Source of the DNA: Picochlorum sp. 'celeri'
Lineage: Eukaryota; Chlorophyta; Trebouxiophyceae
Length of the DNA: 64,000 nt
NCBI GenBank assembly: GCA_010909725.1
Contig: JAACMV010000008.1
Span: 496,001-560,000 of the forward strand
Direction: 5' to 3'
A program made the translations under genes and the position numbers. The notes under the pieces were generated by a model that was given only the letters and a program-made list of their open reading frames with translations, was not told where the DNA came from and searched no databases. This document shows positions 1 to 64,000 of the stretch, piece by piece. Position 1 is the first letter of the stretch. Each line of letters starts with the position of its first letter.

Positions 1-279
1 GTTGGCCTGGATCTCATTACGGATGCTCTTCATCTCATCGGCCATCTTCTGCATGGTGGAGGCAATGTGCTCAAGCCCACGCATCAACAATTTTGGGTGA
101 GACTTTCCAGACACTCCAGAAACTCCTGACACGCCAGACACTCCAGAAACACCAGACACGCCAGAGACCGCTGGGGCATCCATGCTCTTATGGCCTCCCA
201 GTCCAGCGGCAGAAGCAAACTTGAATGATCCTGCAAACAGCATGATAGCAAGGAGAAGGAGAGAAGTGAAGCTCTTCAT
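1..279 (-). CDS. Secreted SGV-repeat protein, 3' end cut by window edge
   Basis: Only the N-terminal 93 residues are inside the window. The ATG at 277-279 opens a signal peptide (MKSFTSLLLLAIMLFAG, then a small-residue region). A stretch of six consecutive Ser-Gly-Val units follows, then an amphipathic segment with the core HPKLLMRGLEHIASTMQ and heptad-like spacing, probably a short coiled coil. The next gene (725-1177) has the same layout and a closely matching C-terminal segment, so the two are tandem paralogs. The export signal implies a cell-surface or secreted product. I do not recognise the family; the Val/Ser/Gly repeat could be structural or adhesive, but that is inference. Confidence 0.6.
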   Translation of the reverse strand, partial: MKSFTSLLLLAIMLFAGSFKFASAAGLGGHKSMDAPAVSGVSGVSGVSGVSGVSGVSGKSHPKLLMRGLEHIASTMQKMADEMKSIRNEIQAN

Positions 280-724
280 TGTGCTTTGGCTTTGTTTGTT
301 TGTTGTTGTGTGCCTGGAAAACGACGGAGAATAATTTGAATACTGATTTGATTCTGCTAGAGTCGGAGATGATCCGTTGCATAAATACATTTTTGGCATG
401 GGCCCGCCATGGGACCACGGATCAGGTTTTCCCAGGGACCTGGGACCATGGGTCACACTTCCCAGGTGATCCCATTGGATATCACACAATGACTAACCTC
501 TCTAGAAACCATGCAGATCGCGCCACAAAAAGATTTTGGGAACACAAAAACCTTTTTCAGCGCCAGTTTCAGTATGTTGCATAGAATACATTCTGTGCTT
601 GAGCTGCTCGAGAGCTTGGAGGGTTGGGGTATCCTAGGTCATGGCTTGGTTACATTCAGTCTGATGGTTGATATATAAATCAGAAGACAGAGCAGGCATA
701 CAAAGAACCAGAAATATGCTCAAA
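280..724. other. Intergenic spacer between paralogs
   Basis: No supported gene. It must hold the promoter of the upstream minus-strand gene and the 3' flank of the next one. Around 400-470 there are several near-palindromic copies of CCATGGG/GGGACC. An open frame on the plus strand here overlaps only promoter sequence and resembles nothing. Confidence 0.4.
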
Positions 725-1177
725 TTACATATCACCGTGTTTGGTAGCAATGTTAGCATTCATTTGGTCTCTAATTGATTGCATCTCCTCTGACAATCTT
801 TGCATTTTAGCAGCAAGATGTTCAAGACCCCTCATGAAATACTTTGGATGCTTCTTGGCAACCTTCACAGCCTCGGCAGCTGGAGCCTCAGATGCCACTG
901 CAGAGACCCCAGAGACGGCGGCAGACACTGCAGACACGCCTGAGACGGCGGCAGAGACTGCAGAGACCCCAGACACGCCAGAAACATCTGCTCCAGAGAC
1001 TGCGCCGGACACAGCACCAGACACATCAGCACAATACGCTGCAGCAGCAGTTCAATTTGTTCAATTTGTTATGTAAGATGTACAGAACGCAACATTCCCA
1101 AACAATCGCCTACCAGGGTTGAACGCTACGGCCAAAAGCATGGCAAGGACAGCCAAAGATTTCACAAACACCTGCAT
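725..1177 (-). CDS. Secreted SGV/SAV-repeat protein (two exons)
   Basis: Exon 1 is 1114-1177 and exon 2 is 725-1038, joined across a 75-nt intron with donor GTAGGC and acceptor CTGCAG; the join is in frame and gives 125 residues. Exon 1 supplies a signal peptide (MQVFVKSLAVLAMLLAVAF) that reads into a likely cleavage site at YCA-D. The mature part begins with about twelve Ser-(Gly/Ala)-Val/Ala units, passes an Ala/Glu-rich stretch, and ends in a predicted coiled coil (HPKYFMRGLEHLAAKMQ). That ending closely matches the paralog at 1-279. The splice is needed to obtain the signal peptide, which is the main support for it. Function unknown; probably extracellular. Confidence 0.6.
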
Positions 1178-1723
1178 GATTCAAAAGGCGAATCTCTCGA
1201 CTTGAGGGAAGCGAAACGAGTTACTCGAAGAAAGAATGTATGTTTTCTAAGTGAGCACGTCTTTGCGAATGCTTCGAGTTTATAGATATGATGTTGGTGA
1301 TTCTAGAAGGTGTTTCCACCATCCAAGAACACAGTATTCATGCAACCTTCTTGGATGGTAAAGAAGCTTGAGAAGGTGTTCTTCGACCGTGCATAGAATC
1401 CCTTGAAAAGCGATAAGCGATCATACTTTATCCACCTGGCAGCGGACCGTCCAAGAAAATGTCCGATAAGATGTCGTCCCACCAAAAACTTGGAATGTGA
1501 ATTTGCTGAAACCAAATACAAAGGCACATGCTGTTGAGCAAAACCTAGACCTCTTCCATGTATCATTATCGAAGTTGTATGATACTGAAATTATAGAATT
1601 ATCGTAAAAAGTGAGAATCTTTGTTGGATGAGTGGCGTAATAGAAGAACCTGGCAGAGGTGACCGCAACTACTGATTCAGTCCCACAGGGAAATATTGGT
1701 TCGCGAACCCTTCATCGTCAAAT
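1178..1723. other. Divergent intergenic region
   Basis: No convincing gene. A minus-strand open frame of 87 codons (1303-1566) shows no domain or coding character. A TATA-like TCTATAAAC, read on the minus strand, lies about 100 bp upstream of the secreted-protein start and may be its promoter element. Confidence 0.35.
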
Positions 1724-3406
1724 GTGAGCATGGTTGAAACACATATTTCTAATATAATGTTTGGTTGTGCACCCACATCTCTGAAACGGTGTTTCATGGG
1801 TGCCATTTTGGTGCTGCTGACGGTTCAGACTGTTCTAGGAAACAACGCCTTAACGGACCTCCGGCGAAGCTTGCAAGAGGAGGCTACAATAATCAATGTT
1901 TGTGTACCATTTGAAGTAGACAATGCGTTCGACAAGTGTGACAAGGCACTCGATGCTCTGGATAGCCCGGCTGGGAACCTAACGTTTCGATGTGTGGCAG
2001 GGGGCACGCCCAGAGGTTGCCTGAAGATGCTGGAGGATGGGAGTGCGGCGTTAGCCAAGGTACCTGCTAGTGCAGCAGTTTTAGGACAGAGCTATGGGGT
2101 TGAGCCCGTGGTGGCAGAGTATTTTGATGATGGATTGGGTGACAATACAGAGGGGTACTCTGTAGCTCTTGTGAATTCAGATTGGTGCTACAATCAGCAT
2201 GATGGCAACCCTGGTGCAGAGGACCTGAAGGATTTGAAAGCCTGTTTCTCAGGATATTCTTCCGACGGAGGTTGGTTTGCTCCGGTGGGATATCTGATGA
2301 ACAAGGGAAATATGACCATTTCAAATGAGAAGGATACAATTGGTGATGATGCCGAATCTGTCTTGGCGTACTTTGACCAGATTTGCGCCCCAGGGAATTA
2401 TCAGATGGCTCCAAAGCTCAATGGAAAAACTCTGAAAGATATGTGCACATTGTGTGAAGATCAGGAGAATTGCAGAGTGTCGAATGAGTGGCATGGCCTG
2501 CAGGGTTCATTGATGTGTGGAACTGTTGCTGGCGATGTTGTCTTCACTCGATACCCTGCTTTGGATGAAGCTAATGGTGCGGGAACATTGCAAGCTGCAA
2601 ATGAAACTCCAGAGGAACCATCACCACCAGCTGATGAATACGCTGTCGACTATAATCCCACTGAATACGCTAATGAAGAAGAGATCTATGAAGTGCCGCC
2701 AGGCCCTGATGATACATATAATGCTGAGGAGGCGTACGAAGCACCACCTATAACCACCGATGAAGATGAGGACGGTGAAAAGAAGAATGATGATGAAAAA
2801 AGAGATGACGACAAGAAGAAAGAAAACGATAATAACAAGGACAGGAGACTCCTTCAAACTCCTATTTCCACTGATGCTCTGTTTGCAAGCAAGTTGCTCT
2901 TTTGTCCCCAAAAGTCTCCTTCTTGTCAGCCACTGAGCAACTATAAAGAGTGCAATTTTGGGAGGATTCCAAGTCAGTCCTTTTTGGCAAAGAAGGGGTT
3001 TATCGACAGTGAGGAGGGCTCCCAAGTCATTGATAGACTGATAGCGGGAGGGTCAAATCCAGAATTTATGAATAAGGCCTCAGAGTCTGGAGAGTCCCCG
3101 TATTGGTTAATCAGCCCAGGCACTACTCAATTGAAAAGGGTGGAATCATATGACTCGTACATGGACGGTGATTTCTCTGATTCCACCAGGAAATCAATCA
3201 TGTATGCAAACAACATGGGGGCTGGAAGCACAGCAGAAGGGAGTTCCGGTGGCCTCAGTACTGGAGCAATTATCGGCATCGTTGTTGCATCAATTGTTGT
3301 GGCAGCCCTACTAGTAGGGTTGATTGTTTACTGGGCAAAGAAAGACAGGTCAAATCAAGGATGGAAACAATATCAAGATGCTGTCAGAAATTTAGAAAGG
3401 CGTTAA
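1724..3406 (+). CDS. Membrane-anchored transferrin-like protein, single lobe
   Basis: 560 residues. An N-terminal signal or anchor segment (about residues 24-40) is followed by one transferrin-type lobe. Recognisable are SAALAKV, GVEPVVAEYFDDG, GYSVALV, LKACFSGY..GGW, CAPG, LCTLC and GDVVF. The lobe resumes after an insert with LLFCPQ..., YKECNFGRIPSQSFLAKK, which corresponds to the end of a transferrin lobe. The insert (roughly residues 290-375) is acidic and then Asp/Lys/Asn rich. A C-terminal transmembrane helix (GAIIGIVVASIVVAALLVGLIVYW) with a basic cytosolic tail anchors it. Transferrin-like surface proteins serve iron uptake in some green algae such as Dunaliella. By eye, only one of the four classical iron ligands (the Tyr of GYSVALV) is conserved, and the anion-binding Arg is replaced, so iron binding is uncertain. 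Confidence 0.75.
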   Translation: MSMVETHISNIMFGCAPTSLKRCFMGAILVLLTVQTVLGNNALTDLRRSLQEEATIINVCVPFEVDNAFDKCDKALDALDSPAGNLTFRCVAGGTPRGCLKMLEDGSAALAKVPASAAVLGQSYGVEPVVAEYFDDGLGDNTEGYSVALVNSDWCYNQHDGNPGAEDLKDLKACFSGYSSDGGWFAPVGYLMNKGNMTISNEKDTIGDDAESVLAYFDQICAPGNYQMAPKLNGKTLKDMCTLCEDQENCRVSNEWHGLQGSLMCGTVAGDVVFTRYPALDEANGAGTLQAANETPEEPSPPADEYAVDYNPTEYANEEEIYEVPPGPDDTYNAEEAYEAPPITTDEDEDGEKKNDDEKRDDDKKKENDNNKDRRLLQTPISTDALFASKLLFCPQKSPSCQPLSNYKECNFGRIPSQSFLAKKGFIDSEEGSQVIDRLIAGGSNPEFMNKASESGESPYWLISPGTTQLKRVESYDSYMDGDFSDSTRKSIMYANNMGAGSTAEGSSGGLSTGAIIGIVVASIVVAALLVGLIVYWAKKDRSNQGWKQYQDAVRNLERR

Positions 3407-3436
3407 AGACATGTAATTCTATTTAATGTAAGTTCA

Positions 3437-5138
3437 TCAAAAGAAAACAAGTACAATCAAAATCGAGGCGAAAACAGAATATGCCGAGAGGGAGAACATT
3501 GGAGTTCCCAAGCTTGAGGCCTGCAAAGGAGCAGAGGGAGAGAGCGATACGCTTTCCTCAGTTGGCTGTGAACTCGCCGCATCTAAATTCTCTTGGCTCT
3601 CAGGAACAACAGCTGTGGTCAAAGTAGAGGCAGTAGGAACAACTGCGGCAGTTGCTGCCACCGGAACGACAGCAGCAGCAACTGGCTCTGGAACAACGGC
3701 AGCAACAACTGGCTCTGGAACCACTGCTTGGACGACTGGCTCTGGAATGGCTGCTGCAAGAGCGACAGCCGGATCGGCAACAGACACAGGGGCCTGAGCT
3801 AATTGAGATGCGTCAGACTTACGATTGATAGCTCCTGCAGCATTACCACCGGTCGTGCACCCAAGCCATTCATTCATCTTGCTGATAGGGACGGGGTTTT
3901 GCATCCACTGAACCAACTGATGCATTGTCACGAAATATGTATCATTTGGATGATTTTCCCGTACCCAGGAGATGAACTTCTGGACATCTTTCATATTGCC
4001 GTTCTGTTGAAGCCATGGAGAATGCACATAGAGAGGCACAGGTGCCCTGTTCCCATTGTATGCCAATTCAAAGTTGGATTTCAGTAATTCGTATGGATCA
4101 CATTTGATCTTCGCGGCATCACAAGGATCCAATGCATATGCATTTTCAGGGTACTTGTCAGTCTGAATGTTCCACACAGGTACTTCCCACAGGCCCTTGT
4201 ATGACTCATCTTCAGTGCAGAAGTTTCCTGTCCAGGCGCAGTTCTGTGGAATCCCATTGTCCATAGTATACGGCCAAAGCCTAGATTTGCCGTTCGGTGA
4301 TACCGTGTTTGGTTCAGAATTTGTCAAAGTTTGGTCAGGCCAGTGCTCGTTGATTGTTGAATCATACAGGAAACCACCCTTCTCGAGAGCTTGTCTGTGT
4401 TTTGGGTTATTGACAAGATAAGGGGACCTGTGACCAACGACATCCTCAGCTGGAATTCCACATTCATTGATTAACCAGTTTCTTAGCCCGACTATTTCTT
4501 CCTCTGTAAATTTGTATTTCATATCCATGGGTTCGTGACTGATGGTATGCCCAGCAATTTCATCGCCAGCATTCCAGGCTTCTTGTATCTTTTCACAAGT
4601 AGAGTATGCTTGCATGGTGAAGTATGTCACTGGAATCTTGCATCCATTAGGGTTGGTATTCTTTCCAATAGCTTGATTCATTAAACTTGTCGAGAGATCG
4701 CCAGTCGAATCATCATGAGTGAAGAGGATAAATTGAGGAGTCTGTTCAACTGGTAAAGGAGAACTTTGCGTTGGACAGTGGCATTCCGGAGCTTTGCAGA
4801 CATTGGGATCACAAGAATATGCTGCACATATACAGGATCAAATTAGTCGCAACCTGGTTTGCGTTCCACACACGTTGTCCGTCTCAAACGCGGTGTGCCC
4901 CCGACCACCACAATATATAATCGCCCATATACCCAAAAAATGCTGAAAGGCTCTGCCTTTTGTTCTCTAAAGATAATACGAGATGCCAAGGAATGCTCAA
5001 AATAGTTGTTGGTGCTCCAAGTTGGAAGCGCCGCTCCAGCAAACAACTAGATCTTCCTAGTCAGCACGTACCTGCTTTTGCCGGCAAAGCGTTAAAGATG
5101 CACAATACAGTGCATAAAAGTAATATATACCCTTTCAT
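3437..5138 (-). CDS. Secreted polysaccharide (chitin-type) deacetylase, CE4/NodB family
   Basis: Exon 1 is 5072-5138 (signal peptide MKGYILLLCTVLCIFNALPAKA) and exon 2 is 3437-4821, giving 483 residues. Donor GTACGT and acceptor TGCAG join in phase. A Cys-rich start (CDPNVCKAPECHCP) precedes the NodB domain. Its motifs are present: FTHDD (motif 1), HTISHEPMD (motif 2, metal-binding His pair) and GHRSPY (motif 3). The enzyme would remove N- or O-acetyl groups from a wall polymer. The C-terminus has Val-Pro-Glu-Pro repeats and ends in a hydrophobic tail (SVFASILIVLVFF), suggesting a GPI anchor. It converges on the transferrin-like gene with 30 bp between stops. Confidence 0.8.
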
Positions 5139-5487
5139 TTTAATTTAATGCCTCTATCGTATGCGGAATGGTCCAAATGCTGTTAGTTAGCTCGGGAAGG
5201 CCCCAACACTCTCGCCGGTGTAGCGTAGGCTCTTTTTCCCAGGGAACGGACCCACGCAATTTAATTCACAAGACAATCGCTTTTGAATTTAGAGAAGAGT
5301 TATACACGGCGAACTATGGCTATATATATCTGCAAGTGCCAATGCAGAAACTGCCGCGTGCTGATCTCAGCATGCTCGAGGTGCCCCCGCGGGATGCCCC
5401 GAGCGCAACCGCTGTCCCGAGCGTCCGAGTCCGACTTGAGCCGTCAACACGGGATCTGGGTGATGTTACATTCATTGCGTGGAATAA
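5139..5487. other. Intergenic
   Basis: No gene recognised. The plus-strand open frame that enters from here runs antisense through the lipase gene and is judged a shadow. The region should hold the promoter of the deacetylase and the 3' flank of the lipase gene. Confidence 0.3.
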
Positions 5488-8181
5488 TCATTCAAGTACA
5501 TTCTTCATGAAGACACCGACTTTGTCTCCCACAGTTTGCTTAATTTCAAACTCATTTTCTGCATACACTTCGTCAGCCTCCAACGTCTGGTCAGCATCCT
5601 TAGACCTACCTCTACTACAAGGGAAACATCCAGAAGAATCCGCATCTCCATCACCAGCCGGTTTCTTCTTTTTCACTCGTGGAGCCTCTGCCAATTCAAT
5701 CGGCTGGACGTCGAGATTTTGATCGGACAGGCACTTGCCATCCAAAGACTGGACTAGTATAGTCCGTTCCAAGTCCATCGCCTTTGCAAGCTTCTCAACT
5801 CCTTGTGATGCACCAGATAGAGACAGGCTTGGTACAAATTGGGCTTTCAAAAATTGGCCCACTCGCCGACCATACACCGCCAGCATATGGTCGGAAACCT
5901 TTCCTCCCACTGACCCAAAAAGACTTGCCTCAAAGTGTGTGGGATGGATATCCACATTTCCTAGTGACCCAAGAATAACTCTTTGCCCAGACCTTTTATA
6001 CGATCCTTTAGGAATTCTGGCTACTGGATCATTCGTACCAACAATGTGCCAGTTGTCAGGAATCAATGCATTGCAGTATGTTCCAAAGGCTACATTGCCT
6101 ACCCTCGGGGCACCAAAGGTGTACACCTCCACATGCTGGGATGGCAGCGCAATTTTGACCTCGACAGAAGCCAAACCAGCCAGAGCCCCTCCTAGGGAAT
6201 GACCTGTCACATAAATTTTTATTTTCGAGGGGTCCGAGCCATTCTCAATCATATTGTTGACTCTCTCGACGACAGAATCAATCACCCTTGTATTGAACCC
6301 TTCCGCAGTCCATGCCTGGTAAAATCCCTTATGCACTCTCACAGGGGCCTTGAACACTTTTGAAGACAACGCATTCTCAGATCCTCCCAACGTATCTGAG
6401 GACGTCAAGTAAGGGTGGGGTTCATACCGGACACTCCAAGCCTTCAAATCAGTCATTATGTTTGCATTTGACGCTGTGCCTCTGAAGGAAATCACAACAG
6501 TGTCGTTTCCAGATCCCATGATGGCATATGTATCAGTTTTCTCCTCATAAAAGTATTCGAATTTTTCCAAACCAAACGTTTGCAGACATGCGTCGATTGT
6601 GTAGGGGTATTTATCTCGATTTTCCTCTGTGACATAGTCAGGGAGTCCCTTCTCCATTCCCCTGTATGCTGCCCGCGACCAGAGGAACAGTTTGCACATG
6701 TACTCCACACAGAATATGGACTCCATCGGCTTTTCAAAAAGTGCAAATGTATCCGGAACACCAATTTGCTTCGCAAGAAACTTGGCGGGCGAGGCTGTGA
6801 GATTCAATAGACCTTGATGCTTGTGCATCAGTTCAATCTTTTCAAGACGCTCCCTCTTCTTCTCCTCAATGTCATCTTCTGTCCAAGCAATGCTTTTGAA
6901 AATCATATGACTATAGGTATCATTTGCCCTTGCGGGTGCAAAGAGAAGCAGTACAGTGCAAGCATACACGGCGAGGGCCAGATGAGATGATGGAGATCCA
7001 AGAACTCCCTGCACAACACCCCGACACGTTCCCAGCGTCGCCAGGTTCGTGATCACATCACCAAAGAAGATTGCCACGAACAGCAATCTTCCATATCGCA
7101 TTTGTATTCTCAAAAAGATTTTCGACAGCCTGAAATGTGAATTGGGCAGATCCCTCTGGGCCCGCCACGATCTTCTCACCCCTATAGTGTAACAGACCAG
7201 AAAGAAGATGACGGCCACGCTACTGATGACATATCCGATGATATCCGGTGTCGTTGTTTTGCACGAAAACTTTCCATTTTGCTCAAAAAGCTCAGGCGGG
7301 CAGGTTGAAGGATCAAGTGGCGGCACAAATGTCTTTCCTGCTGCAGTTTCCAGAACTGCCGCAACAACCAATACTGCAATCACGATGCCGTAAACCGTCA
7401 GGAACACCACCTGTTCTCTCAGTATTACTTTAATTGGCTGATCAACGAGCAAAATTCGATCCGGATCATCCGGCGCCTCGTCAGCTATTGAATCTTTTTC
7501 CTCACTGTCCTTTCCAGAAGTAGACCCAATACGAGAGCGATGCTTGCTGTACACTTGCATCAAACGGGCTGCAATCGTCATCCAGGCCAGCACACCCACA
7601 CCACAAATAGATCGAAACAATCCCAAGACACTCAGCACAGTCGCATTCGGTATGCATGTCGAGTCTAGGTAATATGCATAGGCCGTTGTCACCATGGCAA
7701 GATCCACCAACGTCAACATGCCAATAATCCTTGCATCCCACACCAAAAACCTCTGCCTCGATTTGTATGATTTCTTATGGCGCCACACATTCGCCATGCG
7801 ATAGGAGAAGAACACGACCATGTACAACAAGATCCCCAGGAGGACTCCCAGCACAATTGTATTCCCCAAGTAGTAATTTGTATTGGTCGACGTATCCCCC
7901 GAGCTGTCATCCAGCGGCGACACTGTGGCCGATATGACAATGATGGCAATCCCATACACAACGAACAAGGTCATGAGGAGGAAGAAGAGCAATTCAAGCG
8001 CCTTTGCTTCCTTGTTCCCAGTCTGCTCCACCCGCAACACTGCCATGTCGCCCAGGTCTTCCTCTTGTTCCGCAGTCAACCGAACTCCATTAAATTTGCT
8101 TTTTACTTGAGAAAGATCCTTTTCATCGCTGTATTCTCCCCTCGGACCCCCACTCTCCTCCTCTTGGGTCGTCGTGGGCAT
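5488..8181 (-). CDS. Polytopic class-3 lipase, sn-1 diacylglycerol lipase-like
   Basis: 897 residues, single exon, ATG at 8179-8181. The N-terminal half has about eight hydrophobic helices (roughly residues 55-410) with soluble loops, one rich in Asp/Glu/Lys. The C-terminal half is an alpha/beta-hydrolase of the lipase class 3 family. The oxyanion segment is VVISFRGTAS, the nucleophile elbow is TGHSLGG (near residue 660), the acid is in GTNDPVARIP, and the His is in SDHMLAVYG. Animal DAG lipases have four helices before the same domain; algal and plant versions vary. The likely reaction is hydrolysis of diacylglycerol or galactolipid at a membrane. A poly-Lys/CFPC patch near the C-terminus could be a lipidated or membrane-contact site. 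Confidence 0.75.
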   Translation of the reverse strand: MPTTTQEEESGGPRGEYSDEKDLSQVKSKFNGVRLTAEQEEDLGDMAVLRVEQTGNKEAKALELLFFLLMTLFVVYGIAIIVISATVSPLDDSSGDTSTNTNYYLGNTIVLGVLLGILLYMVVFFSYRMANVWRHKKSYKSRQRFLVWDARIIGMLTLVDLAMVTTAYAYYLDSTCIPNATVLSVLGLFRSICGVGVLAWMTIAARLMQVYSKHRSRIGSTSGKDSEEKDSIADEAPDDPDRILLVDQPIKVILREQVVFLTVYGIVIAVLVVAAVLETAAGKTFVPPLDPSTCPPELFEQNGKFSCKTTTPDIIGYVISSVAVIFFLVCYTIGVRRSWRAQRDLPNSHFRLSKIFLRIQMRYGRLLFVAIFFGDVITNLATLGTCRGVVQGVLGSPSSHLALAVYACTVLLLFAPARANDTYSHMIFKSIAWTEDDIEEKKRERLEKIELMHKHQGLLNLTASPAKFLAKQIGVPDTFALFEKPMESIFCVEYMCKLFLWSRAAYRGMEKGLPDYVTEENRDKYPYTIDACLQTFGLEKFEYFYEEKTDTYAIMGSGNDTVVISFRGTASNANIMTDLKAWSVRYEPHPYLTSSDTLGGSENALSSKVFKAPVRVHKGFYQAWTAEGFNTRVIDSVVERVNNMIENGSDPSKIKIYVTGHSLGGALAGLASVEVKIALPSQHVEVYTFGAPRVGNVAFGTYCNALIPDNWHIVGTNDPVARIPKGSYKRSGQRVILGSLGNVDIHPTHFEASLFGSVGGKVSDHMLAVYGRRVGQFLKAQFVPSLSLSGASQGVEKLAKAMDLERTILVQSLDGKCLSDQNLDVQPIELAEAPRVKKKKPAGDGDADSSGCFPCSRGRSKDADQTLEADEVYAENEFEIKQTVGDKVGVFMKNVLE

Positions 8182-8535
8182 GTGGAGTAGCGTAATCCTT
8201 TAGGTGGGTAGACGCCCCGTTCTTATAGGCAGTCGGATGCGTGTAACATTTATTCGATGCACTATAATTTGCATTACAGGGGATCTGCGGCGTTGAGCAT
8301 CGTTCATGGACTCCACAGACTGACATGTGAACCGTACTGTTCTCTCACTTCCCTTGGATCGAGGGTCGCGATCGGACCCACTGATTCATCAATGATAATC
8401 AGAATGGCCGGTCAACCGAGACTGTGCAAGGCTGCCTGTTGTGCTCAACGGATTTGTAACAGAATGTCGTTTTTTGGCCTTGATTCGTGCATCTGGGCAC
8501 AGAATAATAGATACGAGATACGAAGAAGAACCAGG
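8182..8535. other. Divergent promoter region
   Basis: The region lies between the minus-strand lipase and the plus-strand CDCA7-like gene. I see no coding region or RNA gene. Both promoters should lie here. Confidence 0.35.
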
Positions 8536-9399
8536 ATGACTGTACTGTCAGAGTATGAGCAAGCTCGTCAGGTGCGAAGCCTCATCGTTCTCGTGGCACG
8601 ATTCAACAACAATCATTCCTTTGGGTTGGCCTAGTCCCCGATCATCGTTTTATATGCTTTGCAGAGGAGAATAGAGGAAAACAAGGCTAGGATGGGTAGT
8701 TTGGGTCTGGTAGAGGCTGCACAAGACACGCTGAAAAGTGCCCAGCCAACCAAGAAGAGGAGGCAAAACAGGCTGAGTTCCACAAAAAGCAAGCAGGACA
8801 AGGGCGAGCCGGTGAGGAGGCGTTCCAAGCGAGTTGCAGGAGAGTCGGCGCCAGAATTGTACGAGCCTGGTGTTCAGGATAGGCCTGTGGAGGAGGTGGA
8901 GGAGTATGGTATTGAGCATGTGAGGGCTCTCGGGCGGTCCACAGGACCATGGGAGCTCTTTGTGGATGGGTACGACGCGCACGGAAATAGAGTCTATGAC
9001 AAAGCTGCAGGAATGACGTGCCATCAGTGCAGACAGAAGACACTGGGGAAGAGGACATCGTGCAGTAGTTGTGCATCCCTTCAGGGGGTTTTCTGTGGAG
9101 ACTGTCTGTACATGAGGTATGGAGAAAACATTGATGAACTGCCCAAAGAAGGGTGGGTATGTCCCCCGTGTAGAGACTTGTGCAACTGCTCTTTTCATAG
9201 ATCTCGCCGAGGATGGTGCCCAACTGGCTCGCTGTATCGAAAGGCGCAAGCTGAGGGATACCCTAGTGTGGCCCACTACCTGGTGTTGCAGAATTTGAAG
9301 GATTGTGAAGAGACACGAACATGTGCTAGGGAGATGTGGGGAAGTCTAGTCAACTGTAGTGATACGAGTACAACAACTGAAATGCGAAATGCGGTGTAA
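8536..9399 (+). CDS. CDCA7-like zinc-finger protein (4CXXC-R1)
   Basis: Exon 1 is 8536-8571 (MTVLSEYEQARQ) and exon 2 is 8665-9399, joined in phase across a 93-nt intron (acceptor TTTGCAG); 256 residues. The join restores the family's Tyr-Glu-Gln...Arg-Arg-Ile-Glu-Glu-Asn N-terminus. The C-terminal domain has the ordered motifs CHQCRQKT, CSSC, FCGDCLYMRYGEN, WVCPPCRDLCNCSFH, GWCPTG and SVAHYLVL. In the animal family this zinc domain works with the HELLS/DDM1 remodeller to support maintenance DNA methylation. A basic nuclear-localisation stretch (KKRRQNR, RRRSKR) is present. The product is therefore probably a nuclear chromatin protein. Confidence 0.85.
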
Positions 9400-9412
9400 A
9401 TTGTCAAAAATT

Positions 9413-9433
9413 TACGATACTTGTGGTATCGTA
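9413..9433 (+). repeat. Perfect hairpin in the 3' flank of the CDCA7-like gene
   Basis: TACGATAC and GTATCGTA form an 8-bp perfect stem with a 5-nt loop, starting 13 bp after the stop codon. It could be a 3'-UTR structure. No T-run follows. Confidence 0.5.
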
Positions 9434-9501
9434 TAAGAACTTGTACGTGCTCCTATTTGAGACGCTGTGTCCAACACGAGATAATCCCTTTTTCCTTGGA
9501 G

Positions 9502-9507
9502 AAAAAA
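9502..9507 (-). terminator. RNA polymerase III terminator of the permuted tRNA-Met
   Basis: Six T residues on the minus strand, about 25 nt beyond the 5' half of the permuted tRNA. The position fits a transcript that ends after the 5' half. Confidence 0.6.
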
Positions 9508-9531
9508 GAAGTCTCGCGCATTTGTACGTTG

Positions 9532-9632
9532 TTATGAAACCGACGCTCTAACCAAGGCTAAGCTAGGATGGCACTATCTCTGATTATGACGGAAGATGCC
9601 ATCCGCCAGATTCGAACTGGCGACCTCCGGCT
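9532..9632 (-). tRNA. Circularly permuted tRNA-Met(CAU) gene
   Basis: On the minus strand the 3' half comes first (9632 down to 9597). It contains A38, the anticodon-stem strand GCCGG, variable loop AGGTC, T-arm GCCAG-TTCGAAT-CTGGC, acceptor strand GGATGGC and A73. A 24-nt spacer follows (9596-9573), then the 5' half (9572 down to about 9532): acceptor GCCATCC, TA, D-arm GCTT...GAGC with GG in the loop, G26, stem TCGGT, loop TTCATAA. The acceptor strands pair in 7 of 7 positions and the anticodon stem in 5 of 5 counting G-U pairs. The joined molecule is 76 nt with anticodon CAT. Box B therefore precedes box A. Permuted nuclear tRNA genes are known in red algae (Cyanidioschyzon) and prasinophytes. 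The exact break (37/38 or 38/39) is uncertain by one base. Confidence 0.85.
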
Positions 9633-9730
9633 GATTCAGTATTGAGACATTTTGTACAAATCGAATTTTCTGTCCTATAGTAACTCACATTTTGAATTTT
9701 TTTTTCTTTTTAAGGAGAGGGACTGTAGAG

Positions 9731-10162
9731 ATGGCTTCTGAAAACAGCGATACGAGTCTGGCAGCCATCCTGGAGAGGCTCAAACACTATGGAGAAACAA
9801 TTCTAGAGTTTGAGGTGGGATGGGGAACAACTATCGACCTGGGCGAGGTTAAGAGGACGCCGTGGGTCCCTGAACAGGTGAAAATTTCAATATACCCAAT
9901 GCGAAGGGATTTGATTGCGCCGTGGGTGAACAGCCGATCCAGCTCTGTCACATTCATAAAAAAGGTTTACCATTTCAGGTTTTTACAGTATACTGTCATG
10001 ACACCCGTCGTCTGCACCACAGAAGGATCCTTTGTTGTACAAATACGAGGAAAGAAAGGACATATCGCAATCCCATTGAGATGGAGGAAAGCAGGGCACA
10101 GCATGCGTCCCACCAAACCCAAGGCCATTCTTGGGCGAACAAAAATCGGAAGCCGAAGTTAA
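9731..10162 (+). CDS. Possible small hypothetical protein, overlaps antisense gene
   Basis: An ATG at 9731 follows a T-rich stretch ending in TGTAG that could be a 3' splice site. The frame stays open for 143 codons. The first 85 residues (LAAILERLKHYGETILEFEVGWG...) look protein-like, but from 9996 the frame is antisense to the end of the next gene, and the C-terminal part may be fortuitous. A splice near 9975-9990 could give a different end. No family recognised. Confidence 0.3.
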   Translation: MASENSDTSLAAILERLKHYGETILEFEVGWGTTIDLGEVKRTPWVPEQVKISIYPMRRDLIAPWVNSRSSSVTFIKKVYHFRFLQYTVMTPVVCTTEGSFVVQIRGKKGHIAIPLRWRKAGHSMRPTKPKAILGRTKIGSRS

Positions 10163-11087
10163 TCATTCGCCTGGTTCTCTTGCCGTGTGGAAACAAGATG
10201 TCCAGCACCGAAAATGCCAACTTGTTCACCTTCCTGGATGCATACCGAGGTCCCCCAGGTTGCGTGAGTGAGTAGATGGTTCCCTGTAAACGAATCCTAG
10301 TCGAGGTCCGGAGCATACCTATGAACTTTCCCACCAATTTCAGCCTGTATAGGTATTGCATACAAGCTTGATCTGCCCTGATGTCTTTGGCAAGGGCATC
10401 AACAATTCTAGCAATCACGAAATCAATCAAATCTTCTCCTCCTTTTTCATTCAACTCGTCCAAAATTCTACTAAATTCGACATCTTCCTGGACGTAATAA
10501 GGCATGAAGGACACCGAGAGACCTGTGAGGTTCTCCTCTACATGCTCATGTGTCAAAACCATCCGCAGAATAAAAGTATACAAAGGCTCAAATGCCATGG
10601 ATGACGTCTCCACATCTCCCAGAAAGAGCTGTCGGGCGCCGGATATTAGAATATTCAAGTGTTTCAGTCGTTCATCAGCCCCCCCTGCATCTGGATGAAC
10701 CAGTAACCATTGATGAAGGAGCAGGGCAAATATTGGAGCTGTGAATGGCTGCCCCCACAGTTTCTTGCATACCGATAGTAATTCGTCCCCAGTCGATGGA
10801 TGACTCGAGAAGAATGGTGCCAATACCTCGTACCACCTCGTGTTCGCATCAGAATGGCCGGTGCTCTCGCGAGCAGCTGCATTCAACGTCCCAGTGATAT
10901 CTGCAAAGACCTCGCTGCATACGATATCCCTATCCTCTTTCTGCTCCGCCTGTGTGGCCAGTCCTAGTTTGCGTATAATTTCTTTAGATAAAACTGTTTT
11001 TATTTTACAATCTGCAGTGCTGTCATCGTTCTTGATTTCCCTCTGTTTCCTCTTCGCTGAGGAAGACGGAGAAAACAGGCGTCGCAT
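9996..11087 (-). CDS. Conserved plant/algal-type protein of unknown function
   Basis: 363 residues, single exon, ATG at 11085-11087. The N-terminus is basic and Ser-rich. The middle is helical, with AFEPLYTFILRMVLTHEHVEENL and a repeat-like character. The C-terminal region RIRLQGTIYSLTQPGGPRYASRKVNKLAFSVLD..LFPHGKRTRRMI recalls an uncharacterised family in land plants with the same Gly-Gly-Pro-Arg-Tyr core. It ends in an aromatic-rich, possibly membrane-associated segment. The function is not known to me. It lies 61 bp downstream of the acid-lipase-like gene on the same strand. Confidence 0.65.
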   Translation of the reverse strand: MRRLFSPSSSAKRKQREIKNDDSTADCKIKTVLSKEIIRKLGLATQAEQKEDRDIVCSEVFADITGTLNAAARESTGHSDANTRWYEVLAPFFSSHPSTGDELLSVCKKLWGQPFTAPIFALLLHQWLLVHPDAGGADERLKHLNILISGARQLFLGDVETSSMAFEPLYTFILRMVLTHEHVEENLTGLSVSFMPYYVQEDVEFSRILDELNEKGGEDLIDFVIARIVDALAKDIRADQACMQYLYRLKLVGKFIGMLRTSTRIRLQGTIYSLTQPGGPRYASRKVNKLAFSVLDILFPHGKRTRRMINFGFRFLFAQEWPWVWWDACCALLSSISMGLRYVLSFLVFVQQRILLWCRRRVS

Positions 11088-11148
11088 CTATGTCGTCGAC
11101 TGTCGTGCCATCCTGTCTGCATTAGTTACATTGAATAAATAAATACAA

Positions 11149-13221
11149 CTATCGACTTAATACGTACTCCAACACCTCTTCTCGAATGGCGTAGCACATG
11201 TCCAGATGCCCTGCATTGAATTCTTTGTATGACACTTCCACCCCAGCATCCTTCATGGCCTTGTAGTGCCGCATGACGTCGGCTTTGTTGATGACACCGT
11301 CACGAGATCCTGCTACCAAATCGATAGAAATGCCTTGCAAAGCGCCATAATGCTCTGCGACATTCGGTGGTTTGGGCACCCCATACTTTTTCATGTTGAC
11401 GCTTTTTGATCCATAATCGTACATTTCAAACTCTCCAGTTCGAATCAGCTGTATCAGGTGCGCCCCTGTGTGAACCGAAAGTGCTGGCATCGACGCTACG
11501 GCATAATGAGGCATCTGCAGAGCTCTGTCCCATTCGCTGGAATCTCCGTTGAACAGCAGGCGCAGTGCTGCCCTTGTCAGCTCATTCAATGCTGGAATCT
11601 GGTGAAGGTCTGTCGACAATTTGAATGTGATATAGCGCAGTAATGATGATGGAATATACGCAGGTGCCCCAACCCCAGGCCTATAAGCATTCAAAAATCT
11701 CATGATGATTGGCAAGACATGATAGAAAGGCAGTGCTATGGTTGGGTAATTCTTGTGAAACCCCGCTGGTGTAAGCAAAACCATTTTCGAAATTCGATGC
11801 GGTTGACCCAAGATGCCACACATGACGGCGTACATCAGTACAGAGGCGGCTCCTAGAGAATGCGCAACAACCTTCAACCTGTATGGCTGAGAGGAGTCAT
11901 TCTGAAGAGGCATGGTTCGTTCATAATACGATGAGGAGGATCCCTTTGTTGCTCGTGTCGGCGTGGTCGTTATTATATTCTTTTTTGGCTTCTCTCTGTC
12001 TTTCGAGCTCGAAAGCCGACGAAAGTCCACCTTCCCTTCCAACGACGTGGGGACGGAAGTTTCTGTGTTCTCTGCACTGAAAAGCTCTGGGTTGCTATTA
12101 CTCCGACCATGATTTGCATATTGGGTTCTCCTCCGGGACGCCGTGAGCTCAGATCTCTTTACGGAATCAATCCGCGATATGAGAGCGGTGATATCTTCCA
12201 TGGCTAATTCATTTATGCTGTATGCCCAATACGAGGCTGCCGTCTTCCCTGGCTGTACGTGAGCCCTGGGCGGATTTGCCCGGCAGTTTCCAAGCCACAC
12301 GTCAGCGCCAGCATCATACGCTGCAAAAGCTTGGGATCCTTGAGGCCCATTGCATACCCACCCTAGAGATGTGTCCAGCACGCCATGTTGGAAAAAGACC
12401 ACCTCCTTTGAGTTTTTCCTGGGAATCCGCTGCATGGTCAGAATATAGCCATCCCGTGTTTGAACAACGTGCTCTTCCAACGGATACCCAGATTGCAAAA
12501 TGACATCACTCGGTGTCCACACATTTAAATCTTCCCATTGACCAGCTATTCCGAATCTTCGCGAAGACACGTTTTTCGCATCCACTTTGCCAATAAGAAC
12601 AAACTGAATGAGGCCTCTCAATGCTGCAAATACAATTTCCACACCGAGCTCCAACCACACCTTGACAGACTCAAGAAGACCTCGCCGCTCCATTCTCTCC
12701 GAGACTCCAAATCCGTAAGGTCTCTCGAACAAGTCACTCCCGCTGCGCCTCATCCCATGTTTTTCTGGCCCCTTCCTTCTCCCCTTCAAGACATCCAAGT
12801 CCCACCACCATGAAGAAGGGTCGCGACTCTGATAGAGAGCCTGCTCTGGCATTGAGGCGCTTTTAATCATTCCCCTCTGTTCTATTACAGCATTCAAGGT
12901 GCTATTTGTTCCATTCTGCGCCCAGAAACTGCTCCATGCCTCAGACCTCCTCTTCCTCCTTGGAGACGTCTTTTTCTTCCCATAAAAACCTCTGTCGATG
13001 AACAAGGCCACAAAGACCAGAGCCATCCCGTTGATAACCCTACCAAAAAAGGAGAATGTCTCACGAATCGCTGCCTTGGTACTCTCCTCTGCTGTCGTCA
13101 TGACGTTGTCGACAAACCACTGTGCAAAGGGGGAAATGAACACTGCGTGAACCCAGTGGAAGAGTATCAGAGCGGCCCATACTGGCACCCCTGCAGCTCT
13201 TTGAATGGACTGTAAACCCAT
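11149..13221 (-). CDS. Acid-lipase-type alpha/beta hydrolase with membrane N-terminus
   Basis: 690 residues, single exon, ATG at 13219-13221. Two or three hydrophobic segments occupy the first 80 residues, with another near 205-225. The hydrolase domain starts with the lipase N-terminal motif (SGYPLEEHVVQTRDGYILTMQRIP). It continues with FFQHGVLD (oxyanion region), GADVWLGNCRAN, the nucleophile elbow VVAHSLGAA (near residue 455), the acid in VAGSRDGVI and the His in NAGHLDM. A Ser/Lys-rich insert (about residues 370-440) separates the lid region from the nucleophile. The layout matches plant membrane-associated lysosomal-lipase-like proteins such as those encoded at Arabidopsis At1g73920/At1g18460. 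The substrate is probably a neutral lipid ester; this is inferred from the family. Confidence 0.8.
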   Translation of the reverse strand: MGLQSIQRAAGVPVWAALILFHWVHAVFISPFAQWFVDNVMTTAEESTKAAIRETFSFFGRVINGMALVFVALFIDRGFYGKKKTSPRRKRRSEAWSSFWAQNGTNSTLNAVIEQRGMIKSASMPEQALYQSRDPSSWWWDLDVLKGRRKGPEKHGMRRSGSDLFERPYGFGVSERMERRGLLESVKVWLELGVEIVFAALRGLIQFVLIGKVDAKNVSSRRFGIAGQWEDLNVWTPSDVILQSGYPLEEHVVQTRDGYILTMQRIPRKNSKEVVFFQHGVLDTSLGWVCNGPQGSQAFAAYDAGADVWLGNCRANPPRAHVQPGKTAASYWAYSINELAMEDITALISRIDSVKRSELTASRRRTQYANHGRSNSNPELFSAENTETSVPTSLEGKVDFRRLSSSKDREKPKKNIITTTPTRATKGSSSSYYERTMPLQNDSSQPYRLKVVAHSLGAASVLMYAVMCGILGQPHRISKMVLLTPAGFHKNYPTIALPFYHVLPIIMRFLNAYRPGVGAPAYIPSSLLRYITFKLSTDLHQIPALNELTRAALRLLFNGDSSEWDRALQMPHYAVASMPALSVHTGAHLIQLIRTGEFEMYDYGSKSVNMKKYGVPKPPNVAEHYGALQGISIDLVAGSRDGVINKADVMRHYKAMKDAGVEVSYKEFNAGHLDMCYAIREEVLEYVLSR

Positions 13222-13520
13222 TCACTTTTCTATTCAACGTCCTGCGCCGTATGAAGCCAACCAAAGTCCTGTGGCATTGTTTGTTTGTTGTTGGAGGGAT
13301 GGCACGAAAGCTGTGCCTGTCCTTGTACGAGCTGCGCGTCGTCTTTCCTTTACTTGATCAACATTATAGTACGTATAGAGAGACAAAGCGGTACGTTGTG
13401 CCACAAATGGATTTCCAGAGGCGCCTCTCCTAATTTCGAATATTGCAATCAAGAATTGAACCTTTTCAGCCAGATATCTGGCAACAGGGGCAGATCGAGG
13501 CATTTCAATCACCAAGTACC

Positions 13521-14513
13521 ATGCTGAAATCTCATTGTGGGCAATCTACGACACGTTACGCTTGGCCTTTATTGTCGGCTGATGCTCTGGCAGTGTGCCG
13601 AAGCGCCAGACAAAGTCGCCTCGCAAGGGAACGAATAGTCGCCATATATGCCAGCAACAAGGGATCTGAGGACACGGAAGACGAAGATAATGATTTAATT
13701 GCTCGATTGAAAGCTGCTGAAGAGGAGGCGAAGGCTCTCAAGCAGGAGTTGAACAGGGTTCAGGCTGCAACCACAAAAGCTGAAGAGGGAGCACCTGGCA
13801 CGAAGGCCCCACCATCCGCTGTTTCTCGAATTGATGGAGCTGATCTTCGCCGTGAGACTTTATCTTTTGTGGAGAACAAACCAAGAAATTGGCTAAGTGA
13901 GAGTGACATAGAGTTTTTTACCGGAGGAGGGCCAAGTGAGGCAGGCACTCAGACTGGTTCTGGGCAAGGGGTGGATGCGTCCAAATCCAGCGAGGATGCG
14001 GTCGTTCAGAGACGACTAGCGATCGGCATAGGGCTCTCTGTGGTGTTGGGCGCATTCGCATTGGTTCCAACAGAGAAGCTGCAACCCCCACCATCCAAGC
14101 CTCTTTTTTTCTACTTGGTTCCATTGATCCGGACACAGGAGATTTTAAAAGAGGTGATAGATATTCTACCAGATGGGGATTATGACAAGCTTCGTACTTT
14201 GCTGTCTCGGATCGAAGGAGCTCCAAATAACGTGCAGGAGAATTTGAAATCTGCCGTTGCATCCATCTCTGATGCTCGCATTGCAGGAAAGGCAGACCTG
14301 ATCGCCAGGGATGCATATGAATACTTAAAAGGCATCGATTACCAGACATACTACGAGTCGAGATCAATGGAAGGCCAACAATTAAAAGAAATGTTTGATT
14401 TTTCCAGCAATAGTGCACAAGCAGCTCAAAGAAAGCTGGAAGAGTTCTTGAGCCTGATGCCAGAGGATGAGGTGATGGCTGCAAGGCAGCAAGTGTCTCA
14501 GTCGTATTATTAA
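13521..14513 (+). CDS. Predicted plastid membrane protein, uncharacterised
   Basis: 330 residues from the first ATG (13521); an upstream TTG in the same frame is not needed. The N-terminus is basic with few acidic residues and many Ser, Arg and Ala, as in a plastid transit peptide. A Lys/Glu coiled coil follows (LIARLKAAEEEAKALKQELNRVQ). One transmembrane helix is present (AIGIGLSVVLGAFALVP). The C-terminal helical domain includes PLFFYLVPLIRTQEILKEVIDILPDGDYDKLRTLL and RDAYEYLKGIDYQTYYESR, resembling conserved thylakoid-associated proteins whose names I cannot recall with certainty. It converges on ERO1, with 36 bp between the stops. Confidence 0.6.
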   Translation: MLKSHCGQSTTRYAWPLLSADALAVCRSARQSRLARERIVAIYASNKGSEDTEDEDNDLIARLKAAEEEAKALKQELNRVQAATTKAEEGAPGTKAPPSAVSRIDGADLRRETLSFVENKPRNWLSESDIEFFTGGGPSEAGTQTGSGQGVDASKSSEDAVVQRRLAIGIGLSVVLGAFALVPTEKLQPPPSKPLFFYLVPLIRTQEILKEVIDILPDGDYDKLRTLLSRIEGAPNNVQENLKSAVASISDARIAGKADLIARDAYEYLKGIDYQTYYESRSMEGQQLKEMFDFSSNSAQAAQRKLEEFLSLMPEDEVMAARQQVSQSYY

Positions 14514-14549
14514 ATAATAAATATAAATATATAGAATTTAATGGTAAAC

Positions 14550-16028
14550 TCAGTGCGTCTTCCATCCATACGGCAGCTCATTGTGGGTCAAATCTTTGAT
14601 TGCCCCCAATCCCTGTGGATGGTCTCCAGGATTCGCAAGCCGTAAGCTGAGACTCCGCACTGTCTCCACAGACGACGACAAACGCTCTAAAAGGTTCACG
14701 AGCGCTATGACTTCGTTTCTTTCCAGGATCAGGTTATTCGTTCCTGGAGACCCCGAGCATGTTTCTGACGAAAACAGGATTTTTAAAGATGTTGCAATTC
14801 CCAGAAACTGTAATTTGCCCCACATCTTGCACTTCTCGCACCCAACACAGTCCATGGCGCGAGTGATATTCTGGAATGACGCTTGCAAATCTTGTTTCAA
14901 CTCGTCAGCTCCTTTCCCTTTCCAGAGACGGCCTTCATCAAAGGGAACAGGACACGAATGCCGAAGATCCTTATTGTCCACCAACATTGTCATCAGCTTT
15001 TGTGTGTGTTGATCTTCTTTAGGGTACCCAGTATCATAGCTGACATTTTTTAGGATTGGACTAGCTTTGACTACGGCACGCAAGACGAACAAGTACGTGA
15101 AGTACAAGTTCTCAACTCGCTCCTTGACATCTGGATTTCCTAATCTGGCTTCAAACATTTCCAGGTTGGGGCCCCATGTCTGTGTTGCCTCATCAATCAG
15201 ATAGTCACCCACAATATGTGCGGTAATTGAGGAGTGGATGCCAGATATCAGCCGATAAAACACTTTTTTCTCGTCTGGTACATCTTCATCATGGATTCCC
15301 TCAAAGCACTTTTGCTCGTATATAGCCTTCCATACCCTGTTCGCGTGCTCGCCCTTGTATCCAGTATATCTTTCTCCATTTCGAAGAAGATTCACGTATG
15401 TATACTCATAACCATTCTCCTCGGGCATCCAGGGATTCTTGTACCCCTTCCAGTCTTTCACTTCGAGCAATTTCGTCTTAATATCCGGCAAAATCGTCCT
15501 ATCAACATGCGACTCCTGCTCAACTTCATCACACGATTCTCCTTCTTTCCATGGCTTTGGAACCTCATCTGACTCGCATTCGCATACCGAGCAGTCTTTC
15601 AGAGAGCACATGCCATCATCTGGCCACAGTGGACATTCACAATACAAGTCAGTTTTAAAATACCTGAAAAACGGTGTCTGGACCAACTCCTGCAAGATCG
15701 ACTTCATACTGTTTAAATTCATCCTCTCCACCGCAGCATATGAGCAGCAGCAGTGAGGGACGAATCCTTCCAACTGACAAGCAGCCTTCTGCTCCCACGT
15801 GGAGGGGTCCACGACGTTGCCCCCGCACGTGCAAGAATCTGCGTTCACCGCAGTATCCTGTCGACGAGGAATTGGAATCTTTTCTGAAATTTTCTTAAGA
15901 AATTCATTGTGTTTCAAGACATCCGCCACAGCATGCTGAGCCTTTTCGAACAAGAAAATGTTGTTCAACGACAAAAAGATGGCTGCGAGAGCCACAAGAG
16001 CATGCAGATAGCCATTAAGTTTTATCAT
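14550..16028 (-). CDS. ERO1: Endoplasmic reticulum oxidoreductin (ERO1)
   Basis: 492 residues, single exon, ATG at 16026-16028. A signal-anchor helix (about residues 8-28) places it in the ER lumen. The electron-entry shuttle cysteines are in CECPLWPDDGMC, followed by CSVCECE. The FAD-proximal active-site pair is in CVGCEKCKMWGKLQFLG, diagnostic of ERO1. Between them are SGIHSSITAHI and NLYFTYLFVLRAV, family landmarks around the FAD site. ERO1 reoxidises protein disulfide isomerase and passes electrons to oxygen. Length and motif order are normal for the family. Confidence 0.95.
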   Translation of the reverse strand: MIKLNGYLHALVALAAIFLSLNNIFLFEKAQHAVADVLKHNEFLKKISEKIPIPRRQDTAVNADSCTCGGNVVDPSTWEQKAACQLEGFVPHCCCSYAAVERMNLNSMKSILQELVQTPFFRYFKTDLYCECPLWPDDGMCSLKDCSVCECESDEVPKPWKEGESCDEVEQESHVDRTILPDIKTKLLEVKDWKGYKNPWMPEENGYEYTYVNLLRNGERYTGYKGEHANRVWKAIYEQKCFEGIHDEDVPDEKKVFYRLISGIHSSITAHIVGDYLIDEATQTWGPNLEMFEARLGNPDVKERVENLYFTYLFVLRAVVKASPILKNVSYDTGYPKEDQHTQKLMTMLVDNKDLRHSCPVPFDEGRLWKGKGADELKQDLQASFQNITRAMDCVGCEKCKMWGKLQFLGIATSLKILFSSETCSGSPGTNNLILERNEVIALVNLLERLSSSVETVRSLSLRLANPGDHPQGLGAIKDLTHNELPYGWKTH

Positions 16029-16554
16029 TTCGGAAAATGATGAGGCTTGTAGGCCGATTCACCGCAGTCACGAGAGTTGAAGAGCACCGAACGATTGATC
16101 TCGGTCAACAGTTACAACTCCTGGACGTTTTCCTTCCTATAGAACCTTCAAAGGAGGTATACGCCTGAAACAAAAAAATTCACAATTAAAATGTATTTGG
16201 ACTAGCATTCGCTCATGGAATTCACGAAAGCGAGCATCTATGCGGCACCTGACGATGAAAAAGAAAGACGGAAAAGGACACGTATCCGCCTTTCTCGAGA
16301 GGAGAAGAGATCTCTCAGGAATGAGATTGCGAAAACTGGCAACGAGATGTGAATGCAGCCATCAATCTTGCCATGATTGTTTTTCCTGTGGGATTGAGAA
16401 GTCAATGATGACTGATGGAGAAAGCAGAAGTCTTTGAAAGACCTCAGGAGTTCTTCATGAAGCATGATGAGACAAAATAAAGTCACATTGCTACATGCAT
16501 GTGATTTCCGGATGTAGTGACATTGCCGAGGTTATATAAGAGGCGAAAAGTATG
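16029..16554. other. Intergenic, no gene recognised
   Basis: About 525 bp between the ERO1 start and the MutY stop. A TTATATAA box lies near 16535. ATGATGA and CTGA boxes near 16405-16465 recall C/D snoRNA boxes, but no coherent terminal stem or guide layout could be assembled. No open frame with coding character. Confidence 0.3.
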
Positions 16555-18282
16555 TCATTTTTTTTGGAAGAATTTTGCAATGCTGTTGGCACGCTTCTTC
16601 TTTGCGCCATCATATGCTTTCAATACCTTTTTGACACCGCTCGACAGGCCTTTCTGGGATAATTCCTCGTAGGTCAACCATTGCATTTCTATATCCTCCG
16701 GGAACGAGTCCGGAATTGACCCTACAAGGCACAATTCTTCAATCACCATGGTCATTCGAATGTGAGAGAAAACATGCACAGCCTCTCCAAGCTGATTTCT
16801 CTCCATCACTCGAATGGTCTCCGATGAAAGATATGGAAGCTGTATAGTTTCTGTCAAATATGAATCAAGAACGCTTTGAATTTCCTTCGTGGAAGCCGAG
16901 GCATCCACATGCTGCAGAGGAAACTCCCATAGACCTGCAAGCAGCCCACCAGCAGGCCTCTTGACCAAGAGAAACTTCCCAGATGTCTTTTTTGTCTTTT
17001 CTTTTGGATCTGGGATGATGCGCAGCACTGTGATGCCCACTCTTTCCTCTCTTTTCTGAGGTTTCACGCTCTTCGATGGGTAGTCTGTGACAGGCACTCC
17101 CGACAACCGTGCCTTGCACAAGTCTGACACAGGGCATGCTTTGCAGGCTGGCTTCCCATTTGGTATACAGACTGTGGCACCCAATTCCATGAGGGCTTGG
17201 TTGAAGTCTCCTGGGCGCTCACGGTCCAGGGCCTTTTGAGCCAAATCAGCAAACAGCTTTACCATACCAGTATTTTTCGGATCCCCTGCAATTTTCCTCA
17301 ACCGAGACAACACTCTGACAACATTGCCATCTACAACAGCCACCTCTTCTCCACACGCTGTGGATGCAATGGCACAGCTTGTATAGGCACCAATTCCCGG
17401 TATCTTTTGCAAATCTTTAGCACATCTGGGAAATTTTCCATCGAGATCGTCCATCACATACTTGGCCCCTTCTAATAGATACCTTGCTCTCCTGTAGTAT
17501 CCAAGGCCTGCCCACATCTCGTTCACCTCGTCCTGAGTCGCCTTCGCTAGGTCACCCACCGTGGGCCACTTTTTTATCCATCTCGTAAAGTACTCGCAGA
17601 CACGAGAAACCTGGGTCTGTTGTGACATAATCTCACAAACCCACACATAGTATATAAAGTCGTCATCTGGGAGATCAAGGGGAGCAGCCACCAGCCCCTG
17701 CTTCCTGTATTCCTCTATCGTATCCTTCTCAAGCTTTGAATGTGCATTTCGCCTCCAAGGAAGAACTCTATGGTTCGCGTCGTACCACTCCAATAACGCC
17801 TTTCGAAGCCTTGGGAGCTCTGTCTCGCCATCAAAGAGACAGTCCTCCAAATCCGGTACCACCAAAGGCTCTGCAGCATCCAGCGACGCACCTCCCCGGC
17901 TTTTCAGCAACAAACGCCTCTTTTTTGGCTTGCCACGCCCCTCCAGCACCACCGAGTCCTCACTTTCCTCAGAAGACTCTGGAGGAGGAGGAGACGACGA
18001 ACCTTCAGGCTCAAGATCAACCTCATCCTCCCGTGAAGCCTCCTCCTCCTCCTCCTCCTCGCTGGACCCAATGACAAAATCAGGGTCTTCTTCTCCCTTC
18101 TTACTCGCCATCGATCTGTAAATCCAGCGACTTCCTTCAACTCGAGGACAATTCAAATTCAAATCATGAAAGCGTGCTCTGATTCCTCTGAAACACAGCA
18201 ACGCGTTTGAAACTCGTGTTACAACTAATGAAGAAATTTTCAACGAAGTTTTGGGAATGAAATGAAAAAATACGCCACCCAT
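16555..18282 (-). CDS. MUTYH: Adenine DNA glycosylase (MutY/MUTYH)
   Basis: 575 residues from the ATG at 18282; an internal ATG at 18111 (MASKKGEED) is an alternative start, and the longer form adds a possible organelle presequence. An acidic, Ser-rich N-terminal tail contains a poly-Glu run coded by a CTC/GAG microsatellite near 18040-18060. The catalytic domain has WRRN, EIMSQQTQV and the helix-hairpin-helix KIPGIGAYTSCAIAS with the catalytic Asp in VVDGNV. The Fe-S loop CIPNGKPACKACPVSDLC has the C-x6-C-x2-C-x5-C spacing. The C-terminal NUDIX-like domain (LLVKRP..GGLLAGLWEFP) recognises 8-oxoguanine. The enzyme removes adenine mispaired with 8-oxoG. A Lys-rich C-terminus could bind nuclear import receptors or PCNA. 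Confidence 0.95.
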   Translation of the reverse strand: MGGVFFHFIPKTSLKISSLVVTRVSNALLCFRGIRARFHDLNLNCPRVEGSRWIYRSMASKKGEEDPDFVIGSSEEEEEEEASREDEVDLEPEGSSSPPPPESSEESEDSVVLEGRGKPKKRRLLLKSRGGASLDAAEPLVVPDLEDCLFDGETELPRLRKALLEWYDANHRVLPWRRNAHSKLEKDTIEEYRKQGLVAAPLDLPDDDFIYYVWVCEIMSQQTQVSRVCEYFTRWIKKWPTVGDLAKATQDEVNEMWAGLGYYRRARYLLEGAKYVMDDLDGKFPRCAKDLQKIPGIGAYTSCAIASTACGEEVAVVDGNVVRVLSRLRKIAGDPKNTGMVKLFADLAQKALDRERPGDFNQALMELGATVCIPNGKPACKACPVSDLCKARLSGVPVTDYPSKSVKPQKREERVGITVLRIIPDPKEKTKKTSGKFLLVKRPAGGLLAGLWEFPLQHVDASASTKEIQSVLDSYLTETIQLPYLSSETIRVMERNQLGEAVHVFSHIRMTMVIEELCLVGSIPDSFPEDIEMQWLTYEELSQKGLSSGVKKVLKAYDGAKKKRANSIAKFFQKK

Positions 18283-18623
18283 CAGCTCCCCAGGGTCTGT
18301 TCAGAGGATGCCACACTCCGTAAATAGATACATAAATATCCGGATCCGGATGCTGGCCACTCGGCATTCGAGTATATGGTCCCTTGTTGCACACGCCCCT
18401 CCACACAATGTATATGATATAAAATTTACAGAGAGATATTGCCAAAGTTTGCTGGTTTTGAGTGAGTACAGAGAAACACCAACGACGCGTCTCGTGTCGG
18501 AGAGAGAGAATATTCTTCTGTAAAGCTTCGTGTCGGGCAATTGATACGCATTTTTTGCTATAAAATACTACGTTATTATTGGAATATATCGTCTGTGAAC
18601 ACGAATAGTGATACCGCCAAAGG
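18283..18623. other. Divergent promoter region MutY/CDPK
   Basis: 341 bp with no gene recognised; it should contain the promoters of both flanking genes. AT-rich stretches occur near 18410-18430 and 18550-18590. Confidence 0.35.
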
Positions 18624-20648
18624 ATGATTGGAACAACGACGACCACGTCTCTGGAAGGACAGGTTCGAGGTGGAAAAGGAGTGCTTGGGTTGCTGAAAAA
18701 CTTGGTTGGGAATGGAAATTATCAGCCTCAGCAGAATAGAAAGGAGGGCATCTCGGCTGCAGTTGGAGCCCCCGTCGAGGCGGTTGAGAGCGGCCGAGGA
18801 GGAGGAGGAGGAGCCGTAGGGGTGTCGACCCTGGCTCGAGACTCGGTGAAAAGCACGAAAGATGCCGTGGAGGCTGGAGAAGATGCGATTGATTTTGGGT
18901 ACCAGAGAGGTCTGGAAGAGAGATTTGTCATCAAGGATGAGATTGCCAGAGGTGGGAATGGCGTGGTTACGCTTGTGACAGACTCGAGAACCGGACAAGA
19001 GTGGGCAATGAAGAGCATCCCCAAGGTTTTGCGTGAAGACGGTGATAAGAATATTTCAGAGAGAAAGAAGATGGACCACGCGGACGCGATCAAGCGCGAG
19101 GTGGAGGTTTTGAAGAGATTGAGAGGGTGTCTGAACGTTGCCTCTCTTGAGAGTGTGTATGAGGATGATACACATGTGCATATTATCATGGAGTATTGCT
19201 CTGGAGGAGAACTTGTCCATCGTATCGGGAAAGCTCATTATTCGGAGCGTACTGTGGCCTCGTTCATGCGGGCTACCCTGAGGACCTTGGCCCAGTGCCA
19301 TGGGAATGGAATTCTGCACAGGGACATCAAGCCTGGAAATTTCCTGTTGGCTTCCGATAAAGAGGATGCTCCGTTGAAGGCTGTGGACTTTGGTCTGGCA
19401 GTGTTCAATCCAGATATGAAGAAGCCTCGTGGGGACCTCGGCTTGGAAGGGACACCATGGTTTATGGCTCCAGAGACTCTGCAGTCGGAGGTGTACCCAG
19501 AATCTGATATATGGGCAGCAGGGGTGATGGCATATCAGTTATTGACGGGGAAATTCCCTTATAATGACAAGTCAAACCCTTATAACCCATCCCTGACAAA
19601 GGTGTGGAAGTCTATACTCATGGATCAGCTCAATATGAGTGGGTCTCGATGGGATGGTATCAGTGAGGAAGCGAAAGACTTTGTCAAAATGCTTTTGAAC
19701 AAAGACCCGATGAAGCGTCCGTCAGCGAAGGAAGCTCTCAAGCACCCGTGGCTCAAGGGAACAATCGAGGAGCGCTCAAAGGGAAGCCCACTGTCTTTGG
19801 CAGTTGTGCAGAGGATTCAAAGATACTCACAAGCATCTGTCTTCAAAAGAACCGTATTGGAAATGATTGCTGATGAGTTGCTTGATGCCAGTGAGCACGG
19901 CGGAATCGATTGCCCACTCGGGGAAGATAGTCGAGCATTGATCATGCATCCAGCTTCCTCACCCCTGGAATATTTGTATGAGAGGCTCAGGTTGGTTGAC
20001 AGGGCATCCGTGGACCGCTCGGTTTTGGCTCAAGGCCTTCGAGATATGGGGTACAAGCTCTCCAATGAGGAGGTTGAACGCTTGCTGGACCAACTGGACG
20101 TCGGATTCACAGGTCAAGTCGGCAAGACTCAATTTGCTGCATCTCAGATGGATTGGAGAGCTATCCAAAGTAACACGGAGCAGTGGCTCAACTATGCAAG
20201 AAAGGTTTTTGCTGACCTTGACAAAGACAAGGATGGCATTCTCAGTGCTGAAGACATGGCTGCACTTTTACGCCACAAATTGCCTCCATCAGAGGTGGAA
20301 GGTGCACTGCGTCATGCTATTGCAGAGGCAGCCAAGCGCCGCAGCGAGCCACATGAGGAGCACGAACCAGCAGATCCAGAGGGTTCGGTAGGAAAGGATT
20401 CGAGCGCCCACGGCAGTGCATACGACAAATCAATCAGAGATGGAATGAATTTCAGACAATTCCTTCGAATGCTTAGTCCAGGATCCTACGATTCCTTGGA
20501 CTTGTTTGAAGAGCGCATGGGTTCTCCAGGGAGCAGAATGTCTGGTTCTTTGCATGCAATTGGCTCATTTAATGAGGTCGATAAATTGCTGGAGAAGAGC
20601 GTTAAAGGGGGCACAATGTTTGCAGTAAGCCCAGGAAATGGTGTGTGA
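18624..20648 (+). CDS. Calcium-dependent protein kinase (CDPK) with reduced EF hands
   Basis: 674 residues, single exon. A Gly-rich variable N-terminus (about 1-95) precedes a complete Ser/Thr kinase domain. It has the GGNGVV loop, AMKSIPK (VAIK Lys), HRDIKPGNFLL, DFG in VDFGLAVF, APE in MAPETL, and an insert before the D-x-W-A-A-G motif. A CDPK-type junction follows (ALKHPWLKG...). Of the C-terminal EF hands only DLDKDKDGILSAED is canonical-looking. The DVGFTGQVGKTQ loop lacks the usual acidic position 12, and the outer two are degenerate or interrupted by a charged insert (SEPHEEHEPADPEG). It is expected to phosphorylate Ser/Thr in response to calcium, but with fewer calcium sites than standard CDPKs. 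Confidence 0.9.
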   Translation: MIGTTTTTSLEGQVRGGKGVLGLLKNLVGNGNYQPQQNRKEGISAAVGAPVEAVESGRGGGGGAVGVSTLARDSVKSTKDAVEAGEDAIDFGYQRGLEERFVIKDEIARGGNGVVTLVTDSRTGQEWAMKSIPKVLREDGDKNISERKKMDHADAIKREVEVLKRLRGCLNVASLESVYEDDTHVHIIMEYCSGGELVHRIGKAHYSERTVASFMRATLRTLAQCHGNGILHRDIKPGNFLLASDKEDAPLKAVDFGLAVFNPDMKKPRGDLGLEGTPWFMAPETLQSEVYPESDIWAAGVMAYQLLTGKFPYNDKSNPYNPSLTKVWKSILMDQLNMSGSRWDGISEEAKDFVKMLLNKDPMKRPSAKEALKHPWLKGTIEERSKGSPLSLAVVQRIQRYSQASVFKRTVLEMIADELLDASEHGGIDCPLGEDSRALIMHPASSPLEYLYERLRLVDRASVDRSVLAQGLRDMGYKLSNEEVERLLDQLDVGFTGQVGKTQFAASQMDWRAIQSNTEQWLNYARKVFADLDKDKDGILSAEDMAALLRHKLPPSEVEGALRHAIAEAAKRRSEPHEEHEPADPEGSVGKDSSAHGSAYDKSIRDGMNFRQFLRMLSPGSYDSLDLFEERMGSPGSRMSGSLHAIGSFNEVDKLLEKSVKGGTMFAVSPGNGV

Positions 20649-20762
20649 TGGACCATTTCGAGCCAATTTTGAAATCGAGTATTTTGAGCGGAGAGTTTCA
20701 TTTCTTTTTTGAGCGTTTATTAAATGTTGAGAGTCTATGAATACAACAGTAGTGTAAAGTGT

Positions 20763-21248
20763 CTATTTTTTCTTTTTGAGGCCAAGCGTTATTGTATTAA
20801 TGCCCCACCTGGGATTGTTGCTGCTCAAAGCTGCCATTATTGTATCGTACTGCTTGCCTCTACAATCAAAGTACACAGTCTCCCAATTATCATACGGCCT
20901 TTGACCGTACCCTTCCTTTTCAAAACTTCCCGACAACTTGGCCTCTTTCAGCACAACCCCGGAACAGCCGACAAGAATGTCTCCGACGCTAACCTGCCCG
21001 TTCTTGTCCGCATTGGACCCTGGCTCTATGCTCTCCACGAAGACGAGCTTGTCGGTCACGTTCTCGGCTAATGTGATTCCCAGAGGCTGTTTGATGGTGA
21101 CTCTCACAACGTCAGGGTCCTCATCCGCGGAGGAATCCGCGCTTTGTGCTCTCGTGCAAGAAATCCAACGGCGTGACATCAGTATGTGCCCTGTCGGTTT
21201 CTTCAACTTGGTCGGTACTGCCGCTCTGCGCACTCGTGCATGCATCAT
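20763..21248 (-). CDS. PDZ-domain protein with likely organelle transit peptide
   Basis: About 161 residues from the ATG pair at 21248 (MMHARVRRAAVPTKLKKP). The frame also extends upstream to 21383, but the basic N-terminus beginning here looks like a plastid or mitochondrial targeting peptide. The rest is one PDZ domain: carboxylate loop PLGITL, VFVESIEPGSNADKNGQVSVGDILVGCSG, ending in a basic tail (GLKKKK). Single-PDZ plastid proteins of this size are widespread in algae. The ligand and partner are unknown. Confidence 0.7.
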   Translation of the reverse strand: MMHARVRRAAVPTKLKKPTGHILMSRRWISCTRAQSADSSADEDPDVVRVTIKQPLGITLAENVTDKLVFVESIEPGSNADKNGQVSVGDILVGCSGVVLKEAKLSGSFEKEGYGQRPYDNWETVYFDCRGKQYDTIMAALSSNNPRWGINTITLGLKKKK

Positions 21249-21487
21249 GATGGCTTTCTCTAGTTTTATCAGAACAAATAAGTCCTCGATCAAGAATCGA
21301 TGCGCCCAATGTATCTCAGACTGTGAAATTTGAAATTTTTTAAAGTGTGGCCAGGATGATGAGCACCCATCATGTTCATACAATATGAGGGAAATTTCCG
21401 CCCCCTGGACAGAGGAATTCTATATTCAACCCATATTTAATGATCAGAATCGTATTCTTGTGATTCTACTGAAGAACGTATCGTCAA

Positions 21488-22243
21488 ATGTCCACAAATC
21501 CTTTGGAAGACCCAGAAATTGCGAAAAAATTTGTAAAGACATCTGCTCTTCTCTCTAGCAGCGGCACATTCAAATCTAGCGAAGGATGTCCAGTCATCAG
21601 CAATAATTCGACACCACAGATTCAAGGGGGAGGATGTCCAGTTGTCGGAGTGAACCCTGGCAACCAAATGGCTCCTTCCCCAAACCAGCCTGCATTCTCT
21701 GACCAGACGAAGCCGTTGCAGAAAGACAGACAAGTTTCGTCGATCCCAATGGCAGAAAACAAGCAAGGTGAAGAGGAGAACTGGGTATATCCCTCTGAAC
21801 AGATGTTTTATAATGCAATGAAGAGGAAGGGGTGGACACCAACAGAGGAGGACATGCCTGCTGTCGTAGCGATCCATAATGCAGTAAATGAGAGAGCATG
21901 GGCTGAGATTCTGAATTGGGAAGCTCATCAAGGCATTTCTTCTTCGTGTGGCGGCCCAAAGCTAGTGAAGTTTCGGGGCAGGCCCCGGGATTTTTCTCCA
22001 AAGGCAAGGCTGTTAAATATGCTGGGGTACAAACTTCCCTTTGACAGACATGATTGGATCGTAGACCGATGTGGTACCGAGGTTAGATATGTGATAGATT
22101 TTTACAATGGAGCATCGTCAGCAAACATGCCTGCCGCTCTACATCTGGATGTTCGGCCAGCTCTTGACAGTCCATGGTTGCTGTTTGAGAGGCTTTCCAT
22201 GCAGGTCAAATGGATGCTCTCTGGACGATGGTACAAGGAATGA
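21488..22243 (+). CDS. HCCS: Cytochrome c heme lyase (holocytochrome c synthase)
   Basis: 251 residues, single exon. Two Cys-Pro heme-regulatory motifs lie in the N-terminal part (GCPVI and GCPVV). The conserved body has VYPSEQMFYNAMKRKGW, DMPAVVAIHNAVNERAW, GPKLVKFRGRPRDFSPKARLLNMLGYKLPFDRHDWIVDRCG and VRYVIDFYNG, all typical of HCCS. The enzyme attaches heme to mitochondrial cytochrome c in the intermembrane space (system III). It excludes land plants as the source, since they use system I, and fits chlorophyte-type algae. It converges on the PreP gene with 33 bp between stops. Confidence 0.95.
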   Translation: MSTNPLEDPEIAKKFVKTSALLSSSGTFKSSEGCPVISNNSTPQIQGGGCPVVGVNPGNQMAPSPNQPAFSDQTKPLQKDRQVSSIPMAENKQGEEENWVYPSEQMFYNAMKRKGWTPTEEDMPAVVAIHNAVNERAWAEILNWEAHQGISSSCGGPKLVKFRGRPRDFSPKARLLNMLGYKLPFDRHDWIVDRCGTEVRYVIDFYNGASSANMPAALHLDVRPALDSPWLLFERLSMQVKWMLSGRWYKE

Positions 22244-22276
22244 ATGGTGAAGTTACATTTTTTAATTTGTAAAATG

Positions 22277-25200
22277 TTACAAGACTCGTTTGATTTCTTG
22301 GAAGAATCCCTCCCGTTCCTTATTTGCAGCCTCAACCCGCTCAGAAGATGTGACTGCAACCACCTGTCCATTCATGCGCACTGCATCCAACGCTTCTGCG
22401 AATTCTTTGAAGTCTTTTAATGTTGTTCCAAGCACTTCGTCTCTCCTGATCTGGCGCTGCTCTTCCGTGACACCCAGGATGTGTCGCATGAATGCTGTCC
22501 TACCCTTGGAATCAGGGAGCTGATAGGAGTCAATATCACCAATTGTTCCGATGATTGACTTGTTCAGCTCTTCAGATGTCAAATCGAGATTTCTCAGGAA
22601 ATCAGGAGTGCCATCATATACATCGACAGTGGAGAGAAGGTTTGGATCTCTGTATGAGAGGTATGAGAACATACCAGAATGGGTGTCAAAGTCACAGAAA
22701 CCTCCGTAGGCTCCCCCAGAAACTCTGACTCTATCCCAAATCCAAGTCGTTCCCAGAAGCTTGTTGATGACATATGATGATCCAGAGAGCTCATATCCAG
22801 CGTCTTCGTACAGGTTTGCTCCCTTGCAGACATAGTTTACCTGGGTAGGAACAACCAAGGCGGTGTTCTGTCGTGGCAAGATTGCATTCCAGTCATTCTC
22901 TCCCGAATGTGACAAAGCTGGAATGGATGACCAGAAGTCTTTCAAGGCCTTATCTGCAGCAGAAAGAGCTCCTTCATCACCCGTGATGTTCACCAAGGCT
23001 CCTTTCTGCTGCAAAATCGCTGAACGGATGGTCTCAAGGTCCTTCTTTACACCATCCCAGTCTGATTCCACTCTCGACACTAGCTTTCTGATCTTATCCA
23101 GATACATCACTCCACCCATCTCTTCTCCAACCCACCCAGCTGTGCTTCTTTGCGCATCCAGTCTTGTTCCTGCAAAACTATGACCACTGCCAATGATGCC
23201 ACCCTCAAGAGAGCTCTTCGTTTCCAAGACCATCTGCTTGAACCTTTCCTTATCGTCTAGTTTGGCTGAGACAAGAATATCCCGTGTGATATCCAGCATG
23301 TCCTGGGTTTTGCCTGCCATTGTTTTTCCCCGCACCATGATGTAGCCCACAGGGTCAGAGGAGCCCCTGACAGCTGATACGAATGGGGATACGCCGATTC
23401 CACCAGTTTTTCTGCCAATACGCTCTGTCAATTCAATGAAGCTCTCCTTTTCGGTTCCCATCTGTGTGAGAGATCGACAGAAAAGAGGAACCAAATGCAA
23501 GAGATTGCTTGGGACCGACTTCAAGTCAAATGCAATGTCCATGTATAAAACGTCATTCGTGAAAAGATCGTGTGCAAGAGTTGTGACTCCAGACTCGGAT
23601 GAAGTGATGGCTGTTGGGACTGGCGTGACATCTTTTGGAATATCAGCAACACTCAAGCTGGGCACACACGAGAGTGCCTCTGGTGGATCTGGTGTTTCCT
23701 GCTTCTCTTTCAGAACTTTGGTCGCCTCAATGACCTGATCAAGACTTGCCTCAAGCCTCTGTCTCTCTTGCTCCAACCGCTCTTTTTCCATGGTCTCCAT
23801 CTCCTTGCTCAACTGATCATCTGGATTCAATTCAACAGTCACCCTGTGAGCATTGTCCAGCAAGTATTTGCGAATCAAGGGGCTGAAGACATCCTCTCCT
23901 GCATCCAGACGGGCCTTGAACGCTGAAAGATCATCCTGCCACTTCATTGGTCTGAATGGATCCCTATCGTAAATCCAATTAGACATTGCTCTCAACATGA
24001 GAGACAGACCCCTTGGGAACCTGCCTGTGTTGTTCTCCCTAAGGCTGAATTCAATCGTATTGATGGCTGCTTCAACAGCGCTTGATGCAAATCCTTCCTT
24101 TTCCAACCGCTCCAAAGTTTCAATGATCAGTTTTTCAACCTTGCTAGCATCCTCTTGCTTCACACCTTTCAGACCAATCGAAAATATTGGCTGGCACAAT
24201 TCATCCTCAACACCTCCTCCAATAATACTTTCTCCCAGGCCACTGTCCGTCAAGGCTTTTCTGAGCGGTGACGCAGATGTTCCCAACATCAAATAATTCA
24301 GGAATCCTAAACCAAGCTCGGTCTCCAGGTCCAATGGCTCCTCGGAAAGCAACCAGTTGACAGACAGGAATGACTTGGGCTCCTCTTCCGACCCATCTGC
24401 TTCCCCGACCGCATATTTTTCTACAACTCTCCTTGGTTGATCAAAAAGCTTCTGCAACTGGACAGAAGAGTTCACCTGTCTCTCCTCAAATTCATCCAAG
24501 TAGCCACTGAGAATCCTGAGTCTCTCCTCTGCTGGATCGTCTCCATAGAACCAGAATCGAGCATTGCTTGGGTGATAGTATGATTCATAGAATCCTTTGA
24601 ATTCCTCAAAGGTCAAATCAGGAATGTTCCTTGGATCGCCTCCAGAGTCCTTTGCATAGGATGTGTCTGGGAAGAGAACATTCTGAGTCACCCTACCATT
24701 CACCGAGTCTGGAGACGAGTACACGCCCTTCATCTCATTGTATACGACACCTTTATACGTCAAAGGGTCGGAGGGGTTGTCAAGTTCCAAATGCCATCCC
24801 TCCTGAGCGAAAATTTGAGGATCTCTGATACAATTTGGATGCAGCACAGCATCAAGATATACATCAACCAGATTGTAAAAGTCCTGAAGATTGGCAGACG
24901 CAACTGGATAACAGGTTCTATCAGGATACGTGAACGCATTCAGAAACGTATTCAGAGACCCTTTGAGCAACTCCACAAATGGCTCTTTAATGGGGTACTT
25001 TCTGGATCCACAGAGAACACTGTGCTCCAAGATATGGGGAGTTCCCTTTGAATTGTCCACGGGAGTCCTCAAAGTGACACCAAATGTCTTATTTTCATCC
25101 GAATTCACGACAGACATCACCTGTGCCCCTGTCTTGTCATGTCTATACAACCCAACCCGAGATCCATACTCGGCAATGTACTGCTCTTCCACCAGGGTAA

Positions 25201-25414
25201 ACCCATGAGCCTGTTTCGCCATCGGAGCCTGTGATGGCGCATTATCGGTCTCTGCTGCAGTAGAAGCAGCCGGCACAGACACCATCCTCCTGGCATGGTG
25301 CCCGGAAGCCACAGTGTGTGGCCTCAGGCTTCGAGAAACACTGTTGCTGTACATCCTCCTCTGCACGACATGAAGACCCATCATCGTTTTATTATCTCCA
25401 CTCAAAACACCCAT
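22277..25414 (-). CDS. PREP: Presequence protease (PreP), M16C metallopeptidase
   Basis: About 1045 residues from the ATG at 25412-25414; the frame continues to a GTG at 25438. The N-terminus (SVSRSLRPHTVASGHHARRM) is basic and suited to mitochondrial or dual plastid targeting. The inverted zinc motif HILEH in GTPHILEHSVLCGSRKYP is followed by FLNAFTYPDRTCYPVAS, and the distal acidic ligand lies in VYNEMKGVYSSPD. Two M16 halves are linked by a helical hairpin region (KEMETMEKERLEQERQRLEASL), as in PreP. It degrades cleaved targeting peptides and other short peptides in organelles. The length is normal for the family. Confidence 0.95.
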   Translation of the reverse strand: MGVLSGDNKTMMGLHVVQRRMYSNSVSRSLRPHTVASGHHARRMVSVPAASTAAETDNAPSQAPMAKQAHGFTLVEEQYIAEYGSRVGLYRHDKTGAQVMSVVNSDENKTFGVTLRTPVDNSKGTPHILEHSVLCGSRKYPIKEPFVELLKGSLNTFLNAFTYPDRTCYPVASANLQDFYNLVDVYLDAVLHPNCIRDPQIFAQEGWHLELDNPSDPLTYKGVVYNEMKGVYSSPDSVNGRVTQNVLFPDTSYAKDSGGDPRNIPDLTFEEFKGFYESYYHPSNARFWFYGDDPAEERLRILSGYLDEFEERQVNSSVQLQKLFDQPRRVVEKYAVGEADGSEEEPKSFLSVNWLLSEEPLDLETELGLGFLNYLMLGTSASPLRKALTDSGLGESIIGGGVEDELCQPIFSIGLKGVKQEDASKVEKLIIETLERLEKEGFASSAVEAAINTIEFSLRENNTGRFPRGLSLMLRAMSNWIYDRDPFRPMKWQDDLSAFKARLDAGEDVFSPLIRKYLLDNAHRVTVELNPDDQLSKEMETMEKERLEQERQRLEASLDQVIEATKVLKEKQETPDPPEALSCVPSLSVADIPKDVTPVPTAITSSESGVTTLAHDLFTNDVLYMDIAFDLKSVPSNLLHLVPLFCRSLTQMGTEKESFIELTERIGRKTGGIGVSPFVSAVRGSSDPVGYIMVRGKTMAGKTQDMLDITRDILVSAKLDDKERFKQMVLETKSSLEGGIIGSGHSFAGTRLDAQRSTAGWVGEEMGGVMYLDKIRKLVSRVESDWDGVKKDLETIRSAILQQKGALVNITGDEGALSAADKALKDFWSSIPALSHSGENDWNAILPRQNTALVVPTQVNYVCKGANLYEDAGYELSGSSYVINKLLGTTWIWDRVRVSGGAYGGFCDFDTHSGMFSYLSYRDPNLLSTVDVYDGTPDFLRNLDLTSEELNKSIIGTIGDIDSYQLPDSKGRTAFMRHILGVTEEQRQIRRDEVLGTTLKDFKEFAEALDAVRMNGQVVAVTSSERVEAANKEREGFFQEIKRVL

Positions 25415-25892
25415 GACTGTCAGAAAAACGCACCGCACACACCCCAGACACCTTCGTCAGACAAGACACAGTGGAAAAAGAAGAAGGCACAGACGTGCTC
25501 CTTGACATGGTTCCAAAACGCATACTCTCAATACTCCTCGCAAGCTTGGACAGCAATGCCACAGATGATTCAAATACTTTTTTTCCAGCCAGTGTTGTCA
25601 ACAATCCACGGTACGTTGTGATTCCTTCGCGAGTGCCCACTACCACAGACGATCCGATGTTTCAAAGCAATGCGCGTACAGGTGTCTATAACCCAATAAT
25701 TCAAAGTTTTCTATGTATTCTATTTGAATTGGAAGAAACGAGGACATCCTGTGGTATAAGAGGCATTCACAAACGTTGTTCTCAATCTCTTTAATTAGGA
25801 CCATCTGGTGGACTTTAGACTCTGGTCATGTAGTTAGTCTGACACTCGGCAGATGTTCTGGCTGACATATATAGCCATACATCTGTTGAATC
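25415..25892. other. Divergent promoter region PreP/UBA5
   Basis: No gene recognised. Overlapping open frames on both strands around 25390-25800 lack domains and look fortuitous. Confidence 0.35.
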
Positions 25893-27248
25893 ATGGAGGA
25901 ACTAAGCACTCACCTCAGATCACTCCAGGTACGTTGATACTCTTGGCCCCTCGTGGAACGACGAGTCCTCTCTTACGCGTAGTACCCATATCCACAGAGT
26001 GCACTAAAGGAAGCAGTGAGCCATGGGCCTTTGTCAGATGATATCAAACGAACGGCAAAGGAGGTTCAGACGGCTCTCGGATCGCTGGTTGAGAAGAATG
26101 GCAATGTCGCTGCTCCACGGGAGAAGACAGAAAAAATGAGTGACCAGGTCGTCGATACAAACCCATATAGTCGCCTTATGGCTCTGCAGAGGATGGGGAT
26201 TGTGGAGAATTACGAGAAGATTCGATCCTGCACGGTGGCAGTTGTTGGGATTGGTGGTGTTGGGAGCGTTGCTGCTGAAATGTTGACACGGTGTGGCATC
26301 GGCCGGCTGTTGTTGTATGATTATGACAAGGTAGAGCTGGCGAACATGAATAGGTTATTTTTCAGGCCAGAGCAATGCGGATTGACCAAGACAGAAGCAG
26401 CTGCAGACACATTGACTGACATCAACCCTGATGTTGAGATTGAGCCATATACCATGAATATTACCACGATCCAAGGATTTGATGCGTTTAAGAATTCTAT
26501 AACTGATGAAAACGATGCGTCGCGGGTGGACTTGGTGCTGTCCTGTGTGGATAATTATGAGGCTCGGATGACCATAAATCAGGTGTGCTTGGAGCTGGGA
26601 CAGACATGGATGGAGTCGGGGGTGTCTGAGGATGCGGTGTCCGGTCACATTCAGGTTGTACAGCCTGGAAAAACTGCATGTTTTGCTTGCGTGCCCCCTT
26701 TGGTGGTTGCCTCTGGGATTGATGAGAAGACGCTCAAAAGAGAGGGTGTCTGTGCAGCATCCCTACCCACTACAATGGGCATCGTTGCTGGCATGCTGGT
26801 GCAAAATACACTAAAATACTTGCTTGGATTTGGACAGGTGACGCAGTATTTGGGATACTCGTCACTGACAGACTATTTCCCCACGATGGAAATAAAGCCC
26901 AATCCAACATGTGATAACACAGAATGCGTCAAACGGCAAGAGGAATGGAATGCCGGTGCCGAAGAAAGGCAGGCACTAGAAGAAAAGGAACAAGAAGCTA
27001 GCAGGATTGCCGAATTAGATGACGACGTGGTCCATGAAACAAACGAGTGGGGTATAGAGGTGGTTGATGATACAGATGGGCCATCTGCACCAAACGCGTC
27101 TACAGCATCCGCACAACTTCCCGTTGGTGTACAATACGCGCATGATGTAGGACATACACAGCCCGTCAGTTCCAAGCCAGAGGGCAGGAGTGCAGCTGAG
27201 GACATGATGATGGAAGAACTTTTAGCTAAATTAGAAGCTATACAGTAA
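25893..27248 (+). CDS. UBA5: UFM1-activating enzyme E1 (UBA5)
   Basis: Exon 1 is 25893-25928 ([12 protein letters not shown]) and exon 2 is 26010-27248, joined in phase 0 across an 81-nt intron (GTACGT...AAAG); 424 residues. The ThiF-type adenylation domain has [23 protein letters not shown] (nucleotide loop), [15 protein letters not shown] and [14 protein letters not shown]. Zinc cysteines occur in CFAC and CDNTEC. The catalytic Cys is in [14 protein letters not shown], the UBA5 position. The C-terminal region holds a short acidic and hydrophobic stretch ([10 protein letters not shown]) that could be the UFM1-interacting motif. It starts the ufmylation cascade, which acts on ER-bound ribosomes. 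It ends only 7 bp from the stop of the convergent PRA1 gene. Confidence 0.9.
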
Positions 27249-27255
27249 CACAATG

Positions 27256-28258
27256 CTATTTCCACGATTCGTTTCTTCCTCTATATATTCGGCTGATTGA
27301 TTGCATCAGCCAGTCTCTCCATACCAGGCCATAATAAAATGTCCAGCGAAATCCCTGGATGCAAGATTGCCGGCATGCCATGCCAATCTCTCTACATATT
27401 CTCCTCGAGTCGCCACCGTCTCCCCGCCAAAAATTCTTGAGAGAATACGCAATAGGCCTTTTCCCTCGATATCTGCACTCCGACGCAGACGCCCTGCTCG
27501 CTGCATGCACCATAATGACCACCACAGACACCATCATGGCAAGAAGCAGTATTGGCATGCATTTTGAGTACACCATCGCCATCCACGTCAACGCTGCTAT
27601 CAAAATCGTCTTATTACTACTTCCACCGCCGAGGTCCGCTGAGCCAATCTCTTGCTGCTGCTGCTGCGTTCCGCGCGATGCTTGCAACGCTCTCTCATAA
27701 TTGCTGTACACGTTGAACCCCAACACAGCAATCCCTACAATCGACCGCGGCCTCAGATACGTCATTAATACGAGTATGCATAGGAAAACTCTCATATAAT
27801 TGCCAAAATAGTACACGAGATTCTCCTGCAACCAGGAAAAATGCGTCAGTAACTCAAGCCATGCAACATACATACTCTTGATCCCAACGTACATCCACCC
27901 TCTCCGCTAAAAGATCCAAACTGGCAGGAATACTGAACGATCCCCCACCACGTGGAATTTTATTACCCCCTTGACCTCCAAATTCACTCCACGACTTGGC
28001 ATCCCGCTTCACATCTTCCAATCCCAGAAATTCTACAAATGGCCCCTTATATCGCTGATATCGCTGACGAACCCCAGCATGCTCCTTTTTTGGTTTATCT
28101 TTATGATTTCTATCTGAAACAATCAGTTCTGCTGTCCGCATTCTCTCAAGAGTGGAAAGGCCTCGGACTGTGTCTGTGCCCTCCAGGGGAACGCTCGGAA
28201 CCAGGGGATTCCTCTGCAGATTCCATGATGATGGTCTCCTCAACCACCCAAAATCCAT
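27256..28258 (-). CDS. PRA1-family membrane protein (prenylated Rab acceptor)
   Basis: ATG at 28256-28258. The N-terminal frame (MDFGWLRRPSS...) and the C-terminal frame are offset by one. A 34-nt intron at 27900-27933 (donor GTATTC, acceptor GAGAG) would join 27934-28258 to 27256-27899 and give 322 residues; this is the best candidate but its acceptor is poor. The PRA1 core is WLELLTHFSWLQENLVYYFGNYMRVFLCILVLMTYLRPRSIVGIAVLGFN, with two hydrophobic hairpins (a second at TILIAALTWMAMVYSKCMPILLLAMMV). A poly-Gln run lies between the hairpins. PRA1 proteins sit in Golgi and endosomal membranes and bind Rab GTPases. Confidence 0.7.
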
Positions 28259-28668
28259 GGTAATACCATAGCAGTAATAGGCTATTCGAACGTGGATTCA
28301 TACCACAGAGTGAGATCTCTGAATTAAGAGATCGGATCTCTCGGAGGACATCCCTCGATCAATTTCATTTCACCCCACGATCCTGTAATTAATTTTCATT
28401 CCGATAGACGACCAGTCAAAATAAAAATAAGCGATTCGAATAGTAGTAATACGAACACGCCCGCATTACAATCTCTGCGGAAGGGAGGGAGGAAAAATTC
28501 AAGAAGAGGAAGAAGAAGGCAACACGAATAATACTGGTCTGCGTTCAACAGAGACTGCAGGTGAGACTGCCCGGCAGTGCCACGCATAGAGTTCATAGGC
28601 GTGAATCGCCGATATGCAATGCCAGGAGGAGGGTGGATGGACTTTTCACATCAGAGGGGAAGGGGAAG
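28259..28668. other. Divergent promoter region PRA1/NUMOD3-like gene
   Basis: No gene recognised. A consensus-like 5' splice site (CAG followed by GTGAGA) at 28558-28565, with a pyrimidine-rich TTTTCACATCAG further down, suggests a possible 5'-UTR intron of the following gene. Confidence 0.35.
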
Positions 28669-29322
28669 ATGAGCACGAGAGAGGAGGAGGCCATGGTGTC
28701 TTCTGACAGGGAGAGGGAAGAGGAGGAGACAGAAAAGAAGAAGACGCCACGGCAAAAGAGAAAGCCCATGAGTGAAGAGACCAAGAGGAAAATTGCTGCG
28801 GCAAAGAGAGGGAAGCAGCAGACGGAGGAGACAAGGCAAAAGATTTCAGATGCCATGAAGCGCCGCACCTTGTCTATTGGCCATCGGTTCCACATTGCAG
28901 AATCCAAGAGGGGGAAGTGCCATTCCCCGGAGACGAGAGAAAAGATTTCGAGGGCAGTGTCATCCACAAAGACAATGCTGAAGAAACAGAGGCTGGCAGA
29001 AAGGGCTGCCTCTGTTGCAGCAGCAGCCACTGCAGATCTGAGACCAGCATTCAAGGACTCGGCCATGCAAGAGGATGAGGATGAGCTCATCCTGGATATG
29101 ATTGAGCTGGAAAAGGCAGTGATCGAGGTCACAATGCTACGAGATCAGTTGACGATGTGGATGGAGGCGTATGAGAACAAGTATGGTAGAAAGCCAGATC
29201 TGACAGAGACATCAGAATCTCATCCCCATGTCTATGGAAGATTTGTAAGGTATGTAGCCCTCCGGGAGATTGTTCGGCGGTCATCTATGAGGATTGGTTC
29301 ATCCCCTGCTGTATGGAATTGA
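28669..29322 (+). CDS. NUMOD3-motif protein, probably DNA-binding
   Basis: 217 residues from the ATG at 28669. A Lys/Arg/Glu-rich N-terminus is followed by two or three NUMOD3-type motifs (KPMSEETKRKIAAAKRGK, QTEETRQKISDAMKRR, HSPETREKISRAV). These are short helical DNA-binding modules first described in homing endonucleases and found in some plastid-targeted plant proteins. The second half is helical (LILDMIELEKAVIEVTMLRDQLTMWMEAYENKYGRKP) and has no nuclease motif that I can see. It may be an organelle nucleoid or transcription-related factor. This is inference. Confidence 0.55.
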   Translation: MSTREEEAMVSSDREREEEETEKKKTPRQKRKPMSEETKRKIAAAKRGKQQTEETRQKISDAMKRRTLSIGHRFHIAESKRGKCHSPETREKISRAVSSTKTMLKKQRLAERAASVAAAATADLRPAFKDSAMQEDEDELILDMIELEKAVIEVTMLRDQLTMWMEAYENKYGRKPDLTETSESHPHVYGRFVRYVALREIVRRSSMRIGSSPAVWN

Positions 29323-29377
29323 TTTCAAAATCAATTCCGTACAATACTTGTTTGTAAACGTTGTAAACGACGTGGTC

Positions 29378-30307
29378 ATGGGTACGAGTGTATCGGATTG
29401 GAGTCAGGCTGAGGTTGCTTCGTTTCTTGAGGATATTGGGCTCGGACACTTGGCACCCAAATTTAAAGACAATGGGGTGAATGGGAAGGATTTATTAGAA
29501 CTCGAAGATGAAGATTACAGAGAGAGTTTGAGTTGCTCGAATCTGCAGGTACGATTGTCGACACGGCGCATCGATTGATTGCTTTTCGCCTGGAATACCA
29601 GATCGTATTGATACCTTTATTCTCTCACAACATAGATTAAGAAGATTAAGAGGGAACTAGAATCTCGTTCCTCTGGGGCAGTGACCAAGCCACACGTTAC
29701 GCCCAGTGCTCCGGTAGAGCAGGAGACGAAGACTCCACCGACCGACGATCTTTCGGCGCTGCGACAGAAGCTTGCGACAGCGGAATCTGCTGCTGAAAAG
29801 TATTCGGGAGCATCGGCGCTCCTTGAATCTGCCTGCAAGAAGATGCAGTCTGCTGCAGGTGCCCTGACAATCACCCAAGCATCGGGGGGGCTTGAGATGA
29901 TGCAAGACATACGCCGTCCCGGGCGAGGACGAGGGTTTCGTGGAAGAAGAGGAGATTTTGGACATACGATGATTGAAATGGGAACTGTCAGGAAAGCTCA
30001 AGGAGCCCTCAAAGAAGCTGGAGCAGATATCCAGAGGGCTATGCAGCTTGTGCCAACAATTCCACATATCAAGCCTGCGACAGTGCAGGGAGCCATGTCG
30101 GGAGTGGTATTGAATGCTCTACTCATGCCTGGGATTGCAGGGGATATGATGCAACAGGCCAAAGTCAAACGGGCCAAGGATGAGATCGCAACGATGGCCA
30201 ATGAGTGCCGTCAAGCACAGGAATGGTGCAAAAAATCGCACATGGCTGCCCATACTGAAGCTACCGAGGTCAAAACCACTCTTCGTCTGAAAGAAATGAA
30301 TGTTTAG
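29378..30307 (+). CDS. SAM-domain protein with RGR-rich linker
   Basis: Exon 1 is 29378-29548 and exon 2 is 29636-30307, joined in phase 0 across an 87-nt intron (CAG/GTACGA...CATAG); 280 residues. Residues about 8-60 form a sterile alpha motif (WSQAEVASFLEDIGLGHLAPKFKDNGVNGKDLLELEDEDY). After a Thr/Pro linker and a helix (LRQKLATAESAAEKYSGASALL) there is an Arg/Gly-rich patch (RRPGRGRGFRGRRGDFG) that could bind RNA. A helical, Ala-rich C-terminus follows. Partners are unknown. The following gene starts 36 bp downstream. Confidence 0.65.
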
Positions 30308-30343
30308 TTGTACTATGTAAAGGGTTCAGATGGACTGAGACGG

Positions 30344-32068
30344 ATGAATTCGTTGCGTGCCACAGTCCTCTGCTCGATTTTTTTGTTCCAATACGGGGCA
30401 TCTCTGCGGCCTCCTGATCGCCAAGAAGGACTATCGTTAATAGATATTCAAGGTCCGAAATGCTTGGAGGTTCCTGCGGGGGCAAACCTGACGGAAGACG
30501 AAAAGGCAGTGGTTGCTCGGCACCTGTGTTTGCCAGTGGACGTGTCGGTTCCGGGGCCGAGCCATGGGAATACTCGAGACACAAGGAGGGGGATTCCATC
30601 CAATGTGCAGTGTGAGGAAGAAGAGTGGTGTGATGACACGGCATGCTCTACGGTTTGTAAGAGAGGCTCTGTTCAAGTGGCTGAGTGGCTGAGGGAGGCC
30701 CACAGGTTGCAGCATAGGCTGTCCGCCTCTCTTCCGTTGTGCTATTCATCTTGGTTTGGAACTCATAACAGTGCCATTACATTGGCGGATGGATACGGGA
30801 ACCTAGACCCTTTGTATGAATCTATGTTTGATTACGTGAAATGGCTGGCTCCCATTGGGTCATCCTCTGTGCTGAGGACCAATGACCAATATTTTAGCAT
30901 TACAGATCAATTAAACATGGGAGTTCGGATGATAGAAATAGACACACATTGGGTGGAAGGCTGTCTCCGAGTGGCTCATTGTGGAGGACTGCATGTGGAG
31001 GCACTGAACAAGCTTGTCAAAGTTTTGAACGTGGCGGCAAAAGTGCTGGGGTACGATATACGATGGGATACAGAGACGGTGGGGTGCGATCCTTCACTGT
31101 CATCGATTCCTGCTCAGGATCAGAGACCCCTTGTGGAGGCTCTGAAGGAGATTCGAGAGTGGATGGAATTGGAATCAAACAAGGATCAATTTCTCATTGT
31201 ATATTTCGATGATGAGCCGGACTTGGAAGCATGGGTATGTCTTTGGTCTAGAACATTGCATTTATTTTGGTTGATATTGACGTGTATGATACGGTTGCAG
31301 GGTGTGGTGCCAAGGCTCTTGCAAGATATTTTGGATGTCTTTCCCCGCCAGGACATATTTACTCCTGGCGACTTTGCTGAATACAACGAGTGGCCATCCG
31401 TTGCTACCTTACTTGAGCAAGGTTTTCGGATATTCTTTGTATCCTCAACAAACTATGGGGAAGCCATGAGATCTTTAATCTTTCCAAGGGGGCGTGATGT
31501 CTGCAATTGGTTTGAGCCAAGCCTGAAAAGGATTCATGGGCCCCCAGAATGCATAGTACACAGCCGTAAAGGTGATATAGCCTTTCAAACGGGGTCTTTG
31601 ATCCGCTCACCATCATGTGAGATTCAATACGGTCCATTGAATTGTGACTTTGTATGGAAAAATAGAAATTCCCCTATTTTGGATGAAGTCATATTGCCGC
31701 AGGTTTTGGAATGCGGTTTGAATATACCATGCCCTGATTTACTCACTCCCGAACGTGCTGCATCAGCAGTGTGGACATGGGCTCCAGGGCAGCCAGGTGA
31801 TGGTGCGTGTACGTATGTTGCATCATCAGATGGGAGGTGGCGCTCAATCGGTTGCGAGGAGGCGGGAAGCATGCCCCTCGCATGCCGCGCAGGCTTCACA
31901 CGTGGTAATAACCAGACTGTCTGGATCTTAGGAACTGGTGATGCCAATGCATGTCCAAGTGGGACGACATTTGACCTCCCCAGGCACCCAAAAGAAAATT
32001 TTGACCTGAAAAGGTTGCTGGAAGAATCTTCCTGGCACCGAGCGCTGATAAACTTAAAAGCAATTTGA
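30344..32068 (+). CDS. Secreted PLC-like phosphodiesterase
   Basis: ATG at 30344 opens a signal peptide (MNSLRATVLCSIFLFQYGASL). The PLC-like TIM-barrel superfamily is recognised by SWFGTHNSAI (first catalytic His), GVRMIEIDTHW, the second His in RVAHCGG, and FLIVYFDDE. The frame reads through 31235-31300, but GTATGT and TTGCAG bound a 66-nt segment whose removal gives the smoother DLEAW-GVVPRLLQDIL, so it is likely an intron (spliced product about 552 residues). The C-terminal part is Cys- and Trp-rich (WTWAPGQPGDGACTYV). Such enzymes cleave phosphodiesters outside the cell; the substrate, perhaps GPI or phosphoinositide, is unknown. Confidence 0.75.
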   Translation: MNSLRATVLCSIFLFQYGASLRPPDRQEGLSLIDIQGPKCLEVPAGANLTEDEKAVVARHLCLPVDVSVPGPSHGNTRDTRRGIPSNVQCEEEEWCDDTACSTVCKRGSVQVAEWLREAHRLQHRLSASLPLCYSSWFGTHNSAITLADGYGNLDPLYESMFDYVKWLAPIGSSSVLRTNDQYFSITDQLNMGVRMIEIDTHWVEGCLRVAHCGGLHVEALNKLVKVLNVAAKVLGYDIRWDTETVGCDPSLSSIPAQDQRPLVEALKEIREWMELESNKDQFLIVYFDDEPDLEAWVCLWSRTLHLFWLILTCMIRLQGVVPRLLQDILDVFPRQDIFTPGDFAEYNEWPSVATLLEQGFRIFFVSSTNYGEAMRSLIFPRGRDVCNWFEPSLKRIHGPPECIVHSRKGDIAFQTGSLIRSPSCEIQYGPLNCDFVWKNRNSPILDEVILPQVLECGLNIPCPDLLTPERAASAVWTWAPGQPGDGACTYVASSDGRWRSIGCEEAGSMPLACRAGFTRGNNQTVWILGTGDANACPSGTTFDLPRHPKENFDLKRLLEESSWHRALINLKAI

Positions 32069-32091
32069 ACACTCTATGTATATGATATATA

Positions 32092-32976
32092 TTATGAAAA
32101 GTCCATCTCTCCTGTCAGTTTTTTGAATAAATAGTCACGTCCATTAATACTGGCCACGCAGCCCTTCAGATTAACCTTCCACTTATTCTTGCTTCGATGA
32201 ACCCTCTCGAATTGACCAAAAACCATATTCTTTACTTTTGATTCGTCAACCTTGTGTAGACTATCTGCATCTGCCAAATCGTCCTGCACACCAAGAGCTT
32301 CAATCTCGCTGTCGTCTAGGTCAGAGCCAAGTGCCTCTTCGTCATCATCCTCGTCTTCCTCGGGACCGTCCCTCTGAGGAATCACATGTGTCATCTGCTG
32401 CTTCTCTGGACGCCCTTCACTTGGTCCTTCTTCCATCACACGCTTGTTTCCTGTCAAGGAAGGACCAGACTCTCCCTGGCTAGAAGCGCCATTCGCTGCG
32501 CTCGGAGCTGGTAGCGACATTTTGCCAACAGGCTCCCCCAAACCACCAGGAATTGATTCTCTGCGTTATAAGTGGGTAACCAGGTGAGATCCTCAAAAAA
32601 ATCAATAGCAACACGAGTTTTGTTCGAATGATACGCTAAGTGCAAAAGTCACACCTTTGATTGGCTGCCTGCTCCTTTTCTTCGACCTTAACTTCTGTAT
32701 TTTTGCTAGGATCCCCAAAAGCTCCAGATTTCGCAACGTTGAGTTCCCATAAAGCTCTCAGTTGAATCAGGACATCTCTGGAATGAAAAAACGCGCCGTG
32801 AAAGGCATTCCAAGGCGCTGCATAAGAAATGACGCATTAAATATGTATTTCACGTACTCAGATATACCCCGTTCCACGAACTCTGACTTCATCCTGGCGC
32901 AGGTGTTGTCAATGACCTTCTGGTACAGGTCCTTTGTTTTGGAGTATACCTTTCGTTTTGCTTTAGCTTCTGACAT
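32092..32976 (-). CDS. TFIIA large (alpha/beta) subunit
   Basis: Three exons: 32868-32976, 32655-32775 and 32092-32560, with phases that fit exactly, giving 232 residues. Exon 1 begins MSEAKAKRKVYSKTKDLYQKVIDNTCARMKSEFVER and exon 2 gives DVLIQLRALWEL, together the TFIIA alpha N-terminal helices. The C-terminus carries the acidic stretch (EEDEDDDEEALGSD) and the beta-barrel segment VFGQFERVHRSKNKWKVNLKGCVASINGRDYLFKK, diagnostic of TFIIA beta. The protein stabilises TBP on promoter DNA. Exons 1 and 2 and most of intron 2 are inside the duplicated 2.45-kb segment; only this copy has the C-terminal exon. Confidence 0.9.
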
Positions 32977-35028
32977 TGTAAAATATGACAGAAATTACAA
33001 ATAAATAAACATCTCAGTCTGCGAAAGGGTTTTGTGACTTTGGCGGCATGGGATTGGTGGAGGACACGGACGCAGTACTCTCCTTTCTGCTGACCGGCAT
33101 GGCAAAAGCCTTACCGTACATTTCGCCCGCAGCGCCCAAGACGAACGCATCTGGGATAGGATTTGTTGATGAGTGTTGACTGAGTACTTGTTCTTCAACA
33201 GGTTGTGGGTCTTTGTTCTCTACATCCGATACGTGCAATGAGGAGAAGTCCAATTCACTCAAGAGATCCAGGGGTGACGATTCCTTTGCTGCAGCTGCTT
33301 CCTCTTGAGGAGGAATATGATCATCCACAATTTTCTCCCTCTCAGGCTCGAATTCCCCTATATCTAACAGATCGATGGGCTTTTCCGGTTTCGCTTCGGC
33401 CTCGTCCCTCACAGGAGGCAATGCTTCAGCCGTCTCCTGTGCCTCGCTGACAGCAGATATCTGCCTTGACAACGGAGCAATAATCATCCCTGGATCCATC
33501 GATCCTATTGCTGTACCAATATCAGGAGGGCTAAAGTTTAGCTTCCACTCTTTGCCACGTCTGAGAGGCTGATTCGCCTGCAAAAATCAGATTCAACATG
33601 AAAAAAAAATACTCTCCCAGCCATAGACAGTCACCCACACCCACACCCACACACCTGCTTGTTCTGAATACCACTTTCTTTTTTCAACTGTTCCAAATGC
33701 TCGCTCATCGAATCCAGAAAATCTGTCGGAGGGACCTCAATTTTCGGGAATTCAATGACCCTTTTCACGGCATCCAACTGCTGCAAAGAGGCATAGTATT
33801 TTTGCAAATCATCACCCTCCTGCAGAGCTTTGCTGTACACTTCTCTGGCTTGCGCTCCACAGTAATATTCCATTTGAAAGAATTTGTCTGCCAGGTTAAT
33901 GACACCTTCACTGATTGCCTTGTAGATCTTGAAGGAGTCCCGCACAACCAAGGAAAGGGCAAACAGTGTATTGTCATTCTGACAGGCACTCCCAGTTGGC
34001 TTGCAGTCCACCAATCTCCTCTGCAGTCGTTGAATCCGTGGAAGATATTCCAAGAGTTTGTCGCTCGGCAAACTTCTAAAAGTTGACTCTTTCCCAGACT
34101 TTTCCACATCAGCGTACCACCCCACTCTGGTAGTATGCATCCAAACTTTCATCAATAAATTTGCAGTATGCTCGAACCCATTCAGAGAAGTCGTACTTGC
34201 CCTCGACCGCTTTTGTGTCTAAAAATCCATCCATATTCAATGGATGCACCCGCCGTCTCTTCTGTTTCCCTGATGATGCCGAGCCCTGCTGCTGCTGGGG
34301 CTGCCTCTCCCCTCCATTCACCATACATAATTCGTCCATAAACTGCGTGCCCTCCGTCTCTTTCATCAGGCGATGGATCACCAAGGAGGCTTTCAATGCA
34401 GTCTGCATGCATGACATTCACCGTCGCGTCGAAGAAAGACCTATTTCAATGAGAGAGAAGAAACAACATACCACCCAGTCCTTGGCCCCATGAAGGCGCT
34501 TCAACAAAGAGAAAACAACATAGCCACCCTGGGAGGGGACTGCCATTTTCAACGCTGCATGAACCATCTAGTAGTCAGGAAATAACATGCACCAACAAAT
34601 CATACTGACAGGGACGTACCAACAACATGCTTTTCTTTGGGTGGGTCTTCTGGCAAATGCCCACGAGTTGCCTTCTGTACAGCGACATCAATATCCTGCA
34701 AACACAGTCAGTACATTTCATCCAGTATGTCCATATCTGATGAGAGGATTGGCATCCCTGCCAGCATCGGAACAAAGAGATGACGCACTTTTGTAGTTAT
34801 ACCCACCCCCACTGAAGCCTTGCCCTTCTTCCCGAGAAGACCCATCTTGGCGATGCTCCTCTGGAATCAAACAGAATTAATACTAGTTACAGAGTACTTG
34901 CCATGGTGCCTGGGACCTTGTATGGAAACAGAACCGTGTCTTCAGAACAATCAAGTCTGTCCTCCTATTGGGGTCCACGTTTGATGGGAAACGCCCAGCC
35001 AATATCATTGTCCGATCGTAGAGTCCCA
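32574..35028. repeat. 2.45-kb duplicated segment, copy 1
   Basis: 2455 bp matching 49613-52066 at an offset of 17.04 kb. The only difference I found is one C (four here, three there) in the run near 34121. It contains TFIIA exons 1-2 and the whole ANTH gene. The left edge lies in TFIIA intron 2. The right edge lies 64 bp upstream of the SR-protein start codon. Confidence 0.9.
33014..34845 (-). CDS. ANTH-domain clathrin adaptor (AP180/CALM type), copy 1, frame-broken
   Basis: Five exons: 34807-34845, 34606-34695, 34472-34567, 33655-34402 and 33014-33577. The N-terminal ANTH domain is formed by DIDVAVQKATRGHLPEDPPKEKHV, FSLLKRLHGAKDWV and TALKASLVIHRLMKE. The C-terminal tail carries clathrin- and adaptor-binding DLL motifs (PIDLLDIG, PLDLLSELDF) and ends in NPFAD, an EH-domain ligand. 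Such proteins bind phosphoinositides and clathrin during endocytosis. One extra C in the run near 34121, inside exon 4, breaks the frame here; the other copy lacks it and is open. An intron of only 38 nt lies at 34568-34605. The stop is 37 bp from the TFIIA start. Confidence 0.85.
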
Positions 35029-35091
35029 TTCTTGTGTTTTCTGATACCTACGCCCGTAACAGTATTTTAATCTCATCAAAACATTGTAAAG

Positions 35092-36051
35092 ATGAGTAGG
35101 ATTGCAGCTGATGAGGGTCGCCTTGTTTACGTGGGTAATTTGCCAGAAGACGTAAGAGAGCGAGATTTGGGGGACCTGTTCGAGAAGTATGGGAAGATTG
35201 TCCATATTGAGATCAAAATTCCTGCTAGACCACCGAACTTTGCCTTTATTGAGTACGACGATTGGAGGTACGTGCTTACGAGCCCTGATGATTGGTGCTG
35301 ATGAGCAGGCCGCACAGAGATGACCCCCAGCACGCTATTGATTGGATGAAAAGGTACTAAAATGATCCTAAATTAATTTATTCCATTTTTCAGGGATGCT
35401 GAGGATGCCGTTCGGGGCAGGGATGGACGCGAGCTTTTGGGTGCACGCATGAGGGTCGAAATTGCCCGTGGTCGCGACAGGCGGGAACGGGATAGGTTCC
35501 AGGACAGGAGAGCTCCACCTCCTACGACAGGATTTAGAGTGGTTGTTCGTGGTCTTCCTGCGAATGTGTCTTGGCAAGACCTGAAGGATTACTTTAGAAA
35601 GGCAGCACCACCTGTGTACACTGATGTGAAGAGGTCCAGAGACGGACCGCTTGGCATTGTTGAGTTTGAGACTGGTGGAGATATGGACAGGGCGATCCGG
35701 GACCTGGATGGATCTGAATTTAGAAATCCGTTTGGGTCTGGAGTTATCAAGGTGATGGAGGATAAGCTTGGCCCACCACAGCGGGGCAGAGGTCCACCTC
35801 CCAGGGGACGCTTTAGATCACGCTCTCCCCCAAGGAGAAGACCACGTTCATACTCGCCAAGAGGGAGGCGTGGGGACTCGAGGTCGCCTTCGCCGCGGGG
35901 AAGACCTGACTCGAGATCCGTCTCACCAAGGAGATCACCTTCACCAAGGAGGTCGCGATCTCCAAGAGGAAGATCAAGGAGTGTGAGCAGAAGTCCACCC
36001 CGAGACTATAGTCCTCGGGCTGATGACAGGTACGAGGGACGGGAGGATTAG
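35092..36051 (+). CDS. SR splicing factor of the SRSF1/SR30 type
   Basis: Exon 1 is 35092-35267 and exon 2 is 35394-36051, 277 residues. RRM1 has RLVYVGNLPEDVRERDL (RNP2) and NFAFIEYDD (RNP1). RRM2 is of the pseudo-RRM class with the invariant SWQDLKD heptapeptide, diagnostic of the SRSF1 group. The C-terminus is an Arg/Ser domain with many RSPSP and RS dipeptides, target of SR kinases. It acts in exon definition and splice-site choice in the nucleus. Its presence fits the small introns in neighbouring genes. Confidence 0.95.
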
Positions 36052-36339
36052 GCTGCGAGCAGCCTGATACATCGTTTCCTCAGAAGGGGGTGGACTGACA
36101 CTTGACAATGGCCCGAGATATTGGGCTTGACCGGGGCCACATGTTGCTATTGATTGTTTGCTGTAATAGTGTTTGATCTTGAGCTGTTGCTGCTGGAGCA
36201 TCCTACCAAGCTTGACTTTGGATGGCGGAGCATGCAGTTTTCCTTTGTAACGATGAATTTCTGATCAGTGCTTCATGAACTGAGTATTCTAGGAATAAAG
36301 AATAAATATGCGATGAACGAATCATGAAGAATGATGGCG

Positions 36340-37434
36340 CTATTTTTGCCGATTGTCCTGTGTGATGTCGACAGACCATTGCCAAAGCCAGGAGACGAGA
36401 GCATCGTCATGGATGGATGGGTGTGGGGTCCCTGGTTCACAATTGGAGTCGATATAGCATACGTGAGCGTACTCTTTTGTATCAAAATTTGAGCTGGTAG
36501 CGCAGTACACAGTCGATCTTGCACCTGCGTGATGAAACAAATCAATGAATGAATCCTGAACATATGTAGTATACTGAACCTGATCACCTACCTTGGGCTG
36601 GTGTTAGTAAAAATAAACGCATAATCATTCTATATAAATGTTGCATAAAAAGCGGCAAGCTGCGAACGACATCGGTGAGCACCTCCCCTGGATGAACACT
36701 CACACAATGCACGATCCCTGCATGCTTCCTGTTGCACTCCTTTGAGAACATGACTTGCGCCAGTTTACTCTGAGAATAGGCCACTAGAGAGTTATAACTA
36801 CCCTTTAATTTCAAATTTGGATCATCTCTGTGGATTTTACCCATTCGATGCAACTTTGAGGACACGTTGATTATCCTCGCAGGCGCACCAGACTGTTGCT
36901 GAGCCTTTGCCATCCACGGCATCATCAACTCAGTCAGCAGGAAATGCCCACGAAATTCGTGCCCATATGGGATTCTAATCCATCTTTTGTCTCTGTTCGC
37001 GGAGCTGACATTGCGAACACTCCTGCATTGTTGATCAAAACATGCACAGGCATCTTGATCTTGCGTCCCCATGTCCCTGCAAATTCTCTCACCGACTGCA
37101 ACGATGAAACATCGAGCTGCATTACCTGCACCTCCCCTCTATGAGTATTTCCAAAACTTGCCCTCATTTCTTCGGCCAACTGCCTGCCTTTGTTCTCATT
37201 TCTGCATGCCAGAACCACATGCCAGCCTCTGCGATACATTTCTTGAGCAGTCTCCCTGCCAATGCCACTCGTTGGGCCTGTTACAATACAATAGCGATCC
37301 TCTGATATCTCATCAATGTTTCCTTCCTGTCCAATATGCTCGAGAGACGGCAGACCCATCATCCACACCTTTTGAAAAAGCACTTCGACTGCAACCAACC
37401 ACCGTCTCCCACAACACCAGCCACCAGGTGCCAT
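36340..37434 (-). CDS. Short-chain dehydrogenase/reductase (retinol dehydrogenase-like), one frameshift
   Basis: ATG at 37432-37434; final exon 36340-36524 after a 67-nt intron. A short hydrophobic N-terminus precedes the Rossmann fold: IVTGPTSGIG (cofactor loop), LACRN, QLDVSSL, INNAG, IINVSS and the catalytic YSQSK. The end (GARSTVYCATSSNFD) is typical of RDH/WW-oxidoreductase-like SDRs. Near 36950-36955 the frame shifts by one between ESHMGTNF and RGHFLLTELMMPWM. One more T in a TTT run would restore it, so a base-calling loss is likely. It would use NADP(H) or NAD(H); the substrate is unknown. Confidence 0.75.
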
Positions 37435-37716
37435 GGCACCGATGCTCCTCACTCATAATACCTTATTATTGGTCTATAATGCGTCGGAAGAGACCATCCA
37501 CCCCAAATATGGTGAAATCGCTGCGTCGCCACCGGGGAATTCGTCACACACTGTCGAAGCACCCGTACGACCGGTAATCACTCATCCACGAGGAGAAATC
37601 CTATCGAGATGGCTCAATTCCTAATACGGAGAGAATCTCTCGACATCCGGCATAAAACTTTCTCTAAAACACCATTGTATTCAATTGGTAAAGATCAACA
37701 TTTACACATAGTTAAG

Positions 37717-38759
37717 ATGCAGACTGCTTTGACTCAGAAATCCTGCGTATCTGGTGTGGCTGTGTCCACCAAGGCGAGAAAACGCACCATCAGCCCGCAG
37801 AGCGGCAGTGATGGTCCGTGCCTCTGCCGATGAGGTATGTACCATATCATAGCAACATTCATTTTTATGTTTGAATCCTCACTTTCCAGTGGGCCTTGCG
37901 GGAGACTGGGGGATCACGCAGCAACAATCTTTCCAAGTCTAGTGATGGATAAGGTGGATTGCAACGGAGATTGGAGGGAGGCGCCTTTTCTCTGTCGGAA
38001 GTGAACTGCGTCTTCCTGCCGCCCATAGCCCAGCGTACCTCATCAAGGCTTCTACTGACGGAAGGATTCGATGAAAACCTTTTCTTGGATGCTGACATGT
38101 TGATATGTTGTCCAGGTTGACCGTCGTGCCACCCCTCGGAATGATGGCTGCCGCTGCCACTCTTGCTGGAGCAGCCCCATCCAAGGCCGAGTATGGTGAC
38201 GCTGCAAGAGTTTTCGCATCCAAGATCACCAATAAGTCTGGTTTCATTCCATATGCCGGTGAGGGATTCGCCTTGTTGCTCCCATCCAAGTGGAACCCAT
38301 CCACTGAGAACGATTTCCCAGGAACCGTCCTCAGGTACGAAGACAATGGTGATGCCGTGAACAACGTCGTCGTCCTTCAGCAGAAGGTCGGAAAGGGTTC
38401 CATTGAGGATCTGGGTTCCCCAGACAAGTTCCTCCAGGACAATGCATATCTCTTGGGACAGAGTGCTGCCTTCACTGGAGACACAATTTCTGAGGGAGGA
38501 TTCAGAAGGGGATCCGTTGCAGCTGCCTCTGTTCTCGATGTTGAGGAGGCCACTGACAAGAATGGAAAGAAATACTACAAATACTACGTCCCTCTGCAGA
38601 ACTGCAGATGGTGATGAGGGAGGTTCGCCACCAGTTGATTGCTGCCACCGTGTCCAAGGGAGACTTGTGGTTGTGCAAGGTTCAGGTTGGAGACAAGCGT
38701 TGGTTCAAGGGAGCCAAGAACGAGGCCCTCGGATGCTTCACTCTTTCACCGTCGCCTAA
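37717..38759 (+). CDS. psbP: PsbP, oxygen-evolving enhancer protein 2, frame-broken
   Basis: Exon 1 is 37717-37834 (transit peptide [21 protein letters not shown]... [12 protein letters not shown]) and exon 2 is 38117-38759. A twin-Arg and Ala-rich lumen-targeting segment ([27 protein letters not shown]) precedes the mature protein. Recognisable are [50 protein letters not shown] and [10 protein letters not shown], ending in SFTVA. At least five one-base breaks interrupt the frame, near 37775, 38132, 38601, 38627 and 38740. PsbP stabilises the manganese cluster of photosystem II in the thylakoid lumen. The conserved blocks are undamaged apart from the shifts, so sequence errors are more likely than a dead gene. 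Confidence 0.85.
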
Positions 38760-38820
38760 GCACAGTGAAAGCCATAGACTGGTCCCGGGATGGGGTCTGG
38801 TACACTGCCTGAATCTCGAA

Positions 38821-40349
38821 TCATGAATACAATTTACAATGGTGTAAAATGATGTTAGTTCTCGCATGTGTTTCACTTTTGACAGATGAATCAGTAGCTG
38901 CGCGGATCACAACCATGCTGGGTCTTGCTGTGTACAGAGCCTCCACAGCATCTGCAACCTTGTGCCCTTCAACATCCGGGTTTGCTGCAATCACGAGGGT
39001 TTGGAGGCAAGAAAATACGGATACTCCATGAGGGACTCGCCAATCGAGAGAGGAGTGTGACCATACAATCCTCTGAAATATTATTGCCAGAGATGTCCAA
39101 ATCCCTGAGGGGGTGAGCACCCTCTGCATGCACCTCCAGGGCACGTATCAAGGATTCTATGCCACGTGTCCCTAAATTACATCCATGAAGCCTCAGAGAG
39201 AGTACACGATGACAGGTTGAGAACGTATGAGAAAAATTCATCGTGCCCCAAACCTATATTCTCACCAGGCATCCAACTCCAAACCTTTTCCATCTGGCAG
39301 ATGTGAGGCAGCTTCTAAACAATGTAGACATGCTCCGTGCCGTCAAGCCGCAACCCGAAATATTGATATATCGTATATGGGGTGGATCTTATTATGGGAC
39401 CTCAAGCATGCAGCCAAAGAACAAACCCCAGCATCTTGGGCATCTGTATGGCTAATATCAATACTCTGTATCCTGCTGGTAGGGCCTCAACGAGAGATGA
39501 AACCCCCTCTGGACCGAGAGGATTTGAGCTTAGTGATATTTCTCCAGACAAGTGCAGTGAGAAAGCCCTCAGCAAGGCAATACTGCGCTGCTGGCATCCA
39601 ACATGTTGTGATCTAGCTCCACTCTCTTCAACGCAGATGCATTCCTCATGGCGACAGCCAACGCGGTCGATGATCTTGGCACATCCTATACCACACGAAT
39701 GAGACACAAAACTCTCCAAAACTGACACACACGGAGAACATCCTCCAGCCCTCCTTGCAAATCATTATGGGAAAGCATCAGGTGCCTGACAGATGACTCT
39801 TCTCCACAGCCCTACATACAGCAGCAGCAGAGCTGCGAGTCAACCCTTTCCTCTCTAATCTATTGTCGTGATACTCGTATTTTCCTCCGAAACACCCGCA
39901 TTAATTCAAACCATGGCCTGCAACACATCATGCAAGGAGTCCCTTGTGTGAGACAGCAACCTCCAGGAAGCAGTCCTCCAGTCCTCCACCAAAATACCAC
40001 GCACCTCGTCTCCAAATGTCGAATTCCTATTGAAATGAACTGATGCTCTGGTTTGACTTCAACCCCGCCCCCGAGGATACCAGCTATCCGCGGACTATAG
40101 CATGACTGCTCAGGTTGAGTTCAACAAGCGTCTCTGACCGCGACAGGCATCAGCCAGCCGTCCCGCATCCTCCTCATTGAACCGACGGTGCCTCATCAGG
40201 TACAAGGATGTCAAAGTAGCATCGTTCTGAGATATTCGTCTGACAATATCGTCAATCCCCTGAGACTGGGCCCCCCACATGCTTCCCACCAAACACACGG
40301 ATGCTATGCCTCGATGAATAAATAAATGCAAATGTAGTACATCAACCAT
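38821..40349 (-). pseudogene. Leucine-rich-repeat (RNI-like) gene, frame broken many times
   Basis: On the minus strand, LRR-like stretches appear in changing frames. Examples are LTSLYLMRHRRFNEEDAGRLADAC, STFGDEVRGILVEDW, LKRVELDHNMLDASSAV, ISLSSNPLGPEGVSSLVEAL, IDISHTDAQDAGVCSLAACL, LRLHGCNLGTRGIESLIRAL and LRDLDISGNNISEDCM. The repeats are of the ribonuclease-inhibitor type and in consistent order, but six or more shifts separate them. Either the gene is decayed or this stretch is poorly sequenced, as with the neighbouring PsbP. No function can be assigned beyond protein binding. Confidence 0.5.
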
Positions 40350-40527
40350 GCATGCAGATCAAAAAAGGTACCATTCCAGATCGACCAGGTGGTCATCAAC
40401 GTGGTGAATTCCCTTAGTTGATGAAGGCAATCATCCATCCTGGGAGGATGAGATCTTCATCAGAAGATACAAGCCACTGGCATGACCCATCCCATTCGCA
40501 ATTCCCATATAAAACTTTACTAGCACC

Positions 40528-43389
40528 ATGCCCCAGCCTCAGCCACCTATTGGTGGCAAACAAATGCTTCTGGACAAGAATACGAAACTGAGTGCTCAAG
40601 TGGCAACGCAGCGAAAGGAAATCAATGATTTGAAGGACAGGCTGCATAATTTAGAAAACGAAGAAATAAAATGGAAGGATACAGCTGCTTGTCTGACGTC
40701 TGTATGGGACGAGTTGAACTCATCGCTTGGCTTTTTGCAATTCAAGTACGTGGCCGTCTGTTATGGTGTCTTCTTGCTGATTCTTCCTTCATTGTTTACA
40801 TATGTTTATTCAGAGTCAATGAGAGTGCCGAGGTTGCACCCGCTGGGTTGGATGCGTCTTCTGCGAAAGCTCTTCTGGAGGAGACGAATCCTTTCCTGGC
40901 CCATCTCCTTTCTAGGTACTTGCCAGACGATCCTGTGGCGGCCAAGTCGGCCAAGAACCTGGCAGATGATTTATCTGAGACGGAGAAGGCGCTTCGAAAT
41001 AAAATGAAGGACACAATGGCCGTGGCTTCGTCCATTTTGAATGCTATAGAGGAAATGAAAGGAGCAGGGAATGGTGGAGGCAGCCTTCCTGGCTTTGAAG
41101 AGTCCAAGCTGGCAGCTCTTGTGAATATATTAAAGTCTGAGAATGGAAAATTGGTGAAGGATTCCCTGTCGGACTCGATAGCGATCAGGCAGCTGGAGGC
41201 AGATATTGCTGATAAGGAAGCAGAGATACAAGTGCTGCATCGCAAGCTCGTGATGGAGAAGAGTGTCGACAGGGGTGGAGGGGATGTGGGCGTGTCTCGG
41301 TCGGAAGAGGCCCCAGAGGTGAGCAAAGGGGTGTCTCGGAATGGGTCTGAGCAGAAATTAGTGTTGGACCAAAAGGATGAGGCTGCACCTCAGGTGGAGG
41401 CTCTCAAGAAAGAGGTGGAGAAGAGGGATGGAGACATTGCTCGTTTGGAGAGGTATGTATTTCTTGCAAAATGTCTAAAAAGTAGTGCCGAAGTCTGGCG
41501 CGCTAATCCACTGCGCTAAGGCGACAGAACGAGACGAGCTCGTTCTCGCATAGTACCTCTATGAAAGAGGTCAGACTATATGACCCTCCCTGTCACGGGA
41601 GTCTAGAAACCGGAATCTAGGACGATTTTACTGTCCTAAATGCGGAATTTCGCCATCGCCTGCGGGGATCGAACCCGCGACCTCCAGATGACATCTGGGC
41701 GCCTTGGCGGCATAGTGCCGATGTAGAATTTTTGCTTGGTTGCATCCATGGGTGGTTGTGCGGCGCGTCGTCTCATCATGTCGTTCGTCTTGTTCTTGCA
41801 GTGAATTATACACGCTGAGGCGTGAGATGGACGCAGTGTCCGAGAATACAAAGATAGAGGTCGCGCAGCGCCAAGAAAAACTGGACCTGCTGACTGAAGA
41901 TGTGGAAAGGGTGAAGCAAAAATTGAAAGATTCCTATCGAGAGCAAGATCGCCTGAATTCCAAGTTGCGGGATGCAGTGCGGGATCTTGAGAAAGGTCAA
42001 AGAGCTCTCAGACGTGAATCCAGGCTGGAACATGCAATATCGGAGCTGGAGGCACAGGTGAAGCGCCTTAGAACAGAGCGGAATGAGGCTGAACGTCAGT
42101 TGCAGGAATGCAAGCACAATGATTCCTCTCAGACTCGAGATGAGTTGCTTCAACAAATGCAGGGAATGGAAACAGAGATGAAGATGCTGAAGGATGCGGT
42201 TTCAAAGCACCAAAAGGCTGCCGAGGTTGTGGAGGAAGCAGACAAGCTCAAGTCTGCCCATGAGGTGGAGATTGCAGAGTATAGATCCCGGGTTGCTGAC
42301 ATGAATAAGCAGGTGAGCGTTTCGATGGTTAAACTCAACGATTGGATTCAAAAGTATGTGGATCAAACAAAGGTCAATGAAGAGCTCCGCTGCTTCCTGG
42401 AATTGTCCCAGGAGTATCTGGGAAAACATGAGACAATGGAGGCTAGCATCAGGGATGCCATACACGAGTACCTGAAAACGCAGATGTCGTCTTTGGAAAA
42501 TCGGGTCACAGCAGCGATGAAAGAGTCGCGTTCAGAGAGAGAAAGAGAGATGACTCAAGAGATCAATGAGCTTCGGAATGAGCTCGAGGGCATCAAGGGA
42601 AAGCAGGCAGGCTTGCTTGCAGAGGTTGAAAAGGTCCGTTCTGAGAAGGCAAATTTGATGATCGAGGCAGATACGTTTTGGAAGGAAATGGATAGTGTCA
42701 GTGAGGCTTATGAAGCTTCGCGAGATCAAAATACAAAACTGCTGTCTGCCATGTCCAAGAGAGATGAGGACAATGCCAGACTTCTGAGTGAAGCGGCTGC
42801 TGCAGCTAGAGACAAAACAATCATGGAGGAGGACAGGGATATGGCGCAAAGAATGATGAAGTCTATGGAACAAAAAGCACAAGATGCGGAAGAAAGAGCG
42901 AAAGAAATAGAAGAAAGGTTTGATCGATTATCTAAAGAGCGAGATGTCTACAAGACGGATGTGCAGCACTCGAAGGAGCAAATAGAGTCTTTACAGAGCG
43001 AGGCCAAAGCTTTGAGAATTTCCATGGATGCATTAAGATCCGAATTATCGAACGCAAAGAAAGATATCGAGATGATAGAAGCTGACAAAGCAAAGCATTT
43101 GGCAGCATTGAAGTCTGAGAAAACAAGAGCTGATAGGGCAGAGAGGATTCTGTCAGGTAGAAAAGACCTGAAACTACAAGCGGGCGAAGAAGCGGAGAGG
43201 GAGGTACTGAGAAAGATGGTTAATTGCAGTGTCTGCTCGACACGTTTGAAAGATCGTATCATCACCAAATGCAATCATTTGTTCTGTTCTGCATGCATTG
43301 ATGTCAACTTGTCCAGCAGGCACAGAAAGTGCCCTGGCTGTGGAGAAAAATTTGGCGTGGGCGATGTGAAACCATTTTATTTTACATAA
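40528..43389 (+). CDS. BRE1: BRE1/HUB-type E3 ubiquitin ligase for histone H2B
   Basis: Three exons: 40528-40745, 40814-41452 and 41802-43389, phases matching, 814 residues. Almost the whole protein is coiled coil, starting with LLDKNTKLSAQVATQRKEINDLKDRL. The C-terminal RING finger has CSVCSTRLKDRIITKCNHLFCSACID...RHRKCPGCGEKFG and ends DVKPFYF, the exact BRE1/HUB pattern. With RAD6 it monoubiquitinates H2B in transcribed chromatin. Intron 2 (41453-41801, 349 nt) is by far the longest confirmed in the window and contains an antisense permuted tRNA-Arg gene. Confidence 0.95.
41477..41481 (-). terminator. RNA polymerase III terminator of the permuted tRNA-Arg
   Basis: Five T residues on the minus strand, six nucleotides past the end of the 5' half at 41488. 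The position implies that the primary transcript ends just after the 5' half. Confidence 0.7.
41488..41689 (-). tRNA. Circularly permuted tRNA-Arg(UCG), antisense in BRE1 intron 2
   Basis: Minus-strand order is: 3' half at 41689-41654 (A38, stem TCTGG, AGGTC, T-arm GCGGG-TTCGATC-CCCGC, acceptor AGGCGAT, G73); a 128-nt spacer at 41653-41526; 5' half at 41525-41488 (acceptor GTCGCCT, TA, D-arm GCGC-AGTGGATTA-GCGC, G, stem CCAGA, loop CTTCGG). The acceptor strands pair 7 of 7 with one G-U, and the anticodon stem pairs 5 of 5. The joined tRNA is 74 nt with anticodon TCG. Box A (TAGCGCAGTGG) and box B (GGTTCGATCC) are intact but in reversed order. The spacer has no run of four T. Alternative: the leader plus 3' half can fold into a poor conventional tRNA with anticodon GTC, but that has a mispaired acceptor and no GG in its D-loop. 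Confidence 0.78.
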
Positions 43390-43406
43390 CTGTAACTTTT
43401 ATAACC

Positions 43407-46400
43407 TCATGGCGTTGATTTGTCGGAATCTCGTTCCCTCAACGGGGTTTGCTGTACAGCAGTCTTTGACCTTGATTTGACCCCACTACTAGCAGTATTC
43501 ATCTTGGTCAGGACACGGTTCGCATACTTGAGTATCGTCGAATTTTTTGTCGTGCTTTCAACTTCCAGCATTACATCAGCCACTCTCAATTCCTGGAACT
43601 TGGGCAAGCACTCATGATGAGCTGCTAGATTGCCAAGGGAGAACAAGGCTATCTGAAATGCAGTTGATTTTCCTTCGACAGCAGCAAGTGCCTCGCGAAT
43701 TATCCTGAGAAGAGATTCCACTGCTCCACATGAAAGCATCTTGGGAACCAATAGAGATGAATTTCTCACCAAATTTCCAAGAGCGCCGGCCGCATTTGCC
43801 CTCGTTCTGTCCTCCTCGTCTTCTAGCAAGCGGACTAGTATGGGCACTGCCCGCTGCAGGTCTTCGTACAGGTAATCGCTATGAAAGCCAGCATTTCCAA
43901 TGGCGAAACATGCAAACTTTCTAGTTGAACGATCGTCGTCCTGACACAGCTCGATCAGTGGAGGCAAAATCCCCAACTCCTGAATACTTGGATACACGGC
44001 ATCGCTATACCTACAAAGATTGCCCAACAAATTGCATGCCCTTGCCCGAACGCCAGAGGACGTTGACTCACTCAGCAAAGGGGGAATCAAGTTCATGATA
44101 CCAGAGTCAACAAACTTTTCGATTTGATGCTTGGACGTCGCGGTCCTTGCCAGTTGAGACACAACCAGCAGCGCACTGGCAAGCATGGAATCAGAATTGC
44201 CGGCATTTAGCAAGCTGCAAAATATGATAGGCCGTATCAAGATGAACACATGTCATACATTAAATTCAAGTATAATTCAACGCACGTTTCTAATACAGCA
44301 CTATCCAGACCTCCAGATCTGGCAAATATAACAACTGCTTCGTCCCCATGGATGAGCACCAGCCTAGCAAGCATTGCTGCTGAGGACGGTAACAATATCT
44401 TTCCACAAGGATCATCAAAATTCACAGAATGCAAGATTCCTACCAAATACGGAATTATATTGGACTCTAGGCTCAGGTGGCTTTTTATAGGGTCGAGGAC
44501 TTTGTCAACGTCACTGGTGAAGATTGATGCATGTGTCCATGGAGCCTGGAGGATTGAAAGCGCTGCAGCTAATATGTTATTTGCCAACGACATGGATCCT
44601 GAGGATTTTCCATTGATATACTCGTGCAGTAAATTTCTTTCCACTGCTCCCGCACCAGCATAGAATTTCTTCGTGGCAGCAAGGAAGTTTGGGGACATGA
44701 TCGAGATGAGTGTCTTCACCAGAGATTCGTTCTCCACAAGACCTTCCAGAGCATCCAAGCTATTTTCCACTCCTATTTGAATGCATTGCAAGGCATTGAG
44801 CAATCCTACTGGCGTCATTTCCATTGCATATGAATTTGAACTGGAACCAAGGCCACCAATAATGTGCATTACACATGAGACCAGTCCTGCATCAATAGCA
44901 CCTTTGTGATCAAAGAGAGCAAAACCGTGCACAAACCTCATAGGCCCGTCAACGAGGCCCCTAGGACATGGTGCACCTTCTATTGACGAGAAAGCAGGGG
45001 CGCCTGGGGTAAATGTCCACGTATCCAAAATATCCCTGATCACAGGCATACAGCCTTTCAACGCGGTCACATGGGAATAGCGGGATCCTATGGACCAATA
45101 TCTGAAAAAAAGGAGCATAAAAGATCCTATTGCATCACAGAAAGCAGCAGTAAGCACCGTGTCGGCTTTTTTATTGATAATCATGGGAATCCACTGGCCC
45201 TTCATTGCATCAAAAATCGAGGATGCAATTTGCTGTTCAAAAAAGGCAACATCCTTTGGGGCGCAGGTCTTTGAAATTCCCTCACAGATATTTGATAGTA
45301 ATAAAGCTGAAGATATCATCCGAGTCCTGCTTGAATTTCTCAGCAAGCCATCCGTAACCTTGCTGAGACATACTGATTTTGATATTCTGGGCTCGAGGCG
45401 AATCAATCTGCCAAGCATGCAGATCAACATACTGGACGAGACTGGTTGCGAATTTTCTCTCACGTGTCTCACTAGACTTTTGAATGTGTCGTTCGACTCA
45501 TAAATGGATTGTGTCGTTAGAATCCAGAGAGACAACAAATGACTCGAGTCGCTAATTTTTAACGTGTTCATCACAGCTTGAACGTCCTCACATAAGAGCA
45601 AACATGGTGACCAGTCAGCTCTACTTTCCAACTCGCTCACAGATCCGTGAGAACAAGGCAAAAGAGTTGCCAGACACGTCAAGGCAGCAATATCTAGAGA
45701 CTCGCTTTGTGATTGCGATGACCTAGCATTATCCTCTATGCACCTGCAGATTCTTCCGGCTACCCTCTTCTTGCACAATGTGTCGATGACTTTTTCAGAC
45801 ATGACCTTGAACCTTGAAGCCTTATCGAGGACTGTATATTGAGATTTGAGGGCCCAATGGCGTATTCCACAACATCCTTCCTCTACCACAGCCCAGGATG
45901 TCCGGGAACTCACCAGTTCACAGCAAAGGGATACTGTTTCCAACGAGATGACCCAGTCGTTGCACTTTCTAAGAACTCCTGCAGCCCCTGCAGAAAATTG
46001 AGGATTCGCGCCAACACAGAGATGAGCTGATTTCGCTAGCAAGACGAGAACAGACACCAACTGGCCGGTTGGATCAACCTCCTGCAAACTAGCGTTCACA
46101 GGTAACTTTGCCAGGATTTGATCCAAGAGAGTCAGGACATGCTGCGTCTCTTGTAATTTACACCACTTGGTCAATGCCAACCCGCTTGAAGGAGGGTTGA
46201 GGGCCCCTTTTATTGCCTCTAGAATCGAAGGATTGAGCAGAATATTCACAGCATCGCTGTATTCGCCTTTCTTAACTTTCCTCTCTGCATCCACAAGCAC
46301 CGTCAGTATAGGGGGACTTTGATGCTGCGGATATGATAACGGTGAAGCGGATCCAGCTGCCTTCGATAGAGATGACGCAGCAATCGCAGACCCCATGGGC

Positions 46401-47516
46401 CCATCCCCTGGGGAGCCTTGCGGCGAGAACTGGGGTGGATCTAGAAACATTGGCTCGTGGCCTTGATTCGTCGATCCACCATTAGGCTTCCTCAATGCTG
46501 AAGATGCGCTAGGAACATTAATGCCACTCTTGGATGGAGACGAGCGCTTCTGGGATGGTGCACTTTTGTGATGTGGGGCCGTGCTTGGCGTAGGCACCTC
46601 GGTGCTCTCTACCTTCTGGCTAGACACAACCCTGCACTCTTCCTCGGTTCGCCTGTCCTGGACAGATTTTGCCACAAAAGGATGATTCATTATTTCTGGC
46701 CAGTCAAGCCTTCTGTTAGGATCCTTTTCCAGCAAACCCTTTAGGAAAGACTTGAACGGCCCAGACATGCTGGACGGATATACTGGTGGATCGTGAACAA
46801 TCTGCTTGATCAACGCATAAATTGACGACGTATAGAATGGAGGCTTCCCAACGAAGAGCTCATACAGGATGACACCCAATGACCACAAATCGACAGCATG
46901 GGTGTATGGCTTTTCCTGGACCAACTCTGGGGCCATGTACAGGGGAGTCCCTTTAATGGAGGTCAGCACGACTGTATTCTGTGACATGGCTCTTGCAAAA
47001 CCAAAGTCACACAGCTTCACCGTTCCATCCGCCGCGATAAGGATATTCTGTGGCTTCATGTCTCTATGGATGATTCTATTTGAATGTAGATAGTGCAATG
47101 CATCCACCAACTGCCCAGCCAATGTCTGGACCACCTCCTCAGACAGACTGGTATCCGTCTCCAAAATCTCAAAGAGCTCACCTGCAATCAAATCATGGTC
47201 ATGATATTTTTCCATGACGCCAAGCAAGCATGGCATACGTACCTTGAGCAAATTCAGTCACCACACAGAAATCACTGCCAGTCTCAAACGCGTCAATCAT
47301 CTCAATGATATTCCGATGCCGTAATTTTCGCAGTATATCAATCTCCTGTCGAAGCCCTCGTATATCCTTGTCCTTTTTCCCCCTCTTGGGAATGAGTTTA
47401 ATCGCCACCGTCCGTAAGTCCCCCACCTTCCGGGCCTTCCACACCTTGCCAAAAGAGCCCTCACCAACAAGCTCCAAGAGCTTGTACTCCCCGACCAGAG
47501 CCTTTTCGCCAGACAT
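43407..47516 (-). CDS. Fused/TIO (STK36-type) kinase with long helical-repeat tail
   Basis: Three exons: 47243-47516, 44259-47181 and 43407-44214, with introns of 61 and 44 nt; 1334 residues. The kinase domain opens with [20 protein letters not shown], has [22 protein letters not shown] and APELV, and ends with [11 protein letters not shown] Ser/Pro linker follows. The remainder is an armadillo/HEAT-like array, clearest at the C-terminus ([50 protein letters not shown]). The layout is that of plant TWO-IN-ONE, which acts in phragmoplast cytokinesis, and animal STK36, which acts in motile cilia. It converges on BRE1 with 17 bp between stops. Confidence 0.92.
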
Positions 47517-47938
47517 CTATCAGGTATTATGTAATTCTATGTTGACATAAATCGCCCCTATCTATCGGTAAAAAAGCCACAACGTCACCACCCGAGTTGC
47601 AGTTAGAGTAACAGCGTCTTATTGTTTCTCTCTTCCAAGCCTATGGACCTTCTCCAGCATATAAAATCATTTATTCATTCATTCAATCATTATATATAGA
47701 TGATTGTGACCCTATGGGTCGTTCTTCCGGCTGAATACAAGCATAAAAAGACACAGCCATGTGCTGAGTCGAACATCTCCCATCCAGTACATCTGTTGAT
47801 AGGCACAAAGACCGCATCTCAAAATAGTCTCGGCAAGACGCATGCCCTTTTTCCGATTGATGACACAACGCACTGCCCATAATGGCATGATAAATAATTG
47901 GATAGCGGCAAGGGCATCTCTCCTCGGAAGATATCTCG
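47517..47938. other. Intergenic, AT-rich
   Basis: Divergent promoter region between the Fused kinase and a small plus-strand gene. Contains an ATTCATT repeat and a TATATATA stretch near 47670-47700. No gene recognised. Confidence 0.35.
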
Positions 47939-48533
47939 ATGGGGACCAGCCATGCAGATGCAACGTCGTCATCCTCAGAGGATGACGAAGAATACGCCAA
48001 ATTTGCATCCGTTGCTGTGAATGCAGAAGATGTAAGACGGCAGAGCGTGTCAATTCGGGGCAAGGGGGTTTCGGATGGTGGTGCGGGTTCCAGAAGGGGT
48101 TGCTACAACCGTCTCAGAGGCCCTGTGGAAAAAGTTGGATGCGGGAATAGAATTCGGAACGATCAACCAGGACTCTAATCCTTCATGTTCGACACATCGT
48201 GATACACAGGGCTCTAGTAGAGTCGAGAGCAGCCCAGGGCTGCGTTTGTTTCGAAGGGGACCCACCGTCAAAGGTGACTGTACTCCTCGGAAGGAAACCA
48301 CGAGACACACTGCGCGCACGGAGAGCATACTTCCAAGAAGGAGGCAAATAGACCATGAAGGAATATCAATCAGTGATATAGAGCCTCTTATTGTGCTCGG
48401 GCAGGATATCATGGTGGGCAGGCAGAGACAAAACCCACCTCCCAGTGTGGACATCCCCAAGGCCAAGAAACGGCGGATGCTCCGTAATTTTGAACTCTAT
48501 AACACTCCTATTGACGTAGAGGAATATTCATAA
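47939..48533 (+). CDS. Small hypothetical nuclear protein, two offset frames
   Basis: The ATG at 47939 begins an acidic Ser-rich stretch (SSSSEDDEEYAKFASVAVNAEDVRR). The second frame, open from 48075 to 48533, continues with EGVATTVSEALWKKLDAGIEFG, a charged Arg/Thr region and PKAKKRRMLRNFELYNTPIDVEEY. I found no splice pair that joins them in phase, so either one base is missing near 48065-48080 or the true start is at 48075. The order of acidic start, short helix and basic end loosely recalls the CUSTOS (C12orf43) family, but this is weak. The KKRR stretch may be a nuclear localisation signal. Confidence 0.4.
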
Positions 48534-48552
48534 ATACCATGATACTTTTTTT

Positions 48553-49268
48553 TTATTCTGCCTTGTATGATACGAGGGCTTCTACATTGTGAACAGATGT
48601 TTTGAAAGACCTGAGCTGAACATTGGCTCCGCCCTCAATGATGCGAGGATCGCTCTCTTCCCTACAGACATGAGCAAGTACGATACATTTTGACCCCAAA
48701 GTGCACAACAGCCATAGATACAATACAATCATCTAATCGTTGAGACTAACGCCCATTCACTTGGAACAGCCAAATCTTTATCAGTGTACGCTAGTAAATC
48801 TATCGAGCACGTCTCCTGCAGGAGCGGCAAAAATGTTACGCTTGCGTTATCTGGCGAATGATTGCCTGGACTTCTTGCATCACCTGGCCCTCGTCCTTTT
48901 CCGTGGCCTCTGTCTCTCCCGTCACCACCCCCTTGTCCGTCTGAATGTCAACGACCACCTCTCCAATACCTGTCCACTCGCTGCTCCCAAGATTACCAAG
49001 ACAGCCTTCTGCAGAGTGCCAGTCTCCAACCACTTTGTAAAGTACTCTAGAACATCCTTGAGGTACACCTCAGTTCATGTCCCTGACAGTCATAACGGTT
49101 ATCCCATACTTCTTTGTGGCTCGAAGTTGTCCGCTGGATACACCCACGCTGGTATAAAACTGAACTTAAAGCATATTGAAAGAATTCTGACACCGTATTC
49201 GTCGACCCCTTGAGCAGAATGCTGTTCCGTTCAGAACCACCACCGAGTCGTTTTTGATCCGCAACCAT
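48553..49268 (-). CDS. MAD2: MAD2 spindle checkpoint protein (HORMA domain), frame-broken
   Basis: Two exons: 48751-49268 and 48553-48661 (intron 48662-48750, donor GTTAGT, acceptor GTAG). Read across frames, the minus strand gives LKGSTNTVSEFFQYALSSVL, YQRG, VYPADNFEPQ, KKYGITVMTVRDM, KDVLEYFTKWLETGTLQKAV, ASGQVLERW, DIQTDKGVV, MQEVQAIIRQITQA, VTFLPLLQETCSIDLLAYTD, EESDPRIIEGGANVQLRSF and VEALVSYKAE. These cover MAD2 from start to end. Six one-base losses interrupt the frame (near 49144, 49114, 49076, 49068, 48950 and 48839), each curable by adding one base beside the existing one. MAD2 inhibits APC/C-Cdc20 until kinetochores attach. The breaks lie close to the assembly gap, so errors are suspected. 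Confidence 0.8.
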
Positions 49269-49573
49269 TCTCTTTCCCCGATTCCAGGACCTAAATCACT
49301 TGATTGTAATATCTATCGCTATTACAAAACAAATGGCATGAGGCGGAGACAGGCGTCTCCCATGAAAGCGGTTTTGTTTCCTTATTTAGTTGGCCACGTG
49401 ACAAACGTTGCCATTGCAATGATTCACGTCCATCCACATGCTCGCACGGGACAAGACGTCATTTTTATTTTCCACAGAGTTGATATAGCAATGGAAGGCT
49501 CACCCACGGCCATCGTGGCACTCCTCTGTCCACCACCCCCTGGAACAGGCTGGTGAGAACGTCAAAGTACGCC
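49269..49573. other. Unassigned sequence up to the assembly gap
   Basis: About 305 bp upstream of MAD2. It should include the MAD2 promoter. Open frames here are short. Nothing else recognised. Confidence 0.3.
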
Positions 49574-49598
49574 NNNNNNNNNNNNNNNNNNNNNNNNN
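49574..49598. other. Assembly gap, 25 N
   Basis: Twenty-five undetermined bases, a length typical of a fixed-size scaffold gap, so the true distance is unknown. The duplicated segment (copy 2) starts 14 bp to the right of it. Confidence 0.95.
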
Positions 49599-49693
49599 GC
49601 TCGGCGGTAAAGGGGTAACCAGGTGAGATCCTCAAAAAAATCAATAGCAACACGAGTTTTGTTCGAATGATACGCTAAGTGCAAAAGTCACAC

Positions 49694-50015
49694 CTTTGAT
49701 TGGCTGCCTGCTCCTTTTCTTCGACCTTAACTTCTGTATTTTTGCTAGGATCCCCAAAAGCTCCAGATTTCGCAACGTTGAGTTCCCATAAAGCTCTCAG
49801 TTGAATCAGGACATCTCTGGAATGAAAAAACGCGCCGTGAAAGGCATTCCAAGGCGCTGCATAAGAAATGACGCATTAAATATGTATTTCACGTACTCAG
49901 ATATACCCCGTTCCACGAACTCTGACTTCATCCTGGCGCAGGTGTTGTCAATGACCTTCTGGTACAGGTCCTTTGTTTTGGAGTATACCTTTCGTTTTGC
50001 TTTAGCTTCTGACAT
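49694..50015 (-). pseudogene. TFIIA large-subunit exons 1-2, truncated copy
   Basis: The exons at 49907-50015 and 49694-49814 are identical to the first two exons of the gene at 32092-32976. The third exon, with the conserved beta-barrel half, is missing because sequence identity ends inside intron 2, beside the assembly gap. It is either a truncated duplicate or an assembly artefact. Confidence 0.75.
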
Positions 50016-50052
50016 TGTAAAATATGACAGAAATTACAAATAAATAAACATC

Positions 50053-51883
50053 TCAGTCTGCGAAAGGGTTTTGTGACTTTGGCGGCATGGGATTGGTGGA
50101 GGACACGGACGCAGTACTCTCCTTTCTGCTGACCGGCATGGCAAAAGCCTTACCGTACATTTCGCCCGCAGCGCCCAAGACGAACGCATCTGGGATAGGA
50201 TTTGTTGATGAGTGTTGACTGAGTACTTGTTCTTCAACAGGTTGTGGGTCTTTGTTCTCTACATCCGATACGTGCAATGAGGAGAAGTCCAATTCACTCA
50301 AGAGATCCAGGGGTGACGATTCCTTTGCTGCAGCTGCTTCCTCTTGAGGAGGAATATGATCATCCACAATTTTCTCCCTCTCAGGCTCGAATTCCCCTAT
50401 ATCTAACAGATCGATGGGCTTTTCCGGTTTCGCTTCGGCCTCGTCCCTCACAGGAGGCAATGCTTCAGCCGTCTCCTGTGCCTCGCTGACAGCAGATATC
50501 TGCCTTGACAACGGAGCAATAATCATCCCTGGATCCATCGATCCTATTGCTGTACCAATATCAGGAGGGCTAAAGTTTAGCTTCCACTCTTTGCCACGTC
50601 TGAGAGGCTGATTCGCCTGCAAAAATCAGATTCAACATGAAAAAAAAATACTCTCCCAGCCATAGACAGTCACCCACACCCACACCCACACACCTGCTTG
50701 TTCTGAATACCACTTTCTTTTTTCAACTGTTCCAAATGCTCGCTCATCGAATCCAGAAAATCTGTCGGAGGGACCTCAATTTTCGGGAATTCAATGACCC
50801 TTTTCACGGCATCCAACTGCTGCAAAGAGGCATAGTATTTTTGCAAATCATCACCCTCCTGCAGAGCTTTGCTGTACACTTCTCTGGCTTGCGCTCCACA
50901 GTAATATTCCATTTGAAAGAATTTGTCTGCCAGGTTAATGACACCTTCACTGATTGCCTTGTAGATCTTGAAGGAGTCCCGCACAACCAAGGAAAGGGCA
51001 AACAGTGTATTGTCATTCTGACAGGCACTCCCAGTTGGCTTGCAGTCCACCAATCTCCTCTGCAGTCGTTGAATCCGTGGAAGATATTCCAAGAGTTTGT
51101 CGCTCGGCAAACTTCTAAAAGTTGACTCTTTCCCAGACTTTTCCACATCAGCGTACCACCCACTCTGGTAGTATGCATCCAAACTTTCATCAATAAATTT
51201 GCAGTATGCTCGAACCCATTCAGAGAAGTCGTACTTGCCCTCGACCGCTTTTGTGTCTAAAAATCCATCCATATTCAATGGATGCACCCGCCGTCTCTTC
51301 TGTTTCCCTGATGATGCCGAGCCCTGCTGCTGCTGGGGCTGCCTCTCCCCTCCATTCACCATACATAATTCGTCCATAAACTGCGTGCCCTCCGTCTCTT
51401 TCATCAGGCGATGGATCACCAAGGAGGCTTTCAATGCAGTCTGCATGCATGACATTCACCGTCGCGTCGAAGAAAGACCTATTTCAATGAGAGAGAAGAA
51501 ACAACATACCACCCAGTCCTTGGCCCCATGAAGGCGCTTCAACAAAGAGAAAACAACATAGCCACCCTGGGAGGGGACTGCCATTTTCAACGCTGCATGA
51601 ACCATCTAGTAGTCAGGAAATAACATGCACCAACAAATCATACTGACAGGGACGTACCAACAACATGCTTTTCTTTGGGTGGGTCTTCTGGCAAATGCCC
51701 ACGAGTTGCCTTCTGTACAGCGACATCAATATCCTGCAAACACAGTCAGTACATTTCATCCAGTATGTCCATATCTGATGAGAGGATTGGCATCCCTGCC
51801 AGCATCGGAACAAAGAGATGACGCACTTTTGTAGTTATACCCACCCCCACTGAAGCCTTGCCCTTCTTCCCGAGAAGACCCAT
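50053..51883 (-). CDS. ANTH-domain clathrin adaptor (AP180/CALM type), intact copy
   Basis: Five exons: 51845-51883, 51644-51733, 51510-51605, 50694-51440 and 50053-50616, giving 511 residues with every phase matching. The sequence is as in the copy at 33014-34845, but the three-C run keeps exon 4 open through YYQSGWYADVEKSGKESTF. Domain order: N-terminal ANTH (about residues 1-300) containing the coiled PSDKLLEYLPRIQRLQRRL region; acidic Pro/Glu linker; two DLL-type clathrin/adaptor motifs; terminal NPF. Exon 4 carries a poly-Gln stretch and KRRR. It acts at the plasma membrane or trans-Golgi in clathrin-coat assembly. If the duplication is artefactual, this is the correct sequence of the single gene. 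Confidence 0.88.
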
Positions 51884-52095
51884 CTTGGCGATGCTCCTCT
51901 GGAATCAAACAGAATTAATACTAGTTACAGAGTACTTGCCATGGTGCCTGGGACCTTGTATGGAAACAGAACCGTGTCTTCAGAACAATCAAGTCTGTCC
52001 TCCTATTGGGGTCCACGTTTGATGGGAAACGCCCAGCCAATATCATTGTCCGATCGTAGAGTCCCACTCTTTGTGTTGCAATGGGACATACGATA

Positions 52096-52748
52096 CGGCC
52101 CTCCCAGATAGATCTCGCAGGGCCGGATTTGGACCCTCCAAAATCGGCCATTCTGAGCCCCCCAAATGAGGCCCTCCCAGCTGCAGCCGGGAATGCCTCA
52201 TTTCCGCCAAAGCCAAAATCGGCCCAAATGAGGGCCTCCCGGATAGGGAGTTCAAATTTCGAATCGCGGGTAAAATCTCCGTACGCTGCGAAGCATTGCG
52301 ACAGATAGATATTATCGGTGATTACTATCATATATATATCAGGGGCTCTAAAAATATAATGAATCACTACTATGTAACAAAATCACGCACCGTTCCCGAT
52401 AATCTTGCAGAGAATGGGTGGGAACCCTGTTTCGCGATCCACAACACCATCGCGCTGTCGACGCGATGCGCCGGGCTACTCAGCCCACGGGTGGATATTA
52501 AACATTACTTGATGATCCATTGTTTGTTACAATTGATACTACGTCAAGGACAGTAGGTTTTGTTGGCCAAGTAGCGTCGAGGGATTGTTGACGGTTACTA
52601 GCCGGGAGGCCCTCATTTGGGCCGATTTTGGCTTTGGCGGAAATGAGGCATTCCCGGCTGCAGCTGGGAGGGCCTCATTTGGGGGGCTCAGAATGGCCGA
52701 TTTTGGAGGGTCCAAATCCGGCCCTGCGAGATCTATCTGGGAGGGCCG
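52096..52748. mobile_element. Foldback-type element: 147-bp perfect inverted repeats around a 359-bp core
   Basis: Arms at 52096-52242 and 52602-52748 are exact reverse complements over 147 bp by my reading. Each arm has two related internal units (GGAGGGCCTCATTTGG and GGCCGATTTTGG patterns) and is much richer in GC than the core. The core has no open frame with coding character. No clear target-site duplication is visible at the outer ends. It could be a non-autonomous foldback or MITE-like transposon, or a structural inverted duplication. It lies between the duplication edge and the plastid S13 gene. Confidence 0.6.
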
Positions 52749-52982
52749 GATGGTCTGTCATCTACGACTGGTATATACCACATCATCTGGATGTCTTGCA
52801 GACGGATATCCGTCGATCGCCATCCTGGCCATCATCGATGATGTGATATCACTGTGATGCATCATGATTCTCTCATCATTGAGAGGTGATGGCATGGTAC
52901 TAACTAAGAATGAATCATTATGATTATTACAACAACAACAACACTATAAAGATCATTGGTAGCATCTGAGGAACGTCTTCAC

Positions 52983-53735
52983 TTACTTCTTCTTTCCTGG
53001 AATAGCCACGGCTCTACCCTTGCGAGTTCTTGCATTGTTCTTTGTGTTCTGTCCACGAGTTGGAAGACCCTGCAGTCGATACATATATATCAGCCATTGC
53101 ATTCATCACAATCATTTTATGAGTATATAGTAATAACACGTACGTTGATGTGTCTACGTCCACGATAGCATCCAATTTCTTTTAACCTCTTGATGTTCAG
53201 GTTTACATATCTCCTCAAGTCACCCTCTGTGGTGTACTTGTCCACCTCCTCACGAAGCTTTGTCAGATCATCCTCTGTCAAATCTCTGGTGCGAACAGTT
53301 CCCGCAATACCCTGTACAGAAGAGAGAAAAACACCTCGTGGCATCAGTAGGGTCAGAAACACACACAGTCTTGCAAGTCAGTCTGAACGTACAGTGTCAA
53401 CGCAAATGGCCTTGGCGGTGGTGTGCCCGATTCCATAAATGTACTGAAGAGAGTATTCGATTGGCTTTGCATTTGGAATTTCCACTCCTCCGACACGAGC
53501 TGCCATTATCTGAAGAGTTCCACGGCCACTCGAGACGCCGCGATTGGCTACCACGGATGGAACTCTCACGGTATTCATGGCCCTGAAACCGCTATAGGAC
53601 TTGACGGACTGCAATTTTGGATACTAATGGTGAATATATGATACTACATTGTATGGATCAATCGAGAATATAAAGACGTACGTCGTTTCCTCCCACGGTC
53701 AGGCGAGCAAGTTGCTGAGAGACTGCGTGCGCCAT
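52983..53735 (-). CDS. RPS13: Plastid ribosomal protein S13 (nuclear gene)
   Basis: Four exons: 53682-53735, 53393-53623, 53144-53311 and 52983-53069, all in phase 0, giving 179 residues. The N-terminus ([16 protein letters not shown]..., then [24 protein letters not shown]) is a transit peptide joined to the mature start. The uS13 body has [65 protein letters not shown] and [19 protein letters not shown], with a Lys-rich end. Bacterial-type S13 contacts the large subunit and P-site tRNA at the head of the 30S particle. A mitochondrial destination cannot be excluded, but the sequence is of the plastid/cyanobacterial kind. With three introns it is one of the more fragmented genes here. Confidence 0.92.
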
Positions 53736-53922
53736 TGTGTGCTGGAATGGCGGTGTTAAATCAATTGAATTATATCTATAGGAAATTGACGGAGGAGGAG
53801 ATTGGTTGGATACATTGTCCATCTGCCGCAATCAAGATTGCGCATGTGTGGCTGCAGCAGAGTAGATGTATGCTCGGTCGACCAATGCCTTTGATGGGCA
53901 TGCTCATCTTGGGGCTTTTGTT

Positions 53923-55722
53923 TTACTTCATGGCCTGGTTTTTGGTCACATCTGCCATGGCTGATTTGACAAAGTCGAATGCGGCGTCCTCTCGCTGGGA
54001 GCTGGAGAATCCACTTGTTGCTGCATGCCATGCGCTCGATGAATCAGACCTGCTGGGTTGGGCTGTGGTGTTTGCCTGGGGGGCAGTCAATACTGGTGTG
54101 GTGGTGGATCCAAACATGTTCAAAATGTCCTCTGTACTCGTGGTGGTGGCTTTGGTCTGTTCAGCAGCAGCAGCAGCAGTATTCTGTCCGCCAAAAAAAG
54201 CATTTGCAGTAGCGTGGGTTTCATTTTCAATGGAGAGGAATGGATCTGTAATGTTCTGCTCTTGCATGGGTGGGGGCTGGCTTGAGAACATATCCAGAGG
54301 CGGATTGGATTGCGGTGATGGCTCGGTCCAATCTCCAAATGGGTCACTTGTTGTACTGTGTACTTGTCCTGATGTGTTGGACACGGATGGGCTCACCAGA
54401 CCAGCCACAGGGCTGTTGGGAACAGCCTGTTCATTCTGTTGTTGAACTGCTGGGTAATCATCCAACAACAGACTGCTCATATCATCTAGCAACACACACG
54501 GGTCTGGCTGCTTAGTAGATTCCTCAGTGTGGAGTGCAGGACGGTCACCATGACCATGTGACGATGTCTCTTCAAGAGACAGCAGCAGTGACCCACCATT
54601 CTCCTTCCCATTTGATGGGTTTGCTTGATCTTCTTCTACCACGCCAATATGTGACAAGACGGAGACCGATTTTGACCTCACACGCTCTTGTGCCGATCTG
54701 GTAGCCTGCTGCAGTGCCTGTGGATGGCCTTTAAAGTAGGAAAGGATTGCCTCATCTGTCGCATGACGCTGTCTATCAGGCTTTGATATCACATCCAATA
54801 CACAAAGAGCACGTAGTGACTCTTGCCACCTCCCATGCTGTATATTCTTCTCCATTGCCTTTGCCAGTGCAGTCCCATCGCGCCCAGCAACACTGGATGC
54901 AAATGTTTGGCACTCCTCTACAGTAGGCGCCACACGCACACTACTACCCCGAGAACAGAATCGATCGACAGCCTTGACCTCATGCGTATACTTCGATGCC
55001 GACGGAGGCGATGTCTCTGTCGTTCCAGCCACATGACGAATTGTTGGTCTTTCAGAAGACCTCCCCATACTCCTGCTCCCCATACTCGTCCCAGACCCTA
55101 AAGCCTCCATGGCAGAGTCTCGTATATCCTTCAATCCCACAGAAAATGTCGTTCCAAACGCCGTGGATGTCGGAGGAGACAAGGGTGTCAAGCCCGATTG
55201 CTGCTGCTGATCACTGCCAAACCCAACCATCCCACTCCTGCCACTTCCCCCATCACCACCCCCATGATGAATCACATCCAACGCTTCTTTCGCATACTGC
55301 TGCACTCGTTTCCAAGGAATATCACCTTTGAATGGATCCGGGGCACATGTATAATGCGCCAGCTCACGAATCACAGGAGCAAGCCTATTCAAACCTCGTT
55401 GAAACTCTGGAGACCCCTTTTGTGCAACATATTTCACGAGCTTTAAACTCTTCTGCTTCACATTTGAAGACCTATACTGCAACCTCTGAGCAATACAATC
55501 CACAGCATCATCGATATTCTTCGCATCTCGTCCAACAGTCTCCAATACTTCATCCATCCTGTAAACTACACAGCCATACGAGACATCAATACCCATCTCC
55601 AGTATATCTACATATAAGATTATCCACGTACTTGGTGCGGGTTCGTCATCTCCATGCGTACATGCTTCTATTTTGAGTTTGAGTTGGACTGACTGAACCA
55701 GTCCTACAATTCGACTCGCCAT
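53923..55722 (-). CDS. ENTH/VHS-like adaptor of the tepsin/MTV1 type
   Basis: Exon 1 is 55632-55722 and exon 2 is 53923-55565 (66-nt intron without a stop in frame); 577 residues. Splicing gives PAPIYRMDEVLETVG, which leads smoothly into the helical domain: IAQRLQYRSSNVKQKSLKLVKYVAQKGSPEFQRGL, ELAHYTCAPDPFKGDIPWKRVQQYAKEAL. This matches the ENTH domain of plant MTV1 and animal tepsin, which serve AP-4 and clathrin traffic from the trans-Golgi. A second helical domain follows (CQTFASSVAGRDGTALAKAMEKNI...). The long tail has DPFGDW, DPFL and an AFDFV motif near the C-terminus that resembles AP-binding peptides. Short poly-Gln and poly-Ala tracts are present. Confidence 0.82.
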   Translation of the reverse strand: MASRIVGLVQSVQLKLKIEACTHGDDEPAPSTWIILYVDILEMGIDVSYGCVVYRMDEVLETVGRDAKNIDDAVDCIAQRLQYRSSNVKQKSLKLVKYVAQKGSPEFQRGLNRLAPVIRELAHYTCAPDPFKGDIPWKRVQQYAKEALDVIHHGGGDGGSGRSGMVGFGSDQQQQSGLTPLSPPTSTAFGTTFSVGLKDIRDSAMEALGSGTSMGSRSMGRSSERPTIRHVAGTTETSPPSASKYTHEVKAVDRFCSRGSSVRVAPTVEECQTFASSVAGRDGTALAKAMEKNIQHGRWQESLRALCVLDVISKPDRQRHATDEAILSYFKGHPQALQQATRSAQERVRSKSVSVLSHIGVVEEDQANPSNGKENGGSLLLSLEETSSHGHGDRPALHTEESTKQPDPCVLLDDMSSLLLDDYPAVQQQNEQAVPNSPVAGLVSPSVSNTSGQVHSTTSDPFGDWTEPSPQSNPPLDMFSSQPPPMQEQNITDPFLSIENETHATANAFFGGQNTAAAAAEQTKATTTSTEDILNMFGSTTTPVLTAPQANTTAQPSRSDSSSAWHAATSGFSSSQREDAAFDFVKSAMADVTKNQAMK

Positions 55723-56112
55723 GGCGTCGATATCAACCGCCAGACTCGTAGATAGATCCTAGATACGTATGACGAGTAAGAGTATTATTCAAATCAATCA
55801 CTGTCTGAACCTTTGAGAATACTCTAAAGACACATGCTTCTTCTTTAAATGTTTTAGTAAGGAACTTTTTGTCGATAGCCATGTGGTATTTGGACTAACA
55901 CTCCTGGTGGATAGATTCTGTACCATAAATACCCATCATCTGTAAAAACTGCTACTATTGTGAATCATTGGTCATCCATGCACAAGATGGGGATGGGGGT
56001 TTGAATTCGAATGTCGTTTGTTCTCGGGTTGGATTATTTACGGCTGATGTGGTCCTAGACTGAAAAGGATACTATATATTGTCATTAGAGTCTGATATTA
56101 GTTCCGATCAGG
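55723..56112. other. Divergent promoter region
   Basis: 390 bp between the tepsin-like gene and the next plus-strand gene. A TATA-like ACTATATATTG lies near 56070, about 40 bp before the ATG at 56113. Nothing else recognised. Confidence 0.4.
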
Positions 56113-56769
56113 ATGAATAGAAAGAGGATGGGGAGGCATGACTCGTGTAGCAGTTTTGGTCACCTTGAGTCAGCATCACCTTCCAGGATGCATCCTAGTA
56201 CCAATGACGGGGGTACCGCCAAGACACCCTTGGCCCCAGTGGTATCTTCAGTTGAAGATGATGAGTTGCGGAAGAAGCGGAAAGACAGGGATATTGGGAT
56301 GACACCAATGTCCACGGATACTGTGGCTGTTCAGACAAAACGGTGTCAGAATAAATCCCTTGCAGGGATGCAGTGGTTTGAATATGATGCGGATATTGTG
56401 GATAATTTGTCAAAGACAAAGAGGTTTGCGACTGAATGTATGTCTGATGATGTGGCGAGTCTGATGTCGCTCAACTCCTCGCATCAAGATGGAGACTCTC
56501 CATCACCCTTGTCAAAGTATCGGAAAAAGCAGAGGCATGATGACCGCACAGTAGTGCCAGAAGTGCGTGTATCATGCACGCAGCAGAATCACACTGAATA
56601 TGATGCTTGTGTGACTCCCGTGAAGTCTCGATTGCATGCGACAATAACATCAGGCGCTGCAGGTGTAGGGCCAATATCCCCTTCTGATACGACACCCGAG
56701 GATCACGTGGATTTGAGACGAACGGCCCTTGTGAGACTCGCATTGCGGCACAAAGGAGAACCGTCATGA
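56113..56769 (+). CDS. Hypothetical Ser/Thr-rich protein
   Basis: 218 residues, single exon, with a TATA-like box shortly upstream. Low hydrophobicity, many Ser, Thr, Asp and Arg; a KKRKDRD stretch near residue 55 could be a nuclear signal. Several Ser-Pro and Thr-Pro sites (PSPLSKY, VTPVKS, ISPSDTTPEDH) suggest regulation by proline-directed kinases. No domain recognised. It converges on TRM6 with 25 bp between stops. Confidence 0.5.
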   Translation: MNRKRMGRHDSCSSFGHLESASPSRMHPSTNDGGTAKTPLAPVVSSVEDDELRKKRKDRDIGMTPMSTDTVAVQTKRCQNKSLAGMQWFEYDADIVDNLSKTKRFATECMSDDVASLMSLNSSHQDGDSPSPLSKYRKKQRHDDRTVVPEVRVSCTQQNHTEYDACVTPVKSRLHATITSGAAGVGPISPSDTTPEDHVDLRRTALVRLALRHKGEPS

Positions 56770-56794
56770 TCTATATTGTATTGCAAACATTGTA

Positions 56795-58371
56795 TTACAC
56801 CGCATCCTCATTGTGACTGGATGTGTATTGATTGAGGTCAACCCATCGGCCCCGTTTTGTGACAGTTCCCGTCAGAATGTACCCTCCTCCATGGTTCATG
56901 TTCATCAAGGGGTGTGTTCGTAATGGAAGCACTTGTATGTCTCTGGTCCACGCTTCATGGATTGTTGTTCCTACAGCATAGTTTTTGACTCGAAGGAGAT
57001 TCATGCAGTCTACTAATGGTTGGAGAACCTGTGAGACAACAACAAACGTTGCAGACGGAGCTAGGAGTGGCAGCACAGCAAATAGGGACGATTTCAACGA
57101 ATAATGTGCTGCTGTAATAATACAACTCGTAAATCGAGGCTTTGCTGGAGGGGCAGCCACTGTAGTGTCCTCATCCTCATCCCTCTTCTTATCTGTAAAG
57201 TACTTTGCACGATGCGCCATGCCATCAACCTCGAGGAGAAGATCAAACAGTGGTTTTGTGTGAATAGTCTTCTGTATTGTATCCGAGAAATTGAACTGTG
57301 TTGTAATGGATATCGAGGGCGAGTTTCTACCATGATGGGCAGCACACACCTCACCAAACCCACCCAATTTCTCTGCAACAGCCCCTGTAACAAGCCCACT
57401 GGATGCCTCCAGCACAAGAACATTTTGGTATGGACCTACATTCGCCATTGTTAGAGCAAGAGCAAGTGTATCTGGCCTCAAATACCCAATGGTATTGCTG
57501 TGCCGAGAATAATATGCTTCAGCAAGCACAGCTGCTGATGGCTTCCGAGCACACCCAATCAGCACATACTTGTCCACTTTTTTCTTCCTGAAAAACCATC
57601 AACCATTCACAAAGTGAGTCATCATTCTTTTTTTCTTCTTTTTTCAATACTACTCCCAATCAATCAATCAACCGATTGGGATTGACCAACAAAACAACGC
57701 ACTTGTACTTTTTCTGAGCAAACCCACTCATCTTGTCAAAATTCTTTGAATTCGTCACCAACGCATCCACAATCGTAGCCCCCTCGGCACCAGAGGCCTT
57801 CATCCCTTCAATCTCTTCCCTTGACATGTGCTGATTCCCCGCCTCTTGGTCATGGATGTGATTTGAACCATCCCGATCAACATCCTCCAACTGCTCATCC
57901 CATTCCTCACTAGGCTCACTGCATTGGACAATACGCGATCATCATCACAGGATGAAACATATACATATATAGTCGATGATACAGTAGGATGTCATACGCA
58001 CTGTGCAACCGGCCGAAGCGATGCCCCGTCCTCTCCCAGTCCAAACAAGGTCCCAAACCTATGCCCAACAAGATCAGTCGTCTGACAATTTCCTCGACCA
58101 AACCTCACCGTACTGCATCAGTAATCAATACTATGTTTGAATATTTCAATCACCAAAGATGATGCATTCCAGAATCAGAATATTCGAAGACATCCTCGCA
58201 TGGCATGGCAATGTTTCTCTTCAAATGCATTGTATTTCAAAAGACATGGAAAACCCACCTTCCGCTCTTCACCTTTACAAACTGTACCTTTAATTTATTA
58301 TTAACATCAAATACGACCGTATCACCCTCCTGAATAATATCTGGGTCTTTGCCACAACCACTGTTCGCCAT
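56795..58371 (-). CDS. TRM6: tRNA m1A58 methyltransferase non-catalytic subunit TRM6
   Basis: Four exons: 58259-58371, 58002-58058, 57703-57918 and 56795-57587, with consistent phases, 392 residues. The N-terminal barrel is IIQEGDTVVFDV...LKVQFVKVKSGR then FGTLFGLGEDG. The segment ATIVDALVTNSKNFDKMSGFAQKKYK, then KKKVDKYVLIGCARKP, and GYLRPDTLALALTMANVGPYQNVLVLEASSGLVTGAVAEKLGG are TRM6 hallmarks. The methyltransferase fold is degenerate, as expected for the non-catalytic partner of TRM61. The complex methylates A58 in the T-loop of nuclear-encoded tRNAs, including initiator tRNA-Met. Two tRNA genes of unusual form lie in the same window, though no link is implied. Confidence 0.92.
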
Positions 58372-58836
58372 GCTTCGCTTTATTTGTATGTATCTCAATG
58401 CCTCTCCATCAACACCGTCATAATTACAATTCAAATAATAGTACTGTTGATGTACTATGAATTCAATCCGGTGCTCTCTACTTATAGTACATGCATGTGT
58501 GTGAAACACTCCATGCAAATGGTTGCCCTTTTCCTTGAAAAGAAAGAATTGTTCTTTCAAGAAATGTAGAATTGCCGGTATGTCCACCCCGTCGATGCCG
58601 TGTTCAATGCATGCAGTCAATCACGGATGATTGGATTCTCAGGGTATCAGATCGCCAGATGAGATGGGAATCTTTTGCACCCCATGGACATGGGCATGGA
58701 ATATTGATGGGGGTTCTTCTTCTGCTGCTGCTAGTGTAGGATTTGGGACATCCTGTCTCTTCTAGGGTCAATTCACATGCACAGGCTGCTCTGTTGATGG
58801 ATAATTTTGAAACTGAATAAAACCCAAGAGCAATCA
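58372..58836. other. Divergent promoter region TRM6/MATE
   Basis: No gene recognised in 465 bp. Frames on both strands are short and without domains. Confidence 0.35.
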
Positions 58837-60477
58837 ATGATGGATGATGTGCTGGATTACGATAATTCAGCGTATTCGTCTTACAAAGCAATTGCTGGGG
58901 TCGCTGTTCCTTCCATTGTTTTGAACGGTAGGTCATGCACCGTTTGGATTTGTTCATACCCTGAATGCATGAAAAATCTAAATATATGTGTGGATTTGAT
59001 TCCTGTGTGTGCAGCTGCGGCTCCTTTGACTGGGGTGGTTCAAACAGCCTTCTTGGGGTATTACGTAGGGAACCATGCCTTGGGAGCATACGGTGCCTGT
59101 ACTATCATTGCTGGGTTTGCCACTCGTATATTCAACTTTCTTGTGGATGGGGTGAGTGCGAAAACTGGTAAGAGTGTTGGGAGACGGGCATGGAGGGAGC
59201 TTGGGGCAAGGGTGAAGCATTCCTTGCTCTTTGCAGTGGCCATGGGAGTGCTGGGGTTGAGTATGCTGATGCTTTTGAAAAACTTTTTGATGGAGGGTGT
59301 TTTAAATTTATCTGGGGATATTTTGGATGAGGCATATGGCTTTTGGACTCTTCGAGCGTTGCTGGTGCCATTTTTATTGCTGAACATGAGCTTGTCAGGC
59401 ATCTTGCAAGGGTTTCGATGTGTCAAGACGGTGGCCATGTTGAACACAGTGCAAGCTCTTATAGAAATGGGTGGAAGTGTTTTTGTCATCATGTTTGAGA
59501 TACAATTTCAGGGGAGTCGACTGATGTCGGTCGGGGTTGTGTCTCTGGTGTCATACCTACTGTCTGTTGTCGCTGGGTGTGTGTTGATATTTGTCATGAA
59601 ACCTCCCGAGGCTGGCGCGTCTTTTTCGTTGTGGATAGAAATGTTTTATCCGGAATTGTCGTCGTCGTCGTCCTATTCCAGCCTGCGTGATTCTCTGGTT
59701 GGTACAGACAATGAGGATGATGATGATGATCTAGAAGAAGAGGAAGACGAGACATTGTTGGACTTTGTCAAGGATGGGCTAAACATGTTGATTCGATCCC
59801 TGATTATGCAGTCGACATTTTTTATAGCATTGGTATGTTCGACGCGATTAGGGAATAAATACTTGGCTGCCCATTCCATTATTAGTCAGCTCTGGTTGCT
59901 TTTGAGTTACATTGTGGATGGGTTTGCTGCGGCTGCGATTGTGTTGGGGTCGCGACTTGGGGGTCAAGCGTACAACCCTGCTCGAGCAGCTGACGCAAAG
60001 ATGCATCTACAGCGGTTAATTATACGTGTGCTATCAGCAGGGCTGATTACTGGTGTGGCAGCAGCCATTGTGTTCCAGGTCAAGGCGGATGCCATCATGG
60101 GACTCTTTACAAGGAATGAAAAGACTCTTGCAATTCTAAAAAACGGCACCTGGCAATTACTGAGTCTTGTCCAGCCATTGAATAGTCTTGTATTTGTATA
60201 CGATGGTCTCATGTATGCGTCTCAGTCCTTTACATTTATCAGAAATTATTTTTTAGTCGGATTCTTTGTTGTCTTCATGCCAATCATTGGGCTGCAAGTT
60301 TCAGTATGGCACACCTTGTGGGGAGTATGGATGGCAAAAGCATTGTTCAATGTATGGAGATGTCTCGGAGCAGCATATCTGATACACCATGTGTTCTTGG
60401 CAGAATTCGACGCAGAATGCCTGCGTCGATCACGCAGCTCTCGTAGCATTATTAATATTGATGAATCGGCAGCGTAA
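58837..60477 (+). CDS. MATE-family multidrug/organic-compound transporter
   Basis: ATG at 58837; intron 58928-59014 (87 nt, reads through in frame without a stop, donor GTAGGT, acceptor GTGCAG). Spliced product 517 residues. About twelve transmembrane helices in two halves. The first half shows AAPLTGVVQTAFLGYYVGNHALGAYGACTIIAGFATRIFNFL; the second shows FFIALVCSTRLGNKYLAAHSIISQLWLLLSYIVDGFAAAAIVLGSRLGG, the MATE signature region with conserved polar residues. An acidic Ser/Asp/Glu loop (DNEDDDDDLEEEEDE) separates the halves and is coded by a GAT/GAA microsatellite. The type resembles plant DTX proteins of plastid or vacuolar membranes. The substrate is unknown. Confidence 0.88.
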   Translation: MMDDVLDYDNSAYSSYKAIAGVAVPSIVLNGRSCTVWICSYPECMKNLNICVDLIPVCAAAAPLTGVVQTAFLGYYVGNHALGAYGACTIIAGFATRIFNFLVDGVSAKTGKSVGRRAWRELGARVKHSLLFAVAMGVLGLSMLMLLKNFLMEGVLNLSGDILDEAYGFWTLRALLVPFLLLNMSLSGILQGFRCVKTVAMLNTVQALIEMGGSVFVIMFEIQFQGSRLMSVGVVSLVSYLLSVVAGCVLIFVMKPPEAGASFSLWIEMFYPELSSSSSYSSLRDSLVGTDNEDDDDDLEEEEDETLLDFVKDGLNMLIRSLIMQSTFFIALVCSTRLGNKYLAAHSIISQLWLLLSYIVDGFAAAAIVLGSRLGGQAYNPARAADAKMHLQRLIIRVLSAGLITGVAAAIVFQVKADAIMGLFTRNEKTLAILKNGTWQLLSLVQPLNSLVFVYDGLMYASQSFTFIRNYFLVGFFVVFMPIIGLQVSVWHTLWGVWMAKALFNVWRCLGAAYLIHHVFLAEFDAECLRRSRSSRSIINIDESAA

Positions 60478-60561
60478 ATCTCCAATCGATCGAGGATATT
60501 CACACATTCATGTCGTCAACGAATCATGATACAGTAATTTCATTTTGTATTATACATGTCA

Positions 60562-61683
60562 TCAGTCCATTGAGACGCCAAATTTCATAAACATTTCCCG
60601 CCTATCCGATGCATGATATCCTGCAAGGAATGCTCTGCCAAGTCTGCCGACATCATGGCCCTCTTCTGCATTCTCACGCTGCTGTGGTTCCTCATGCTCA
60701 TCTATCATATCCCTAAAACAGCATCCCGTTACTCTACATACTAGCATTTCATCCCCCACGCACCGATCCCGCTCCTCGCACATGTCCCCACACGCATGCA
60801 TGGTCCCACAATGACGACAGATCCAGTGATGCCCAGTCAACCGCACGTATTCACACGAACAACAACCACCCGTCTCATCCAAGCTACGAAATTCTTCTAT
60901 TCCATGATACTTTTTGAATTTGAGCACTTGATCTTTCAAACTTCCTGGCACACACATTGTATTGGTCGCCATGCATAAGGTTGCATCTGCACTCTCATCC
61001 GTCAATGACTGCTCCCTGCATGCAAGGGTCATTTGAGAGTACAGTTGCGCATCTTCTTGAACCACGCCCATCACATTCTTTATTTCCTCTGCATCCCGTT
61101 CCATATACAATTGCTTCCAGTCCTCTTTCTTGATCACTTCTTCACCCTCTTGGAGGCCATATGGCCATCGGGTGTAGTACAAGGCCTTCCACAGTGATGC
61201 AGATGATGCCAGCGATCGACACAAACGACACGTCTGCGCAAGATGACAGAGCGCGTTTGGTGATAATCGCGCTACTATTCTTTCCAAACAATCAACAGGT
61301 AAATTGGTCAAGCACTGCTCAGAACACCCTGGCGCTCCATGATACCCAGCCTCCTCTTCTGCAGTCGATGATGTGTGCTTCTGTGCCTTTGTCTTCTCAC
61401 CTGTCGCTTGCTTTTTCTGAACCACAAGTGGACGTTTCAAAGACCGTCGCCGCCGTCCCTTCTGCTCTTCTATGCCTGTATTGCTGATTGTTGCATCCCC
61501 TCCACCTCGCCTGCTAGAATGCTCCTCATCCATCAATGCCTCAAGCAGGGCCTCTTCCATTCCATCATCAACATCCCTACAACCCTTACTACTTGTATTC
61601 TTCTCTTCTGGACCTCCTCGCCCATCACCTGAGCCACACGCGGCCCCCCCTCCCCTCACAGTATGAGGTGAGACCACATCCAT
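60562..61683 (-). CDS. F-box protein with C-terminal Cys-rich domain (SKIP31-like)
   Basis: 373 residues, single exon, ATG at 61681-61683. A low-complexity Gly/Glu/Arg/Lys N-terminus precedes an F-box (LTNLPVDCLERIVARLSPNALCHLAQTCRLCRSLASSASLWKALY) at about residues 125-170. The C-terminal region is rich in Cys and His (CCSCEYVRLTGHHWICRHCGTMHACGDMCEERDRCV...LVCRVTGCCF). Its layout resembles the C-terminus of Arabidopsis SKIP31, suggesting zinc binding. As part of an SCF complex it would select substrates for ubiquitination. The substrate is not known. Confidence 0.75.
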   Translation of the reverse strand: MDVVSPHTVRGGGAACGSGDGRGGPEEKNTSSKGCRDVDDGMEEALLEALMDEEHSSRRGGGDATISNTGIEEQKGRRRRSLKRPLVVQKKQATGEKTKAQKHTSSTAEEEAGYHGAPGCSEQCLTNLPVDCLERIVARLSPNALCHLAQTCRLCRSLASSASLWKALYYTRWPYGLQEGEEVIKKEDWKQLYMERDAEEIKNVMGVVQEDAQLYSQMTLACREQSLTDESADATLCMATNTMCVPGSLKDQVLKFKKYHGIEEFRSLDETGGCCSCEYVRLTGHHWICRHCGTMHACGDMCEERDRCVGDEMLVCRVTGCCFRDMIDEHEEPQQRENAEEGHDVGRLGRAFLAGYHASDRREMFMKFGVSMD

Positions 61684-62562
61684 GGTTGTCTCCCCGTCTG
61701 CCTGGAAAATACAGCTACACGACCACGGCTGTGCTGCTATGCATACATGTCAATACACTCAGCAAATTGAAATTGAGTATATATTCAAGCCCGTGTGGAA
61801 TATAGAGTTTGTCTTCCACCTAGGTTGGATTGAAACATGTCCAAGGCTGCACGCACCACCCCATTCAGACAAAACATGGATCAGCCTGCACATTGACTCT
61901 CAGCCCCGTCAACGCATCCATTTCACAGGAAGGAGGTGTTAAGAAAGAAGGGCAATTGTAACGACCGGTCACGCACCTTGTCTGACCGTATATTTTAACC
62001 GACAGATCAACAGATCAATGCATCCCTCTCGATGACTCATTGACCATGAGATACGACATTTGACAGGACGTCTTTCGCAGAACACATGATCCGATCAGGT
62101 CGTGGCTTGCAAAGGAAGCCACTGCATCGCAATGATTCTGCTCCACGTGACTGCCAGATACCACGGTACTTTTGATATCAAGAAACGTGGCAGCTTCTGT
62201 AGTTTATATTAAAGCGAACAAACGTCCATGTGAAGTTAAAATTATAGTATTAATCAATTAAGGACGGTTCTGGACAAGTTTAGCCTCGCGTGGGTTGAGA
62301 ACAGAAACGACTGATACAGACGTGACAGAAACTGAAGGGCAGTCAAGGTTGGTTATCAACGCATTCACCGTCTACCATAGTGTTACTTTTATTTTATTTT
62401 TATATGGATTTTTCATGACATGGACGCATCCAAACGTTGAATAGGTTTGAATATTGACCTGGAGACAGATTGACTGTGCAGCGCGAACGCCTTCCTTGTG
62501 AAGAGCGACTACTCCTTGAAAGGAGTCAGAATCTGATTGTAATTGAGTTAAATATATGAGTC
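61684..62562. other. Long divergent intergenic region
   Basis: 880 bp, the longest gap between genes here. Open frames are short and without domains. No tRNA boxes or snRNA motifs were seen on either strand. It should carry the promoter and perhaps the long 5' leader of the Mei2-like gene. Confidence 0.4.
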
Positions 62563-64000
62563 ATGGTGAATATGGGGCATGGTATGTCTCCTCAAGGGGC
62601 TTCAGGCAAAGGACAGAAATTCTTTTCTGAAGATACTTCAGGGGACAAGGCGCTGCAAGACCAGCGGCGAAGTTCGACTCAGAGCTTTGATACACGGATT
62701 CAGGACGATATACTGCAATCGTTGAGCCAGCAGCAGCCACAACAGTCGCAGCAGCAACAGTTGTCGTCTAGTACACCGTGTTCGTCGTCACAGCAGCTTG
62801 GATATGATCATGTATTTTCCAAGTCTCAAAAGGAGTTTGGGGAGAGTGAGAATAGCTTTTTGAAAAATAATTTATACGAGGAAGAAATCTTTGCGTTTGA
62901 ATCTGGCAGTGTGCAGGGGTCTTCTCAGTATACACATGCAGGAGTGAGCTCTTCCTCCAGGTATGGTGGTGGGCTTGCTCCTCATGTGCCGAGCGGCAAG
63001 GACTTGGCGACATCACCTCCATCATCATCTCAGGATAGAGAGTCTAGGACGGTGTTGATCCAGGGGATTGATCCGAACACGCCTGATAACATCTTGAAGG
63101 AACAGTTTGAGTGTTTTGGGGATATTCAATCTATTTCATTGGAGACCAAGATGCAGGGGCATATGATGATAACATATCATGATATACGAGCTGCTCGATT
63201 GGCAATGCACTCGTCTGGGACTGTATGGAGAGGTAGACAATTGTCGTGCACCATGTTGGGTCAGGATGTGACAGTGCAGAGTTCATCACCCACCATGCTG
63301 TATCTCATTTCATTGGATGGAGGCAAATCCTTGGATGATGTATATTATCTCTTGTCGTCATATGGCGAGTTGAAGGATTTGAAACAGCATCCATATCAGC
63401 AGCATTGCTGTATGGCGGAATTTTATGACAGCAGACATGCTGCTGCTGCACTGAGCAGCCTCAAATCATCTCCAGATGTGACTGGAAGGCTGGTTGTGTT
63501 GGATGGGTCAAACAAGGACCTGTTTGGCAATGTAGAAGATTTTAACCAGCAGCAGCAATATGTCAATCGCTATCAACAGACATATTCGACGAGTGTGTCG
63601 GATATGACCAAGAATCTGTCAGAAATCTCATTGGATAGCAATCGTAGCCCTCATCAGTCCTCCCAAGGACTCTACCAAATGATGCCTCGTGGATTGGTAC
63701 AGTCCAATGATATGTTGAACAGAAGGACGAGTACGTATCCAAGTGCCGAGAAGATGTGGCAAGCCAATGCGATGGTTGACAGACACGGAGCAAGTCCACC
63801 GAGTACAAATGCACAGTGGCTTGCATCGAACGAAGTTCTAGCTGCCTTGCAAGCACAGCAAATGGCCAGTATGCAATCACATCATCTTCATCATCAAAAT
63901 CAGAGTTCCATGCAGAGTGTGTTGCAGGGTGCTTTTCTGTCAAATCCTGATATTGGGCGCTCGCAGTACGTTGGTGGCAGTCAATCCATGCAACAGCCTA
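62563..64000 (+). CDS. Mei2-like RNA-binding protein, 3' end outside the window
   Basis: The frame opens at the ATG at 62563, directly after an in-frame stop, and stays open to the window end (479 codons). A Ser/Gln-rich N-terminus with a CAG/CAA tract is followed by RRM1 at about residue 160 (SRTVLIQGIDPNTPDNILKEQFECFGDI; MITYHDIRAARLAMH) and RRM2 at about residue 245 (MLYLISLDGGKSLDDVYYLLSSYGELKDLKQHP; AEFYDSRHAAAAL). YxDIRAA and FYDxRxAAAAL are Mei2-family signatures. The diagnostic third RRM would lie downstream, beyond the edge. Plant Mei2-like proteins act in meiosis and development. The last 150 residues are Ser/Gln/Asn rich. Confidence 0.88.
   Translation, partial: MVNMGHGMSPQGASGKGQKFFSEDTSGDKALQDQRRSSTQSFDTRIQDDILQSLSQQQPQQSQQQQLSSSTPCSSSQQLGYDHVFSKSQKEFGESENSFLKNNLYEEEIFAFESGSVQGSSQYTHAGVSSSSRYGGGLAPHVPSGKDLATSPPSSSQDRESRTVLIQGIDPNTPDNILKEQFECFGDIQSISLETKMQGHMMITYHDIRAARLAMHSSGTVWRGRQLSCTMLGQDVTVQSSSPTMLYLISLDGGKSLDDVYYLLSSYGELKDLKQHPYQQHCCMAEFYDSRHAAAALSSLKSSPDVTGRLVVLDGSNKDLFGNVEDFNQQQQYVNRYQQTYSTSVSDMTKNLSEISLDSNRSPHQSSQGLYQMMPRGLVQSNDMLNRRTSTYPSAEKMWQANAMVDRHGASPPSTNAQWLASNEVLAALQAQQMASMQSHHLHHQNQSSMQSVLQGAFLSNPDIGRSQYVGGSQSMQQP

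Follow-up and report, generated by a model that had tools for sequence, protein, structure and literature searches.

A candidate permuted tRNA-Arg(UCG) gene lying antisense in an intron of BRE1 in Picochlorum sp. 'celeri'

The second intron of the BRE1 gene of Picochlorum sp. 'celeri' very probably harbors, on the strand opposite to BRE1, a functional permuted tRNA-Arg(UCG) gene of type II with its break between positions 37 and 38. Only a small number of permuted tRNA genes is known, and it is unclear what purpose they serve (PMC3978253); the present one appears to be caught inside a candidate spliceosomal intron of a chromatin gene, a locus which bears on how pol II and pol III units of opposite direction can coexist. 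The ingredients, i.e., permuted tRNA genes and tRNA genes residing in introns, are known, whereas their combination, its conservation and the long spacer are new. In Drosophila, 46% of the cytosolic tRNA genes lie inside introns of protein genes (PMC9249942); these linear genes resemble ours in being hosted by a protein-gene intron, and the passage reporting them is silent on permutation and strand. In the literature, largely open-access, we found neither a protein gene with a permuted tRNA gene in one of its introns nor permuted tRNAs in Picochlorum; the consulted sections of the 2014 review describe no permuted gene in a protein-gene intron, and the terms 'antisense' and 'within an intron' are absent from its text (PMC3978253).

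The putative BRE1 intron and the tRNA gene within it

The window, i.e., the whole stretch of 64 kb that was analyzed (C8:496001-560000), contains the following parts of BRE1:

40528..40745, plus strand: BRE1 exon 1
40746..40813, plus strand: BRE1 intron 1, 68 nt
40814..41452, plus strand: BRE1 exon 2, whose frame continues past the donor to a stop at 41519
41453..41801, plus strand: candidate BRE1 intron 2, 349 nt, GT-AG, hosting the tRNA gene; its donor motif recurs in relatives
41802..43389, plus strand: BRE1 exon 3, coding for a coiled coil and a C-terminal RING

The three exons join to give one protein of 814 aa without a stop codon, two long frames being connected at intron 2. When intron 2 is retained, the frame stops 22 codons past exon 2, and this read-through of the donor ends in ...LERYVFLAKCLKSSAEVWRANPLR-stop, which is the antisense translation of the tRNA 5′ half (AEVWRANPLR). 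Intron 2 is bounded by the signals GTATGT...TTCTTGCAG and is a good candidate for a spliceosomal intron; the tRNA gene lies wholly between its donor and its acceptor. As to the identity of the host, exon 3 has a Pfam match to the RING domain next to the BRE1 coiled coil, and its best matches among solved structures are BRE1B (E 1.1e-16) and BRE1A (E 1.4e-14).

The same stretch could also be read as two adjacent protein genes with the permuted tRNA gene between them and no intron at all. The splicing is deduced here from frames and signals, and in the relatives the frames of exon 2 and exon 3 have been called as separate database proteins, of which the exon-3 relatives P0002-P0004 begin inside exon 3 so that the joint lies outside them. 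Furthermore, no solved structure matched the N-terminal 285 aa significantly, and every one of their 11 Pfam matches is below cut-off. Two separate genes would, however, leave the GT-AG signals and the in-frame joint to coincidence, as well as the recurrence of one donor motif, ERYV (ERCV in one case), at the exon end of 14 relatives. In addition, P0008, a relative of the N-terminal part, is named E3 ubiquitin-protein ligase BRE1 by its source, and the C-terminal part matches BRE1 chains. We therefore regard the reading as two genes as extremely improbable and treat 41453..41801 as a putative intron.

Within this putative intron the minus strand carries, in the order of transcription:

41726..41731, minus strand: AAATTC, candidate upstream promoter element, 42 nt before the 3′ half
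41690..41692, minus strand: leader nucleotides -3 to -1, GTC, of which G(-3) can pair with C32
41654..41689, minus strand: 3′ half of tRNA-Arg(UCG), tRNA positions 38-73, first in transcription order
41675-41665, minus strand: B box of the 3′ half, GGTTCGATCCC
41526..41653, minus strand: spacer between G73 and G1, 128 nt, starting directly after G73 with GCGAAATTCCGC
41488..41525, minus strand: 5′ half of tRNA-Arg(UCG), positions 1-37, with the A box TAGCGCAGTGG, the anticodon UCG and the break 37/38
41477..41481, minus strand: T5, candidate pol III terminator, 6 nt past the 5′ half

The strand thus reads leader, 3′ half, spacer, 5′ half, six bases and T5. With the 3′ half located 5′ of the 5′ half on the same strand and joined to it by a spacer, and with the break in the anticodon loop (CTTCGG/A) at the usual intron position, the arrangement is that of type II. 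The joined halves were called as tRNA-Arg (tcg) of 74 nt by ARAGORN and have an acceptor stem of 7 bp, a D arm GCGC/GCGC, an anticodon stem CCAGA/TCTGG with the loop CTTCGGA and the anticodon TCG, and a T arm consisting of the stem GCGGG/CCCGC and the loop TTCGATC, so that all stems are intact and the joined halves make up a complete tRNA. The first-pass annotation had described a permuted Arg(UCG) gene antisense in a BRE1 intron, and each part of this identity holds at the sequence level; its coordinates, strand, order of the halves, spacer and intron lengths and the position of the T5 proved to be exact. In the 64-kb window ARAGORN reported no linear tRNA. The 5′ half, allowing up to three mismatches, occurs once in the window, and none of 100 shuffles contained a match.

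The spacer had been noted before as long, and it is: in the 2014 review, which tabulates 34 permuted genes, mostly with the break 37/38 in green algae, the spacers measure 1-74 nt (PMC3978253). Our gene resembles the type II genes of Ostreococcus, Micromonas and the Bigelowiella nucleomorph in having the 3′ half before the 5′ half on one strand and the break at 37/38, and it differs from the 34 tabulated genes in its spacer of 128 nt and in its identity, Arg(TCG) being absent from that table (PMC3978253). The spacer is strongly folded (z -3.6; none of 200 shuffles was equally stable); on the BRE1 strand the intron as a whole folds less conspicuously (z -2.4; 2 of 100 shuffles equally stable). 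A search of the whole window against Rfam gave no match at gathering scores. With the intron alone only two matches were obtained, both below the cut-off, one to a fragment of tmRNA over the T arm and one to a plastid element, and the spacer therefore fits no known RNA family. The sequence GCGAAATTCCGC at the start of the spacer contains a promoter-like word.

Permuted genes and their signals across the genome

The searched assembly has 27,412,692 bases in 30 contigs. It is described as a phased diploid assembly of 27.43 Mb in 2 x 15 scaffolds, built from PacBio reads without short-read polish and having an overall G+C content of 46% (PMC7225527); slices of the window have 45.5-49.0%. The B-box pattern GGTTCRANYCC occurs at 187 sites of the diploid assembly (99 + 88). 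Among the first 100 sites 94 lie in scanned loci, the other 6, on C16, being omitted as alleles of C10. Seven further sites were fetched, a few more were fetched as alleles, and most of the others were taken as alleles by position. The loci around these sites were scanned for T arm, acceptor stem, D arm and anticodon stem in permuted order. Counting alleles and duplicates, the scan yielded 16 matches in the fetched loci, which total 247 kb, compared with a single match in total over 100 dinucleotide-preserving shuffles of the same 247 kb.

The genome contains at least 12 distinct permuted tRNAs, and permutation is therefore habitual in it. Twelve is a lower bound because the survey covered only B boxes of the form GGTTCRANYCC; moreover, the scan requires a break in the anticodon loop and other permuted types are therefore beyond its reach. 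The first ten genes are Arg(TCG), Ser(AGA), Ala(TGC), Arg(TCT), Cys(GCA), Ala(CGC), Gly(GCC), Leu(CAG), Leu(TAA), and Ser(GCT), and the joined sequences of all ten were called as tRNAs. Added later were Ala(AGC) (L128, scan score 17.0, spacer 28) and Leu(AAG) (L021/L119), the latter read by eye because its base 32 is a G, which the scan excludes. Statistics on permuted genes refer to the first ten, without these two additions. The survey suggests that the Picochlorum tRNA set relies heavily on permuted genes which are missed by standard finders. The situation is similar in another trebouxiophyte, Auxenochlorella UTEX 250-A, where a standard tRNA search was incomplete and permuted genes were then found (PMC12636532); Auxenochlorella permuted tRNA genes are also treated in PMC12633428 and nucleomorph ones in PMC4494063.

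Within this set our gene is the only one that was placed in an intron, the others having been checked coarsely: six of the other nine overlap no open frame of at least 360 nt, a coarse test that is compatible with surrounding introns, and Arg(TCT), Leu(CAG), and Ser(GCT) overlap such stop-free stretches. Its spacer is also the longest measured, those of the other permuted genes being 11-58 nt (Leu(AAG) excluded). One might suspect from this length that the locus is a two-piece tRNA gene, in which the spacer supplies a terminator or a second promoter and separate half transcripts are joined in trans, the more so as the spacer starts with GCGAAATTCC and so includes the promoter-like word. Yet the spacer has no run of T4, the word precedes the 5′ half by about 120 nt although upstream elements are mostly found 20-60 nt before genes, and the ten other permuted genes that were measured have the same order with short spacers. 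We give almost no weight to joining in trans and assume a single transcript across both halves in the following.

The 60 nt preceding the gene contain the hexamer AAATTC in 10 of 18 linear and in 6 of 10 permuted genes, including ours; among random 60-mers taken from the fetched loci the share is 2.4%. As linear genes we counted the 18 different ARAGORN calls that were left after removal of repeats and of L022, L084, and L034, which were judged false (L034 is the permuted Gly gene); for L020, L054, L069, and L070 the tRNA names were amended by hand. The enrichment points to AAATTC as an upstream promoter element common to linear and permuted tRNA genes, which could be useful to the latter because their inner boxes are inverted. 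An upstream element in place of the inner boxes has also been proposed for the permuted genes of Cyanidioschyzon merolae, which are likewise processed via a circle; C. merolae differs, however, in being a red alga with several break positions, few protein introns and a TATA-like element instead of AAATTC (PMC3978253). At the other end, a run of T4 or longer begins 3-28 nt past the 5′ half in all ten permuted genes (6 nt in ours); such a run is present in 24% of random 60-mers.

A further regularity concerns the leader. Base 32 can form a C-G or T-A pair with leader base -3 in nine of the ten permuted genes, ours among them, and only Ser(GCT) deviates; of the other leader positions, -4 scores highest with 7 of 10. 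We take the 32:-3 pair to be the anticodon-intron pair read by the tRNA-splicing endonuclease. Such pairs are mentioned in the review on permuted tRNAs (PMC3978253). As for a bulge-helix-bulge at the ends of our gene, the anticodon stem and the C32-G(-3) pair are present and the further helix is weak. The domain of the tRNA-splicing endonuclease, PF01974, has nine matches in the assembly.

Copies of the locus and its traces in relatives

The intron is present four times in the assembly, namely in the window, in its allele on C17, and in an inverted duplicate on C8 as well as on C17, which amounts to two loci of the tRNA gene per haplotype. The C17 allele is identical to the window intron over 381 bases and the inverted duplicates match at 99%; the duplication comprises at least 3.4 kb with the BRE1 flanks. 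The C17 duplicate (L012) has many single-base insertions and deletions, some of them in the spacer and the 3′ half, and its BRE1 frame has a stop at residue 41, all of which we take for assembly noise. No signs of selection could be read from the four copies, which are too alike, L012 being too noisy.

The first-pass annotation had considered a linear Arg(UCG) gene without tRNA reads from this locus as evidence against it. No such gene turned up when the assembly was searched with the joined 74-mer, all eight matches being halves of the four permuted copies, nor with gapped patterns in which TTCG-R is followed by this B box, with no intron or one of up to ~60 nt. The latter gave 12 and 4 sites, none readable as a linear Arg(UCG) gene; the reversed control patterns gave 4 and 13 sites. 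In an RF00005 search of the assembly 63 of 866 candidates were scored. A 21-base piece of the 5′ half had no identical counterpart in viral contigs, in which no BRE1 relative was found either, and a 27-base piece had none in contigs of prokaryote genomes.

Other arginine genes reading CGN codons seem to be present: by hand reading, which differs from the ARAGORN names, L069 is a linear Arg(ACG) and L054 a linear Arg(CCG) gene, both containing introns. The UCG gene may therefore be nonessential, and the locus could be a dead relic, i.e., a once-working permuted tRNA that has become intron filler and whose codons are decoded by Arg(ACG) and Arg(CCG). The intact stems, the terminator and the upstream element speak against a relic, as do the traces of the gene in diverged relatives.

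These traces were found because the exon-2 frames of BRE1 relatives continue past the splice donor into the intron and have been mis-called as proteins. In two of the three protein searches for relatives, scoring was confined to the candidates sharing most words. The donor motif is contained in 14 of the 19 database proteins P0006-P0024; it occurs in all 14 because it defined the set, and in the five excluded proteins (P0009, P0011, P0022, P0023, and P0024) the frame is left earlier or the proteins are exon-1 pieces. Seven of the 14 end in an antisense translation of the tRNA 5′ half, P0007, P0010, P0013, P0014, P0019, and P0020 in EVWRANPLR and P0015, in another frame, in CRSLAR. The other seven (P0006, P0008, P0012, P0016, P0017, P0018, and P0021) end before the region of the 5′ half and are uninformative; P0017 has a tail of 16 residues past the donor without the tRNA peptide. 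The comparison of this intron in related species, which had been proposed along with the initial description, thus revealed the same donor followed by the antisense 5′ half in half of the proteins.

The positives belong to four protein clusters, the window's own (P0007) and three others, with at most 50% identity between clusters; a fifth cluster (P0008) is uninformative. In exon 2 six of the seven are 45-48% identical to the window and P0007 88%. In P0019 and P0020 the reading passes from exon 1 to exon 2 with no intron 1 in between. Without selection an intron could scarcely be expected to keep the antisense 5′ half over such distances, and we consider a relic very unlikely. The same tRNA traces in the same intron of diverged relatives therefore look like those of a working gene and not like a sequence accident.

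The relatives also allow some conclusions on the order of the halves. From the donor to the 5′ half there are ~29-95 nt, and in this interval the positives have no 3-mer match to the antisense 3′ half in any frame. Past the donor one would meet the 3′ half before the 5′ half if the gene on that strand were an ordinary linear one, and the layout in the relatives therefore fits a permuted gene. The residue before EVW is Ala in P0007, P0010, P0013, and P0014, which implies G37 followed by C as in the trailer of the window, and Val in P0019 and P0020, which implies A37 followed by C; Ser would be expected instead from a linear gene that has no intron and contains the G37-A38 of the window. Judged by the 5′ half, any 3′ half of the relatives lying past the stop of these frames, the nested layout of the permuted type seems to be ancient and conserved. 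A conserved locus of this kind can be dated, and may tell when the permutation arose and whether a hosted tRNA can keep an intron.

Proposed processing and possible meaning of the nesting

We propose that RNA polymerase III starts 5′ of the 3′ half, probably aided by AAATTC, transcribes 3′ half, spacer and 5′ half and halts at the T5 while still inside the intron. The anticodon stem would bring the ends of the precursor together, upon which the tRNA-splicing endonuclease would cut at 37 and 38 and ligation would produce a circle. RNase P and tRNase Z would then remove the spacer from the acceptor side and CCA would be added. These processing steps are modeled on other algae, the release from the circle by RNase P and tRNase Z being described in PMC3978253. 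On the opposite strand the BRE1 pre-mRNA would lose the same segment of DNA as an ordinary spliceosomal intron. Two features speak against this course, namely the weakness of the end helix beyond the 32:-3 pair and the free folding of the precursor, which favors a non-cloverleaf structure by 3.8 kcal/mol (-80.4 vs -76.6). Reads running from G73 through the spacer to G1 are colinear with the genome; the mark of circularization is the 37-38 junction in an RNA that holds the spacer.

Possibly the nesting is kept through a coupling, in which pol III readthrough of the folded spacer or the circle acts on the BRE1 pre-mRNA, but we think this rather unlikely. If it were true, splicing or transcription of BRE1 would be affected via collision or antisense pairing, and an arginine tRNA would be tied to histone H2B ubiquitination, the role of BRE1. 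Loss of the intron would then also be loss of the tRNA, and the intron would therefore be locked by the tRNA across several lineages. Where an exon has been mis-called as a protein, as in the BRE1 relatives, an antisense peptide at its end offers a cheap route to further genes of this kind.

Nested gene, its spacer and an inverted copy

The spacer of the permuted tRNA-Arg(UCG) gene, which lies antisense in BRE1 intron 2, is a run of strong hairpins (z -3.6) opened by the promoter-like GAAATTCC, and it matched no RNA family.

41453-41801, BRE1 intron 2
41526-41653 (-), 128-nt spacer between the 3' half and the 5' half of the tRNA

An inverted, near-identical duplication was found on the same contig (C8) about 480 kb from the window copy, and this duplicate holds another BRE1 copy that carries the nested permuted tRNA as well. 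The comparison covers only the two matched stretches themselves, one on the 3.4-kb scale and one short.

C8:57708-61088, inverted match to window 39940-43320
C8:47227-47446, inverted match to window 47781-48000

Permuted tRNA genes and flanking words

Beyond this gene the same genome contains 11 more distinct permuted tRNA genes (loci L021/L119, L028, L034, L036, L045, L072, L074, L077, L097, L100 and L128), their identities being Leu(AAG), Ser(AGA), Gly(GCC), Ala(TGC), Arg(TCT), Cys(GCA), Ala(CGC), Leu(CAG), Ser(GCT), Leu(TAA) and Ala(AGC). Linear and permuted tRNA genes have in common, genome-wide, the word (G)GAAATTC within 60 nt upstream (for example at L003, L007, L027, L034, L045 and L100), and this word is a candidate pol III promoter element. 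AAATTC was present within this distance in 10 of 18 distinct linear genes and in 6 of the first 10 permuted genes, the frequency in random 60-mers from the fetched loci being 2.4%.

Within 60 nt downstream, TTAAGGAA was seen at 5/18 linear genes (among them L001, L025, L037 and L076) versus 1/10 permuted genes (control 0.25%).

Repeated segments

Two stretches of the window, each about 2.48 kb long, form a direct repeat with 100% identity and contain counterpart 162-aa frames. The first of these frames had no match in Pfam; an ANTH domain was found in a frame of the second repeat region.

32559-35038, first repeat copy
33598-34086, 162-aa frame in the first copy
49600-52077, second repeat copy
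50637-51125, 162-aa frame in the second copy
50670-51455 (-), frame with ANTH domain

Elsewhere in the assembly, the segment with a 112-aa splicing-endonuclease frame appears to be multiplied, since its domain match recurs with equal score on seven contigs (C9, C10, C12, C16, C21, C25 and C26) and at the identical position 1564-1779 in C9, C12 and C26.
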